The translations under genes were made by a program, and so were the position numbers. From Aquisalimonas lutea (GTDB lineage Bacteria > Pseudomonadota > Gammaproteobacteria > Nitrococcales > Aquisalimonadaceae): 64,000 nt of DNA. Positions 1 through 64,000 of this stretch are shown one piece after another (position 1 is the stretch's first letter; each line of letters starts with the position of its first letter). The notes below the pieces were generated by a model, which ran no database searches, had not been told where the DNA came from, and saw only the letters and a program-made list of their open reading frames with translations. Location of the stretch: contig NZ_JAUFPK010000004.1 in NCBI RefSeq assembly GCF_030409225.1, positions 387,792 to 451,791 of the forward strand, read 5' to 3'.

Positions 1-262
1 CCTTTTCCTCAAGTTCCCCACGTGCGGTCAGCATGAGAATGGGTACGTCATAGCCTTGGCTACGCAGGTGCTCACACAGGCGCATGCCATCCATTCCGGG
101 CAGGATCAGGTCGAGAATCACGGCATCGAATTGCTCGGTGATCGCCAGATGGAGTCCTCCCAGACCGTCGGCGGCAACATCAACGACATGCCCATGACCT
201 TCGAAATAGTCGACGATATTGCCGGCCAGATCCGCGTTGTCCTCGATGACCAGTACTTTCAC
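1..262 (-). CDS. Response regulator receiver domain, OmpR-like (3' end cut off by the window)
   Basis: This is the N-terminal part of a two-component response regulator. Translation from GTG at 262 gives a receiver start MKVLVIEDNADLAGN with the acidic pair E7/D8. The phospho-acceptor motif is VILDLILPGMDG (Asp near residue 51), followed by the switch motif PILMLTARGELEEK. That last motif is typical of OmpR/PhoB regulators, but the DNA-binding domain lies outside the window, so the subfamily is inferred. A GGCGGGA sequence just upstream supports the GTG start. The partner kinase is not visible. The divergent intergenic region carries 11-bp-spaced direct repeats that this regulator might bind. 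Confidence 0.85.
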   Translation of the reverse strand, partial: MKVLVIEDNADLAGNIVDYFEGHGHVVDVAADGLGGLHLAITEQFDAVILDLILPGMDGMRLCEHLRSQGYDVPILMLTARGELEEK

Positions 263-355
263 GACGATCCCGCCATAAGGCCGATGCGCTTTGTGCGCCT
301 ACCGGGTATCCGCTCCTGCTCGTGCCGCCGGATGATTGCGGTTTTCACACTTCGT

Positions 356-388
356 TGACATTTCGGTGACGCGCATTTGACGCGCTCC
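356..388. promoter_or_regulatory. Three 11-bp-spaced TGAC direct repeats (candidate regulator binding site)
   Basis: TGAC occurs at 356, 367 and 378, an exact 11-bp phase; the second and third copies are TGACGCGC. OmpR/PhoB-family regulators bind direct repeats at about this spacing. The site lies between the truncated regulator gene and the methyltransferase-phosphatase operon. A TTGACA hexamer (355-360) overlaps the first repeat, but no convincing -10 follows it at the right distance. Confidence 0.4.
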
Positions 389-425
389 TGCTTATGCTGC
401 CGACGACTGCTCAGGGAGTCCATCC

Positions 426-1298
426 ATGTCAGCGTCGGCTGTTTCGGAATTCGAGGATCCATCCAGACATTCCAGTCTCGGTCGGAAGAGGCGATACGCG
501 GAGCGGCGGTATGCCAATCCGGACCAAAGGCTGGTCCATGCCCTTGAGACACGCGTCATTCGCCGATATCTGCTTGAGCTTACGCATCCCGGGGATCGGG
601 TTCTCGACGTGCCCTGCGGTTATGGGCGGTGCACAGAATCCGCATGGCAAGGCGGCCGGGAGATCGTCGGCGCGGACATCAACCCGGATATGCTGAGCCT
701 TTTCAGAGAGCACACCGGAGGGCGAATCCCGCATCTTTGTACTACCAGCGTTGCCTTGCCGTTCCAGGACAATGCGTTTGATGCTGCCCTTTGCGTACGG
801 TTACTCCAGCATCTTCATGACGCCGAGGCCCGGCGGAAGACACTTGCCGAACTCGCGCGCGTCACGCGTCACGGAGTCATCATCACGGCTTACGTACACT
901 GCCCGGTTCACGGAGCGGCCCACGGTGTACGTCGACTCAAACGCCTTGCGCGGTACCGGCTCAAAGAGCTCGATGACGACGTGCGCAGCGCCGGCCTGCG
1001 CATTGCCCGGGCTCAGCGTCCCGTGTCATTCCTCCACGCACAGCTCGTACTTAAACTCTTGCCGGCGCGGCGAGCGGAAGCGCGCGGAGGCCAACAAGCC
1101 TGGATTTCTGCCGAACGGCGGCCCAAGGAGAAAACGTCCCTGATGCGACTTCGAGACGGCATTGCATCCTTCAATGACTCCTTCGGTGCATCTGCACACG
1201 CTTTGCGACATCGCGGCTCTGCCGCGAGTTCATCCGTGAAGGATTCTCCCGTGGCACGCAGAAGCTTGATGCTTCGACGCTTCGGAACCGGCCGATGA
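426..1298 (+). CDS. Class I SAM-dependent methyltransferase
   Basis: The protein has the Rossmann methyltransferase fold: motif I is RVLDVPCGYGRCTES (about residues 58-72), the acidic motif is IVGADINPDML, and the later motif is FDAALCVRLLQHLHD. The substrate cannot be read from the sequence. The start at 426 follows AGGGAG (413-418). The domain appears to end around residue 220 (HAQLVLKLLPARRA). The last 70 or so residues are rich in Arg and Ser and look unlike a folded domain, so this tail may be a lineage-specific extension. It is the first gene of a rightward run and is followed 24 bases later by the PhoD-like phosphatase gene. It lacks an obvious signal peptide, so it is probably cytoplasmic. 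Confidence 0.75.
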   Translation: MSASAVSEFEDPSRHSSLGRKRRYAERRYANPDQRLVHALETRVIRRYLLELTHPGDRVLDVPCGYGRCTESAWQGGREIVGADINPDMLSLFREHTGGRIPHLCTTSVALPFQDNAFDAALCVRLLQHLHDAEARRKTLAELARVTRHGVIITAYVHCPVHGAAHGVRRLKRLARYRLKELDDDVRSAGLRIARAQRPVSFLHAQLVLKLLPARRAEARGGQQAWISAERRPKEKTSLMRLRDGIASFNDSFGASAHALRHRGSAASSSVKDSPVARRSLMLRRFGTGR

Positions 1299-1322
1299 CT
1301 TGAGATGCGCAACAGGAACATC

Positions 1323-2792
1323 ATGGAATCCGATACAGCGGAAACGAGAGAGGCGCCGGGAGCGGTGCTTGCGGAGCACCAGCGCGTCGGGCCAGTCCTG
1401 TTCTTCCGTGGTCACGACGGTGTCCGGCTTCACCTCATGGCACTGATGGCCGTCTCTGCGGACGACGCCTCGCTTGAGGTGGCGGCGGGGAGTGATGCCG
1501 TGGAACCCGTGTTGCTTTATCAGAGCTCAGGAATATGCGTCCACGGTTATTCATTTTCTCTGCCCGCAGACGAGGGCGGCACCTATACCGTGAATGGTGA
1601 CGAATACTTCGTGGCCGGGATACCGGACGGCGATGTGCGACTGGCGTACGTGGCCTGCAACGGCCTCGAGCAGGGCGATCGGGAAAGGGACCTCGACGAG
1701 CGCAACGTGCTGTGGAAGCGCCTGGCCGAGCAGCACCGGAGTGTGCCGTTTCATCTGCTGCTCCACGGGGGAGATCAGCTCTACGCGGACGAGATGCTGG
1801 ACGTCCATGCCTCGGTGCGTTCCTGGGCCAACGGAGGCCCCGATGACGGGGAAGAGGTTGCCTTCGTAAGCGCGCTGCTGCGGGAGCTCCTGCTTCGACG
1901 GTACCTGGAGCTCTACAGCCAGCGGGACCCGGCCTGGCTGCTGGCCCGCGTGCCGTCGCTTTGCATGTGGGATGACCACGATATCTGCGACGGCTGGGGG
2001 TCATTGCCAGCGCGGCAACTCGATGCGGCCATCGGGCAGGCTGTATTTCGCGTTGCCCGGGAGATGTTCATGGTCTTCCAGCTCGGCTCGCCACCGGATG
2101 AGCCGCCGCCCGCGTGTCCCGACCGCACCGGCAGGAACCTGACCTGGGCGGTTACCCTGCCCGGGGTGTCGCTGGTGGCCCCGGATCTGCGCTCCGAGCG
2201 GCGCCCGGAGCGCGTCATGGGGGAGACTGGATGGCGGGCGTTCCAGGAGGGCCTCGATAGGGCGAACGGCGATCGCGTGTTCGTGCTCTCCAGCGTCCCC
2301 GCACTCGGCCCCCGGTTGTCGTGGGTCGAGCTGGCCATGCACATCACGCCGGGAGCCCAGAAGTACGAGGATGATCTGCGCGACCAGTGGCAGAGCCGGT
2401 GGCATCGCCACGAGTGGCGGCGATTCCTGAGCGCAATGCTTGCCGTCCATGAGCGGGACGAATCACCCGTAACGGTTCTATCCGGTGAGATCCACCTGGC
2501 GACACGCGCCACGATGGCGGCGAAAGCGGGGCCGTTGCATCAGCTGGTGTCGTCCGGAATCACCCATCCACCGCCGCCGCGCGCATACGCGCGGGCACTC
2601 GGGTGGCTGGCCCGCCTGGGAGAGGCGCCGCTGACGGATCACCCGATACGGCTGCATCCGCTGCCCGGGCAGCGAACCGTGTATACGCCGCAGCGCAACT
2701 ATCTCGTGCTCCAGCGCTCGTCCGGCCGTTGGCTCGCGTGGTGGGAACTGGAGGAAGACGGGGCGACGCCGCCTCTGGCCCTGGATGTATAG
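1323..2792 (+). CDS. PhoD-like metallophosphatase
   Basis: This belongs to the PhoD/alkaline phosphatase D superfamily of metallophosphoesterases. Metal-binding blocks appear in order: HGGDQLYADE (from His148), WDDHDICDGWGS (Asp217-His219) and LSGEIHLATRA (His391). Characterised PhoD enzymes are secreted by Tat and use Ca2+ and Fe3+. This one has no twin-arginine signal or other signal peptide, so it is probably cytoplasmic and its substrate is unknown. The ATG at 1323 is preferred because AGGA sits five bases upstream; an ATG at 1305 has no such site. It lies between a methyltransferase and a Ca2+ exchanger. Confidence 0.85.
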   Translation: MESDTAETREAPGAVLAEHQRVGPVLFFRGHDGVRLHLMALMAVSADDASLEVAAGSDAVEPVLLYQSSGICVHGYSFSLPADEGGTYTVNGDEYFVAGIPDGDVRLAYVACNGLEQGDRERDLDERNVLWKRLAEQHRSVPFHLLLHGGDQLYADEMLDVHASVRSWANGGPDDGEEVAFVSALLRELLLRRYLELYSQRDPAWLLARVPSLCMWDDHDICDGWGSLPARQLDAAIGQAVFRVAREMFMVFQLGSPPDEPPPACPDRTGRNLTWAVTLPGVSLVAPDLRSERRPERVMGETGWRAFQEGLDRANGDRVFVLSSVPALGPRLSWVELAMHITPGAQKYEDDLRDQWQSRWHRHEWRRFLSAMLAVHERDESPVTVLSGEIHLATRATMAAKAGPLHQLVSSGITHPPPPRAYARALGWLARLGEAPLTDHPIRLHPLPGQRTVYTPQRNYLVLQRSSGRWLAWWELEEDGATPPLALDV

Positions 2793-2860
2793 AATAGAAG
2801 CGACCTGAGGTATCCATGTATCAACGTCCCGCGCACCAGCGGTACGAAGGACTCTGAGTC

Positions 2861-3910
2861 ATGACCGGGATTCTGCTATGGACGTTTGTGGCACTGGTCT
2901 CGACGGCCATTATCTGGAAGGGCAGTGGCTTGCTGGAGGGCTCCAGCGCGCGTTTGTCTGCGTACTACCAGCTTCCGGATATCGTCCAGGGGGCCATTGT
3001 CGTCGCTGTGGGCTCGAGCTTCCCGGAGCTTTCCACTACGGTCATCTCGACGCTTGTCCACGGAGAATTCGAGCTCGGGGTGGCCGCAATCGTAGGATCG
3101 GCGCTGTTCAACATTCTGGTCATTCCGGCCCTGTCGGGGCTGAGTAGCCGGGAGCAGCTTCGCTCGAACCGCGATCTGGTCTACAAGGAAGCGCAGTTCT
3201 ACATGATCGCCGTCGCGGTCCTCACTCTGACTTTCTCCTTCGCGGCCATTTATCATCCGATCCCGGGGCCCGAGGGCACGATCCGGGGCGAGATGACGCG
3301 GTGGCTCGCCCTCATGCCGATCGCGCTGTACGGGCTGTACCTGTTCGTGCAGTACCAGGACACCCTTGACCATACCTCGCAGGTGGACGCCTCTCACGTG
3401 CGCCCGGGGCGCGAGTGGGGCAAGCTCGCGCTGTCCCTGCTGGTGATCGTCGTCGGTGTCGAAGGCCTCGTGCGTGCAGCCGTGAGTTTCGGCGACATCT
3501 TCGGGACCCCCAGCTTCCTTTGGGGGATTACGGTTGTCGCCGCCGGCACCTCGATTCCCGATGCGTTTGTCTCCGTTCGGGCGGCGCGTGACGGGCGCGG
3601 CGTTACAAGCATTGCCAATGTCCTCGGCAGCAATACCTTTGACCTGCTGGTGTGTATTCCGGCAGGTGTTCTCATCGCCGGGAGCGCAGCGATCGATTTT
3701 TCCGTCGCCGCTCCAATGATGGCCGCGCTCACAGGAGCGACCGTACTGCTCTTCCTTCTGATGCGCACACGCATGGTGCTCTCCCGCGCCGAGTCCGTTG
3801 TGCTACTGGGCGTATATCTCGCGTTCATCGTCTGGATCGCGGTGGAGACGTTCGGTGTCGTGGATCTCGTGCCTCGGCTTCCGCCAGCGGCTCCCTCCGG
3901 TGGACATTGA
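2861..3910 (+). CDS. Sodium/calcium exchanger (CaCA superfamily membrane protein)
   Basis: This is an integral membrane antiporter with two homologous halves, each carrying the alpha-repeat signature of the CaCA family. The first is VVAVGSSFPELSTTVIS (about residues 48-64) with VGSALFNILVIPAL. The second is VVAAGTSIPDAFVSVRAA with NVLGSNTFDLLVCIPAG. Its 349 residues match the size of bacterial YrbG-like exchangers, which export Ca2+ in exchange for Na+ or H+. It sits between a PhoD-like phosphatase and a calcium-activated nucleotidase homologue, so a role in Ca2+ handling for that group is plausible. Ion specificity cannot be read from sequence alone. Confidence 0.88.
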   Translation: MTGILLWTFVALVSTAIIWKGSGLLEGSSARLSAYYQLPDIVQGAIVVAVGSSFPELSTTVISTLVHGEFELGVAAIVGSALFNILVIPALSGLSSREQLRSNRDLVYKEAQFYMIAVAVLTLTFSFAAIYHPIPGPEGTIRGEMTRWLALMPIALYGLYLFVQYQDTLDHTSQVDASHVRPGREWGKLALSLLVIVVGVEGLVRAAVSFGDIFGTPSFLWGITVVAAGTSIPDAFVSVRAARDGRGVTSIANVLGSNTFDLLVCIPAGVLIAGSAAIDFSVAAPMMAALTGATVLLFLLMRTRMVLSRAESVVLLGVYLAFIVWIAVETFGVVDLVPRLPPAAPSGGH

Positions 3911-4023
3911 GCAGCGCCGCCATCGGGAGCCTATTGATGCCTTTGCAGGTGGGCTTGCCATTCGATCAGGTTCAACCGGAGTAGGGCGGTCGGCCGATAC
4001 ACCCCAAAGCATGAGGAGGTCTC

Positions 4024-4989
4024 ATGGCGGCAGAGCTGGCTGACATGCAGCGATTCGCGCGATACGGCGAGCAGGACTCCAGCTACCTCCTGGCCGTGAT
4101 CACCGACGAGGATCAGGCATCCCGTGTCGAGCTGGACGATGGCCAGGTCGCCTGGCAGTCCACGATTCGGTACGACCGGCTCGAGCGGAAGGTCGACGCC
4201 TCGACGGGGGAGGTGCGCTATGAGGTCAGGTGCATCGATCCGGAACAGGGCGGTCGGTTCCGCCTTACCAGCCTCATCGCTGAGGGCGAACGCGGCGCTG
4301 AATTCTCTGAGCTCGTTCGTTTTGGCGAACGGCTCCTGACGTTCGATGACCGCACCGGCCTGGTATGCGAAGTGCGCGGTCGGCACCAGCTTGTTCCCCG
4401 GCAGATCCTGATGACCGGGCGTGGCGATGAGCGTTTCAAGGGCTTCAAGAGTGAATGGGCGACCCTCAAGGACGATTCCCTCTACGTGGGCAGCCATGGC
4501 AAGACGGCGGAGGAATGCTGGGTCAAGCGCCTGGATCGCGGCTACGGGCTCGAGAGCCTGAACTGGCGCACCCGCTATCGGCGCATGCGTGAAGTTCTCG
4601 GTGTCGAGGGGACACCGGGCTACGTCATACACGAAGCCGCGGAATGGCACCCCGTGTACCGACATTGGTATTTCTTCCCTCGCAAGATCTCCACGGAGCC
4701 GTTCGACGAAGAGCTCGACGAACGCGAGCGCAGTGGCAGCCAACTGATCATCGCCGACGAGGCGTTCGACGATGTACGCGCGATCACCATTGGGCAGCGG
4801 GTCCCGGAGCGAGGTGTATCGTCCTTCAAGATCATCCCCGGGCGGCCGAACGAGTGTGTCGGCCTGAAGAGCGTGGAATGGGGCGCCATTACGGAGACCT
4901 ACATGTTCTGCTTCGATCTCGACGGTAACGTTCTCATGAATGACACCTTCATTGGTGCATACAAATGTGAAGGCGTGGAGGTTCTGTAG
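4024..4989 (+). CDS. Apyrase of the calcium-activated nucleotidase (CANT1/SCAN) family
   Basis: The protein resembles animal soluble calcium-activated nucleotidase, which hydrolyses nucleoside di- and triphosphates such as UDP and GDP and needs Ca2+. Family blocks appear in the expected order: FDDRTG (107-112), KGFKSEW (139-145), YVGSHGK (154-160), GYVIHEAAEW (199-208), WYFFPRK (215-221), SSFKIIPG (266-273) and GLKSVE (280-285). These blocks fit the five-bladed propeller of the family, and the length of 321 residues matches the catalytic domain. There is no signal peptide or membrane anchor, unlike the eukaryotic enzymes, so it is probably cytoplasmic. The start follows GAGGAG closely upstream. 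Such bacterial genes are often left as hypothetical. Confidence 0.85.
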   Translation: MAAELADMQRFARYGEQDSSYLLAVITDEDQASRVELDDGQVAWQSTIRYDRLERKVDASTGEVRYEVRCIDPEQGGRFRLTSLIAEGERGAEFSELVRFGERLLTFDDRTGLVCEVRGRHQLVPRQILMTGRGDERFKGFKSEWATLKDDSLYVGSHGKTAEECWVKRLDRGYGLESLNWRTRYRRMREVLGVEGTPGYVIHEAAEWHPVYRHWYFFPRKISTEPFDEELDERERSGSQLIIADEAFDDVRAITIGQRVPERGVSSFKIIPGRPNECVGLKSVEWGAITETYMFCFDLDGNVLMNDTFIGAYKCEGVEVL

Positions 4990-5061
4990 GGGAGGAGGGG
5001 CTGAACCCCCTTCCGTACAATCTCATCTTCCCTTTGCTGGTTGTGAACCGGAGAGGATGGA

Positions 5062-5979
5062 ATGCTGCAACGCATTGTCATATTCTCTAATGCATCCGCT
5101 GGCCGTGATCCCCGGATTCTGAATGCTGCCGTGGCCGTGTTCGATCAATACGGGATTGATTACGAATGGTTTTCACCCCGCGACGTGGACGACCTTCGGC
5201 GAAGCATCTCCGCCTTGGGTGACAACATCGATGCCGTGGTCATCGCCGGTGGCGACGGTACTATCAATGCCGCGCTGCCGGCCGTCGTCAAAGCGTCGAT
5301 CCCCATGGGAGTGTTACCGACGGGAACTGCCAACGACTTCGCTCGAACGCTGAACTTACCCGCCGACCTCGGTGAGGCGGCGAGGGTGATCACCGAGGGG
5401 CGCATGCAGCCGCTGGACCTGGGCCGGGTCAACGGCCGCTTGTTCTGCAATGTAGCGCATATCGGCTTCGGCGTGCGTGCACAGACGGAGGCGTTGAATG
5501 CGGAGCACAAGAAATGGCTACGAGGCCTCAGCTACGCCGTGAGCATCTGGCGAGCCCGGCGACTACTGACCTCGTTCACGGCGGAAGTCTCCGTGGACGG
5601 GCGCACCGAGCGTGTGCGGACGATACATCTCAGTGTCGGAAACGGACGCTTCTATGGCGGCGGCGTTCCGATCGAGGCCGATGCAGCAATCGATGACAAT
5701 CTGCTCGATGCATACTCGATCCCTCCTCAACGGGGGCTCGGATTATTGCATGCAATCCGTGATGTACGACGAGGGGGTCTGCCGAGTAGTCCTGTGTGGC
5801 GCGCAAAAGGACAGCATATCGTGATTCGCACGCGTCGTCCGCGACGCGTCCTCGCGGACGGCGAAGAGGTTGGCCATACACCGGCGGAGTTCGACCTTCT
5901 CCCGCGTGTTCTGTCGGTTATCGTGCCTCTCGGCGGATACGCGCCAGGCCTTGCCTCCGAGACGGTTTCAAGTCGGTGA
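5062..5979 (+). CDS. Diacylglycerol kinase-family lipid kinase (YegS/BmrU-like)
   Basis: This is a soluble lipid kinase of the DAGK catalytic superfamily. It has the nucleotide-binding GGDGT motif (63-67) and PTGTANDFAR (86-95), and a C-terminal beta-rich domain ending near LADGEEVGHTPAEFDL. Relatives phosphorylate diacylglycerol, phosphatidylglycerol or sphingoid bases with ATP. The true substrate here is not determined. The length of 305 residues is normal. ATG at 5062 is preceded by GAGAGGATGGA. It follows the apyrase by 72 bases and closes the rightward run. The gap contains a weak G-rich/C-rich hairpin, so the kinase may have its own promoter. Confidence 0.88.
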   Translation: MLQRIVIFSNASAGRDPRILNAAVAVFDQYGIDYEWFSPRDVDDLRRSISALGDNIDAVVIAGGDGTINAALPAVVKASIPMGVLPTGTANDFARTLNLPADLGEAARVITEGRMQPLDLGRVNGRLFCNVAHIGFGVRAQTEALNAEHKKWLRGLSYAVSIWRARRLLTSFTAEVSVDGRTERVRTIHLSVGNGRFYGGGVPIEADAAIDDNLLDAYSIPPQRGLGLLHAIRDVRRGGLPSSPVWRAKGQHIVIRTRRPRRVLADGEEVGHTPAEFDLLPRVLSVIVPLGGYAPGLASETVSSR

Positions 5980-6034
5980 ACAGCTGCAGCGACCGGCGGG
6001 ACCGGATTCATGATACCGGGCGGTAGCGGGTGTC

Positions 6035-6067
6035 GCCGCTGTAGCCGCTGTAGCCGCTGTAGCCGCT
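6035..6067. repeat. Short tandem repeat, 9-bp unit GCCGCTGTA, about 3.7 copies
   Basis: GCCGCTGTA is repeated exactly three times from 6035 to 6061, followed by a partial copy GCCGCT to 6067. It lies between genes, so copy-number change would not alter a protein. Confidence 0.9.
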
Positions 6068-6258
6068 TTGCATCTACCGACCTGTGCTACTCGGGGCTAC
6101 AGTAGCCGGCCAGGGCTTGCAGGCTCGAGAGTGTGGGCAGATTGCCCGCGAATCATGCCGAAGCAATTGCGTTACAACCCGCATTGCGTCCTACCCGATA
6201 ACCGTACTGCGTATAAGGTAGATTATGTTAAACAACAGTTGAGCCCAATCGGAGGTGA

Positions 6259-6292
6259 ACGTAAACCGATAGAGCAGCATCCAGGTTGACGC
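6259..6292. promoter_or_regulatory. BirA operator (biotin repressor site)
   Basis: The left half ACGTAAACC (6259-6267) and right half GGTTGACGC (6284-6292) are separated by 16 bases. The enterobacterial BirA operator is TTGTAAACC and GGTTTACAA with the same 16-base spacing. The matches are 7 of 9 and 6 of 9. The halves are inverted repeats of each other over GTAAACC/GGTTGAC with one mismatch. The site lies 77 bases upstream of bioM, the first gene of a biotin transport operon, which makes the match functionally sensible. It implies a BirA with an N-terminal DNA-binding domain elsewhere in the genome. Confidence 0.75.
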
Positions 6293-6369
6293 TACTGCTC
6301 GAATGGGTATCCTCACGTCTCTCAACAGAATTTGCTGCCAGGCATTCGAGGCGAACGGGAGATAGCCCG

Positions 6370-7077
6370 ATGGGTGACGCACCCGCAATCGAGCTCAACC
6401 AGGTCACGGTAAGGCACGGCAAGCGCACGGTGCTGGATATCGATGACCTGAGGCTAACGGATGAGCGTATCGGCCTGATCGGAGCGAACGGCTCGGGCAA
6501 GAGCACGCTGCTTCGCTGCTTGAACGGGCTGGTGACGCCGTCCTCCGGACAGGTACGGGTGGACGGGCTCGACACCGCACAGTCGATACGGCAGGTGCGG
6601 CGCAAGGTCGGCTTCGTATTCCAGGACCCGGAAGCGCAGATCGTCATGCCCACCATTGCCGAAGAGATGGATCTGGGGCTGAAGGCGCAGCGACTGCCCT
6701 CTTCCGTGCGTCGGGAACGCATGGCCGACGCCCTGCAGCGGTTCGGTCTGCAAGGCCGGGAGGAGGACTCCGCGCACTTGCTGAGCGGCGGCGAGAAGCG
6801 GCGGCTGACCCTGGCGTCGATCTTTGCCATGCACCCGGACATTCTGGTCATGGACGAGCCGACGATCATGCTTGATCTCCCGGGGCGGCGGCAGTTCCGG
6901 CGGATGATCGATCCGCTTCCCCAGCGGGTGCTGATCGCGACCCACGATCTGGAGCTCCTGGAAGGTTTCCAGCGCGTGCTGGTGCTCGACGACGGCCGCA
7001 TTCACGCGGACGGCAGCCCGCGTGCCGCCATTGAGGCCTACCTGGACCTGGTGGACGCCCGCGAGGCGGCGGCATGA
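6370..7077 (+). CDS. bioM: Biotin ECF transporter ATPase BioM
   Basis: This is the energizing ATPase of an energy-coupling-factor (ECF) transporter. Walker A is GANGSGKST (38-46), the ABC signature is LLSGGEKRRLTLAS, and Walker B is DILVMDEP. It has an EcfA-like Q-loop (VFQDPEAQIVMPTIAEE). BioM binds the transmembrane BioN and drives biotin uptake through BioY at the inner membrane. ATG at 6370 is chosen because GGGAG (6357-6361) lies eight bases upstream and the ABC domain begins at once; an in-frame start at 6286 would overlap the operator. It overlaps bioN by four bases, showing translational coupling. Confidence 0.9.
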   Translation: MGDAPAIELNQVTVRHGKRTVLDIDDLRLTDERIGLIGANGSGKSTLLRCLNGLVTPSSGQVRVDGLDTAQSIRQVRRKVGFVFQDPEAQIVMPTIAEEMDLGLKAQRLPSSVRRERMADALQRFGLQGREEDSAHLLSGGEKRRLTLASIFAMHPDILVMDEPTIMLDLPGRRQFRRMIDPLPQRVLIATHDLELLEGFQRVLVLDDGRIHADGSPRAAIEAYLDLVDAREAAA

Positions 7078-7736
7078 TCGGGACGCTCCACGTACCGGGC
7101 CCGTCGCCCGTCCATGCCGTACCGGCCGGATACAAGCTGCTGGTGCTCTGCGGGCTCGGCACGGCAAGCTTTGTTATCGCGGACCCGGCAGTGATCGCCG
7201 CCGGGGCAGCGGTCGTGATCATGCTCTACCCGCTGGGCCGGGTGCCGCTGCACCAGGTCTGGGTCCAGGCCCGGGACCTCGCCCCCCTGCTCGTCCTCAT
7301 GGCGGTCACCCAGGCATGGTTCGACAGCCCGCTCGCGGCTGCGCTGACCGTTACTCGTGTTCTCACGCTGGTCTGGGCCGCCGGTCTGGTTACGGCGACG
7401 ACCGGGTTTTCGGCGATGATGGCGGTACTGCAGCGCATCCTGGCCCCGCTGCGCCGCTTTGGCGTACGCCCGGCGCGGATCGCGTTCGCGCTGACCATGA
7501 CGGTCCGTTTTGTCCCGCTTCTTCAGGAGATGATCCAGGAAACCCGCGCCGCCCAGGCCGCCCGCGGCATGGGGAGAAACCCTCTGGCCCTGGCGATTCC
7601 CGTGACGATCCGCGCGCTGCGCCTGGCGGAAGGCGTTGCGGAGGCGGTGGAGGCACGGGGAGCGCTCACCGACGATGATGACTTCGGAATCCCCGAGCGA
7701 CGACATAAGGAGAAAGCAAGTGACACAGACGCGTGA
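7074..7736 (+). CDS. bioN: Biotin ECF transporter transmembrane protein BioN
   Basis: This is the EcfT/CbiQ-family scaffold of the biotin transporter. It is hydrophobic with four to five membrane segments in the first half. It carries the two Ala-Arg-Gly coupling motifs typical of EcfT proteins, in QAARGMG and VEARGAL, which contact the ATPase. The length of 220 residues agrees with short BioN/CbiQ proteins. It starts inside the end of bioM (ATGA overlap) and its end overlaps bioY by 17 bases, so the three transporter parts are translationally coupled. Confidence 0.9.
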   Translation: MIGTLHVPGPSPVHAVPAGYKLLVLCGLGTASFVIADPAVIAAGAAVVIMLYPLGRVPLHQVWVQARDLAPLLVLMAVTQAWFDSPLAAALTVTRVLTLVWAAGLVTATTGFSAMMAVLQRILAPLRRFGVRPARIAFALTMTVRFVPLLQEMIQETRAAQAARGMGRNPLALAIPVTIRALRLAEGVAEAVEARGALTDDDDFGIPERRHKEKASDTDA

Positions 7737-8265
7737 TCTGGTCCTCATGGGCCTGTTTGCTGCCGTGGTGGCGGGTCTTGGCCTCCTGCCCAAGGTGACG
7801 CTGGGCTTCGGCGTGCCCATCACGGCCCAGACGATGGGGGTGATGCTCGCCGGCGCCATCCTGGGTGCGCGGCGGGGCGCCGGGGCAATGGCGATCTTCC
7901 TGGTTCTGGTAGCGCTCGGCCTGCCTCTCCTGGCCGGCGGCCGCGGTGGTCTCGGGGTGTTCGCGGGCCCCACGGGGGGCTTCGCCGTGGGGTTCATCGT
8001 GGGCGCCTATCTTACCGGCTTGCTGGCGGAACGCCTGCCGTTGCGAATGGTGTTCCCGCGCCTGCTGATCGCCAGCATCGTCGGCGGCATCGGCGGCGTG
8101 TATCTGCTCGGGATCCCGCACTGGGCGCTCGTTGCGGATACCCCGGTCAGTCAGGTGCTGCTGATGGCGCTCAGCTTTGTCCCGGGCGACCTCATCAAGG
8201 CCTGCCTGGCCGCGCTCGTGGCCGCCGCCATCCATCGCGGCTACCCGGTGCTGCAACGGGCATGA
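7720..8265 (+). CDS. bioY: Biotin transporter substrate-binding component BioY
   Basis: BioY is the S-component that binds biotin in the membrane. The protein shows the family pattern: ITAQTMGVMLAGAILGARRG near residues 32-51, GGRGGLGVFAGPTGGFAVGF, and a C-terminal helix with FVPGDLIKACLAAL. About six membrane helices are predicted from the hydrophobicity. GTG at 7720 is chosen because AAGGAGA (7707-7713) lies seven bases upstream. It is 181 residues long, as in other BioY proteins. It overlaps the end of bioN and the start of the ligase gene. Confidence 0.93.
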   Translation: MTQTRDLVLMGLFAAVVAGLGLLPKVTLGFGVPITAQTMGVMLAGAILGARRGAGAMAIFLVLVALGLPLLAGGRGGLGVFAGPTGGFAVGFIVGAYLTGLLAERLPLRMVFPRLLIASIVGGIGGVYLLGIPHWALVADTPVSQVLLMALSFVPGDLIKACLAALVAAAIHRGYPVLQRA

Positions 8266-9596
8266 GCGCCTCGTACCCGGCGCTCCTGGAGCGCTTGCAC
8301 GATGCCAGTGTTCGTGCACCGCAGCATCCCGCCGTATTCGGGATCAGCGGCACGCTGGACCGGGACACCCTACTCCGTCGCGCCCTGGGCGCGGCGGAGG
8401 CCGGCAATGCCGGCACGCAGCGGGTCGTCGCTCCCGACGACGTGGGAGCGTGGCTACCCTGGCTTGCCGGCTGCTCCCTCGGCGGCGGCATCTGGCGGCT
8501 GGCTGCCGGCGGCATCGACGAGCCGCCGCCGGCCGGGGCGTCGATACCAGCGCCCTCGGCCGACGACACCCCCTGCATTGCCACGCAGACCACCGGCACC
8601 ACGGGCGCCCCGCGCACGTTGATCCGTGACCGGGCGTCCTGGCTGCGCTGCTTCATCGCTGAGGAATGGCTCCTGGGTCTCAGGTCCACGGACCGTATAC
8701 TCGTGCTGGGCCACCCCGCCTTTTCCCTGGTGCCCTATGCGGCGCTCCGGGCCCTCCACCTGGGCGCCGCCGTGGGCGTTCTCGGCCGCCCTGCCCGCCG
8801 GCCCGCCCGCTGGATGCGTGGCGCCCTGGCGCCGACGGTCATCTACGGTGCGCCGCCGCTGGTAATGGCCCTGGCGCGGATGCAGACGGCGCAGCCCGAT
8901 GCAACCGTGCGACGCATCATTACCGGGGGTGCCCGGGTGAGCGTCGCGCAGCTACGCAGCATGCAGTCGGCGTGGCCCGCGGCACGGATCACGTCCTTCT
9001 ACGGTACGGCCGAAACCAGCTTCCTGTCGGTCCGGGAAAATCCGGACGGCGCGGACTCCGCCGATGCGGGCATGCTGTTCCCCGGCGTGGAATGCGCACG
9101 CGATCCTCTGGGCCGGCTCCGGGTGCGCACGCCGTACGCGGCCACCACGGTCGAGCAGGCGGATGGAACGACCCAGCCCGTCACCGATGCCAACGGCTGG
9201 CTGACCCTGGCCGATCGCGTCTCCCTCGCGGCCAACGGCAAGGTGCGCCTCCTCGAGCGAACGGACGACCGGGTGAACATCGCTGGTGCCCTGATCGCTG
9301 CCGCCCCGCTCGAGCAGGCCCTGGAACGGCTGCCGTGGGTGACCGAAGCGGCCGTTGTTGGGCTGCCGGACGCCCGGCGCTCCGACACGGCCCTGGCGCT
9401 CGTGATGACGGCCGGTACCCCGGCCGACGATGCCGGGCACCAGCTCAGGGAAGCGCTTGACCGCGCCACGCCGGCCCGGCTGCGCGTTGAACGAATGCTC
9501 GATGACCCGCCGCGCACGGCAGGCGGCAAGCTGGATCGCCGCGCCCTGGCACGGGCGCGTGCCGCCGGGACTCTGGCCACGGAGGTGTTGCCGTGA
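8262..9596 (+). CDS. Acyl-CoA ligase of the biotin operon (YhfT-like, AMP-forming)
   Basis: This is an ANL-superfamily adenylate-forming enzyme. The phosphate-binding motif is TQTTGTTGAPRTL (about residues 108-120), the A5 motif is FYGTAETS, the A8 hinge is near LLERTDDRVNIAGA, and the A10 lysine motif is AGGKLDRRAL. At 444 residues it is shorter than usual acyl-CoA synthetases, mainly at the N-terminus. The ligase/thiolase pair after bioY matches the BirA-controlled yhfU-yhfT-yhfS operon of Bacillus subtilis, so it probably activates a carboxylic acid related to biotin or its pimelate precursor. The substrate is unproven. It overlaps both neighbours by four bases. Confidence 0.82.
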   Translation: MSASYPALLERLHDASVRAPQHPAVFGISGTLDRDTLLRRALGAAEAGNAGTQRVVAPDDVGAWLPWLAGCSLGGGIWRLAAGGIDEPPPAGASIPAPSADDTPCIATQTTGTTGAPRTLIRDRASWLRCFIAEEWLLGLRSTDRILVLGHPAFSLVPYAALRALHLGAAVGVLGRPARRPARWMRGALAPTVIYGAPPLVMALARMQTAQPDATVRRIITGGARVSVAQLRSMQSAWPAARITSFYGTAETSFLSVRENPDGADSADAGMLFPGVECARDPLGRLRVRTPYAATTVEQADGTTQPVTDANGWLTLADRVSLAANGKVRLLERTDDRVNIAGALIAAAPLEQALERLPWVTEAAVVGLPDARRSDTALALVMTAGTPADDAGHQLREALDRATPARLRVERMLDDPPRTAGGKLDRRALARARAAGTLATEVLP

Positions 9597-10747
9597 CGGC
9601 CGAAGCGCACGGAGACGCGATCCTGGTTGCGATCCGGCGAACGGCGTTCGGCCGCACCGGAGGCGTATTCCGTTCATGCACGGTCGATGCCCTCGCCGCA
9701 CCGGTTATCCGCAGCATTCTCGCGGATACGGGGCTGGCCTCCGACGCCGTGGACGAGGTCTGGCTCGGCAACGCCCTGGAGGGCGGCAACGTCGCCCGCC
9801 GCGCCGCCCTCGCCGCCGGGTTGCCCGTGGACACGCCTGCTTTCACGGTGGACCGCCAGTGCAGCAGCGGGCTGGACACCATCATCGATGCCTTCCAGCT
9901 GGTGGCCAGCGGCCGGGCGCAGGCGATCCTGGCCGGTGGTGTCGAGAGCTGCAGTACCGCACCATGGCGCGTCTCACGGCCGCCGAGCGCTTCTGCGGCC
10001 CCCGCGTTCATGCGGCGAGCGCCGTTCAGCGCTCCGCCGTACGCCGATCCGGATCCGATCGCCGGCGCGGACGCCCTCGCCGGCCGGAGCGGAATCACGC
10101 GCGCCGAGCAGGATGCCTGGACGGCACGCAGCCACGCCAACGCCCGCACGGCGATGACTGCCGGGTGCTTCCGGGCGGAACGGGTCCCCGTCCTGGCCGG
10201 CAACGAGGCGGAGACCGATGAAATTCCACGGGACGGCATGACCACGGCCCGCCTGGGGCGGCTACCCGCGCTGCTGAGCGGCGGTACGGCGACGGTCGCC
10301 AGCGTTGCCCCGGAAGCTGACGCGGCCGTGATCGCACTTGTGGTGTCCCCGGCAATGGCTGCAGAGCTCGGTGCCGGCCGCCGACTGCGGCTTCTGGGTG
10401 CGGCCCGGGCGGGATGCGATCCGGCGGACGCCGGCTATGCCGCGGTACCCGCCCTCACCCGTCTCAGGCAACGATACCAGCCCGTGCCCCCGGAGCGTGT
10501 CGAGTTCAACGAGGCCTTTGCCGGTCAGGCACTGACCTGCCTGCGTGCGTGCGATCTGCCGGAAGACCGCACCAACCGCAGCGGCGGCGCCCTCGCCCTC
10601 GGGCACCCCTTCGGCGCATCCGGTGCCTACCTTGTCTGTCGGCTCTTCCACGATCTGTTGCCGTGCACCCCCGGCCTGGCAGCCGTCTCGGCCATGGGCG
10701 GTCAGGGAACAGCGGCACTGTTTGCAGCCGAAACAGGAGTCGACTGA
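9593..10747 (+). CDS. Thiolase-like protein of the biotin operon (YhfS-like)
   Basis: The protein has the thiolase fold and most active-site blocks: the nucleophile Cys90 in DRQCSSGLD, NEAFAGQ, and His338 in GGALALGHPFGASG. The second catalytic cysteine, normally in a C-x-GGG-x-G loop, is replaced by Ser366 in VSAMGGQG. Biosynthetic and degradative thiolases normally need that residue as acid/base, so catalysis may be altered or restricted to partial reactions. The length is 384 residues. Its place as the last gene of the bioMNY-ligase-thiolase unit, with a four-base overlap, suggests that it acts on the CoA ester made by the ligase. Pathway assignment is inference. Confidence 0.82.
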   Translation: MTAEAHGDAILVAIRRTAFGRTGGVFRSCTVDALAAPVIRSILADTGLASDAVDEVWLGNALEGGNVARRAALAAGLPVDTPAFTVDRQCSSGLDTIIDAFQLVASGRAQAILAGGVESCSTAPWRVSRPPSASAAPAFMRRAPFSAPPYADPDPIAGADALAGRSGITRAEQDAWTARSHANARTAMTAGCFRAERVPVLAGNEAETDEIPRDGMTTARLGRLPALLSGGTATVASVAPEADAAVIALVVSPAMAAELGAGRRLRLLGAARAGCDPADAGYAAVPALTRLRQRYQPVPPERVEFNEAFAGQALTCLRACDLPEDRTNRSGGALALGHPFGASGAYLVCRLFHDLLPCTPGLAAVSAMGGQGTAALFAAETGVD

Positions 10748-10889
10748 TCCGTGGTGATTCCGTCGCGCGAGCCCGTCGGTTGCCGTGTCGCCGAGGCGAG
10801 CCGCGCAGGCCGCGCAACCACTCCGAGCCGGTCGTACGGGCCCGCGCGGGATCAATAACGTGGTGACAACCCGCTACCGGCTGTCGCGA

Positions 10890-11348
10890 TTACTCGGGGG
10901 CGGCCTCGTCCGCGTCGGGCCGCCCTGCGCCATCGCCCTTCCCCGGCACGGGCTGCGACGAGGACGCGGTCGCCATGGTGCCGTTGGCGACAAAGATTCT
11001 GCTGGAGCAGCTACGCACCTGGTCCACGAAATCCAGCCAGCGCTTGTTGCTGGCCTGCGCGGCATCCAGAAAGCAGCTGACAAGCTCCGGCTGCACCGTC
11101 AGCAACGTTGCCGGCTCCCGGGTCTCGGCGGCCCTGGCGACCGTTTTCGCGATCCTGTCGCCCGTCTTCATCCAGTCGTCCACTTGTCCCTGCGACGTCT
11201 GGCGAACGGCGTCCTGCAGCTCGGCCGTGACTTCCTGCATGCGCTGGACGCTCTCCTCGGCGCCCTTCATCGCCATTGTCCAGGGTTGCGCCCAGCTCGA
11301 CGGATCGATTGGCGTCGCGGTGCCTTGCGATTGCTTCGTATGTGCCAT
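10890..11348 (-). CDS. Phasin-family-like helical protein
   Basis: This is a 152-residue, soluble, mostly helical protein with the look of phasins, which coat polyhydroxyalkanoate granules. It has SWAQPWTMAMKGAEESVQ, a long amphipathic stretch to about residue 120, and QASNKRWLDFVDQVRS, followed by an acidic Pro/Gly-rich tail. It has no signal peptide or membrane segment. AAGGGG and AGGA lie shortly upstream of ATG. No PHA synthase is in this window, so the granule role is inferred. It is transcribed in the same direction as the LuxR-type regulator 253 bases upstream. An alternative is a general helical stress or scaffold protein. Confidence 0.6.
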   Translation of the reverse strand: MAHTKQSQGTATPIDPSSWAQPWTMAMKGAEESVQRMQEVTAELQDAVRQTSQGQVDDWMKTGDRIAKTVARAAETREPATLLTVQPELVSCFLDAAQASNKRWLDFVDQVRSCSSRIFVANGTMATASSSQPVPGKGDGAGRPDADEAAPE

Positions 11349-11513
11349 GTCCTGTCATCCCCTTGCGATGGTGTGGTTGGTCTGTTGTGACGGCAATCCT
11401 GCCTCCGTATTCCTCCGTGAAGGTCCTACCGGCGAAACGGCACGACGGGTGACCATCCACAGTAAGCATCCGCCAGGGCCGCAGGGATCGGGATGTACCC
11501 CAACCAGGTTCAT

Positions 11514-11527
11514 GTTCTCCCTAGAAC
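11514..11527. promoter_or_regulatory. Small palindrome upstream of the phasin-like gene
   Basis: GTTCT (11514-11518) and AGAAC (11523-11527) form a perfect inverted repeat around CCCT. It lies 166 bases upstream of the phasin-like gene, just past the end of the LuxR-type regulator gene. It could be an operator or chance; nothing else in this 253-base gap stands out. Confidence 0.25.
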
Positions 11528-11601
11528 GCTGCCGGCGAGAGGGCCGGAGCACGGGCGGGCTCGCCGACATTGCGGGGACATCGCGAGTACGGATGCGCCG
11601 G

Positions 11602-12285
11602 CTATCCGGCGTTGCACACGGCCATGTCCCGGTTTCGCGGCCGCGCACCATTGTCGCCCAGACGAACCAGGTCCGCCTTGATGGCCATGCGGATCAGATC
11701 GCAAAGGCTCCCTGCACCGGTCTTGTGCATCACCCTGGATCGGTAGACTTCCACGGTCTTCGGGCTGATCCCCAGAGTCTTGGCGATCTCACGATTCGAA
11801 AAGCCCTGGATCGTTACGACGGCCACTTCATACTCACGACTCGTCAGCCCCTTGAAGCGGGCGGAGAGATCGCGACGACGCTCCCTGCTCCGGGACACCG
11901 AGCGCGCGAACTGCTGTGCATCGTGCACCGCGTCGAGCAGGACCTGCCCGTTGAACGGCTTCTCCAGGACGTCCGTCGCCCCGTTCTTGAGCGCATCCAC
12001 CGCAGTGCTTACGTCGTTGGGTTCGAGCAGCAGGATGACGGGCGGGACGATGCCCTGCTGCCGCAGCGAGTGGATGAACCGGACGCCGTCCACCCCCGGA
12101 GCATCGGCGTCGGCCAGCACGCATTGCCAGCATGGCCTGGAACGGCTCGCTGCCAGCAAAGCCTCACCGGCGGTCTCGAACCAGCGTGCGTCAATGCGGA
12201 CTGAGTAGAACAATTCCTCCAGTGTCGTCAGAATGGCCTCGTCATTCTCCACCACAGCGATGTTCGGCGAGGTGACCGCGTTCAT
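11602..12285 (-). CDS. FixJ/NarL-type response regulator with LuxR HTH
   Basis: It has a receiver domain (residues about 8-125) and a C-terminal LuxR-type helix-turn-helix (about 150-215, LTSREYEVAVVTIQGFSNREIAKTLG split over the loop). The phospho-acceptor is Asp59 in CVLADADAPGVDG and the conserved Lys is in LEKPF. The switch Thr, normally in ITGHGD, is replaced (LLLEPND), so activation may be atypical. A strong AGGAGGT lies eight bases before ATG. It faces away from the FixJ-like gene at 12836 and reads toward the phasin-like gene. Its kinase is not certain; the PAS-PAS kinase nearby is one candidate. Confidence 0.88.
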   Translation of the reverse strand: MNAVTSPNIAVVENDEAILTTLEELFYSVRIDARWFETAGEALLAASRSRPCWQCVLADADAPGVDGVRFIHSLRQQGIVPPVILLLEPNDVSTAVDALKNGATDVLEKPFNGQVLLDAVHDAQQFARSVSRSRERRRDLSARFKGLTSREYEVAVVTIQGFSNREIAKTLGISPKTVEVYRSRVMHKTGAGSLCDLIRMAIKADLVRLGDNGARPRNRDMAVCNAG

Positions 12286-12835
12286 GGTGATCTACCTCCT
12301 CACCATCCGTGGCGACCGTATCTCGACGAAACGCATCGACCTCCTTACGGGAGTATGGAATCCAGGGATCGGGGGCACAACGTGCCGCGGCGCGCGACCC
12401 TGGAAACAGGGTTCATGGAGGGGATATGCGCATTTCCGCAATCCGACTGCGGTTGTCCCTAATCCCCGGCGCGGAGGACTTCATCTACTGTTGCAGAAAA
12501 GGCTGCCATATTCCGGAATCCCTGCGTCTCCCGGCGCCGTTCGGGCCGCACGGTGGAGAGGCAGACAAGTCAAGCATCACGGGATTTCCGGACGACGCCA
12601 GGGTGCCCTTTATGCGGGAGAATCGGATGATGCACGTGATCCACGGCGGCAGGCCTGTACCTGCCCGGCAGATGGGGAGGCACGGCTTCTTCGCCGTGTG
12701 GCTGGAGTTCGCGCGCTGCCTCGACTGGTCGAGCCGAGCCCGCGAGGATTCGTCACTCCTCGCCTTCGCGGCCCTGCAACGGATTGCTTGCGTCGCAAGA
12801 GACGCGCCGCCGGGATGCGGCCCGCGGGAACGCCG
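12286..12835. other. Divergent intergenic region between two FixJ-type regulators
   Basis: This is a 550-base gap with no convincing gene. A 176-codon open frame (12309-12839, +) has no recognisable features and a composition unlike the neighbours. Visible structure includes a small hairpin, ACCCTG-GAAA-CAGGGT (12397-12412), and an inverted repeat GGCAC/GTGCC just before it. A 13-bp palindrome, CTTGCGTCGCAAG (12787-12799), lies 36 bases before the FixJ-like start. These could be regulator sites, since two response regulators diverge from here. Confidence 0.5.
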
Positions 12836-13456
12836 ATGAGCCGCGAGCCCGTTGTCTACGTGGTTGATGACGATCCAGTCATCCGCGAATCCATCGAAGC
12901 ACTTCTGCACTCGAAAGCGATCCGGACACAGACCTTCCCGGACGCGTCGGCGTTCCTGAACGCCTTTGATCCGGACATTCCGGGTTGCTTGATCGCCGAC
13001 GTCCGCATGCCGGGCGTCAGCGGGCTCGACCTGCAGAAGGAGCTCCACCGCCGGGGGCATCGTATCCCCGTGATCATCATTACCGGCCACGGTGATGTAC
13101 CGATGGCCGCGCGGGCCATCAAGGGCGGCGCGCTGGACTTCATCCAGAAGCCGTTCGATGCCGACAAGCTCATCGCGCGGATCGACGAAGCCCTGCACCA
13201 GGACGCGGAACAACGGCGGGAGCATCGCCGTACACAGACCCTGGTCGCCCGCATGGCCCTGCTCTCGGAGCGCGAGCGTGAAGTGCTCTTCCGGGTGGTG
13301 CACGGCGCATACAACAAGACCATTGCCGATGAGCTGGGAGTCAGTATCTCCACCGTGGAGGCCCACCGCCGGAACATCATGCGCAAGCTGCGTGCCCGCA
13401 CGCTCTACGAGCTGATCTATATCGCCGATACCTACTGGGACCGGCGCGGTCGTTGA
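12836..13456 (+). CDS. FixJ-family response regulator
   Basis: This is a 206-residue regulator with a receiver domain (5-120) and a LuxR-type helix-turn-helix (about 140-200). The receiver is canonical: D11-D13 acidic pocket, phospho-acceptor Asp55 in LIADVRMPGVSG, switch Thr in IIITGHGDVP, and Lys in FIQKPFD. The DNA-binding part is SEREREVLFRVVHGAYNKTI with STVEAHRRNIMRKL. It belongs to the FixJ/TodT/DctR group. Its 3' end overlaps the 3' end of the PAS histidine kinase by 25 bases, tail to tail, and that kinase is the likely partner. Upstream ribosome-binding sequence is weak. Confidence 0.92.
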   Translation: MSREPVVYVVDDDPVIRESIEALLHSKAIRTQTFPDASAFLNAFDPDIPGCLIADVRMPGVSGLDLQKELHRRGHRIPVIIITGHGDVPMAARAIKGGALDFIQKPFDADKLIARIDEALHQDAEQRREHRRTQTLVARMALLSEREREVLFRVVHGAYNKTIADELGVSISTVEAHRRNIMRKLRARTLYELIYIADTYWDRRGR

Positions 13457-15021
13457 TATTCCTCCCCGCCCCGGCCCCGGATCGCCGGCAGGCGGCACCT
13501 GAAGACGGGACACGGTCCCGGCTCGGGGAGCTCCAGCACGCCCCCGTGGGCGTCGATGATGGAGCTGCTGATGGGCAGCCCGAAGCCCAGCCCCCCGGGC
13601 CGGGTGGTGAAAAAGGGCTCGAGCAGCCGCTGATGCTCCTCCCGGGTCACGCCCGGGCCGTTGTCCCTCACCCAGAACTCGACCCAGTGGCCCTCGTTGT
13701 CGACCCCGCGCGTGCCGAGCTCGATCTCCCGGGCGCTGTGCCGGTGCTTCACGGCCCTGATGGCGTTCTGGAGGAGGTTGAGCACCACCTGCTGCATTTC
13801 CACGCAGTCGGCCATCACGGGCTCGACGTCGCTCTCTCTGGTGAGGTGCAGCGTGATCCTGCGCTCGCGCAGCTCCCAGTCCACCAGCTGCGTGGCATCC
13901 CGGATCAGCGCGTTGATATCCACCGGCGAACGCTGGCCGGAGGAATGCCGTGCCAGGCGCCGTAGACGGCGGATGATCTCGCCTCCGCGCTGGCCCTGCC
14001 GGACGACGTTGCGTAGCAGCTCGCCGACGCGGGTCTGCTCGCCCGCAAGCCGCTCCCCCAGCAGGTTGCGGCACGCCTCGGCGTAGTTGACGACCGCTGT
14101 CAGGGGCTGATTGATCTCGTGCGCCAGACCGGCCGCGATGCCGTCCAGCATGGTCAACCGCGATACGTGGGCGAGGTCCCTCTGCAGACGCCCGACCTGG
14201 TCCTCGGCGCGCTTGCGGTCCGTTATATCGATCAGTGTTCCCACCGCCGCCGTCTGGCCCTGCAGCTCGATCCGTGCCCCCCAGGCAATGAGATCCCGCC
14301 TGGAGCCGTCCCGCGCCAGGCCGCGGAGCTCGTAGGGCCGCCCCTGCTCGTTCTTGTTGCGCATTGCCATGCGCTGGGAGACGAGCTCGCGCTGCTCGGG
14401 AACCACCACGTCCAGGGGCCCGATACGGCCGATCATTTCGTCGGGCTGGTAGCCGAACATGCCGGCCATCGCGGGATTGACGTACAGGAACAGGTCGTCG
14501 CGGTAGACGCAGATACCCGCCAAGGACGCTTCCATGATGGTCCGGCACTTGGACTCGCTCTCCCGCAATGCCTTGCCCACGGACATGAAATCCGTGACGT
14601 CCCGGGTAATGCACAGTACGGAAGGGACGTTCCCGTCCGCATCACGCTCGGGGACGAGGCGGCTTTCAAAACCGTGCTCACGACCCCCGATCGTGGTGCA
14701 GAAGCGGATGCTCTCCTCTTCACACGTGTCGAACACCCGGGCCAGCGCGTGCTCCCAGTACGACAGCCGGGTGTCGTGCAAGCCGAGCTCCCGGTTCGTG
14801 CGCCCGATAATCTGTTCCCGCGGGCGTTCGAGGACCCGCTCAACGGCCCGATTCACGTACAGGTAGCGCAGGCGTCGATCAAGCCGGGTGACCAGATCCG
14901 TGCTTGCCTCGACGACATAGCGGAACATCTCGTCCGGCGGCGGCTTCGCGGCTGCGGGAGACGGTGCATCCGCTGCCGGCGAAGGCCCCGTCCTGCCGGC
15001 TGTCGATCCGCGGTCGATCAT
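13432..15021 (-). CDS. Soluble PAS-PAS sensor histidine kinase (FixL/TodS-like)
   Basis: Domains in order are a Pro/Ala-rich N-terminus, PAS1 (about 33-150), PAS2 (about 158-275), a HisKA-type dimerization domain with His301 in GLAHEINQPLTAVVNYAEAC, and an HATPase domain with an N-box (VVLNLLQNAIRAV), DNGPGV, and a G2-type GGLGFGLPISSSII. There is no membrane segment, so it senses a cytoplasmic signal such as redox state, oxygen or a small ligand. I see no FixL-type heme His that I can assign with confidence. It overlaps the start of the kinase's upstream PAS-like gene by four bases (ATGA), and is tail-to-tail with the FixJ-like regulator. Confidence 0.9.
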   Translation of the reverse strand: MIDRGSTAGRTGPSPAADAPSPAAAKPPPDEMFRYVVEASTDLVTRLDRRLRYLYVNRAVERVLERPREQIIGRTNRELGLHDTRLSYWEHALARVFDTCEEESIRFCTTIGGREHGFESRLVPERDADGNVPSVLCITRDVTDFMSVGKALRESESKCRTIMEASLAGICVYRDDLFLYVNPAMAGMFGYQPDEMIGRIGPLDVVVPEQRELVSQRMAMRNKNEQGRPYELRGLARDGSRRDLIAWGARIELQGQTAAVGTLIDITDRKRAEDQVGRLQRDLAHVSRLTMLDGIAAGLAHEINQPLTAVVNYAEACRNLLGERLAGEQTRVGELLRNVVRQGQRGGEIIRRLRRLARHSSGQRSPVDINALIRDATQLVDWELRERRITLHLTRESDVEPVMADCVEMQQVVLNLLQNAIRAVKHRHSAREIELGTRGVDNEGHWVEFWVRDNGPGVTREEHQRLLEPFFTTRPGGLGFGLPISSSIIDAHGGVLELPEPGPCPVFRCRLPAIRGRGGEEYQRPRRSQ

Positions 15022-15452
15022 CGCTGCCGCTCCGGGGCGCCGGACACCGTCCGCCGCAGGGCCCTGTTGCCCTTGTCGTGTTCCCCGTTCCCGCTCGGGA
15101 TGCTGAACGCGATCTCCGTCACCGTCACCATGAGGCCGATGCGTCGCTTGCCCCGGAGCATTCGCAGCTGCAGCGTCGCGGACACGTGGTAGCCGCTGGG
15201 CAGCATGAACTCCAGCCGGTCAAGCCAGACGGTGGTGCAATCGTGAAATGCGGAGCGCACCCGGAACAGGAGTCCCGCATCGAGGTTGATCCAGTCCTGT
15301 ACCGGGATGCCGCGGGCGGGACCGGCGCCAAGGTCGCAAAGCGTCCGCAACGCATGATTGACGGCGCTCACCCGCAGGCGCTCGTCAAGGAGCAGCCGTG
15401 CGGGAGGACGCCGTACGGGTTCCTTGTCCTGATCGGCGGATACGCTGCTCAT
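15018..15452 (-). CDS. Small stand-alone PAS-like protein
   Basis: This is a 144-residue protein that looks like a lone PAS domain. It has LLLDERLRVSAVNHALRTL near the N-terminus (a typical PAS start: a remark about what is stored, then a helix), then strands ending in RIGLMVTVTEIAF. It has no effector domain. It overlaps the downstream PAS-PAS histidine kinase gene by four bases, so the two are translationally coupled and may act together. The lone PAS protein could dimerize with a kinase PAS domain or deliver a ligand. The family is not recognised with certainty. Confidence 0.6.
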   Translation of the reverse strand: MSSVSADQDKEPVRRPPARLLLDERLRVSAVNHALRTLCDLGAGPARGIPVQDWINLDAGLLFRVRSAFHDCTTVWLDRLEFMLPSGYHVSATLQLRMLRGKRRIGLMVTVTEIAFSIPSGNGEHDKGNRALRRTVSGAPERQR

Positions 15453-15606
15453 GCCTGTCCCGTCCGCTGTTTCGACACCGCATCGTTCACCGGACCGCTG
15501 AACAACCCGGCACCATCGCCTACAACGCTAATGCCCGCGCGGAACCCGGGAAATCAGGGAAAGCCTTACATCCGCTGCGGTCATCCCGGGAGCCGCCGGG
15601 CGGACC

Positions 15607-16563
15607 TCACCATGACGCCCCGCGTCCGGCCGCTCGGTTCTTGGCCCGGTACATCGCCGTATCCGCGTGTTCCAGGAGCGCCTCCATGCTGTCCCCGTGA
15701 TCCGGGGAAACGGCGACCCCGATACTGACCCCCAGGCGAACCGACTTGCCGTCCACCTCGAACGGCGCCCGCAAGGCCGCCCTGCACTTGTCAGCGACGC
15801 GCCGCCCCGCCTCCTCCCGCCCATGCTCCGGCAACAGGACGGCGAACTCGTCCCCGCCCAGGCGGGCAAGCGTGTCCTCCTCCCGCAGGCAGCGGCCCAG
15901 GCGCTCCGCGACGCACGCGAGAATGCGATCGCCGACCGGATGACCGAGGCCGTCGTTGACCGCCTTGAAGCCGTCCAGGTCCAGGAACAGCACGGTGATC
16001 CCGGCTCCCCCCCGACGCGCCCGGGCGAGGGCCTGTTGAAGGCGGTCCTGGAACAGCAGCCGGTTAGGGAGGCCGGTGAGTGCGTCGTGGTGGGCTTGAT
16101 GCCGGAACAGCGCCTCGACCTTCTTGTATTGCGTCATGTCCCGGGCAACGCCGTAGGTGCCCAGGTACTGCCCCGCCGCCCCGTTTTCGCCGTCGCCGTA
16201 GATGCCCACCGCAGTAACGTCCACGTGGACCGGCTCACCGTCGGCAACGCGCCTCAGGCGCAGCTCCATGCCGGTCGTGGCCCGGTCACCGGTTCGCCGC
16301 TCGTGGAAACAGCGGCAAGCACAGGGTTCGTCCACCTCCACGAGGACGCTACTGTAGTGCTGGCCCAGGAGCGTCTCGGGCTCGCACCCCAGCAGGTGCC
16401 GGGCGGCTCCATTGACGAACGTGAACCGGCCCTGGGCGTCAAGGACGTACATCAGGTCCGGTGCGGCATCCACCATGAACCGGTACAGGGCGTCCCGTCC
16501 CGGCCCGGATACTGCCGGAACGGGCTTGTCCCGCCGAGGTTGTTCCGGATGCGCCGTCGCCAT
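15607..16563 (-). CDS. PAS-GGDEF diguanylate cyclase
   Basis: The protein makes cyclic di-GMP from two GTP. It has an N-terminal PAS domain (about 22-145; FMVDAAPDLMYVLDAQGRF) and a GGDEF domain (about 150-315). The active-site motif RLGGDEFAVLL is intact. An inhibitory I-site, R-E-E-D, lies five residues before GGDEF, so product feedback is expected. There is no membrane segment. ATG at 16563 is preferred because AGGGG sits eight bases upstream; the upstream ATG at 16644 lacks one. It lies next to the PAS kinase group but is separated from it by 154 bases. Confidence 0.92.
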   Translation of the reverse strand: MATAHPEQPRRDKPVPAVSGPGRDALYRFMVDAAPDLMYVLDAQGRFTFVNGAARHLLGCEPETLLGQHYSSVLVEVDEPCACRCFHERRTGDRATTGMELRLRRVADGEPVHVDVTAVGIYGDGENGAAGQYLGTYGVARDMTQYKKVEALFRHQAHHDALTGLPNRLLFQDRLQQALARARRGGAGITVLFLDLDGFKAVNDGLGHPVGDRILACVAERLGRCLREEDTLARLGGDEFAVLLPEHGREEAGRRVADKCRAALRAPFEVDGKSVRLGVSIGVAVSPDHGDSMEALLEHADTAMYRAKNRAAGRGASW

Positions 16564-16722
16564 CGGATCCCCTCTATGCCTCGCAGAAATGAACGCGCCG
16601 CGCACGCATGCGGAAGCAGTGCGCTGCAGCAGCTTCGGCAACAAGCAGCGATTCGGGATTCTGCTACAGGCAGTCTAGTGCGCGGCGCGGCCACGCCGCC
16701 ATTAGGGCGAACCTTTCCCCGG

Positions 16723-17415
16723 TTACGGTGATTCCCGTTCCCGCCGGCAGCCGAGAAAGTGCTCGACGTGGTCGGTGATGAGGTAGTCCACTGTCTCGCG
16801 GGCAAGGAGCCAGCCTTCGTCGCCCGGTACGGCGTTGTAGACGCCCGTGGCATAACCGGCCTCCCGGCACGCGGCAAGGAGCGGTTCATCGCAGAACTGG
16901 GCGTCGAAGACGACGGTGTCGATGCCGCTGGCCGCATTCAGCGCCGCGACGAACTGCACCACCGAGGCCGGCCGGTGCGCGTGCAGCCACCCGGCGCGCC
17001 GGTCGCCCCGGGCCCCGCGCCGTCCGCCGACCGCGGCATGGTGAAAGGAGGTGAGCAGCACGCTGATACCGTCGTGGCGACGCAGCAGCTCATCCAGCGG
17101 GCCGGCAGCCGCGGGGTCCTTGATCTCGAGGTTCCAGACGGCACCGGGGAACGCGGCAAGCGCCTCGTCGACGCGTACGGCCGGCGGCCTGCCCTGCCCC
17201 GCCCGACACCGGTCGACCTCCTCGGCAGTCAGCCGGTTGATCCGGCGGAAATCGTCGAGCCAGGCATCGTGCAGGAGCACCAGTGCACCGTCACCGGTCA
17301 TGCGTACGTCGGTCTCGACACCGGCGGCCCCGGCCCGCATGGCGGCGTCAAACGCCTCGAGGGTGTTCTCCGATTCCCGGTGCAGGGCACTGCCGCGGTG
17401 GCCGAGGACGATCAT
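16723..17415 (-). CDS. Glycerophosphodiester phosphodiesterase
   Basis: The enzyme hydrolyses glycerophosphodiesters to sn-glycerol 3-phosphate and an alcohol. The catalytic start VLGHRG is at residues 3-8. ENTLEAFDAAMRAGAAGVE and TDVRMTGDGALVLLHD follow, and the metal ligand region is WNLEIKDP. The protein ends with YLITDHVEHFLG, typical of the family. It has no signal peptide and is UgpQ-sized (230 residues), so it is probably cytoplasmic. ATG at 17415 begins directly at the TIM barrel; an ATG at 17469 would overlap the DUF192 gene. It follows that gene by 40 bases in the same direction. Confidence 0.9.
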   Translation of the reverse strand: MIVLGHRGSALHRESENTLEAFDAAMRAGAAGVETDVRMTGDGALVLLHDAWLDDFRRINRLTAEEVDRCRAGQGRPPAVRVDEALAAFPGAVWNLEIKDPAAAGPLDELLRRHDGISVLLTSFHHAAVGGRRGARGDRRAGWLHAHRPASVVQFVAALNAASGIDTVVFDAQFCDEPLLAACREAGYATGVYNAVPGDEGWLLARETVDYLITDHVEHFLGCRRERESP

Positions 17416-17455
17416 TGCGTCACCAATGCTTCTGTTGGCGGCGGGCCCGCCGGCG

Positions 17456-17983
17456 TCAGTTCCCGGCACGGCCGGGCAAGCCGGCAGGCATTTCCACGAC
17501 GGCGCCGGCGGCCAGACCGTAGGCGGCGCCGCGCCCCGCCGCGACCTCGAGCGCCGCCGCCACCGGTTCTCCGGGCGAGGTCAGGGTCTCCTGGTCCGGC
17601 GTCATCCGGTGTACCTCGACGATGCGCCCGTCGGGCGCGATAAAGGCGATGTCCAGCGGCGCGTGGACATTGTTCATGTGGAAGTGCGGACGCCGGGGCC
17701 GCTCGAACACGAACAGGATGGCGGTCGCGTCGACGGCTTCCGCGCACAGGTGCTGCATGCCTGCGGCCCGGTCGGCCCCCGTGGCCGCCACCCGCACGCG
17801 AAGATGCTTGCCGCCCGGAAGGCCGAGCTCGGCCGTGGGCATTCCCGCAACGGCCTCGGTCTCCTCGGCGCAGGCCGCTGCCCCGTGCTGTCCCTGGTCG
17901 TCCACGGCAGGCAGCGTCCCGGTACCGAGGACGAGGCCCGCCAACATGAGGGCCGTCCAGGCCCGCGCTCGTGTTGCCGTCAT
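17456..17983 (-). CDS. Secreted DUF192 protein
   Basis: This is a 175-residue protein with an N-terminal signal peptide (MTATRARAWTALMLAGLVLG) followed by a DUF192 domain. Family blocks are visible: RAAGMQHLC, ILFVFERPRRPHFHMNNVHA, PLDIAFIAPDGRIVEVHRM, and YGLAAGAVVEMP near the end. It is expected in the periplasm. The molecular role of DUF192 proteins is not established. ATG at 17983 is chosen because the signal peptide begins there. It is transcribed toward the glycerophosphodiesterase gene. Confidence 0.85.
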   Translation of the reverse strand: MTATRARAWTALMLAGLVLGTGTLPAVDDQGQHGAAACAEETEAVAGMPTAELGLPGGKHLRVRVAATGADRAAGMQHLCAEAVDATAILFVFERPRRPHFHMNNVHAPLDIAFIAPDGRIVEVHRMTPDQETLTSPGEPVAAALEVAAGRGAAYGLAAGAVVEMPAGLPGRAGN

Positions 17984-18255
17984 AGGTCTACCGCCGTGTT
18001 GCGAACCGCCGTGATGGGCTCGCCCCCGAAACCGGTGGGCGTACCGCTGCAGTCTGCCACGCCACGAGCCCGGGAAGAATCCCGCCATCACGCCGACGGG
18101 CGTTTGCAGCTGGTCCGGCTCGGCAGTATTCTCGGGATGTTACGGACGTTGTCGGGGCCTTCCCGGAAGTGCCGATCCGCTGTCTTCGGCAGCCGGCACG
18201 GCATTCGCGGGGGCCGTGCGAAGCGTTTGTAAGTCCAAGCAAAAGGAGAAGAGAA

Positions 18256-19470
18256 ATGAACCATCTGGCTCGGACAATTGGCGTAGGGCTGGCGGTCTCG
18301 CTGGGGGCAACCGCCGGCGCGAGCGCGCAGCCGCTGCACATCGGTGCGTTGGTCCCTCTGACCGGCGATCTCCAGGCGTACGGTGAAACCTCGGAGAACG
18401 GCATCGAGCTCGCCGTCAAGGAAATCAACGAGGCCGGCGGGGTTCTCGGTGAGCCCATCCAGCTCACCTCGGGTGATACCCAGACCAGCCCGCAGGCGGG
18501 CGTGGATGCGGCCCAGCGCCTGGCCTCCGTGGACGGCGTTCACGCCTTCGTGGGCGCGCTGTCCAGCGGCGTCACCATCCCCGTGGCCGAGAGTGTCAGC
18601 AGCGAGCAGGGCATCCCGCAGATCAGCGGCGCCTCGACGTCGCCGGTGATCACGGATCTCGCGGACAACGACTTCCTCTTCCGCACCGTTCCTTCGGATG
18701 CCTTCCAGGGCAAGGCCCTGGCCGAGATCGCCCAGGACGAGGGCTACCAGAGCCTCTCCGTGCTGCACATCAACAACGACTACGGGCTCGGGCTCGCCGA
18801 GGCGTTCCAGGAGGCGTTCACCGAGGCAGGCGGGGAAGTCCCGCAGGTGGCCGCCTACGAGCCGGGGCAGGCCTCGTACCGGGGTGATCTGCGGCGTGTC
18901 GGCCGTGGCGGACCCGAGGGCCTGGTGCTCATCGGCTATCCGGAGAACGGCCGCACCATCCTCCGACAGGCTGTTCAGGGCGGCATGTTCGAGAACTTCG
19001 TGTTCACCGACGGCCTGCAGGATCCGGCCCTGATCGAGGCCATCGGCGCTGAGTTCATGAACGGTACCGTGGGCTCGGTTCCGCAGGCTCCGGAGGGTAC
19101 GCCCGGTGCGCAGCATTTCGAGGAGTCCTACAGCGCGGAATACGGCGAGGTGCCTCCGCAGCCGTTCATGGACACGGCGTATGACGCGGTCCACCTGATC
19201 GCCCTCGCCGCCCAGCAGGCGGGCACCACCGACAGCGAGGCCATCCGGGATAACCTCCGCTCGGTGTCGCGCGCCCCGGGCGAGAAGGTCTACCCCGGCG
19301 AATGGGAGAAGGCCCTGGAGCTGCTCGCCAACGGTGAGGAGATCAACTACGAGGGTGCCTCCGGCTCTGTCGACTTCGACGACAACGGCGACGTACCGGG
19401 CTCCTTCGCTCACTGGGAGATCCAGGGCGGCGAGATCCGCAACGTGCGGGTTTTCGCACCGGGCGAGTAA
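18256..19470 (+). CDS. livK: Branched-chain amino acid ABC transporter, periplasmic binding protein
   Basis: This is a 404-residue periplasmic binding protein of the Leu/Ile/Val type (type I fold). It has a signal peptide (cleavage near AGASA-QP), then IGALVPLTGDLQAYGE, KEINEAGGV, and ALSSGVTIPVAESVSSEQG, all typical of LivK. It should deliver ligand to the LivHM-LivGF membrane complex. Its gene faces the livGFHM operon and converges on it, so the two are separately transcribed. AAGGAGA lies upstream of ATG 18256. Ligand specificity is not determined; branched-chain amino acids, amides or short aromatic acids are possible. Confidence 0.9.
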   Translation: MNHLARTIGVGLAVSLGATAGASAQPLHIGALVPLTGDLQAYGETSENGIELAVKEINEAGGVLGEPIQLTSGDTQTSPQAGVDAAQRLASVDGVHAFVGALSSGVTIPVAESVSSEQGIPQISGASTSPVITDLADNDFLFRTVPSDAFQGKALAEIAQDEGYQSLSVLHINNDYGLGLAEAFQEAFTEAGGEVPQVAAYEPGQASYRGDLRRVGRGGPEGLVLIGYPENGRTILRQAVQGGMFENFVFTDGLQDPALIEAIGAEFMNGTVGSVPQAPEGTPGAQHFEESYSAEYGEVPPQPFMDTAYDAVHLIALAAQQAGTTDSEAIRDNLRSVSRAPGEKVYPGEWEKALELLANGEEINYEGASGSVDFDDNGDVPGSFAHWEIQGGEIRNVRVFAPGE

Positions 19471-19486
19471 GAAGCTTGCCGTTACC

Positions 19487-19515
19487 GGGCGGCGCAGGCC
19501 GGGCCTGCGCCGCCC
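19487..19515. terminator. Bidirectional hairpin terminator between livK and livM
   Basis: GGGCGGCGCAGG (19487-19498) pairs perfectly with CCTGCGCCGCCC (19504-19515) around a five-base loop. It lies 17 bases after livK and about 60 bases past the end of the convergent livGFHM operon. There is no long T-run on either side, so termination may partly depend on other factors. Confidence 0.65.
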
Positions 19516-19578
19516 TCCCTCCTCGAGACCCCGCCGCGCCGACGGCCATGCCCGCCAGGGCAGGCGCAGCAATCGGCC

Positions 19579-20559
19579 CTAGGACTCCCGCCGACCAGCC
19601 CCCTTGCCGATGTCGCGGGGCGCTTTCTCCGGCAGCAGGCCTTCCGGGCGCGTGATCAGGATCACCTGCAGCAGCACGCCGATCAGGATCACCCGCAGCG
19701 GCCCGGCATGGCCTCCGTAGCCCTCCGGGAGCACGCCGCGCATGACGAATTCGCTACCGGACCAGATGATCCATATGACGACCGCGCCGAGCAGCGCCCC
19801 CTTGTTGTTGCCGCTGCCCCCGGCGATGAGCATGACCCAGACGAGGAAAGTGCCGTACAGCGGCAGGAAGGCCTCCGGGCTGAGGAAGCCGAAGTGGTGC
19901 GCGTAGAGCCCGCCCCCCAGGCCCATGATTCCGGCGCCGACCACGAAGGCCTCGAGGCGGAAGCGGCCGACGTTCTTGCCGGCCGCCTCCGTGGCCGGCT
20001 CGTTCTCACGGACGGCGCGCAGGACCCGCCCCCAGGGTGAGCAGCGGGCCCGCTCCGCGAAGAAATACGCAATGCCGACGAATACCAGGACCACGAGCAG
20101 CGACCCCAGGCCCGACCCCAGGCCCAGGGCCTGGAATGTCCCGTCCAGCGGGCGCTGGATGCCCGACACCCCGCGAACGCCGTTGGTCAGCCAGCCCTCG
20201 TTGGCGATCACCAGGCGCAGTGTCTCGGCGATGCCAATGGTGGCAATGGCCAGGTAGTCCGTGCGCAACCGCGCCGTGATCCAGCCGACCGCGAGTCCGA
20301 GCAGCGCCGAAGCGGCCACGGCCCCGGCAAGGCCGACCAGGAACGGCTGATCGAAACCGCCCAGATGGCGGGTCGTCTCCGACGTGGTGAGGATCGCCGA
20401 CGTGTAGGCGCCGATGGCGAAGAACCCGGCAATGCCGATGTTGAACTGCCCGGTGAGGCCCCACTGCATGTTCAGGCCCAGGGCAAGGACACTGTAGATG
20501 CCGACGAAGGTGAAGAACGAAACCAGGTACGCCGCAATGCCCGTGAGCTCCATTACCAC
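19579..20559 (-). CDS. livM: Branched-chain amino acid ABC transporter permease LivM
   Basis: This is a membrane permease of the LivM family with about eight to ten helices. It has the N-terminal segment YSVLALGLNMQWGLTGQFN and the loop ending GIAGFFAIGAYTSAIL, a typical start for this family. ITARLRTDYLAIATIGIAE is the cytoplasmic coupling region. With LivH it forms the pore that LivGF drive. The length of 326 residues is standard. It is the last gene of the operon and overlaps livH by seven bases. Confidence 0.9.
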   Translation of the reverse strand: MVMELTGIAAYLVSFFTFVGIYSVLALGLNMQWGLTGQFNIGIAGFFAIGAYTSAILTTSETTRHLGGFDQPFLVGLAGAVAASALLGLAVGWITARLRTDYLAIATIGIAETLRLVIANEGWLTNGVRGVSGIQRPLDGTFQALGLGSGLGSLLVVLVFVGIAYFFAERARCSPWGRVLRAVRENEPATEAAGKNVGRFRLEAFVVGAGIMGLGGGLYAHHFGFLSPEAFLPLYGTFLVWVMLIAGGSGNNKGALLGAVVIWIIWSGSEFVMRGVLPEGYGGHAGPLRVILIGVLLQVILITRPEGLLPEKAPRDIGKGAGRRES

Positions 20560-21422
20560 GCTCCCTTGAGAATGCCGTGCGGCCGGACGATCAGGACGGC
20601 GACCATGATCACGAAGGCCACGGCGAGCTTGTACGAGGGATCAATGAACAGCGTCGAGATCTCCATGGCCAGGCCGATGAGCATGCCGCCGGCGATGGCG
20701 CCGTAGGGCCGGCCGATGCCGCCGACGATGGCGGCGGCGAAGATCGGCAGCAGCGTGCTCCAGCCCATCATCGGCGTCAGCCGCGAGTCCATGCCCAGCA
20801 GCACCCCGGCACCCGCCGCCAGGGCGCCGCCGATGATCCAGGTGATCATGATGACGCGCTCCGCCGGGATCCCGGTGACCAGTGCCAGGTCCATGTTGTC
20901 CGACATCGCCCGCATGGCCTTGCCGAGACGGGTCCGGGTCAGGAACAGGTGCAGCAGCGCCACCAGCACCACGGCGGCGAGCAGGATCCACACGTGGTTG
21001 GGAATGATCGACAGCTCCCAGATCTGCCACGGTCGCTGGATACCGCCGGGATAGCTGTAGACGTCGGGGCCCCAGATCACCTGCACTACGCTGCGAATGA
21101 TGAGGCCCATGCCGAACGAGGAGATCAGCAGGATCACGGGCTGGGTGCGGCGGATCTGCCGGTAGACGGCCTGGTCGACCAGTACGGCGACGACGGCCGC
21201 GCCTGCCATGCCGGCCGGCAGCGCGAACCAGACCGGCGCACCGGTGAGGCTGAGGAACCCGAGCCCGCAGTACGCGCCCACGGTAAGCAGGTCGCCATGG
21301 GCAAAATGGGCGAAACGCAGGATCCCGAAGATCATGGACACGCCGATGGCGCCCAGGGTCAGTATGCTGCCGAGCACGATCCCGTAGATGCTCAGTTGCA
21401 TCAGCTCGATGAGCGTATACAC
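20553..21422 (-). CDS. livH: Branched-chain amino acid ABC transporter permease LivH
   Basis: This is the second permease of the complex, with about eight helices over 289 residues. It starts with IYGIVLGSILTLGAIGVSM and has HFAHGDLLTVGAYCGLGF, the LivH family signature. LGKAMRAMSDNMDLALVTGI is the cytoplasmic loop that contacts the ATPase. It overlaps livM by seven bases and follows livF by five bases. Both indicate one operon, livG-livF-livH-livM. Confidence 0.92.
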   Translation of the reverse strand: MYTLIELMQLSIYGIVLGSILTLGAIGVSMIFGILRFAHFAHGDLLTVGAYCGLGFLSLTGAPVWFALPAGMAGAAVVAVLVDQAVYRQIRRTQPVILLISSFGMGLIIRSVVQVIWGPDVYSYPGGIQRPWQIWELSIIPNHVWILLAAVVLVALLHLFLTRTRLGKAMRAMSDNMDLALVTGIPAERVIMITWIIGGALAAGAGVLLGMDSRLTPMMGWSTLLPIFAAAIVGGIGRPYGAIAGGMLIGLAMEISTLFIDPSYKLAVAFVIMVAVLIVRPHGILKGAW

Positions 21423-21427
21423 CGTTA

Positions 21428-22132
21428 TCAGCCCCCCAGAAACATCTCGGCCACCTCGCGGTTGGCCAGCAGGTTCGGCCCCGTGTCCTCGAACCGGTTG
21501 GCGCCGGTGGCCAGGACGTAGCCCCGGTCGGCGATCGCCAGTGCCTGTTTCGCGTTCTGCTCAACCATCAGCACGCCGATGCCGAGATCGCGGATGCTGG
21601 CGATGCGCTGGAACGTCTCGTCGATCAGCCGGGGCGACAGGCCGGCCGTCGGCTCGTCCAGCATCAGGAGGCTGGGCTCGATCATCAGGGCGCGGCCCAT
21701 GGCCACCATCTGCCGCTCGCCGCCGGACATCAGGCCCGCCTCCTGGCGACGCCGCTCTGCCAGGCGCGGGAACAGGCCGTACACCGTCTCCAGCCGCGGC
21801 CGGAGATCGCCCTTGAGGGCGTATCCCCCCATCTCCAGGTTCTCCTGCACGGTCAGGGACGGGAAGACGTTGTGCTCCTGGGGCACGTACGCGATCCCGC
21901 GCGTGACCATTGTCTCCGGGCGCCCGTTGGTAATCGGTGCGTCCCGGTAGACCACCTCCCCCGAGCGCACGTGGAGCAGCCCGAACACGGCCTTCATGAG
22001 GGTGGACTTCCCCGCCCCGTTGGCGCCGATGATGACGACGATCTCGTCCTTGTCCACGGCGATGCTCGCGCCGTTGAGGATATCGGCACCGCCGTACCCG
22101 CCGTAGATGTCGTTCGCGCGCAGCAGGCTCAT
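21428..22132 (-). CDS. livF: Branched-chain amino acid ABC transporter ATPase LivF
   Basis: This is an ABC ATPase with Walker A GANGAGKSTL (about residues 36-45), LMSGGERQMVAMGRALM as signature, and Walker B LLMLDEPTAGLSPRL. VPQEHNVFPSLTVQENLEMG is the Q-loop typical of LivF. At 234 residues it is the usual size. It forms a heterodimer with LivG. Its start overlaps the end of livG by four bases. Confidence 0.92.
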   Translation of the reverse strand: MSLLRANDIYGGYGGADILNGASIAVDKDEIVVIIGANGAGKSTLMKAVFGLLHVRSGEVVYRDAPITNGRPETMVTRGIAYVPQEHNVFPSLTVQENLEMGGYALKGDLRPRLETVYGLFPRLAERRRQEAGLMSGGERQMVAMGRALMIEPSLLMLDEPTAGLSPRLIDETFQRIASIRDLGIGVLMVEQNAKQALAIADRGYVLATGANRFEDTGPNLLANREVAEMFLGG

Positions 22133-22908
22133 TGCGCCTCGCCCTCCCGTGCCGCCGCGCCGCCGAGATAGGCCTCGCGCACCTCCTCGTTCTGGCGGAT
22201 CTCGCTCATCTGTCCGGACGCGATGACCGCCCCGTTGGCCATGACGTGCACCGGATCACACAGCCGTGCGATCAGGTCCATGTCGTGCTCGATCAGGCAG
22301 AAGGTGTAGCCGCGCTCGCGGTTGAGGCGCTGGATGGCGTCCGTGATCCGGCCCAGCAGCGTGCGGTTGACCCCGGCGCCCGGCTCGTCGAGGAGTACGG
22401 CCCGCGCCTCCGTCATCATGGTGCGGCCCAGGTCGAGCAGCTTCTTCTGGCCGCCGGAGAGGTTGGCCGCCCGCTCGTCCGCCAGATGGCGGATGGACAG
22501 GAAATCGAGCACTTCCTCGGCCTGCTCCCGGACCGATGCCTCCTGGCGGCGTACCCGCCCCCACCTGAACCAGCTCGCCAGCAGGTTCTCGCCCGTCTGG
22601 CCCGGGGGTACCACCATCAGGTTCTCGCGGACGGTCATGCGCGCGAGCTCGTGGGGGATCTGGAAGGTGCGCACGAGGCCCTGGTGGAACAGCTGGTAGG
22701 GCGGATGGCCGGTAATGTCGCGATTGTCGAGGTAGACGCGCCCGTGATCCGGCCGGATGAGGCCGGCGACGATATTGAACAGCGTGCTCTTGCCCGCGCC
22801 GTTGGGGCCGATCAGCCCGGTAATGCTCCCGGGCTCGACCTCAAGCGACACGTCATGTACCGCCTGCAAGCCACCGAAGGATTTCGATATATTCTCGATT
22901 CTGATCAC
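22129..22908 (-). CDS. livG: Branched-chain amino acid ABC transporter ATPase LivG
   Basis: This is the larger ATPase of the Liv complex, with Walker A GPNGAGKSTLF, signature NLSGGQKKLLDLGRTMM, and Walker B AVLLDEPGAGVN. The GTG at 22908 is chosen, giving MIRIENISKSFGG. A longer frame could begin with TTG at 22977, but that codon lies within the -35 box of the likely promoter, so it would be upstream of the transcript. It is the first gene of the operon. It lies 102 bases from the end of pyk, transcribed in the same direction. Confidence 0.9.
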   Translation of the reverse strand: MIRIENISKSFGGLQAVHDVSLEVEPGSITGLIGPNGAGKSTLFNIVAGLIRPDHGRVYLDNRDITGHPPYQLFHQGLVRTFQIPHELARMTVRENLMVVPPGQTGENLLASWFRWGRVRRQEASVREQAEEVLDFLSIRHLADERAANLSGGQKKLLDLGRTMMTEARAVLLDEPGAGVNRTLLGRITDAIQRLNRERGYTFCLIEHDMDLIARLCDPVHVMANGAVIASGQMSEIRQNEEVREAYLGGAAAREGEAQ

Positions 22909-22949
22909 ACGCGCACCCGTTTGCGTGTCCGATGACGCCAAGCTCAGGG

Positions 22950-22977
22950 ATTGTACTGGTAACATTTCCCAGTTCAA
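22950..22977 (-). promoter_or_regulatory. Sigma-70-type promoter for livGFHM
   Basis: On the minus strand, TTGAAC (22972-22977) and TACAAT (22950-22955) are separated by 16 bases, giving a good -35/-10 pair. The transcript would begin near 22943, about 35 bases upstream of the GTG of livG. Confidence 0.65.
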
Positions 22978-23010
22978 TCACTGAAAGGCGCGTGCGCGTG
23001 CGTCCCGTGC

Positions 23011-24432
23011 TCAGGCGCGCAGGATCTTCATGGCATTCGTGCCTCCGGACATCCCCTGGAAATCGCCCTTGGTGACGATGACCAGCTCGCCTTCGGTAAC
23101 CAGGCCGGCGGATTTGAGCGTCTCCACCGCGTCCAGTACCACCATGGCCGCGTCGTGATGCATGATGTCGAAGGCCATGGGGAAGACGCCGCGGTAGAGC
23201 GCCGTGCGTCGGCGTGTCGTCTCGTGCTGGGTGAGTGCGTAGATGGGGATGCCGGAGCTGATCCGGGACATCCACAGCGGCGTGGAGCCGGACTCCGTCA
23301 GGGCGATGATGGCGCGTACGTCGAGGTGGTTGGCCGTGTACATGGAGGCCATGGCAATGGCCTCGTCAATGCGGTCGAAGTGGGAGTCCAGCCGGTGGTG
23401 GGACCGCTGTGTGGACCGCTGCCGCTCCGCCCCCAGGCAGATCCGGGCCATGGCCTCTACGGTCCGCACCGGGTAGGCCCCGGTCGCCGTCTCCGCGGAC
23501 AGCATCACGGCATCGGTGCCGTCCATGACGGCGTTGGCGACGTCCATCACTTCCGCCCGGGTGGGCGTGGGGTGCGTGATCATGGACTCCATCATCTGCG
23601 TGGCCGTGATCACGGCGCGGTTCATGGTGCGGGCGGTAGTGATGATGCGCTTCTGGACCCCGGGCAGCTCCTCGTCGCCGATCTCCACGCCCAGGTCGCC
23701 GCGGGCCACCATGACCGCATCCGCCGCGCCGGTGATGGACTCGATGGCGGTGACCGCCTCCGCGCGTTCGATCTTGGCAACGATACCCGCCGCGCTCCCG
23801 CGGGCGTGGAGCAGCTCCCGGGCCTCGTCCAGGTCCGCCGCGGAGCGGGGGAAGGAGACGGCGACATAGTCTGCCGCCAGGGCCGCGACCGTCTCGATGT
23901 CCGCCCGGTCCTTGTCGGTCAGGGCCGGAGCCGACAACCCCCCGCCCTGGCGATTGATTCCCTTGTTGTTGGACAGCTCGCCGCCGAGATCCACGCGGCA
24001 GTGAATGCGCGGGCCGTCGACGCTGTCCACACGCAGCACGATCTGCCCGTCATCCAGCAGCAGCGTGTCGCCGGCGGCGACGTCCTGCGGCAGGGACTTG
24101 TAGGTCAGACCCACGGCCTCCCGCGTGCCCTCGTCCGCCGGCAGCTCGGCGTCCAGGCAGAATGCGCCGCCCTCCTCCAGGTGCACGGCCCCGTCGCGGA
24201 AGCGGTCGGTGCGGATCTTCGGCCCCTGGAGGTCTGCCAGGACGGCCACGTCCTGGCCCACTCGGTCCGCCGCTGCCCGGACGGCGGCGGCACGGTCGAT
24301 ATGCTCCTGTGCCTCGCCGTGGGAGAAATTCAGCCGTACCACCGAAACGCCCGCCCGGATGATCTCCTCCAGAACGGCCGGATCCTCGGTCGCCGGCCCC
24401 AGTGTGGCGACAATCTTTGTTCTACGCGGCAA
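23011..24432 (-). CDS. pyk: Pyruvate kinase
   Basis: The enzyme converts phosphoenolpyruvate and ADP to pyruvate and ATP, ending glycolysis. It has TKIVATLGPAT at the N-terminus, SVVRLNFSHG, ADLQGPKIRT, IVAKIERAEAV, and MVARGDLGVEI, with ITATQMMESM for substrate and metal binding. TTG at 24432 is chosen because GAGGAG (24441-24446) lies eight bases upstream and translation then begins LPRRTKIVATLG. A longer in-frame ATG at 24507 overlaps the upstream methyltransferase gene. It is 473 residues long, as in single-chain bacterial enzymes. Confidence 0.95.
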   Translation of the reverse strand: MPRRTKIVATLGPATEDPAVLEEIIRAGVSVVRLNFSHGEAQEHIDRAAAVRAAADRVGQDVAVLADLQGPKIRTDRFRDGAVHLEEGGAFCLDAELPADEGTREAVGLTYKSLPQDVAAGDTLLLDDGQIVLRVDSVDGPRIHCRVDLGGELSNNKGINRQGGGLSAPALTDKDRADIETVAALAADYVAVSFPRSAADLDEARELLHARGSAAGIVAKIERAEAVTAIESITGAADAVMVARGDLGVEIGDEELPGVQKRIITTARTMNRAVITATQMMESMITHPTPTRAEVMDVANAVMDGTDAVMLSAETATGAYPVRTVEAMARICLGAERQRSTQRSHHRLDSHFDRIDEAIAMASMYTANHLDVRAIIALTESGSTPLWMSRISSGIPIYALTQHETTRRRTALYRGVFPMAFDIMHHDAAMVVLDAVETLKSAGLVTEGELVIVTKGDFQGMSGGTNAMKILRA

Positions 24433-24460
24433 TGCCGGCTCTCCTCTCTTCGACGGCCTT

Positions 24461-25057
24461 TCAGGCCGTGTCTCGTGTGTTAGGTCGTTGTGCCACAAGC
24501 ATGGCACGGTCGCGGAAACCCCGAAACGGATCGCCGATCCGCCCTTCCTCCCGGTAGACGACGGGGATCAGCGCGGCGAACAGCCGCAGCAGCTCGCCGT
24601 CGGCGAGAAGATAATCGGGGTTGGACGGGCCGCCGGGGGTGACCCGCGTACGGCAGAACGTCTGGTAGAAAAGCAGCCCCCCGGGACGCAGGGCGTCGGC
24701 GATGGCGGGACACAGCTCCCGGTGCAGGAAGGCGTTGACCACGATGACATCGAAGCCGCCGGGCGTCGGCGGGCTCGCAATCACGTCCCGCCGCCGGGCG
24801 GTCACGGGCAGGCCGTTGTCGCCGGCGTACGCATTGACGATGCGTGTGGCGACACCGGAGACATCCCAGGCTTCCGAGGCGATCCCCTGCCGTGCCAGGA
24901 CCAGGGCGTTCGCGCCCAGGCCCGCGGCCAGGTCGAGCCCGAGGCCGCCGGCGGGTAGAAGGTGGAGGTTGTCGGTGAGGACCTGCGCCGGACGACCGTC
25001 CAGGGGCGACGCTGTGCTGTAGTGGCGATCCCAGCGGTTCGCCAGCGTCCCGTTCAT
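24461..25057 (-). CDS. Class I SAM-dependent methyltransferase (TehB-like)
   Basis: This is a 198-residue methyltransferase. It starts NRWDRHYSTASPLDGRPAQV, then has the SAM-binding motif GLDLAAGLGANAL (about 39-51), an acidic motif AWDVSGVATRIVNAYA, and FDVIVVNAFLHRE. The layout resembles TehB/small-thiol methyltransferases. The substrate is unknown. It is followed by pyk after 28 bases in the same direction. Its 5' end is 20 bases from the 3' end of tRNA-Leu, so its start region is close to the tRNA cluster. Confidence 0.75.
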   Translation of the reverse strand: MNGTLANRWDRHYSTASPLDGRPAQVLTDNLHLLPAGGLGLDLAAGLGANALVLARQGIASEAWDVSGVATRIVNAYAGDNGLPVTARRRDVIASPPTPGGFDVIVVNAFLHRELCPAIADALRPGGLLFYQTFCRTRVTPGGPSNPDYLLADGELLRLFAALIPVVYREEGRIGDPFRGFRDRAMLVAQRPNTRDTA

Positions 25058-25077
25058 TGCGCGCCGTCCCCGGGGAA

Positions 25078-25164
25078 TGGTGCGGGTGGCCGGACTCGAA
25101 CCGGCACGGGCCTGAGCCCAGCAGATTTTAAGTCTGCTATGTCTACCTGTTCCATCACACCCGC
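25078..25164 (-). tRNA. tRNA-Leu (UAA), with encoded CCA
   Basis: The acceptor stem GCGGGTG/CACCCGC, long variable arm and anticodon loop CTTAAAA (anticodon TAA) identify a leucine tRNA. It is 87 bases including CCA. It is the counterpart of E. coli leuZ and is the last of three tRNAs after pgsA. Confidence 0.97.
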
Positions 25165-25250
25165 GACATCGGCCCGGACCCCGATCCGGTCGCTCGCGAC
25201 CGCTTGCGTGCAGGCGTCCGGGATCGCGCCGGGATGCATGTTCGTAAAGA

Positions 25251-25324
25251 TGGAGGCTCGGGCCGGAATCGAACCGACGTACGCGGATTTGCAGTCCGCT
25301 GCATCACCACTCTGCCACCGAGCC
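25251..25324 (-). tRNA. tRNA-Cys (GCA), with encoded CCA
   Basis: It has acceptor GGCTCGG/CCGAGCC, anticodon loop CTGCAAA (anticodon GCA) and the U73 discriminator typical of tRNA-Cys. It is 74 bases including CCA. It corresponds to E. coli cysT. Confidence 0.97.
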
Positions 25325-25355
25325 GTGTTATGGGGGAGTTTAACATCTCGCGCGA

Positions 25356-25378
25356 TTGTGGCCACGGGGCAGCCACAA
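25356..25378. repeat. Short inverted repeat between tRNA-Gly and tRNA-Cys
   Basis: TTGTGGC (25356-25362) and GCCACAA (25372-25378) can form a seven-base-pair stem. It lies between the hairpin after tRNA-Gly and the start of tRNA-Cys, and might be a processing or second termination element. Confidence 0.4.
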
Positions 25379-25384
25379 ACGACA

Positions 25385-25406
25385 AACCCCGGCACGGGCC
25401 GGGGTT
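25385..25406 (-). terminator. Hairpin just after tRNA-Gly (terminator-like)
   Basis: AACCCCGGC and GCCGGGGTT form a perfect nine-base-pair stem with a four-base loop, eight bases after the 3' end of tRNA-Gly. On the minus strand it is followed by TTTGTCGTTTGT. It could terminate the transcript or attenuate read-through to tRNA-Cys and tRNA-Leu. Confidence 0.6.
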
Positions 25407-25414
25407 GCGATACC

Positions 25415-25490
<76 letters not shown>

Positions 25491-25503
25491 ATCAAGACCG
25501 TGT

Positions 25504-25531
25504 ATTCTATTCCTGCCGCCCCCGGTGTCAA
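25504..25531 (-). promoter_or_regulatory. Sigma-70 promoter for the tRNA cluster
   Basis: On the minus strand, a perfect TTGACA (25526-25531) and TAGAAT (25504-25509) are separated by 16 bases. The -35 overlaps the stop codon of pgsA. Transcription would start a few bases before tRNA-Gly, so the tRNAs do not rely on pgsA transcription. Confidence 0.8.
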
Positions 25532-26118
25532 GTCTCCGAGGCGGACGATCCCCTTTCCCGCGGCTCCGCCTCCAGTACCAGCCAGGCGGCGCGCAGGTAC
25601 ACGATCATGGACCACAGCGTGAGCGCCGCGGCAATGTAGAGCAGCAGCAGCCCCAGGATCGCGGTCGGCAGCCCCGCCACCGGTTGTCCGTAGAGCAGCA
25701 TGATGATGGCCACCATCTGCGCCCCGGTCTTGAACTTGCCGATCACGCTCACGGCCACCGTCGCCCGCTTGCCCAGCTCCGCCATCCACTCCCGCAGCGC
25801 GGACACCGCGATCTCGCGGCCGATGATCACCGCCGCGGGCAATGCGAACAGCGGCGACGGATTGACCGCCACCAGGGCGACCAGGGCGACGGCGACCATG
25901 AGCTTGTCCGCCACCGGGTCCAGGAAGGCGCCGAACGCCGAGGTCTGCTGGAGCCGGCGGGCCAGCCAGCCGTCCAGCCAGTCCGTGACCGCGGCCAGGG
26001 CGAACACCGAGGCGGCGGCGAAACCGGACCAGCCGACCGGCAGGAAAAACACCAGACCGAAGATCGGAATCATCGCGATCCGGGCCAGTGTCAGGCTGTT
26101 GGGCAGATTCATCTGCAT
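25528..26118 (-). CDS. pgsA: CDP-diacylglycerol-glycerol-3-phosphate 3-phosphatidyltransferase
   Basis: PgsA makes phosphatidylglycerophosphate from CDP-diacylglycerol and glycerol 3-phosphate in the inner membrane. The CDP-alcohol phosphotransferase signature is complete: [10 protein letters not shown] followed by [11 protein letters not shown]. The protein has several hydrophobic helices and is 196 residues long. ATG at 26118 ([14 protein letters not shown]) is preferred; the next ATG at 26112 is equally plausible. It lies eight bases after the uvrC stop codon. The order uvrC-pgsA-tRNAs is as in E. coli. Confidence 0.95.
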
Positions 26119-26125
26119 GGGCGAA

Positions 26126-27955
<1,830 letters not shown>

Positions 27956-28061
27956 TCCTGCTCGCTGCTCCGGTGCGGCGCGTCACTCACGCCTACCCAC
28001 GGAGGTACGGGTGGCAGCCACCCGGTTCAAGGGGCGGGCATCGCCCGGGGCGGCCGCGCGC

Positions 28062-28697
28062 TCAGGACATCTGATCGATCATGCCGTGGCGGATCGCCAG
28101 ATGGGTCAGCTCGACGTCGGTTTCCACCCCGAGCTTCTCGTACAGGCGGTAGCGGTAGGTACTGATGGTCTTGGGGCTCAGGCACAGGGTGTCGGAGATC
28201 TCCTGCATCTTGTAGCCCTGGGTGACCATCATCATGACCTGGATCTCCCGCTGGGAGAGCTTGTCCAGGCCGCCGCGGGTGCCGTCGAACCCGGCCAGGG
28301 CCATCTGCCGGGCGATATCCGCGCCGATGTAGCGCTCTCCCCGCTGCACGGCCCGAATGGCGCCGATGATCTCCTGCTCGTCACAGCCCTTGGTGATGTA
28401 TCCCATGGCCCCGGCTTCCATGAGCCTGCTGGGGTACGGCTCGTCCACATGGATGGTCAGGGCGATGATCCGCAGCTCCGGATCGATGCGGAGCAGCTTG
28501 CGCGTCGCCTCGAGCCCGCCGATCCCCGGCATGCTCACGTCCATGAGCACCACGTCGGGACCGGTGTCGCGAACCAGCTGCACGGCATCCTCGCCGCTGC
28601 CGGCCTCGCCGACGACCTCGATGTCCCAGGCGTCATCCAGCAGGCGGCGGATGCCGCTGCGAACGAGCTGGTGGTCGTCGACCAGTAGCACGCGCAT
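28062..28697 (-). CDS. uvrY: Response regulator UvrY/GacA
   Basis: This is the regulator partner of BarA/GacS. It has a receiver with D7, D8 and the phospho-acceptor Asp53 in [13 protein letters not shown], and a LuxR-type helix-turn-helix ([20 protein letters not shown] and [19 protein letters not shown]). In relatives it activates small RNAs that sequester CsrA. ATG at 28697 follows AGGAG closely. It heads the uvrY-uvrC-pgsA group. The sensor gene barA lies at 37849 in this window. Confidence 0.95.
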
Positions 28698-29715
28698 GCT
28701 GACTCCTGTGCCCGTCAACGGCGGGCCGGGTTCCCTCGCTTCCATGATCCCTCCCCTGGCATCCGTTTCTCCCTGTCCCGCGATCATGATACGTCATCGA
28801 CATCCGCCGCGTCGCCCTGCGCTCATGCCGCGCACCGCGACAAGCTGCTAGGGTATCCCGTCACGCAGCGTCACGCGAAAGGTTGCTCGATGACGGACAC
28901 CAGCTACACGGCCCCGGTCGTACCCTTGTACCCGCGCAGCGGCGCCCCGGTCCCGCTGCGCGGGCTGTACCTGGAGGCGGAGCTGCCGGACAGCGGTCGC
29001 TGCGGCCCGTGGGTTTACAGCAACTTCGTCGCCACCCTGGACGGGCGCATCGCCCTGGCCGACCCGGAAACGGACCGCCTGGGCGTGCCGGCGAGCATCG
29101 CCGACCCGCGGGACTGGCGCCTGTTCCAGGAGCTCGCCGCGCGGGCGGATATCATCATCAGCAGCGGGCGCTACTTCCGGGACCTGCGGCTGGGCGCCGC
29201 CCAGGACGTACTGCCCCTGAGCTCCGCCCCGGATTTCCGCGACCTCCACGGCTGGCGCCGGGACAAGGGCCTGCCGCCGCAGCCGGACGTCGCCATCCTG
29301 TCCGCCAGCCTTGACTTCCGGCTTCCCGATGCGCTGTTCCGCCAGGGGCGGCAGGTCATCATCCTGACCACCCGCGATGCACCCGCCGAGGCGCGGGCGC
29401 GCCACGAGGCCGCCGGTGCGTCGGTGGTCGCCGTCAATGCCGGCGACGGCGTGGCGGGCGACGCCGCCATGCGTCACCTGGGCGCGTGCGGGTACCGGCG
29501 CGCGTACTCCGTAACGGGGCCCTATGTCCTGCATACCCTGCTGGCCGCGGACGCCCTGGACGCCCTGTTCCTGACCCAGCGCTATCGCCTGGTGGGCGGC
29601 GCGTCGTACCGCACCATCACCGAGGGGCCGGCGCTCCGGCCCCCGGTGGACGGCCGCCTGGAATCCCTCTACCTGGACGCCGACGGCCCGGATGCGGCGC
29701 AGCAGTTCGCCCGCT

Positions 29716-31098
<1,383 letters not shown>

Positions 31099-31153
31099 AG
31101 ATCGTTCTCCTTACAAAGTGTCCGGATACACGGCGGTCGTCGCCGCTGCATCC

Positions 31154-32602
<1,449 letters not shown>

Positions 32603-32622
32603 TCGACCCCGGGGAGCCGAGC

Positions 32623-33114
32623 ATGACGGAACAAGACAAGCGCTACCGGATCACCACCGCCGCCGAGGCCGTCGCAGCGGTGGACGAGAGCCTGGCCGAG
32701 GCCCGGCGCAGCATCGATCTGCTCAGTCCCGGGCTGGACCCGGCGCTGTACGACCGCCTGGAAGTGGTGGATGCCGTCCGGCAGCTGATCGCCGGCGCGG
32801 GCCGCCGCGCCAGCGTGCGCGTACTCATCCGCGACGGCAGCGAGATCGCCCGCCGCGGCCACCGCCTGGCAGCGCTGGCGCAACAGCTGACGTCCGCCCT
32901 GGAGGTCCGCCGGCTGGCCGAGGACGACGCCAACGACGATACCGCCTGCCTCATCGTCGACCGCCGGCGGGTCATCCGCTGGCAGCCCGGCAGCGGCTAC
33001 GCCGGGCAGGTGGATCCGCATGCCCCGGGCGTGGCCCGGCGGACGGAAACGGAGTTTACTGAACGCTGGGAGCGGGCCGAGCCCGAGCCGGAGTTCCGAC
33101 GGTTGGTGCTGTAA
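32623..33114 (+). CDS. Uncharacterised small protein, possibly phospholipase D-like fold
   Basis: I do not recognise this 163-residue protein with certainty. It has AEARRSIDLLSPGLDPALYDRLEVVD, split by the family pattern, then ASVRVLIRDGSEIARRGHRL, a pattern seen in phospholipase D-like proteins where a short helix is followed by a strand. The catalytic HKD motif is missing, so a nuclease activity is unlikely. The C-terminus (TEFTERWERAEPEPEFRRLVL, broken here) resembles a strand-helix tail. It follows purB by 20 bases in the same direction, and is followed by a secreted protein, so they may be one transcript. Confidence 0.55.
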   Translation: MTEQDKRYRITTAAEAVAAVDESLAEARRSIDLLSPGLDPALYDRLEVVDAVRQLIAGAGRRASVRVLIRDGSEIARRGHRLAALAQQLTSALEVRRLAEDDANDDTACLIVDRRRVIRWQPGSGYAGQVDPHAPGVARRTETEFTERWERAEPEPEFRRLVL

Positions 33115-33134
33115 CGCAGCACAGGGAGGCAGTC

Positions 33135-33947
33135 ATGACGTACACGCACCGAAGTCGCCCGGCCATCCGTCTCGGCCGCGCCCTGATCGCGGCGGCACTC
33201 GCCGCCGCCCTGTCGGCAGCCGCCGCCGATCTCCACACCGTCGATCTGCGGCACCGCACGGCCGAGAGCATCGTTGCCGACGTGCGGGCCCTCGCGGACG
33301 AGGGGGTAACCATCATCCCCGACGGCACGCGGCTGCTGGTCCGCGGCACGGAGGCGCAGGTGGCGTCCGTGCGTAACGCCGCCCGGCGCCTGGATCAACC
33401 GGTGCAGCGGGTCCGCGTCAGCGTGCGCAGCGGCGAGCCGACCCAGCTGCGGCGCGAGGGCATCGGCGTCGGCGATGACGGCCTTCGGGTCCGCGGCACG
33501 CGGCAACGGGACCGACGGGATACGGAGCAGACGGTGACCGGCATTGCCGGCGAGCCCCTGCGCATCAGCAGCGGCGAGGAGCGCGGCCGCACCCGCAGCC
33601 GCCTGATCCTGGGCGGCAGCCGGCCCGGCGTCGGTGAAAGCCGCGAGTACGTTACGGCGGAACGCGGCTTCTACGCGCGCCCGCAGATCCACGGAGACAC
33701 CGTGACGGTCACCCTAGCGGCCACCCGCCAGGCGTTCGGCAACCGCGGCGAGCGCGCGGGAAGCGACGTCACCACCACCGTCACCGGTCCCCTCGGAGAA
33801 TGGTTGCGTGTCGCCTCGTCGGGTACGATCCGGGAAGGCGATCGGGGCAGCATCGGCAGTGACGCCGACCGCGGCGCCCGGTACAGCACCCGGCGCTCCG
33901 ACGAGGGAACCGTGTGGTGGCTGCGCGTCGAGCGCATCGGCCGCTGA
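33135..33947 (+). CDS. Secreted protein with secretin N-terminal-like domain
   Basis: This is a 270-residue protein with an N-terminal signal peptide (ALIAAALAAALSAAAADL region). Residues about 35-90 match the short N-domain of secretins and TonB-type proteins: VDLRHRTAESIVADVRALAD, TIIPDGTRLLVRGTEAQV, and ARRLDQPVQRVRVSV. No secretin channel domain follows; the rest is Arg/Gly-rich beta sequence ending in WWLRVERIGR. It could be a periplasmic protein that docks to a secretion system, but no secretion gene is close by. Function is not known. Confidence 0.65.
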   Translation: MTYTHRSRPAIRLGRALIAAALAAALSAAAADLHTVDLRHRTAESIVADVRALADEGVTIIPDGTRLLVRGTEAQVASVRNAARRLDQPVQRVRVSVRSGEPTQLRREGIGVGDDGLRVRGTRQRDRRDTEQTVTGIAGEPLRISSGEERGRTRSRLILGGSRPGVGESREYVTAERGFYARPQIHGDTVTVTLAATRQAFGNRGERAGSDVTTTVTGPLGEWLRVASSGTIREGDRGSIGSDADRGARYSTRRSDEGTVWWLRVERIGR

Positions 33948-34014
33948 TCCTGCGGGCCGTCCCGGGCATTGTCAGATTCCTGCATCGTCGTGCGTCTTGC
34001 CGGCAGGGTGCGCG

Positions 34015-34617
34015 TCAGCCATTACCCCACAGATCGAGCAGCCGTTCCCGGTTCAGGGCCAGCCACTGCAGGGCGATGATGGGCATGGCGCTGTTGATCA
34101 TGCCGTTGTCCAGCATGTCCATGGCCTCGTCGAACGGCAGCACGTGCACGCGGATGTCCTCGCCTTCGTCGTCCAGCCCGTGGATGCCGCCGCCCTCGCC
34201 GGCGTCCACCCGGGCGCAGAACAGGCTCACCAGCTCCGAGGACGCCCCGGGCGTCGGGTAGTAGTCGCAGATCCGCCACAGATCCTGCAGCGCCAGGTCC
34301 GCCTCCTCTTCCGCCTCCCGGTGCGCCACGGCCTCGATGGCCTCGTTGGGCTCGGCGTAGCCCGCCACGGTCTCCAGCAACCATGCCCCGGTCGCGGCCT
34401 CCAGCGCCCCGATGCGGAACTGCTCCACCAGCACCACCGCATCCCGCGCCGGGTCGTAGGGCAGTACGGCGGCGACGCGGCCGCGCCGGAACAGCTCGCG
34501 TACGATCTCGCCGCTGAGCCCGCCGGAGAACAGGCCGTGCCGCAGACGGTAGCGTTCCAGGGTGAAGAATCCCTGGTAGGCGACGGATTGTTCGAGGATA
34601 TCCACGGGTCTCGTCAT
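34015..34617 (-). CDS. nudF: ADP-ribose pyrophosphatase (Nudix)
   Basis: NudF hydrolyses ADP-ribose to AMP and ribose 5-phosphate. It has LFRRGRVAAVLPYDPARDAV, VEQFRIGAL, and the Nudix box around G-Y-A-E-P-N-E ... REAEEEADL. The final Gly of the Nudix box (RE-x2-EE-x-G) is Asp here, which is an unusual change but the catalytic Glu residues are kept. At 200 residues it is the normal size. It follows rlmD by 27 bases in the same direction and ends the operon cysM-exonuclease-rlmD-nudF. Confidence 0.88.
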   Translation of the reverse strand: MTRPVDILEQSVAYQGFFTLERYRLRHGLFSGGLSGEIVRELFRRGRVAAVLPYDPARDAVVLVEQFRIGALEAATGAWLLETVAGYAEPNEAIEAVAHREAEEEADLALQDLWRICDYYPTPGASSELVSLFCARVDAGEGGGIHGLDDEGEDIRVHVLPFDEAMDMLDNGMINSAMPIIALQWLALNRERLLDLWGNG

Positions 34618-34644
34618 GTGCGCGCCGTCCTTCGACTGCCTCGG

Positions 34645-35976
34645 TCAGGGAGCCCGGAACACGGCCATGCTCTCCACGTGCGCCGTGTGCGGGAACATGT
34701 CCATGACGCCGGCGCTGACCAGCCGATAGCCGTGGCCGTGCACCAGCGTGCCGGCATCCCGGGCCAGCGTCGCCGGGTTGCAGGAGATATAGACAATGGT
34801 CCCGGCACCGAGCCCGGCGATCCGGGGCAGGACCTCCGCGGCCCCCGAGCGCGGCGGATCCAGCAGGACCCGGTCGAAGCCGCCCTCCAGCCAGTCCGGG
34901 GCGGTACCGTCCTGCGCCAGGTCGGCGGCATGGAAATGCGCATTCGTCAGGCCGTTGCGCTCGGCATTCTCCCGGGCCCGGGCGACCAGGTGCGGATCGC
35001 CCTCCACGCCGACGACCGAGCCGGCCCGGCGGGCCAGCGGCAGGGAGAAATTGCCCAGGCCGCAGAACAGGTCCAGGATCCGCTCGCCGGGCTGCGGATC
35101 GAGCCATGCCAGCGCCCGGCCGACCATGGCCTCGTTGATGGCCGCGTTGACCTGGGTGAAATCGGTGGGCTGGAAGGCGATCTCCGGCTCGTCCGGGGCG
35201 GGACGGTAGGCAAGCTCCGGGGCCGCGGGCCAGATCGGGGCCACCGTGTCCTCGTTGCCGGGCTGCTCGTAGACGGCCAGGTCGTGTTCCCGCGCGAAAC
35301 CCGCCAGCCGGCTGTAGTCGGCGTCCGTGAACGGCCGCAGGTTGCGGAACACCAGGGCCGTGCCGGTGTCGCCGATGGCCACCTCGATCTGGGGAATGCG
35401 ATCCCGGCAGGACAGGCCGGCGACGAGATCGCTGAGCTCGGTAAGCCGCCCTCCCACGCGCGGATCCAGTACGTGGCATTCCGTCATGTCGGCGACATAG
35501 GGGCTGTGCTTCTCGCGGAAGCCCACCAGTACCCGCCCCTTGGCGGCAACATCCTTGACCGCGAGCCGCGCCTTGCGGCGGTAGCCCCACACCGGGCCCG
35601 TCAGCGGCTCCAGGACCGCGTCCGGCGTAACCTCGCCGATGTGCCGGAGCTGCTCGAGCAGGACGCCCTCCTTGAAGCGGATCTGCGCCTCCGGCGGCAT
35701 GTGCTGCAGGCTGCAGCCGCCGCAGACACCGAAGAACGGGCAGCGCGGCTCGATGCGCTCGGGGGATGCCTCCAGCACCGCCTCCAGCCGCGCCTCGTCG
35801 AACCGGCGGTGGCGGCGCACATAGCGCATGCGCACCTGCTCACCGGGCAGCGCGCCGTGGACGAACACGGTCTTGCCATCCACGTGGGTGACGCCGCGGC
35901 CCTCGTGGCTGAGGCCCTCGATGGCGACATCCACCGGCTCCGGCGGAAGCCGCGGGCGGCGACGCCGCTTAGCCAT
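34645..35976 (-). CDS. rlmD: 23S rRNA (uracil-1939-C5)-methyltransferase
   Basis: RlmD (RumA) methylates U1939 of 23S rRNA. It has an N-terminal TRAM domain, an Fe-S binding set of cysteines (CPFFGVCGGCSLQH and CHVLDP), the SAM-binding block ILDLFCGLGNFSLPLA, and the catalytic loop DPPRSGAAEV with YISCNPATLARD (nucleophile Cys). ATG at 35976 gives MAKRRRRPRLPPEP, a typical start. It overlaps the exonuclease gene by eight bases. In E. coli rlmD is beside barA as well. Confidence 0.95.
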   Translation of the reverse strand: MAKRRRRPRLPPEPVDVAIEGLSHEGRGVTHVDGKTVFVHGALPGEQVRMRYVRRHRRFDEARLEAVLEASPERIEPRCPFFGVCGGCSLQHMPPEAQIRFKEGVLLEQLRHIGEVTPDAVLEPLTGPVWGYRRKARLAVKDVAAKGRVLVGFREKHSPYVADMTECHVLDPRVGGRLTELSDLVAGLSCRDRIPQIEVAIGDTGTALVFRNLRPFTDADYSRLAGFAREHDLAVYEQPGNEDTVAPIWPAAPELAYRPAPDEPEIAFQPTDFTQVNAAINEAMVGRALAWLDPQPGERILDLFCGLGNFSLPLARRAGSVVGVEGDPHLVARARENAERNGLTNAHFHAADLAQDGTAPDWLEGGFDRVLLDPPRSGAAEVLPRIAGLGAGTIVYISCNPATLARDAGTLVHGHGYRLVSAGVMDMFPHTAHVESMAVFRAP

Positions 35977-36769
35977 CGGTGGTTTCCTCCAGCGCGCCCC
36001 GCGGCCAGGCGTCCAGGAACGCCCGGAAGTGATCACGGCCGTCCGCCTCCAGAGTCTCGCGCACGACCCCGCATTCGCGGGCGTAGCCGGCGCGGTCCAG
36101 GTGCCCCCGCAGGAGCTGGAAGCGCAGCCAGACCAGGTAGGTATTGAGCACGTCCGTCTCGCAGTAGTCGCGCACGCCGGCGAAGTTGCCCGCGGTGATG
36201 GCCTCGTGGACCTGGCCGCCGCTCATGCCCATCTTGCCCGGGAATCCGCACAGGCTGGCGATCTCGTCCAGTGGCGCATTGGCCCGCGGCTGGAAGCCCG
36301 CGAGCATGTCCATGAGATCCGTATGGCGCTCGTGGAAACGGTTGAGGTAGTTGTTCCACCGGAACGACTGCTCGCTGGCACCGGTTTCCCAGTAGCGCGG
36401 CGCACTGAGCCCGTGATGCAGGGCGCGATAGTGCAGGACCGGCAGATCGAAGCCGCTGCCGTTCCACGACACCAGCGTCGGCGCGAAGCGGTCGATGCCG
36501 TCATAGAAGCGCTGGATGACGTCCGCCTCGTCGTCGCCGCCCTCGCCCAGGGACCACACCCGGAAGCGGTCACCGCTGCGCATGGCGATGGAGATCACCA
36601 CCACGCGGTGCAGGTGCAGGCGCAGGAAATCCGAGCCGCCGGTCTCCTGCCGGCGCAGGGCGCGCCCGGCCTCCACCACCCCGGCGTCGTCCAGGTCGTG
36701 CAGCCCGTGCAGCGCGCGCAGCCCGGCGACGTCCGGTACGGTCTCGATGTCGAACACGAATACGCTCAT
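35969..36769 (-). CDS. 3'-5' exonuclease of the PolB-like RNase H fold
   Basis: The protein begins FVFDIETVPDV, which holds the first metal-binding DxE of DnaQ-like exonucleases. Further blocks are LVSWNGSGFDLPVLHYRAL (second Asp) and YCETDVLNTYLVWLR (third Asp), completing the DEDD pattern. It matches the stand-alone PolB-like 3'-5' exonuclease family. Its natural substrate is not known. It lies between cysM (four bases upstream) and rlmD (eight-base overlap), so all are probably on one transcript. Confidence 0.85.
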   Translation of the reverse strand: MSVFVFDIETVPDVAGLRALHGLHDLDDAGVVEAGRALRRQETGGSDFLRLHLHRVVVISIAMRSGDRFRVWSLGEGGDDEADVIQRFYDGIDRFAPTLVSWNGSGFDLPVLHYRALHHGLSAPRYWETGASEQSFRWNNYLNRFHERHTDLMDMLAGFQPRANAPLDEIASLCGFPGKMGMSGGQVHEAITAGNFAGVRDYCETDVLNTYLVWLRFQLLRGHLDRAGYARECGVVRETLEADGRDHFRAFLDAWPRGALEETTDG

Positions 36770-36773
36770 GGCG

Positions 36774-37664
36774 TCACGCCGGGAACACGCCGGACGAAAG
36801 ATAACGGTCGCCGCGGTCGCAGACGATGGTGACGATGGTGGCGTTTTCGACCTCCGCCGACAGGCGCAGCGCCGCCGCCAGGGTTCCCCCCGAGGAGACG
36901 CCGGCCATGATGCCCTCCACCGCGGCCAGCTGCCGGGTCATCTCCTCGGCGTCATCCTGGCTGACGTCGATGATACGGTCCACGCGCTCGGGCTCGTAGA
37001 TCTTCGGCAGGTAGGCCTGGGGCCAGCGGCGGATCCCCGGGATCTGCGAGCCGTCCTCCGGCTGGACGCCGACGATCTGTACGCCGGGCGCGGTCTCCCG
37101 CAGGAAGCGCGAGGTTCCCATGATGGTGCCGGTGGTGCCCATGGAGGAGACGAAATGCGTCATCGTCCCGCGGGTGTCACGCCAGATCTCCGGACCGGTG
37201 CCCTCGTAGTGGGCCCGCCAGTTGTCCGGGTTGGCGAACTGATCGAGCACGCGGCCCAGCCCCTGGTCCTGCATCTGCTGAGCGCGATCCCGGGCCTCTT
37301 CCATGCCGCCCTCCTGGGACACCAGCACCAGCTCCGCGCCGTAGGCGCGCATGGACGCCCGGCGCTCGGCGGTCATGTGCTCCGGCATGACCAGCACCAT
37401 GCGGTAGCCGCGGATGGCTGCCGCCATGGCCAGGGCGATGCCCGTGTTGCCGCTGGTCGCCTCGATCAGCGTATCCCCCGGGCGGATCTCGCCGCGCTCC
37501 TCCGCCCGGCGGATCATGCTCATGGCCGGGCGGTCCTTGACCGAGCCCGCGGGATTGTTGCCTTCCAGCTTGAGCAGGATGGTGTTGGAGGACTCGCCCC
37601 CCAGTCGCTGCAGGCGAACCAGCGGCGTGTTACCGACGAAGTCTTCTACCGTGGGATAACTCAT
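36774..37664 (-). CDS. cysM: Cysteine synthase B
   Basis: CysM makes cysteine from O-acetylserine and sulfide or thiosulfate. The PLP lysine is Lys43 in NNPAGSVKDRPA. EATSGNTGIALAMAA binds substrate. The CysM-type region RWPQAYLPKIYEPERVD follows. The length is 296 residues, shorter than CysK. ATG at 37664 gives MSYPTVEDFVGNTPLVRL, the correct family start. It is divergent from barA, an arrangement also seen in other gammaproteobacteria. Confidence 0.94.
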   Translation of the reverse strand: MSYPTVEDFVGNTPLVRLQRLGGESSNTILLKLEGNNPAGSVKDRPAMSMIRRAEERGEIRPGDTLIEATSGNTGIALAMAAAIRGYRMVLVMPEHMTAERRASMRAYGAELVLVSQEGGMEEARDRAQQMQDQGLGRVLDQFANPDNWRAHYEGTGPEIWRDTRGTMTHFVSSMGTTGTIMGTSRFLRETAPGVQIVGVQPEDGSQIPGIRRWPQAYLPKIYEPERVDRIIDVSQDDAEEMTRQLAAVEGIMAGVSSGGTLAAALRLSAEVENATIVTIVCDRGDRYLSSGVFPA

Positions 37665-37848
37665 GTATGTGCAAACTCGGCCAGGGGCGCTTCCGTCGTG
37701 CGGAGCGCAGGAACAATCCGGGGCGCGGCCGCCCCGGAGGCGTATTCTCGCCCACAAGCAGGGACGCGGGAAAGCTCGGCTTGCTGTGCGGCCCGCATCA
37801 TCACCTGTAGCATAACGGAAGCCGATCCCACGGACAGGACCGATCACC

Positions 37849-40607
<2,759 letters not shown>

Positions 40608-40614
<7 letters not shown>

Positions 40615-41018
40615 CCGTCGGGCGGCCTCTCGGCCGCGCCGCCCTCGGCCATGACGAAGGCAAGCGCATAGGCGCCGTCATCGCTGATGCTGACGTGCCA
40701 GCGGGCAACTCCAAGGATCCGCGCGGTCTCCGCCCCGCGGCCGCCGACCTGCAGCACCGGAGCCCCGGCGGCGGTGCGCTCCACGGTCAGGTCGTGAAAG
40801 GCCAGCGCTGCGCCGATGCCCGTGCCCAGCGCCTTGGCCGCGGCCTCCTTGACCGCCCAGCGGCGGGCGAGATGCCCGCCCGGATCACCATGGGCACGCC
40901 ACCGCGCCATCTCGCCGGGCGTCAGCACCCGCTCGGCGAAACGCTCGCCGTGGCGCTCCAGGGCCCGGCGCACGCGCTCGATCTGCACCAGGTCGGTGCC
41001 GATGCCGATCACGCTCAC
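40608..41018 (-). CDS. acpS: Holo-[acyl-carrier-protein] synthase
   Basis: AcpS moves 4'-phosphopantetheine from CoA to the acyl carrier protein. It has [13 protein letters not shown] (metal Asp) and [16 protein letters not shown] (Glu and Lys), then [16 protein letters not shown]. It starts at GTG 41018, inside the end of pdxJ, with a four-base GTGA overlap. It is 136 residues long. It is the last gene of the lepB-rnc-era-recO-pdxJ-acpS run. Its 3' end overlaps that of barA by seven bases, tail to tail. Confidence 0.95.
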
Positions 41019-41767
41019 GGTGCGGCTCCCCGGATGAGCGCCTTCATGTCCCGCACCGCCTGCTCGAGTCCCGCGAGCACGGCGCGGGCGATGATGCCGT
41101 GGCCGATATTGAGCTCGTGGATGCCCGCAATCGCCGCGATCGCCTCGGTATTGTGGTAATGCAGCCCGTGGCCGGCGTTGACAATGAGCCCTTCCTCCAG
41201 CCCCAGCTCGACGCCGGCGCGAACGCGATCGAGCTCGTCGCGCCGCGTCTCCTCGTCGCCGGCGTCGGCATAGCGCCCGGTATGCAGCTCCACCGTGGGC
41301 GCCCCCGCCTGCCGTGCCGCGACGATCTGGCGCGGGTCCGGGTCGATGAACAGCGACACCTGGATGCCGGCGCGGGCCAGCCGCTCGCACGCGCCGCGGA
41401 TGCGTTCCGGCTCCGCCGCCACGTCCAGCCCGCCTTCGGTGGTCAGCTCCGCGCGCTTCTCGGGAACCAGGCAGCAATGGGCGGGCTGCACGCGCTCGGC
41501 GATGGCCAGCATCTCCTCGGTGACCGCCATCTCCAGGTTCATGCGGGTCTGCAGCACCGGTGCCAGCCGCTCCAGATCGTGATCCTGGATATGACGCCGG
41601 TCCTCGCGCAGATGCAGGGTAATGCCGTCGGCACCGCCCTGCTCGGCGATCAGGGCTGCCTGGACCGGGTCCGGGTACCGTGTTCCCCGCGCCTGGCGCA
41701 GCGTGGCCACGTGGTCGATATTCACGCCGAGCAGAACACCGGTCCGGGGGCTGCAGGTCATTGTCAT
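41015..41767 (-). CDS. pdxJ: Pyridoxine 5'-phosphate synthase
   Basis: PdxJ forms pyridoxine 5'-phosphate, the last ring-closing step of vitamin B6 synthesis. It has [46 protein letters not shown], and [15 protein letters not shown] with [13 protein letters not shown]. It is 250 residues and fits the family. It overlaps recO and acpS by four bases each. In E. coli the order rnc-era-recO-pdxJ-acpS is the same. Confidence 0.96.
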
Positions 41768-42504
41768 GGCTCCTGTTCCTGGGAGAGGTCCGTGCGTCGC
41801 AGGCTGGCGTACAACGCCCGGCTCTGCAGCGGGCGCGCGCCGATGTACAGGCCGACGGCGGCGCGCATGAGGCGCTGCACTTCGCCGCGAAGCGCCTCGT
41901 CGGCGAGCTCCTCGCGCGCCAGGGCCAGCAGCGCCGCTCCCGAGATCACCAGCCCGGCGGCCTCCGGGTCGGCCTCCACCGGGCCGTACTCGAGCTCGTA
42001 GCGGTACCGGGCGCCCGGATCCACCGGGCGCCCGGTATCCGCCGTACTGTCCAGAAGCAGGCCGTATCCGAGCCCTTCCAGGAGCCGCTTCTCGAACAGC
42101 CGCAACGGCACGTCCTCGGGCTGGTCCGCGGCGGCCAGGGACGTCAGCGCGTCGCCGTAGGCGACGAACACGTCCGGGACCGGGTCATCCCGGCGCAGCA
42201 GCCGCAGCAGCAGCTCGCTGAGGTAGAACGCCCCCGCGAGCCGGGTACCGGGAAAGCGCAGCGGCCGCCCGCCCGCTTCCGCGAACGTCAGCGTCGCCAG
42301 CTCGCCGCGGCCCGCCCAGTTCACCAGTACCGGCTGAAAGGGTTCCAGCACGCCGCGCCAACGGGATCGCTGTCCGCGCGCACCACGGGCCACGGCGCCG
42401 ATACGCCCGTGGTCCCGGGTGAGCAGCTCCAGCAGCAGGCTGGTGTCGCGATAGGAACGCCGGTGGACCACCCAGGCGGGCACCGGGTGCGCCTGCCCTG
42501 TCAC
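41764..42504 (-). CDS. recO: DNA repair protein RecO
   Basis: RecO works with RecR and RecF to load RecA. It has an N-terminal OB fold, with [20 protein letters not shown] and [13 protein letters not shown] (about residues 8-46), and a helical C-terminal part. GTG at 42504 begins just after the era stop codon (two bases apart) and gives [16 protein letters not shown]. It is 246 residues. The zinc-binding cysteines of some RecO proteins are absent, as in other gammaproteobacteria. Confidence 0.92.
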
Positions 42505-42506
42505 GC

Positions 42507-43430
42507 TCAGCCGCCCTCGTCGTAACCCAGGCTCTTCACGGCGCGCTCGTCGTCCGCCCAGCCGGCCCGCACCTTGACCCACAGCTCCAGGTGCACCCGC
42601 TGGCCCAGCAGGGGCTCGATCTGCCGCCGCGCCTGCTGGCCGATCCGCTTGAGCTGCTCGCCGCCCTTGCCGATGACGATGGCCTTCTGCCCCTCGCGCT
42701 CCACCCAGATGACCGCGGCGATGCGCGTGAGGCTGCTGCCGGCCTCGAACGCTTCCACCGCCACCGAGGTGGAGTACGGTACCTCCTGGCCCAGGGTGCG
42801 CATGAGCTGCTCACGGATGCGCTCGGCGACCAGGAAGCGCTCGCTGCGATCGGTCACCTGGTCCTCGGGGAAGAAGAACGCCGAGACAGGAAGGAATCCG
42901 CGGATGGCCTCCTCCAGCGGTTCCAGGTTCTGGCCCTTGGTCGCCGACAACGGCACGATGTCGGCGAACTCGTAACGCCCGGAGAGCTCCTCGATGAATG
43001 GCAGCAGCTGCTCCTTGTGCGGGATCAGGTCCACCTTGTTGATCACCGCGATCACCGGGCGTCCGGCTTCGCGGACGTGCTTCAGGACGCGGTCGTCGTC
43101 GTCGGTCCAGCGCCCCGGCTCGACCAGCAGGACGATGACGTCCACGTCGCCCAGCACCGCCACCGCCGTGCGGTTGAGCGTGCGGTTGAGCGCCTTTTTC
43201 TGCTCGCCGTGCAGGCCGGGGGTGTCCACGTACACGAACTGCGTGTCGCCGCGGGTCTGCACGCCCAGCAGCCGGTGCCGCGTCGTCTGCGGCCGGTTCG
43301 AGACGATGCTGAGCTTCATGCCCAGCAGGCGATTGAGCAGCGTGGACTTGCCCACGTTGGGTCGACCGATCAGGCCGATATAGCCGCAACGCTGCTCCGC
43401 GCCGGCGTCGTCCGGCACCCGGTCGGTCAT
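42507..43430 (-). CDS. era: GTPase Era
   Basis: Era is a GTPase that binds 16S rRNA and helps build the 30S subunit. It has G1 GRPNVGKSTLLN, G3 DTPGLH, and G4 NKVDLI, then a C-terminal KH domain with IVIGKGGEQLKRIG. It is 307 residues. ATG at 43430 overlaps the end of rnc by four bases. Its gene is followed by recO after two bases, so the two may be coupled. Confidence 0.97.
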   Translation of the reverse strand: MTDRVPDDAGAEQRCGYIGLIGRPNVGKSTLLNRLLGMKLSIVSNRPQTTRHRLLGVQTRGDTQFVYVDTPGLHGEQKKALNRTLNRTAVAVLGDVDVIVLLVEPGRWTDDDDRVLKHVREAGRPVIAVINKVDLIPHKEQLLPFIEELSGRYEFADIVPLSATKGQNLEPLEEAIRGFLPVSAFFFPEDQVTDRSERFLVAERIREQLMRTLGQEVPYSTSVAVEAFEAGSSLTRIAAVIWVEREGQKAIVIGKGGEQLKRIGQQARRQIEPLLGQRVHLELWVKVRAGWADDERAVKSLGYDEGG

Positions 43431-44122
43431 TGCGAATCCTCCTGCTTGCCGGCCTCGAGGGTACGCAGCATGGCCTCGGCGCCCCGCTGCTCGGCCCGGC
43501 GCCGGCTGCCTGCCTCGCCGACGGTCACCGTGTCCACCTCGGGCACGCGGCACTCCACCCGGAAGGTCTGGTCGTGCGCCTTGCCGGCGATCTCCAGGAC
43601 CTCGTAGGTGGGCAGGGACAGGCGCGCGGACTGCAGGTATTCCTGGAGCCGGGTTTTCGGGTCCTTGAGCTCGGAGGCATCCGGCAGGTGCTCCAGGCGC
43701 TCGGCGAACAGCCGCACGATGAGGGCGTGGCAGCGGGCGAAACCGCCGTCCAGGTAGACCGCCCCCAGCACGCCCTCCAGGGCGTCGGACAGGATGGAGT
43801 CCCGGCGGCGCCCGCCGCTCTTGCGCTCGCCGCTGCCCAGCCGCAGGTGCCGTCCGAGGTCGAGCTGGCGGGCAATGGAGGCGAGGGTCTCGCGATTGAC
43901 CAGGCTCGCCCGCAGGCGGCTCAGACCGCCTTCGGAATCCCGGGGCTGGCGCCGGAACAGCTCGTCGGCGATGACGAAGTTCAGGACGCTGTCTCCCAGG
44001 AACTCCAGCCGCTCGTTGTTGCGGTCGCTGACACTGCGGTGTGTCACGGCCTCTTCCAGCAATGCCGGATCATTGAATCGGTAGTCAAGCATCCGGCACA
44101 GCGGCTCCAGGCTGTCGCTCAC
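43427..44122 (-). CDS. rnc: Ribonuclease III
   Basis: RNase III cuts double-stranded RNA, including rRNA precursors. It has NERLEFLGDSVLNFVIA (catalytic signature), DALEGVLGAVYLDGG (second metal site), and a C-terminal double-stranded RNA-binding domain from about residue 155 (DPKTRLQEYLQ... RRRAEQRGAEAML). It is 231 residues. It overlaps era and the DUF4845 gene by four bases each. Confidence 0.97.
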   Translation of the reverse strand: MSDSLEPLCRMLDYRFNDPALLEEAVTHRSVSDRNNERLEFLGDSVLNFVIADELFRRQPRDSEGGLSRLRASLVNRETLASIARQLDLGRHLRLGSGERKSGGRRRDSILSDALEGVLGAVYLDGGFARCHALIVRLFAERLEHLPDASELKDPKTRLQEYLQSARLSLPTYEVLEIAGKAHDQTFRVECRVPEVDTVTVGEAGSRRRAEQRGAEAMLRTLEAGKQEDSQ

Positions 44123-44511
44123 GGCTCCACCATTGCCTCGTTGCGGAAGCTGGCGACTCCATCGAGATTCCAGACCAGCGGGAACCGGCGCTCGTATTCA
44201 ACGACCACCCGGATGCTCTCGCCGGCCCTTTCCACGCTCAGGCCGTCCCGGACCACGGAATCGACACTGTTGACCTGCATGCGCCGGCTCACGGCCCTGC
44301 GGACGTCGTTCACCCCGGCGCCCCGCAGCGCCGCGTCCGAGGCCACGTTGTCCACGATGGACCCAACCGTCATCGACTCCATGTACACCGGCACGATCCG
44401 CAGGGCCATCACGGCCACGAACGCGGCGACCACCAGCACCAGAAACCACCCGATCAGGCCGGCTCCGGCCTGTCGCCGCGGCCCGGGAACCGTGCCGCTA
44501 GTTGAGAACAT
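44119..44511 (-). CDS. DUF4845 membrane protein
   Basis: This is a small membrane-anchored protein of 130 residues found between lepB and rnc in many gammaproteobacteria. It has an N-terminal membrane helix, GLIGWFLVLVVAAFVAVMAL (about residues 19-38), then MTVGSIVDNVASD and a C-terminal domain with VVVEYERRFPLVWNLDGV, as in the family. Its function is not known. ATG at 44511 is chosen, giving MFSTSGTV with GGAG upstream; an ATG at 44544 would add 11 residues and overlap lepB more. It overlaps lepB and rnc. Confidence 0.78.
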   Translation of the reverse strand: MFSTSGTVPGPRRQAGAGLIGWFLVLVVAAFVAVMALRIVPVYMESMTVGSIVDNVASDAALRGAGVNDVRRAVSRRMQVNSVDSVVRDGLSVERAGESIRVVVEYERRFPLVWNLDGVASFRNEAMVEP

Positions 44512-45283
44512 CGCCGATCCGACTCCAGTTGACTCGATTTTCATGGGTGTCCCAGCTCATCCAGATGAGAAATGCCCGCCCGACCAGCAGATCCTCGCTG
44601 ACGGGCCCCCAGCAACGGCTGTCACTACTCCGGTCCCGGTTGTCCCCCATGGCGAAGTAATGGTTCTCCGGGACCGTGTAACCATCCGGCGGCGCTGCAT
44701 AGTCGGTACACCACGTGCCCCGGGGATGGCGCAGCGTGCGGTACTCCCGCCCGCCGAGATGCTCCTCGATCACGTACGCGCGCGGCGCCTGCGGCTGGTC
44801 GTACGGCCCCAGCTCGGTCTGCTCGACACGCTCGCCGTTGATGTACAGCGTACCGTTGTCGTAGACAACGTTGTCCCCGGGCAGACCGACGATGCGCTTG
44901 ATGAAGTCCTGTCCGGGGTCCTCCGGGTACTTGAACACCGCCAGGTCGCCACGCTCCGGTTCGCCCGTCGGAATCAGCGTACTATTGAGCACCGGCAGGC
45001 GTACATCGTACGAGAACTTGTTGACCAGAATGAAATCCCCGGCCAGGAGCGTCGGGATCATGGAGCCCGAGGGAATGCGGAACGGCTCCACGATGAACGA
45101 GCGGATCACCAGCACGACCAGGATCACCGGGAACAGCGAGCGGCACAGGTCCACCCACCAGTTCTCCCGGGTGGCGGGCTCGCCCGCCTTCTGCCTCCGC
45201 CGACGCTGCACCTGGGCCCAGACCACCGTGACCGCGGTCACCAGGGTCAGGGCAACCAACAGGACTTCAAAATCGGGGAACAT
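44498..45283 (-). CDS. lepB: Signal peptidase I
   Basis: LepB removes signal peptides at the inner membrane. It has an N-terminal membrane helix (about 5-23), a second helix around 50-65, the catalytic Ser74 in IPSGSMIPTL, and the catalytic Lys129 in DFIKRIVGLPGD. GDNRDRSSDSR is the conserved C-terminal box. It is 261 residues. It follows lepA by 15 bases, the classic lepA-lepB order. Confidence 0.97.
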   Translation of the reverse strand: MFPDFEVLLVALTLVTAVTVVWAQVQRRRRQKAGEPATRENWWVDLCRSLFPVILVVLVIRSFIVEPFRIPSGSMIPTLLAGDFILVNKFSYDVRLPVLNSTLIPTGEPERGDLAVFKYPEDPGQDFIKRIVGLPGDNVVYDNGTLYINGERVEQTELGPYDQPQAPRAYVIEEHLGGREYRTLRHPRGTWCTDYAAPPDGYTVPENHYFAMGDNRDRSSDSRCWGPVSEDLLVGRAFLIWMSWDTHENRVNWSRIGDVLN

Positions 45284-45298
45284 GGAGACTCCTGGGGG

Positions 45299-47095
<1,797 letters not shown>

Positions 47096-47165
47096 GTCAC
47101 CTTCTTGATCCGCCGGCGGCCCGCCGCGGGCCGCCCGGCCCCGAATTTGCGGCACTCGAACGCAA

Positions 47166-47189
47166 ACGTGCCCCGCAGGCGGGGCACGT
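47166..47189 (-). terminator. Hairpin terminator between mucD and lepA
   Basis: ACGTGCCCC (47166-47174) and GGGGCACGT (47181-47189) pair perfectly with a six-base loop. It lies about 45 bases after the mucD stop. The following minus-strand bases are TTTGCG. This suggests lepA-lepB has its own promoter in the 70 bases that remain. Confidence 0.6.
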
Positions 47190-47232
47190 GCGACGTACTC
47201 CGGCACCCTTCCGGAGCCGGTATTGTACCGGT

Positions 47233-48687
47233 TTAGTCGTCTTCCGGCAGGCGTAGCGGCAGAAACCGGGGTGAACCGTTGCGCAGAAGCAGCAGCGGCA
47301 CCACGCGGCCGCCTTCCAGGTCTTCGGCGATCTCCCGGAAGGCCTCCAGGGAATCGACGCGTTTCTGATCCAGCATGGTAATCACGTCCCCGCTGCGCAC
47401 GCCCGCCTCGGCGGCCGGTCCGGCGTCGACGCCCTCCACGAGAACGCCGCCCTGGTCCAGCCCCATCTCCTCACGCTCCTGGCTGCTCAGGTCGCGCAGC
47501 CGCATGCCGAAGAACGTCTCCGGCTCGGCCGGCGCCTGCCGCTTGTCGGGGGAGCCGGGCTGCTGGCGCTGCGCCAGGTCGTCGGGCAGCTCACCCAGGG
47601 TGACCTCGAACTCGCGACGCTCGCCGTCGCGGATCACTTCCACCGTCGCCTCCGAGGAGGCGCGCTTGCGGCCGACCATCGGCGGCAGGTCCGACGACGT
47701 CCCCACCTCGCGGCCGTCGAAGCGAACGATGATATCGCCCGGCTTGAGCCCCGCCTCGTCCGCCGGGCTGTCCGGGGTGACCTGGGCGACCAGCGCGCCC
47801 CGCGGCCGGTCCATGCCGAACGACTCGGCCAGATCGCGGTCCACGTCCTGGATCAGCACACCCAGCCAGCCGCGGGCGACCCGGCCCTCGGTGCGCAGCT
47901 GCTGCACCACGTCCATGGCCAGCTCGATGGGAATGGCGAACGACAGCCCCATGAAGCCGCCGCTGCGGCTGTAGATGTGGGAGTTGATGCCCACCACCTC
48001 GCCGTCCAGGTTGAACAGCGGGCCGCCGGAGTTACCCGGGTTGATGGCCACGTCGGTCTGGATGAACGGCACGTAGTTGTCCTGGGGCAGGCTGCGCTGC
48101 TTGGCGCTGACGATGCCCGCGGTCACCGAATGCTCGAAGCCGAACGGCGAGCCGATGGCCAGGACCCATTCGCCCACGGAGAGATCACTGGACGAGCCGA
48201 TGGATACCGTCGGCAGGTTCTCGGCATCGATGGTCAGCAGGGCCAGGTCGCTGCGCTCGTCGTAGCCCACCACTTCCGCGGTGAACTGCCGGCGATCGCT
48301 GAGCTTCACGACGACTTCATCGGCGTTGCGGACCACGTGGTAGTTGGTGATGATGTCGCCGTCGGACGAGATAATGAACCCGGAGCCGAGCGACTCGGCA
48401 TCGAACGGCCGCGGCGGCGCGCCGTCGCCCCCGTTTTCCCCGCCGAAGCGGTCGAAGAAGTCTCGGAAGGGGTGATCCTCGGGAAGATCCGGCATGTCGC
48501 GCGTACTGCTGCCCTGGCCGCCGGATTGCGTGGAGCTGATGTTCACCACGGCGGGGCTGTTCGCTTCCACGAGATCCGTGAAGGCCGGCAGGCTCTCCTG
48601 CGCCTCGGCCCGGGCCAGCGTCATGGCCGCGAGCAGCGCCAGGGTGCACACCGCGATCAGGTTCTTCTGTCTCACCAGTTGTTGCAT
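47233..48687 (-). CDS. mucD: Periplasmic serine protease MucD/DegP (Do family)
   Basis: It has an N-terminal signal peptide (about residues 1-30), a trypsin-like domain with the triad His117 (NYHVV), Asp147 (SDLALL) and Ser220 (GNSGGPL), and two PDZ domains (about 270-365 and 385-480). It degrades or refolds damaged envelope proteins. Its place after rseC in the rpoE operon is the mucD position of Pseudomonas. Upstream GGGGATCC is a likely ribosome-binding site. It is 484 residues, the usual size. Confidence 0.95.
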
Positions 48688-48781
48688 GCTCGGATCCCCG
48701 TACTCCCGAAACTGAAATCCGCACGCCCCGGCGAAGCCGGATGCGTACCATCGCTTGGTTCTTCCACGGTGTCGCCGCCGC

Positions 48782-49255
48782 TCAGCCGCCCTCTCCCTGG
48801 CGGCCCTGGTACCCTGCGCTGCAGACCGTATCAGGAACCTGCTCCACTAACACTGGTTGAAAACGGTTCCCCCGTCCAGCGCATCGGCCGAGCCATCGCG
48901 CCGCCAGGCACCCGGCGGCGAAGCCGCCGAGCCCTCCGGCGATACTGCCGCCTTCGCCCCAGGCGGCCAGCGCCAGGGTACCCGCCAGCATTGCGATCAA
49001 TGGCACGAGATAGGCGATGGCTGCTGCGCGAAGCAGGCCGCCCTCCGGCAGGGCCACCGTCACCCGGTCCCCGGTCCGCCACCGCCGCGATGCGGGGAGC
49101 TCGATATCGACATGACCGCCCGGGAAGGCCCGCGCGAAAACGCCGGCACCGCAGCCGTGGCGCAGGTGGCATCGGTCGCACGCGCTCCGGCGCTGCACGC
49201 GGACCCGGACGAACCGGCCCGTTACCTCCGCCACCTCGCCGTGCTGCCGGATCAT
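48782..49255 (-). CDS. rseC: SoxR-reducing system protein RseC
   Basis: RseC/MucC is a membrane protein of the sigma-E operon. It begins MIRQHGEVAEVTGRFVRVRV, then has a cysteine set, SACDRCHLRHGCGAG, which may hold a metal or Fe-S centre, and two membrane helices near residues 75-120. Its role in SoxR reduction is known from E. coli. ATG at 49255 follows AGGTG. It is 157 residues. There is no rseB between rseA and this gene; the 186-base gap holds no RseB-like frame. Confidence 0.88.
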   Translation of the reverse strand: MIRQHGEVAEVTGRFVRVRVQRRSACDRCHLRHGCGAGVFARAFPGGHVDIELPASRRWRTGDRVTVALPEGGLLRAAAIAYLVPLIAMLAGTLALAAWGEGGSIAGGLGGFAAGCLAARWLGRCAGRGNRFQPVLVEQVPDTVCSAGYQGRQGEGG

Positions 49256-49441
49256 CCGCACCTCATTGCGCGAACGGCATGGTCGGTCGACATATTCCTG
49301 CCGCCCACGGTGTGCGACGGCGGTTCGATTCCGGGGGGCAGGAGTGACGGGCTGCGTGGCCTGCAGAAGAAGGCGATGCCGAAGCCTCAAGTGGCTGCGC
49401 TGCGGCGCTTCGGGCGCCGCGTTGTCCACCGGAATACGGCA

Positions 49442-49993
49442 CTAGTTGTCAGCGCCCTGCGTACTCACCGGCCGCGTCAGCAGCTCCAGCTGCATCTCCC
49501 GGCCTTCAGCGCCGGTGACCGCGTATTCCTGGAGGCGTGTCTCGACATCCGAATCCAGCCGCTCCCACTGAATGCTGTCCGTGCTCACGGGCTGCCCGGT
49601 GACACCGGACGGCAGACCCTGCGTGGCGACGGTCTGCAGCGGCTCGCCTTCCGGTCCGGCGGACTGCTCCGGCCACACCGTGATGGCGACCAGCGCCACG
49701 GACGCGGCTACCGCGACCCCGGCCGCCGGCCGCATCCAGCGGCGCGGCACCTCCGGCGCCCGCGCGTCATGGGCAGGCTCCTGCTCCAGCGCCGCCGAGA
49801 CCCGGCGTCCCAGCGATGGATCCACCTGCTCCGGCAGATTCCGGTGCAGGGCGTCGCGGATCACCGCGTACCGGCCCACCCGCTCGGCGAGCTCGTCGTC
49901 ACGCTGCGCCTGACGGAGGAGCAGCTGCAGCTCGGAGGAGTCCAGCTCGTCATCCACCAGGGCCGACAGCTGTTCATGGTAAGGCTTCGTCAT
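49442..49993 (-). CDS. rseA: Anti-sigma-E factor RseA/MucA
   Basis: RseA binds sigma-E in the cytoplasm and is cut when the envelope is damaged. It has MTKPYHEQLSALVDDELDS at the N-terminus (anti-sigma domain, about residues 1-80), a membrane helix (about 89-107, AAGVAVAASVALVAITVW) and a periplasmic part of about 75 residues. At 183 residues it is close to MucA length. It follows rpoE by 17 bases. Confidence 0.93.
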   Translation of the reverse strand: MTKPYHEQLSALVDDELDSSELQLLLRQAQRDDELAERVGRYAVIRDALHRNLPEQVDPSLGRRVSAALEQEPAHDARAPEVPRRWMRPAAGVAVAASVALVAITVWPEQSAGPEGEPLQTVATQGLPSGVTGQPVSTDSIQWERLDSDVETRLQEYAVTGAEGREMQLELLTRPVSTQGADN

Positions 49994-50010
49994 GGCACAC
50001 CACCTGTCCG

Positions 50011-50592
50011 CTATTTATTATCCAGCAACGGTTGCAGTCGGTTGTCGATCGCTTCTCGCGCACGGAAGATTCTCGATCGGACCGTCCCCACGGGGCAATC
50101 CATGGCCTTGGCGATCTCCTCGTAGCTGAGACCGTCCAGCTCCCGCAACGTGATCGCGGTGCGCAGGTCTTCCGGCAGCGCCTCGATTGCGTCGAACACG
50201 GTGCGTTCGATCTCTTCCCGGTAGGCCAGGCCTTCCGGTGTATCCGTCTCGCGCAGCATCGAGTCGGCGGCATACTGCTCGGCGTCCTGGGCGTCGACAT
50301 CGCTGCCCGGCGGCCTCCGCCCCTGGGCGACCAGGTAGTTCTTGGCCGTGTTGGCGCCGATCCGATAGATCCAGGTGTAGAAGCTGCTCTCGCCCCGGAA
50401 CTTCGGCAGGGCCCGGTAGGCCTTGATGAAGGTCTCCTGCGCGACATCCTGCGCCTCGCTGGGATCGGACACGTACCGTGAAATCATCTTCACGAGCTTG
50501 TGCTGGTACTTCTGCACCAGCAGGTCAAACGCCTTCTTGTCGCCGGCCTGCACACGCTCGACGAGCTGTTGATCGACCTGAGCATTGGTCAT
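50011..50592 (-). CDS. rpoE: RNA polymerase sigma factor RpoE/AlgU
   Basis: This is the envelope-stress ECF sigma factor. Region 2 contains LVQKYQHKLVKMISRYVSDP and VAQETFIKAYRAL with FYTWIYRIGANTAKNYL. Region 4 contains LPEDLRTAITLRELDGLSYE and AKAMDCPVGTVRSRIFRARE. It is 193 residues, the usual length. It is followed by rseA, rseC and mucD. A sigma-E-type promoter lies about 50 bases upstream, so it should control its own transcription. Confidence 0.97.
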   Translation of the reverse strand: MTNAQVDQQLVERVQAGDKKAFDLLVQKYQHKLVKMISRYVSDPSEAQDVAQETFIKAYRALPKFRGESSFYTWIYRIGANTAKNYLVAQGRRPPGSDVDAQDAEQYAADSMLRETDTPEGLAYREEIERTVFDAIEALPEDLRTAITLRELDGLSYEEIAKAMDCPVGTVRSRIFRAREAIDNRLQPLLDNK

Positions 50593-50912
50593 TCAGCCCG
50601 TCCTTTCGTGATCATTCCTCTGACCACGTCTGTGCCATAGACATTGATGGGCATGGATAGTTCGCGCACTTCCGCGGATTGTGTTTAGATAAGTGCCGGC
50701 TACGCCGCCCAGTGCGGTCGTTGCTTGACTCGGCTCCGGCATGCCATTCGGCCGGATCAGGCAGGCCGGAACGGTCACTGAGGGTAGCCGATCGGCCAAT
50801 GGCCCTGCAAGCGACGGGCCGGAAGCGGGCCAGCCTGCCCGGCGGTCTCCTGTCCGGGAAACGCGCACTCCGGAAACAGGCCCCAGCAATCTTTCAGCAA
50901 AGCAACGTGCCC
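50593..50912. other. Divergent promoter region between rpoE and nadB
   Basis: This 320-base gap holds the sigma-E-type promoter of rpoE (50637-50663). Open frames here are short and without features. I see no clear promoter for nadB, and its ribosome-binding site is weak. Confidence 0.5.
50637..50663 (-). promoter_or_regulatory. Sigma-E (AlgU-type) promoter of rpoE
   Basis: On the minus strand, GAACTA (50658-50663) and TCTAT (50637-50641) are separated by 16 bases. The RpoE/AlgU consensus is GAACTT-N16-TCTGA. This matches autoregulation of the operon by its own sigma factor. Confidence 0.7.
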
Positions 50913-52505
50913 ATGTCCGAGCAGTTCGATGTCGTCATCGTCGGCAGCGGCGCCGCCGGCCTCACCCTTGCGCTGCGCCTGCCGCAGCACCTGCGGGTGG
51001 CGGTCCTGTCCAAGGGTCCGCTCACCGAGGGTTCCAGCCTGTACGCCCAGGGCGGCATCAGCGCCGTCCTGGACGAGCGGGATTCCGTGGAGGCCCACGT
51101 GGCCGACACCCTGGACGCCGGTGCCGGCCTGTCCGACCCGGAGGTGGCCCGGTTCGTGGCATCCCGGGCGGCGGACTGCATCCACTGGCTGATCGGCAAC
51201 AAGGTTCCCTTCTCGCGGGAGGAGGACGGCCGCGGCGAGGGCCCGTTGCACCTGCACCGGGAAGGCGGTCACTCGCACCGCCGCATCGTCCACGCCGCCG
51301 ACGCCACCGGCCGTGCCGTGGAGACCACGCTGGAGGGCATGGTGCGCCGGCGCGACAACATCACCGTGCTGGAGCACCAGGTCGCCGTGGATCTCATCAC
51401 GGCCCGGCGCCTGGGGCATGCCACCCAGCGCTGCCTGGGGGTCTACGCGCTGGATGCCGCCGCGGACCGGGTGCGTCCCCTGGCCGCTCCGGCAGTGGTC
51501 CTTGCCACGGGGGGTGCCAGCAAGGTGTACCTCTATACCAGCAATCCCGACGGCGCCACGGGGGACGGCATCGCCATGGCCTGGCGCGCCGGCTGCCGGG
51601 TGGCGAACATGGAATTCAACCAGTTCCATCCCACCTGCCTGTTCCATCCCCGGGCCAAGTCGTTCCTGCTCAGCGAGGCCCTGCGCGGTGAGGGCGCCCG
51701 GTTGCTGCTGCCCGACGGTACCCGCTTCATGCACCGCTTCGACGAGCGCGGCGAGCTCGCCCCCCGGGATATCGTCGCGCGCGCCATCGACCACGAGATG
51801 AAGCGCCTGGGCGCCGACTGCGTGTACCTGGACATCTCCCACCGGGACCCGGAGTTCGTCCGCGAGCATTTCCCGACCATCCGCGAGCAGTGCCTGGCCT
51901 ACGGCTTCGATCTCACGCAGGAGCCCGTTCCCGTGGTGCCGGCGGCCCACTACACGTGCGGCGGGGTCATGGTGGATCGCGCCGGGCGCACGGATCTTCC
52001 CGGCCTGTACGCCATCGGCGAGGTTTCCTACACGGGTCTCCACGGTGCCAACCGCCTGGCGAGCAACTCCCTGCTGGAGTGCCTGGTCTTCGGCACGGTG
52101 GCCGCCGACGACATCGCCGGCCACCTGCACGAGCTGCCGGAACCCGGTCCGCTGCCGCCGTGGGACGAAAGCCGTGTAAGCGACTCCGACGAGCAGGTGG
52201 TGGTCAGCCACAACTGGGACGAGCTGCGGCGGTTCATGTGGGATTACGTGGGCATCGTGCGCACCGCCAAGCGCCTGGAACGGGCGCGCCGACGCGTGGA
52301 CCTGCTCCAGGGCGAGATCCTGGAGTACTACGGCAACTTCCGGGTCAACGCCGATCTGCTGGAGCTGCGCAACCTGGCCACGGTGGCCGAGCTCATCATC
52401 CGCTGCGCGCAGTCCCGGCGCGAGAGCCGGGGGCTGCACTACACGCTGGACCATCCGGAGCCCGCTCCCGACCCGGCACCCACCGTGCTCACCCCCAGCA
52501 GGTAG
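50913..52505 (+). CDS. nadB: L-aspartate oxidase
   Basis: NadB oxidises L-aspartate to iminoaspartate, the first step in NAD synthesis, with FAD. It has the FAD-binding motif [10 protein letters not shown] near the start, [22 protein letters not shown]-like region [30 protein letters not shown], and the C-terminal helical domain with [16 protein letters not shown]. It is 530 residues. ATG at 50913 is chosen since the FAD motif begins at once. Its 3' end overlaps the end of ygfX by 67 bases, tail to tail. In E. coli nadB is also divergent from rpoE. Confidence 0.96.
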
Positions 52506-52921
52506 TACAGCCGGCGCCGGCTTCCGGCATCCAGGCTGTCCCGGGGCAGAACAACGCAGGCGCGCTCCCCGCCCCGCCCCTCCAGGTGGAGGATCATCAG
52601 CCAGGGATGGCGCAGCCAGCGGCGAAGCACCCAGGTACCTGCCGTGCCCCGCCCCTCATCGACGCGGACCTGTCCCGCCGTCGGCTCGACATGGAGGCGG
52701 CGGGCGTCCAGAAGGCGCGGCAGGCCGGGCAGCCGTCCCCGCAGCAGCCACGCGGCCAGAACGGGGAGCGACGCCGCCAGCGCCGCCACCGGCGCCGCGA
52801 GGACCGCTGCCAGCCATGCGCCGGCCAGCCCGTATCGCCACGCGCGCAGGAAACGTGACGGCCTAACCCGGAACCCCGAAGTCGCCGCGGATGCACTCCA
52901 CCAGCCGCGCCATTCCGGCAT
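52439..52921 (-). CDS. ygfX: YgfX/CptA-family inner membrane protein
   Basis: This is a small membrane protein that follows sdhE, as ygfX (cptA) does in E. coli. Two hydrophobic helices lie near residues 25-60 ([20 protein letters not shown] and a second segment). [19 protein letters not shown] and [20 protein letters not shown] match the family's C-terminal pattern. The ATG at 52921 lies 59 bases inside sdhE; a later start is possible, but no good alternative codon is visible. Its role is not settled; in E. coli it has been linked to flavinylation factors and to cell shape. Confidence 0.72.
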
Positions 52922-53111
52922 CCTGCGGCACCTCTCCCTGGTAGAACCAGCCGAACAGGGTGTCGTCCTGCTCGTTCAGCAATGCGTCGAAGCGCGCCCG
53001 CTCGGCCTCGTCGAGGCGCTGATAGCCGTTGTCCAGGAAGCGCTCCAGCAGCAGGTCCAGCTCGCGCATGCCGCGCCGGCAACGCCACCGCAGCCGGGAC
53101 AGTTCGCTCAC
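52863..53111 (-). CDS. sdhE: FAD assembly factor SdhE
   Basis: SdhE helps attach FAD covalently to SdhA. It is an 82-residue protein with RLRWRCRRGMRELDLLLERF, the conserved RGxxE motif (RGMRELD), and DTLFGWFYQG near the C-terminus. It follows sdhB by 21 bases, so the assembly factor is made with its client. It overlaps the ygfX frame. Confidence 0.94.
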   Translation of the reverse strand: MSELSRLRWRCRRGMRELDLLLERFLDNGYQRLDEAERARFDALLNEQDDTLFGWFYQGEVPQDAGMARLVECIRGDFGVPG

Positions 53112-53132
53112 ACGGTCTCCTAGGTCCTAGTC

Positions 53133-53912
53133 TCAGCGACGGGCGACCATCAGCTTCTTGATCTCGGCGATCGCCTTGGCCGGGTTCAGCCCCTTGGGGC
53201 AGGTCTGGGCGCAGTTCATGATGGTATGGCAGCGGAACAGCTTGAACGGGTCTTCCAGCTCGTCCAGCCGCTCGCCGGTGGCCTCGTCGCGGCTGTCGGC
53301 GATCCAGCGATAGGCCTGCAGCAGCACCGCCGGCCCCAGGTAGCGGTCGCCGTTCCACCAGTAGCTGGGGCACGAGGTCGTGCAGCACGCGCACAGGATG
53401 CACTCGTAGAGCCCGTCCAGCTCCGCCCGGTCCTCCTTGCTCTGCAGCCGCTCGCGGTCCGGCGGCGTGGGCGTCTGCGTCTGGATCCACGGCTTGATCG
53501 AGGCGTACTGGGCATAGAAATGGGTCAGGTCCGGAACCAGGTCCTTGACCACCGGCATGTGCGGCAGGGGGTAGACGCGCACGTCGCCATCGACCTCGTC
53601 GCAGGCCTTGGTGCAGGCCAGGGTGTTCTGCCCGTCGATGTTCATGGCGCAGGAGCCGCAGATCCCCTCCCGGCAGGAGCGCCGGAACGTGAGCGTGGGA
53701 TCCACCTCGTTCTTGATCTTGATCAGCGCGTCGAGAACCATCGGCCCGCAGTCGTCCATGTCGAGCTCGAAGGTGTCCATGCGCGGATTCTGCCCGTCGT
53801 CCGGCTTCCAGCGGTACACGCGGAAGCGGCGGACATTGCTGGCATCGTCCGGTGCGGGCCAGGTCTCGCCCTGGCCGACGCGGGAGTTTTCCGGAAGCTT
53901 GAACTCTGCCAT
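53133..53912 (-). CDS. sdhB: Succinate dehydrogenase iron-sulfur subunit
   Basis: SdhB carries electrons from FAD to ubiquinone. It has the [2Fe-2S] cysteines in [22 protein letters not shown] (split at residues about 75-95), then [16 protein letters not shown] and [14 protein letters not shown] for the [4Fe-4S] and [3Fe-4S] clusters. It is 259 residues. It is the last sdh structural gene and lies 46 bases after sdhA. Confidence 0.97.
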
Positions 53913-53958
53913 TGCCTGTCAACCTCGTTGATTGCGGGCTGCGACCTCGGTCGCTGAT

Positions 53959-55749
53959 TCAGTAGACCCGGGCCTTCGGCGGGAACGGCTCGACCTCGTC
54001 CGTGAGCGTGTTCATGTGCACGGGACGGTAGTCGATGGTGGTATTCCCGCGGGTGTCCATCCAGGACAGCGTGTGCTTCATCCAGTTGTCGTCGTCCCGC
54101 TCGCCGTAGTCCTCGCGGGCGTGCGCGCCGCGGCTCTCGGTGCGGTTGCGGGCGGACTGGATGGTGGTCACCGAGCAGCCCAGGAGGTTGTCCAGCTCCA
54201 GGGTCTCCACCAGATCGGAATTCCAGATCAGCGACCGGTCGGTCACGGAGACGTCCTCGAACGAGGCGAACACCTCTTCCATCTTCCGGCACCCCTCCTC
54301 GAGGACCTCGCCGGTGCGGAACACGGCCGCGAAGTTCTGCATGACGTTCTGCATGTTCGCCCGCACCTGCGCCGTGGGCTGGCTGCCGTTGGCGTTGCGC
54401 AGCCGGTCCAGGCGCTCCAGCGAGAAGTCCGCCGAGTCCTTCGGCAGGGGGCGGTGATTGTCGCCCTGCTCCGCCACCAGCTCCTTCGCCCGCAGGCCGG
54501 CGGCGCGGCCGAAGACCACCAGGTCCAGCAGCGAATTCGAGCCCAGGCGGTTGGCGCCGTGGACGGACACGCACGCCGCCTCGCCGATGGCCATGAGCCC
54601 GGGAACCACCGCGTCCGGATCGCCGTCGCGCAGGGTAACCACCTCGCCCTTGTAGTTGGTGGGGATGCCGCCCATGTTGTAGTGCACCGTGGGCAGCACC
54701 GGGATCGGCGAGCGGGTGACGTCCACGCCGGCGAAGATCCGCGCCGTCTCGGCGATGCCCGGCAGCCGCTCGTTGATCACCTCCGGCCCCAGGTGCTCCA
54801 GGTGCAGGTTGATGTGATCGCCGTTGGGCCCGACCCCGCGGCCTTCGCGGATCTCGATGGTCATGGAGCGGCTGACCACGTCGCGGGACGCCAGGTCCTT
54901 GGCGTTGGGCGCATAGCGCTCCATGAACCGCTCGCCACTGGAGTTCGTAAGATAGCCGCCCTCGCCGCGGACGCCCTCGGTGATCAGGCAGCCCGCACCG
55001 TAGACGCCGGTGGGATGGAACTGCACGAACTCCATGTCCTGCAGCGGCAGCCCCGCCCGCAGCACCATGCCCATGCCGTCGCCGGTACAGGTGTGCGCGG
55101 AGGTGCAGGAGAAATAGGACCGGCCGTAGCCGCCCGTGGCCAGGACCGTCTCGTGGGCGCGGAAGCGGTGGATGGTGCCGTCGTGGAGGTTCAGCGCGAT
55201 GACGCCGCGGCAGGCCCCCTCGTCGTCCATGATCAGGTCCAGGGCGAAGTACTCGATGAAGAACTCGGCCTCGTACTTCAGCGCCTGCTGGTAGAGCGTG
55301 TGCAGGATGGCGTGACCGGTACGGTCCGCCGCCGCGCAGGTACGCTGGGCGCGGCCCTCGCCGAAATGGGTGGTCATGCCGCCGAACGGGCGCTGGTAGA
55401 TGCGCCCCTCGTCGGTGCGCGAGAACGGCACCCCGTAGTGCTCCAGCTCGATGATGGCGGGGATCGCCTCGCGGCACATGTACTCGATGGCGTCCTGGTC
55501 GCCGAGCCAGTCGGAGCCCTTGACGGTGTCGTACATGTGCCAGCGCCAGTCATCCTCGCCCATGTTGCCCAGCGCCGCGGAGACACCCCCCTGCGCCGCC
55601 ACGGTGTGGCTGCGCGTCGGGAACACCTTAGTGATGCAGGCCGTCTTCAGGCCCTGGTTGGCCATGCCGAACGTGGCGCGCAGCCCGGCGCCCCCGGCGC
55701 CGACGACAACAACGTCGTAGGTGTGATCGATGATCTCGTAGCTGGACAT
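53959..55749 (-). CDS. sdhA: Succinate dehydrogenase flavoprotein subunit
   Basis: SdhA oxidises succinate to fumarate with covalently bound FAD. It has [18 protein letters not shown] at residues about 12-29, [17 protein letters not shown] with the FAD-attaching His, and [20 protein letters not shown] around the active site. It is 596 residues. ATG at 55749 gives [17 protein letters not shown]. It follows sdhD by five bases. Confidence 0.97.
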
Positions 55750-55754
55750 GCGGT

Positions 55755-56135
55755 TCAGCCTCCAAAGGCGATGCTGAGCACGGCGAGAATGCCCGTCAGG
55801 GCGAGTACCGCGGCGAGAAATTTCACGGCAACAATGCCGGCGACCTGCAGCGCCTTGTTGCCCACGTAGTCCTCCAGCACCACCTGGAGGCCCAGCTGCG
55901 CGTGGTAGAACGCCGTGGCCACGAGCAGGATGACGGCGCCGGCGGTGAACGGCGAGCCGACCCAGGCCCGCATGCCCTCGTAGCCGCTGCCCGCGTGCAC
56001 GGCCAGGGAGAATGCAAACCACAGCACCAGCGGGATCAGCGCCACCGCCGTGACCCGCTGGAGCCACCAGTGGTGCACCCCGTCCTTCGCCGAGCCCAGC
56101 CCGCGCGCATCCTTGACCGGCGTCCGCATGTTCAT
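55755..56135 (-). CDS. sdhD: Succinate dehydrogenase membrane anchor SdhD
   Basis: SdhD is a hydrophobic anchor with three membrane helices. It has [20 protein letters not shown] (helix 1), a second helix near [19 protein letters not shown] with the heme-ligand-type His, and a third near the end. It is 126 residues. It overlaps sdhC by one base. Confidence 0.92.
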
Positions 56136-56527
56136 CAGGCACCCCCCGTGGCAAGCGCCACGATCCAGACCAGCAACGTCAGCACCACCGCACCGGCGAC
56201 CACCACCTGACCGGAGCGATGGGCCGTGTGCAGCTCGAAACCCCGACCCGTATCCCAGAACAGGTGCCGGATGCCGTTACCGAAGTGATAGAACAGCCCC
56301 AGGCTGAAGCCGAACAGGATGATCAGTCCCGGGATGGAGCCGAGCACCGCCTGCGCCGTAGCGAATGCCTCCGGCCCGCTGGCGAGCGCGACCAGCCAGT
56401 ACACCACCAGCAGCGACCCGACTGCGTTGGCGACGCCGGCGATTCGGTGGGTAATGGAGAGGACGACGATGAAAGGCAGTCGGTAGATCTGCAGATGAGG
56501 GGAAAGCGGTCGATTATCGGTTGGCAT
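56135..56527 (-). CDS. sdhC: Succinate dehydrogenase cytochrome b556 subunit SdhC
   Basis: SdhC is the cytochrome b anchor. It has [20 protein letters not shown] and [12 protein letters not shown] with the conserved His-Arg, and [20 protein letters not shown] with the heme-ligand-type His. It has three helices in 130 residues. It is the first gene of sdhCDAB. The short gap upstream contains the SDHAF4-type gene. Confidence 0.95.
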
Positions 56528-56841
56528 CGTGACTCGCTCCGCGTGGAACAGTGGACCCGCAGGAGGCGTCGGCGTCCTGCGGACTGATTCCCGGCCGCAA
56601 CCGTCCTCGTCGGCGTGTCAGGACGCGGGTGCCGGAGGTGATGGCGATACACCGGCCGGGGCAAGACCGTACCGGAGCCGGGGCTGCGGTCGTCCGGCTC
56701 GGCGGCGGCCCGGGCGTGCCCGCTGCGGCGGCTCGCGTGCCGCGCGGCTACAGCCCTTGCAGCGCACCATTTAACGGGCCCATAAGCTATACCGTCCGGG
56801 GGCATGATGCAAGGCAGCACCGTCGCCCCGGGGTGACGCGT
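56528..56841. other. Region between the SDHAF4-type gene and sdhC
   Basis: This 314-base gap probably holds the sdh promoter. On the minus strand, TTGCAT (56807-56812) and TATAGC (56786-56791) are 15 bases apart, a weak pair. The rest is very GC-rich, with no gene features. Confidence 0.4.
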
Positions 56842-57027
56842 TCAGAAGTCGGTGCAGCGACCGCCCTTTTCCCAGTCGCCGTAGCGCGTGGGCTCCGGGC
56901 CGGCCTGACCGCCGTGCTCGGGCGGCAAGCTGCTCGGGTCCTCGGGGGTCGTCGTGGTATTCTCGGGCTCCCGGTCGCGGGAGTCCTGCGATTCCGTCCG
57001 GTTCGGCTCCGGTTCCCGTTCCGCCAT
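56842..57027 (-). CDS. Succinate dehydrogenase assembly factor 4-type protein (DUF1674)
   Basis: This 61-residue protein ends in GPEPTRYGDWEKGGRCTDF, the signature of DUF1674/SDHAF4. In eukaryotes SDHAF4 protects flavinylated SdhA and helps its assembly. ATG at 57027 follows GAGGGCG and begins MAEREPEPNRTE. The first two-thirds are acidic and disordered, as in other members. It lies just upstream of sdhCDAB in the same direction, so it is likely to be coexpressed with its client. Confidence 0.85.
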   Translation of the reverse strand: MAEREPEPNRTESQDSRDREPENTTTTPEDPSSLPPEHGGQAGPEPTRYGDWEKGGRCTDF

Positions 57028-57092
57028 GGTTTCGCCCTCGTGTGCCGGTTGCAGGTTGCAATTATGCCATAGCCACAACGCAGGACATGATG

Positions 57093-58172
57093 ATGAACGA
57101 GACATCCCGGACGCCGCCGAGCATCCAGTGGTCCGCCCTGCTCGCGCCGCAGAAGCCGCGCTTCGGCGATGACGGCGCGCTGCTGGACTTCGGCGACGCC
57201 GACGGCGAGCTGCACACGGTCCTCGGCGACGGCGGTGTCATGCCCCTGCCGGGCAGCGGCCTCATCCGGGTGGTCGGCGACGACGCCGCCGCCTTCCTGC
57301 AGGCGCAGCTCAGCGAGAGCGTGGCCGATCAGGGTACGGATGAATGGCGCCTGGCGGGGCTGTGCAACCCCAAGGGGCGCCTTCTCGGGCTGTTCCGCGT
57401 GCTGCGCCTCGATGACGACGACTTCCTGCTGCTCACCGACGGCAGCCTCGTCGAGGGGCTGGTGCAGCGGCTGCGCATGTACGTGCTCCGCTCCCGGGTC
57501 GCCCTCCAGGACTTCACGCCCCACGGCGGGGTCTGGGGCGCCGCCGGCTCGGGTGCCGCCGCCCTCACCCAGGTGGCGGGCACGCTGCCCCAGGGCACCG
57601 GCACCGCCGTGCATGCCGGTGACACCACGGTGCTGAACCTCGGCGGCGAGCCGGAGCGCTTCCTCGCCGTCGCCCACGCCCGCGATGCCGAGGGGCTGTG
57701 GAGCACGCTGACCGATGCCTCCCGCCCGGTCACCCCGACCGGCTGGACCCTGCTGGGCATCCGCGCCGGCGAGCCGGAGGTCACCGCCGCCACGCGGGAG
57801 CGGTTCGTCCCGCAGCAGGTCAACCTCGAGCTCATCGGCGGCATCAGCTTCCAGAAGGGCTGCTACCCGGGCCAGGAGGTCATTGCCCGCATGCACTACC
57901 GGGGCAAGCCGAGCCGGCGCATGTTCGGGCTGACCGCGCCGGCGGGCAGCGTCCCCTCACCCGGCGACAGCGTGCTCACCGCCGACGGCGCCTCCGCCGG
58001 CGAGGTGGTCCGGGCCGTGGCCGGCCCCGCGGGCACCGAGGCGCTGGCCGTTCTGCGCGTGCAGTACCACGGCCGCCAGGACCTGCGCCTGGGCGACCAG
58101 CCCGCCGGCTTCGCCCAGCTCCCCTACGACGTCCCGCTGCCGACGGAAGAGGAAGCGACGGACGACTCGTAG
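57093..58172 (+). CDS. ygfZ: Folate-dependent iron-sulfur repair protein YgfZ
   Basis: YgfZ helps maintain some Fe-S enzymes. It has the family signature KGCYPGQEVIARMHYRG with the conserved Cys, then GDSVLTADGASAGEVVRAV near the end. The glycine cleavage T-protein-like fold spans the protein. ATG at 57093 (third of three consecutive ATG codons) has AGGA seven bases upstream. It is 359 residues. It is divergent from the SDHAF4-type gene, 65 bases away, so Fe-S and flavin assembly genes lie together here. Confidence 0.92.
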   Translation: MNETSRTPPSIQWSALLAPQKPRFGDDGALLDFGDADGELHTVLGDGGVMPLPGSGLIRVVGDDAAAFLQAQLSESVADQGTDEWRLAGLCNPKGRLLGLFRVLRLDDDDFLLLTDGSLVEGLVQRLRMYVLRSRVALQDFTPHGGVWGAAGSGAAALTQVAGTLPQGTGTAVHAGDTTVLNLGGEPERFLAVAHARDAEGLWSTLTDASRPVTPTGWTLLGIRAGEPEVTAATRERFVPQQVNLELIGGISFQKGCYPGQEVIARMHYRGKPSRRMFGLTAPAGSVPSPGDSVLTADGASAGEVVRAVAGPAGTEALAVLRVQYHGRQDLRLGDQPAGFAQLPYDVPLPTEEEATDDS

Positions 58173-58212
58173 ACCGGCACATGCCCGGGGTGCGAACGCG
58201 GCTTGCGGATGG

Positions 58213-58443
58213 GTCGGTGGTTGGCGGGGGTGTGTTGGGGTGGGCTCCGGAGCTCCGCTTACGGTACCCGGCTTCGGTTGAAGCCGGGTACCTATCCTGC
58301 GCTCCGGCCTGGCCGAGCGACAGCACGTCCCTGTGCTGACGCTCGGTTGCTTCATCCCTGAAGCAACCCCTCCGGGGCCGAGCGGCCTACGCTCCGGCGC
58401 TGCGCAAGTCGCCCACCCCAACACACCCCCGCCGACCACCGAC
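58213..58443 (+). repeat. Structured repeat element A (MITE/REP-like)
   Basis: Its ends, 58213-58244 and 58412-58443, are 32-bp inverted repeats with one mismatch. Inside are hairpins: HP1 at 58263-58292 (13-bp stem, GGTT loop), HP2 at 58315-58344 (12-bp stem with an A-A mismatch, loop GTCCCT), and HP3 at 58345-58368 (9-bp stem, loop ATCCCT). CCCC-TCC-GGGG follows. No coding capacity is seen. Confidence 0.85.
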
Positions 58444-58536
58444 GTCCAACCGGAAAGTATCGGGCATTCCTACACGCCGAACTCCGACACCACACGCAGG
58501 TGCAACGTTTCGAAGGCACCATTACGCTTCGATACC

Positions 58537-58753
58537 GGTCCGCGTCCGGTGGCGGGATTGGGGTTGGGTGACTTTGCGTAGCGCCGGAGCGCAGGGCGAC
58601 CGGCCCCGAAGGGGTGGCGGCAGGGATGCCGCCACCGGCTGTCAGCACAGGGATGTGCTGTCAGCCGGCCAGCCCGGAGCGGAGGGTAGGAAGCTCTGCT
58701 TCCGTAAGCGGAGCTCCGGAACCCAACCCCAATCCCGCCACCGGACACGGACC
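58537..58753 (-). repeat. Structured repeat element B (MITE/REP-like), inverted relative to A
   Basis: Its ends, 58537-58569 and 58721-58753, are 33-bp inverted repeats with one mismatch; 26 bp of these are perfect. Hairpins on the minus strand are HP1 (58689-58703, 6-bp stem), HP2 (58637-58666, same 12-bp plan with the A-A mismatch) and HP3 (58613-58636), the latter two with loop ATCCCT. It is homologous to element A in core order. Confidence 0.85.
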
Positions 58754-58785
58754 CATCCGCAAGCCGTACGCTTCCCCTCCTCAGG

Positions 58786-60285
58786 TTACCCTTCCGGCCT
58801 CATGGCAGGGAACAACAGGACATCGCGGATGGAGGCCTGGTCGGCGAAGAGCATGATCAGGCGGTCGATGCCGATGCCCTCACCCGCCGTGGGCGGCAGG
58901 CCGTACTCCAGGGCGCGGATGTAATCGGCATCGTAGTGCATGGCCTCCTGGTCGCCGGCGTCCTTGTCCGCCGCCTGGGCGCGGAAGCGCTCGGCCTGGT
59001 CCTCGGCGTCGTTGAGCTCGGAGAAGCCATTGGCCATCTCGCGGCCGCAGATGAACAGCTCGAAGCGCTCCGTGACGAACGGCTCGTCGTCCTTGGGCCG
59101 CGCCAGCGGCGAGACTTCCTTGGGATAGTCGATGATGAAGGTGGGCTCGCGCAGCTGGTGCTCCACCGTCTCCTCGAACAGGGTCACCTGCAGCTTGCCG
59201 AGGCCGCCGTTGTCATCCACGGCGACGCCGAGGCGATCCGCCACCGCCCGGGCACGGGCGGGGTCGTCCAGCTCCTCGGCGCTGACGCCCGGGTTGTAGC
59301 GGACGACGGCGTCGCGCAGCGACAGCCGCGGGAAGGGCTTGCCGAAATCCACCGCCTCGCCCTGCCACTCCATCTCCGGCGTCCCCTTGAGCTCCACGGC
59401 CAGCTCGCGCAGCAGCTCCTCGGTCAGGTCCATGAGATCGTGGTAGTCCGCGTAGGCCTGGTAGAACTCCAGCATGGTGAACTCGGGGTTGTGCCGCGTG
59501 GACACGCCCTCGTTGCGGAAATTGCGGTTGATCTCGTAGACCTGCTCGAAGCCGCCCACCACCAGGCGCTTGAGGAACAGCTCCGGGGCGATGCGCAGGT
59601 ACAGCGGGATATCCAGCGCGTTGTGGTGGGTGACGAACGGCCGCGCCGCCGCGCCGCCCGGGATCTGCTGCATCATCGGCGTTTCCACTTCAAGAAAACG
59701 CCGTAGGTTCAGGAAATCCCTGATGAACTGAATGACCCGGCTGCGCACTCGGAAGACGTCGCGCACTTCCGGGTTCACGATCAGGTCCAGGTAGCGCTGC
59801 CGGTACCGCGCTTCCTGGTCGGCCAGGCCGTGGTACTTCTCGGGCAGCGGGCGCAGGGACTTGGTCAGCAGGACCAGGCGCTCGACCCTCACCGAGAGCT
59901 CACCCTTGCGGGTACGGAACAGCGTGCCCTCGGCGCCGACGATGTCGCCCAGGTCCCATTTCTTGAACTCCTGGTACTGGCCCTCGGGCAGGGCATCGCG
60001 CTGGAGATGGAGCTGGATGGAGCCGGTCATGTCCTGCAGGCTCGCGAAGCTGGCCTTGCCCATGACCCGCTTGGCCATCATGCGCCCCGCCACCCGCACG
60101 CGGATGCCTTCCGCCTCCAGGGTGTCGTTGTCCTGGTCGTCGTGGGCGGCGTGCAGGTCCGCGGCGAAGGCATCCCGGCGGAAGTCGTTGGGGAAGGCCC
60201 CGCCGCTGTCCCGCCAGGCGCGGAGCTTCTCGCGCCGCTGGGCGATGAGCTTGTTGTCGTCGGTCTCCGCAGTTTCCTTGCTCAC
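58786..60285 (-). CDS. lysS: Lysyl-tRNA synthetase (class II)
   Basis: LysS charges tRNA-Lys. It has an N-terminal OB fold ([20 protein letters not shown] around residues 46-65), motif 1 near [10 protein letters not shown], motif 2 [20 protein letters not shown], and motif 3 with [13 protein letters not shown]. It is 499 residues, as in E. coli. It follows prfB by 19 bases, the same order as in E. coli. Its 3' end lies 20 bases from the inverted repeats. Confidence 0.97.
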
Positions 60286-60304
60286 TGGTTCGTCGCTCGC
60301 TGGT

Positions 60305-61400
60305 TTACACGTCGGCCTTGAGGCTTGCCTCGATGAAACGGTCCAGGTCCCCGTCCAGCACCGCCTGGGTATTGCCCACCTCCACGCCGGTGCGCAGATC
60401 CTTGATCCGGGACTGGTCCAGGACGTAGGAACGGATCTGGCTGCCCCAGCCGATGTCGGACTTGTCGTCCTCGACGGATTCCTGGACCTGCCGGCGCCGC
60501 TGCATCTCGCGCTCGTAGAGCTTGGCGCGCAGCTGGTTCATGGCCGTCTCGCGGTTGCGGTGCTGGGAGCGGTCGTTCTGGCACTGGACCACGATGCCGG
60601 TGGGCTCGTGGGTGATGCGCACCGCCGACTCGGTGGTGTTGACGTGCTGGCCGCCGGCGCCGCTGGCGCGGTAGACGTCGATACGCAGCTCCGAGGGGTC
60701 GATCTCGATCTCGACGTTGTCGTCGATCTCCGGCGAGGCGAACACGGCGGCGAAGGAGGTATGGCGCCGGTTGCCGGAGTCGAAGGGCGACTTGCGCACC
60801 AGCCTGTGCACGCCGGTCTCGGTGCGCAGCCAGCCGAAGGCGTGATCGCCCTCGAAGCGCACCGTGGCGCTCTTGATGCCGGCGGTGTCGCCTTCCGAGA
60901 GCTCGATGATCTCCGTGCGGAAGCCGCGCCGCTCGCCCCAGCGCAGGTACATGCGCAGCAGCATGTTGGCCCAGTCCTGGGCCTCGGTGCCGCCGGAGCC
61001 GGCCTGGATGTCCAGGAAGGCATTGGCGCTGTCCATCTCGCCGGTGAACATGCGCTGGAACTCCAGCGCCTCCACCTCACGGGCGTAGGCGCGCAGATCC
61101 GTCTGCACCGAGGTGATGGTCTCGGCGTCGTCCTCGGCCTCGGCCATCTCCAGGAGCTCTTCGACATCGGCGAGGCCGCTGTGCAGGGACTCCAGCTGGT
61201 CGACGGTATCCTGGAGGTAGGCCCGCTCCCGGTTCAGGGATTGCGCTTCACCGGGGTTGTTCCAGATGTTCGGGTCTTCCAGGAGCCGCAGGACTTCCTC
61301 GAGGCGCTCCTTCTTGCCCGGATAGTCAAAGATACCCCCTGAGCGCATCCACGCGCTCGCGGAGGTCCGCCGCCTGGGAATAAAGGGCGTTGAGTTCCAT
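60305..61400 (-). CDS. prfB: Peptide chain release factor 2, with programmed +1 frameshift
   Basis: RF2 ends translation at UGA and UAA. The gene starts at ATG 61400 ([20 protein letters not shown]) and reads to CTT-TGA at codons 24-25. A shift of +1 at CTT (61329-61331), skipping T61328, continues as GAC (61327-61325). The shift site has an SD-like AGGGGG upstream. The second part has [13 protein letters not shown] (anticodon-like region) and [13 protein letters not shown] with the GGQ catalytic motif. The full protein is about 364 residues. An alternative ATG at 61409 adds three residues. Confidence 0.95.
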
Positions 61401-61461
61401 ACCGCTCATTACTCGATGCTGCCGGGAAAGGCGCGCATGGTACTACAGGGGGCTGCCGGTG

Positions 61462-64000
61462 TCAGCGCACGGCCTGCCACTGCCGCCGCAGGCGCTTCTC
61501 CGAGGCCGGCATGGCCGTGCCCAGATGCTGGGCGAACAGCGAGATGCGGTATTCCTCCAGCAGGTGGCGCATGCGCTGGAGCTCCGGGTCGTGGATGCCG
61601 GCCTCCCGGTGGCGGGCCGCCCGATCCTGCCACGCCTCCCACCAGGGGCGCACCAGGTGGGTGCGCTGGGCATCGCGGCGCGGGTCCTCGGCCTGCTTCG
61701 TCAGCCGGTGCTCCAGGCCGTCCAGGTACCGGGGCAGGTGCTCCAGCAGCTCCGCCGGCAGCTCCAGCAGGAAGTGCGGAAACACCAGGGCGTCCAGGTG
61801 CTCGCTCATGTCCCGGAAGCTGTCCATGCCTTCCAGTCCCCGCGGCTCCTTGAGGGCCTTGCGCAGCACGTGATAGCGCTCCAGGATGCGTGCGACCCGG
61901 CGGGCGAAGCGCTCTCCCTCGGCCACCAGCTCCTCCCGGCCGGCATCCAGCATGACGCGGAATGCCGCCTCGTCCCGGGGCAATGCCCGCCCCGAGAGGA
62001 ACACCCGGTCGACCACCGCGGCCAGGAGCTCATCGCGGAGCTCGTCGCTGCCGCCCAGCCCCTGGTACTGCAGCGCCATGCGCTGGAAGTCCGGGAGATG
62101 ATCCCGCAGGTACGCCACGGTGTCGCGCAGCTGCAGGCGGACCAGGCGCCGGATGCCCGCGCGCGTTCGCTGCTCCGCGGCCTCCGGGGCATCCGTGACC
62201 TCCAGGGCGACGCTGGCCCCCTCGTCGACGATGGCCGGATAGCCCCGGACGGTGATCCCGTGCTGGCGGAACTCCACGGTCTCCGGCAGCTCGCCGAAGT
62301 CCCAGCGGGTGATGCCCCGGCGCTCCCAGGTACTCTCCCGGCGGCCGGCGCGGAAATCGGTGCTGGCGCGGTCGCCGAGGCGATCCTGCAGGGCGCGGAG
62401 ATCGCGCCCGCGCTCCAGCAGCCCGCCTTCGGCGTCGTACACCTGGATGTTCATGCGCAGGTGATCCGGCAGGGTCACGGCGTCCCAGGTCTCCGGGGGC
62501 ACATCCACCCCGGTCATGCGGTGGAGCTGCCGGCGCAGGGCGTCGATCAGCGAGCCCCGGCCCGGCGTCATGGCGGCCAGCGCTTCCCGGGCGAAATCCG
62601 GCGCCGGCACGAAATGACGGCGCAACGCCTTGGGCAGCCCCCGGATCAGGGCCGTGACCTTCTCCTCCAGCAAGCCGGGCACAAGCCACTCCAGCGGCTC
62701 CGGCGCGAGCTGGTTGAGTGCTGCCAGCGGCACCTGCAGGGATACCCCGTCGTCGGCATGCCCCGGCTCGAAGTGGTAGCTCAGCGGCAGCTGCAGCTCG
62801 CCGACCTGCAGCGCCTCCGGGTACCGGGTGCCGGTGACCTCCTCGGCGCCGTGCTGCATCAGCGCCTCGCGGGTCATGTACAGCCGGCGCGGCTGCTTGT
62901 CCTCGACCTTGCGGCGCCAGCGCTCGAAGCCGCGCAGGTCGTAGACATCCTCCGGCACGCGCTCGGCGTAGAAGGCATAGAGGCGGTCCGCGTCCACCAG
63001 GACGTCCCGGCGGCGGGACTTCTCCTCCAGCTCGCGGATGTCCGCGATGAGCGCCCGGTTGTGCTCGCGGAACCGCCCCTTGCTGTCCACCCGGTCCTCG
63101 ACGAGCCCCTGGCGCAGGAAGATCTCCCGCGCCTCCGCCGGATCGATGCGACCGTAGTCCACCTTGCGCCCGGTCACCAGCGGCAGGCCGTAGAGCGTCA
63201 CAGTCTCGTAGGCGCTTACCCGGCCCTTGCGCCGGTCCCAGTGCGGCTCGCTGTAGCTGCGCTGCACCAGGTGGCCGGCGACCCCCTCGACTTCCCGGGG
63301 ATCCACCGCCGCCACGGTGCGGGCGAACACGCGCGAGGTCTCCACGAGCTCCGCGGCCACGATCCACTTGGGACGGCGCTTCGCCAGGGCCGACCCCGGG
63401 AAGATGGTCAGCTTCAGGTCGCGCGCGCCCAGATACCCCGAATCGTCGCTGCGCATGGCCACGTTGCCCAGCAGCCCGGTGAGCAGGGCCCGGTGGAGCG
63501 GTGCGTAGTCGGCCGGCTCGGTATTGGCCCGGTAGCCCTGCCCCGTCACCAGCTCCTTGAGCTGCCGGTGGATATCGGCCCACTCGCGCATGCGCAGCGG
63601 GCTGAGGTAGTGGTCGCGGCACCAGCGGCGGAGCTTGTTGCTGGACAGGTGGCGGCGCTGGTGCTGGTAGTCCTGCCACAGGTTCACGAAGCCGAGGAAA
63701 TCGGAGCGCTCATCCTGCCATTGCCGGTGGGCCTGGTCCGCCGCCTGCTGGGCCTCCAGCGGGCGCTCGCGCGGGTCCTGGATGCTCAGGGCCGCGGCGA
63801 TGACCAGCAGCTCGCTGACCGCGCCCTGCTCGCCGGCGGCGAGCAGCATGCGGCCGATGGTGGGATCCACGGGCAGGCGGGCCAGCTGGCGCCCGAGAGC
63901 CGTCAGCCGGCGCCCGTCGTCCACGGCCCGGAGCTCGAACAGGCTGCGGTAGCCGTCATTGATGTAGCGCCGGTCCGGCGGCTCGACGAAGGGGAACGCC
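61462..64000 (-). CDS. hrpA: ATP-dependent RNA helicase HrpA, C-terminal part (cut by window end)
   Basis: This is the C-terminal region, about 845 residues, of a DEAH-box RNA helicase. The first residues in the window, AFPFVEPPDRRYINDGYRSL, match the end of the helicase core. The ratchet-like domain follows (LTALGRQLARLPVDPTIGRM), then the long DUF3418-type C-terminal domain typical of HrpA (LVPGLLEEKVTALIRGLPKA, then ALRRQLHRMTGVDVP). E. coli HrpA is 1300 residues, so about 450 residues with motifs I-VI lie beyond the window. It is followed by prfB in the same direction. Confidence 0.93.
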   Translation of the reverse strand, partial: AFPFVEPPDRRYINDGYRSLFELRAVDDGRRLTALGRQLARLPVDPTIGRMLLAAGEQGAVSELLVIAAALSIQDPRERPLEAQQAADQAHRQWQDERSDFLGFVNLWQDYQHQRRHLSSNKLRRWCRDHYLSPLRMREWADIHRQLKELVTGQGYRANTEPADYAPLHRALLTGLLGNVAMRSDDSGYLGARDLKLTIFPGSALAKRRPKWIVAAELVETSRVFARTVAAVDPREVEGVAGHLVQRSYSEPHWDRRKGRVSAYETVTLYGLPLVTGRKVDYGRIDPAEAREIFLRQGLVEDRVDSKGRFREHNRALIADIRELEEKSRRRDVLVDADRLYAFYAERVPEDVYDLRGFERWRRKVEDKQPRRLYMTREALMQHGAEEVTGTRYPEALQVGELQLPLSYHFEPGHADDGVSLQVPLAALNQLAPEPLEWLVPGLLEEKVTALIRGLPKALRRHFVPAPDFAREALAAMTPGRGSLIDALRRQLHRMTGVDVPPETWDAVTLPDHLRMNIQVYDAEGGLLERGRDLRALQDRLGDRASTDFRAGRRESTWERRGITRWDFGELPETVEFRQHGITVRGYPAIVDEGASVALEVTDAPEAAEQRTRAGIRRLVRLQLRDTVAYLRDHLPDFQRMALQYQGLGGSDELRDELLAAVVDRVFLSGRALPRDEAAFRVMLDAGREELVAEGERFARRVARILERYHVLRKALKEPRGLEGMDSFRDMSEHLDALVFPHFLLELPAELLEHLPRYLDGLEHRLTKQAEDPRRDAQRTHLVRPWWEAWQDRAARHREAGIHDPELQRMRHLLEEYRISLFAQHLGTAMPASEKRLRRQWQAVR

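Follow-up and report, generated by a model that had tools for sequence, protein, structure and literature searches.

The window, a 64,000-nt stretch of the Aquisalimonas lutea genome, contains two structured elements, A and B, between the convergent open reading frames 57042–58172 (plus strand) and 58786–60285 (minus strand). The plus-strand frame has a KGCYPGQE motif, which we take to be typical of YgfZ, and the minus-strand frame reads like a lysyl-tRNA synthetase. The two elements are inverted relative to each other and form a compound unit at 58199–58766. Its 17-bp inverted outer ends (CGGCTTGCGGATGGGTC and GACCCATCCGCAAGCCG), reported correctly in a preliminary description of this DNA, sit within a 32-bp inverted pair at 58199–58230 and 58735–58766.

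The putative RNA strand is the minus strand in element A (58213–58443) and the plus strand in element B (58537–58753). The closing stem of A is formed by an arm at 58213–58245 and its partner at 58411–58443, and that of B by arms at 58537–58569 and 58721–58753. Each stem spans 33 bp, of which 32 are paired and one is mismatched (97% complementary), in agreement with the coordinates and inverted ends given for A and B in the preliminary description. Two adjacent hairpins, designated a and b, lie inside each stem. In A, hairpin a (58345–58368, minus strand; formerly HP3) has the loop AGGGAT at 58354–58359, and hairpin b (58315–58344, minus strand; formerly HP2) has the loop AGGGAC at 58327–58332, 27 nt away. 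In B, hairpin a (58613–58636, plus strand; loop 58622–58627) and hairpin b (58637–58666, plus strand; loop 58649–58654) both carry AGGGAT, again 27 nt apart. A variable hairpin of A (58263–58292; formerly HP1) is absent or different in other copies. Both elements are far more stable than their shuffled sequences, with z values of −14.8 (A) and −12.1 (B), and none of 200 shuffles equalled either.

The preliminary description had noted compensatory differences between A and B, and these are real. The stem ends of HP2 are GAGCG/CGCTC in A and GGCTG/CAGCC in B, and those of HP3 are GGTTGCTTC/GAAGCAACC and GGTGGCGGC/GCCGCCACC. The strand that appears relevant, however, is opposite to the one it had used, and on it both conserved hairpins have A-N-G-G-A-Y hexaloops. 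The loops described as GTCCCT and ATCCCT are present and read AGGGAC and AGGGAT, and the A–A mismatch, which also exists, is a T–T mismatch. In 51 aligned copies this mismatch is T–T in 33, C–T in 16, and A–T in 2, indicating that the right-hand T is kept.

The proposed selection on a folded structure is borne out by covariation. The named structure was paired in 98.6% of the alignment cells, and double changes occurred in 22 of its 42 pairs. Its covariation score was 0.281, compared with 0.072 in shuffles, and none of 500 shuffles scored as high. Six slid versions of the structure all scored far below the real one, a control that favours the structure because the rows are related and the structure was drawn from their consensus. 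Departures from Watson–Crick pairing were counted on the ANGGA strand, within the five pairs nearest the loop in each stem, over 175 distinct dual hairpins drawn from every taxon collected; 11 were G·U, 2 were A·C, and 28 were others (p = 0.022 for G·U versus A·C in a small test with partly related rows). An excess of G·U is what selection on the ANGGA strand as RNA predicts.

In the alignment (A1), the N of the loop is G, T, C, or A, and the last base is T or C; the invariance of A and GGA there arises by construction because the copies were found by their loops. An invariance count independent of the loop search came from 46 loci found by DNA similarity (L001–L046, some of which overlap). 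On the strand opposite to A, every one of them has a pair of A-N-GGA-[T/C] hairpins with a spacing of exactly 27 nt. The commonest N in the genus of the window is G rather than Y. As judged by reading sequences from other genera, one hairpin has been lost in L311, the second stem of L321 is weak, and the last loop base is A or G in some copies.

The elements belong to a dispersed family. A DNA search of the genome of the window (G000) gave 33 places, with arm fragments excluded, and a pattern search gave 32 exact matches there and none in the reversed control. The preliminary description had suggested searching for other copies with a covariance model, and a model built from 51 copies matched 33 places in G000, 17 in G002, 8 in G001, 3 in G003, and 4 in G004; one of the 33 is an internally deleted copy (C12:78707–78796). 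The preliminary description had named a lack of further copies and of covariation as grounds for taking A and B to be a chance local duplication; copy number and covariation reject that reading. Outside the genus, the model matched 11 places in G029, 6 in G020, and 4 in G034, with weak matches in G037 and G007 (2 each) and in G005 and G040 (1 each). At an E-value of 0.01, 12 of 54 genomes of the order had a match, whereas DNA similarity alone detected the family in 5 of 59 genomes including its own, that is, in the genus only. Mean core identity was 0.90 within G000 and 0.82 between G000 and G002. Concerted evolution of the core was considered but is not proposed here, as the orthologue comparisons were mixed (identity 0.80 to 0.99).

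Close inverted pairs such as A/B recur in the family, for example L002/L020 and L023/L029. The outer end GGCTTGCGGNNGGGTC occurs exactly at seven places in the genome; six adjoin copies by coordinates, and the seventh lies approximately 200 bp from the internally deleted copy. Allowing one mismatch added 5 places, compared with 4 for the reversed control. These ends are inverted on both sides in the window pair and in the L023/L029 pair, where one end carries one mismatch. A second dispersed repeat of approximately 120 bp is present at more than 10 places in G000, including C1:112794–113030, 1976703–1976835, 184194–184316, and 741079–741201. Several of these places adjoin copies of the element, and two coincide with the sub-threshold RF01731 matches of this genome described below.

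Relatives beyond the genus were collected with a two-loop pattern of 28-nt spacing, which matched at least 118 GTDB stretches, mostly labelled as Gammaproteobacteria. Because the spacing in the genus is 27 nt, this pattern gives no match in G000 and finds relatives alone. Among the matches listed, the first-hairpin stem had at least 4 bp in 127 of 138, and some records held many copies. Such elements are patchy, since in an even sample of the class the strict 28-nt pattern was found in 5 of 369 genomes (control, 0). A looser pattern matched in nine genomes out of ten (reversed control, 1 match across all ten): Parathalassolituus penaei had 151 matches, G000 32, a Granulosicoccaceae MAG 21, a Ctena symbiont MAG 11, G002 6, G004 4, G001 3, G003 2, Rheinheimera 2, and Arsukibacterium 0.

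The Rfam family TwoAYGGAY (RF01731) is the closest described structure. Its model passed the cut-off at the pattern-matched element itself in L057 (Parathalassolituus) and in L278 and L281 (Ctena symbiont), and at a neighbouring place in L071 (Sinimarinibacterium) and L269 (Granulosicoccaceae MAG), the latter place being itself a dual hairpin. The cut-off was not reached in 25 of the 30 sources scanned, which were relatives or congeners. At A and B, no match was found at the gathering score of 43 bits, and none was listed up to an E-value of 5, in a listing that omitted one lower-scoring same-clan overlap. Two places in G000 other than A and B gave sub-threshold matches (31.2 and 28.5 bits). 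Because A and B score below the gathering score, we call them TwoAYGGAY-like and not members. Both features on which the likeness rests, two adjacent hairpins with AYGGAY-type loops and an external stem enclosing them, are present in A and B. By our reading of the sequences, the window copies are set apart from TwoAYGGAY by an additional hairpin (CCCC/GGGG) and by a variable hairpin between loop 2 and the arm. Their 27-nt loop spacing differs from the 28 nt of most relatives collected.

TwoAYGGAY is predicted to bind CsrA and its external stem is not well conserved, according to Gardner and Eldai (PMC4333381), and it is listed for human gut, Gammaproteobacteria, and Clostridiales in a table of PMC2864571. 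The RF01731 matches and this prior CsrA proposal mean that the kind of element is known in outline. In the open-access articles searched, we found no description of TwoAYGGAY as dispersed repeats with locus-specific stems. Two further observations concern the relatives. In several taxa (L052, L071, L147, L167, L316, and L319), the dual-hairpin element is followed downstream by a similar hairpin with the form TTTTGGTTACTTTT...AAAAGTGAC or GGTTCCTTTTC...GAAAAGGAAC; no such hairpin was seen at the window copies. In a Chromatiales MAG (L159:2870–3160), two tandem dual-hairpin units adjoin repeated partial tRNA 5′ ends and sit just upstream of an intact tRNA gene.

CsrB, RsmY, RsmZ, and RsmW are each encoded by a separate sRNA gene that has its own promoter and terminator. 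The elements resemble them in having GGA loops within hairpins, but differ in that they are interspersed, in dozens of copies that each carry two sites; a simple consensus search turned up neither a promoter nor a terminator at A/B. The RsmW model, from the Rfam clan that also contains RF01731 (CL00106), scored weakly on B (21.7 bits; cut-off 52). The RsmZ model (RF00166) had no match in G000, but it was also above its cut-off in none of 14 control genomes. Matches of Rfam miRNA families in the window were far below their cut-offs and were discarded.

The hairpin loops agree with the known form of CsrA sites. According to a review of CsrA (PMC7652899), the RsmE site is an ANGGAN hexaloop in which A and GGA are contacted and N is variable, the SELEX consensus is RUACARGGAUGU, and one dimer bridges sites 10–63 nt apart. 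The ANGGAN hexaloops of the window elements, at 27 nt, lie within this bridgeable distance, and hairpin b of B (CAGCACAGGGATGTGCTG) contains ACAGGGATGT. The csrA gene is present in all five congeneric genomes. We consider it reasonably likely, judging from sequence, that A and B are dispersed TwoAYGGAY-like structured RNA-type elements presenting two CsrA-type hairpins, and we infer that such an element captures a CsrA dimer. Upon transcription of the minus strand of A or the plus strand of B, the arms would close a multi-branched RNA that presents the two ANGGAY hexaloop hairpins 27 nt apart, which one CsrA dimer could bridge. Dozens of copies together might act as a scattered CsrA decoy; alternatively, each copy may tether CsrA to transcripts running into it.

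The closing arms, whose largely locus-specific character the preliminary description did not note, behave differently from the core. Arms of 25–44 bp were found in 53 of the 55 congeneric places with enough flank, counted by place (32/32 in G000 and 21/23 in congeners), and only the congeneric L040 and L042 lack paired arms. In these 53 copies, the arms average 33.8 bp with 29 mismatches in 1790 bp (98% paired). When left and right arms were combined across copies, 32 of 2756 combinations reached a score of 15, whereas the minimum for arms of the same copy was 22; random places reached 15 in none of 4921 cases. In 29 of the 30 G000 loci (L029, whose ends were not set, was left out), mean arm length is 34.5 bp and the two arms of a copy are 98.9% identical, whereas at equal distance from the core the arms of different copies are approximately 52% alike. 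A likeness above 70% was found in 32 of 406 copy pairs, and 23 of these are among L001, L003–L008, and L020, which points to one subfamily that spread with its arms. Many arms in G000 (e.g. 58213–58245) share a weak pattern: their G content is high on the side nearer the core, and quite a few start with GTCG or GTC approximately 33 bp out. Within the 64-kb window, exact inverted repeats with arms of at least 15 bp and a loop of at most 300 occur at A and B alone; with no other such repeat present there, the idea that the core had inserted into pre-existing long palindromes was rejected.

The arm mismatches comprise 12 G·U and 9 A·C and show no strand bias, so the arms may pair through DNA-level upkeep, transcription of both strands, or self-copying. 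Arm changes were read by eye in eight syntenic pairs. In L018/L039, seven positions changed in both arms alike and two in one arm, and L019/L035 shows a coupled C–G to G–C swap together with a coupled indel. One coupled change and one to three single ones were seen in each of L036/L228, L230/L234, and L039/L236, and none in L224/L233. The arms could not be aligned in L031/L024, in L020/L040, or between L026 and the first element of L039, and these pairs may be separate insertions. By reading sequences, we also observed coupled arm changes between near-identical copies in G029, while approximately 47 bp are paired in a weak relative from G037. In G029 (C1, approximately 338000–342290), one copy has a right arm that corresponds to the left arm of the following copy and not to its own partner (L307 and L308); this pattern resembles flank exchange by recombination between cores approximately 3.6 kb apart.

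At a second locus (L043, L041, L044, L324, and L323), four congeners carry an element with unrelated arms in both orientations, and G004 has none. G002 and G003 have the element whole; in G001 a contig end truncates it, and in G000 most of it is deleted. Comparison of G003 with the empty spacer weakly suggests that both arms arrived with the insertion. The locus could be a hot spot, or the arms could have turned over completely.

These arm data bear on whether pairing of the arms is selected at all. Neutral copying, by template switching at a palindrome or by hairpin repair, could make the arms perfect by itself, an account that we regard as quite possible, if somewhat short of an even chance. 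It would fit arms that are near-perfect in each copy and little shared across copies, the absence of strand bias, and the coupled changes in orthologues and near-identical paralogues, including the C–G to G–C swap and the coupled indel. It fits less well with the single uncoupled changes that persist in orthologues, with the loss of paired arms in L040 and L042, and with the external stem that the related RF01731 also has. For the TwoAYGGAY-like element, we suppose that arm pairing is maintained by selection on structure, by copying of one arm from the other, or by both.

The copies are probably mobile, and the element would spread as a unit. At the ygfZ–lysS site, an A/B-type element is missing from all four congeners, although the spacers are too diverged to align, so the empty sites are not exactly definable. 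Inverted GTAGGG hairpin pairs, REPIN-like in appearance and differing in sequence between the two genomes, occupy this site in G001 and G002 (L171 and L172). REP/REPIN, ERIC, and similar repeats are dispersed, palindromic, mostly intergenic, and sometimes arranged as inverted pairs. The family resembles them in these features, and differs in that the outer stem varies among most copies whereas the inner core and loops are common. The preliminary description had proposed a MITE- or REP-like structured repeat family; the multi-copy part holds, REP-like is apt only insofar as the copies are dispersed palindromes, and the MITE label is a poor match, given that most copies differ in their terminal inverted repeats.

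One could also regard the family as a mobile palindrome acting at the DNA level, MITE- or REP-like, whose structure and loops serve as substrates for a single-strand-hairpin transposase and whose likeness to CsrA sites is incidental. The dispersal of the copies, some as inverted pairs, the element-free site in the four congeners, the lack of strand bias in arm mismatches, and the lack of orientation preference relative to genes in G000 (see below) are in line with this account. We nevertheless consider it unlikely, because the arms differ in most copies, as the terminal inverted repeats that a transposase recognises do not, because the A and GGA of the loop are kept while N takes all four bases, which is the CsrA pattern, and because G·U departures outnumber A·C in the core.

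The gene setting was examined with a rough ORF call. Among the 30 loci of G000, 11 are between convergent genes, 1 is between divergent genes, 2 have one neighbour uncalled, and 16 are between co-directional genes. In the last group, the ANGGA strand is antisense in 9 and sense in 7, and the two-loop strand is thus not oriented with the neighbouring genes. In other taxa, among the matches listed, 53 of 127 elements had both neighbours called; 21 are sense and 9 antisense to co-directional genes, 19 convergent, and 4 divergent. The preliminary description had suggested checking whether copies sit near convergent gene ends and had considered a bidirectional terminator; only 11 of the 30 loci are convergent, and the terminator idea lacks support. 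A function as such a terminator, or as a 3′-end stabiliser for convergent genes, appears very improbable to us. The position of A/B between convergent ORFs and the excess of convergent loci over the single divergent one would suit it; against it, a GC-rich hairpin followed by a T run was found nowhere in 58100–58850, including A and B, 16 of the 30 loci lie between co-directional genes, and a terminator would not account for paired ANGGAY loops whose spacing is fixed. A search with the sigma-70 consensus found no promoter-like sites near A/B.

The genomes thus contain a family of copies with a covarying core, a common loop pattern and spacing, and near-perfect but mostly differing arms, with gammaproteobacterial relatives and with csrA. 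A bolder reading of the TwoAYGGAY-like elements, which we put forward tentatively and hold to be rather doubtful, is a self-spreading class of CsrA-capturing RNA in Gammaproteobacteria with a few to approximately 150 copies per genome, in which insertions would carry a fresh, near-perfect, largely private stem (25–44 bp in the genus of the window). This reading would need a new means of making or renewing the stem, such as fold-back copying.

CsrA is a global regulator that, in the best-known cases, is titrated by a small number of dedicated sRNAs. Should dozens to approximately 150 elements in a genome carry paired CsrA sites, the level of free CsrA and the fate of many transcripts could hinge on mobile repeats, and if the self-spreading reading is true, part of the buffering of the Csr network would sit in them. 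The arm behaviour of this TwoAYGGAY-like, CsrA-type family is unexplained, and near-perfect, mostly copy-specific stems of 25–44 bp demand a mechanism, whether selection on structure, self-correction of palindromes, or a new kind of insertion.
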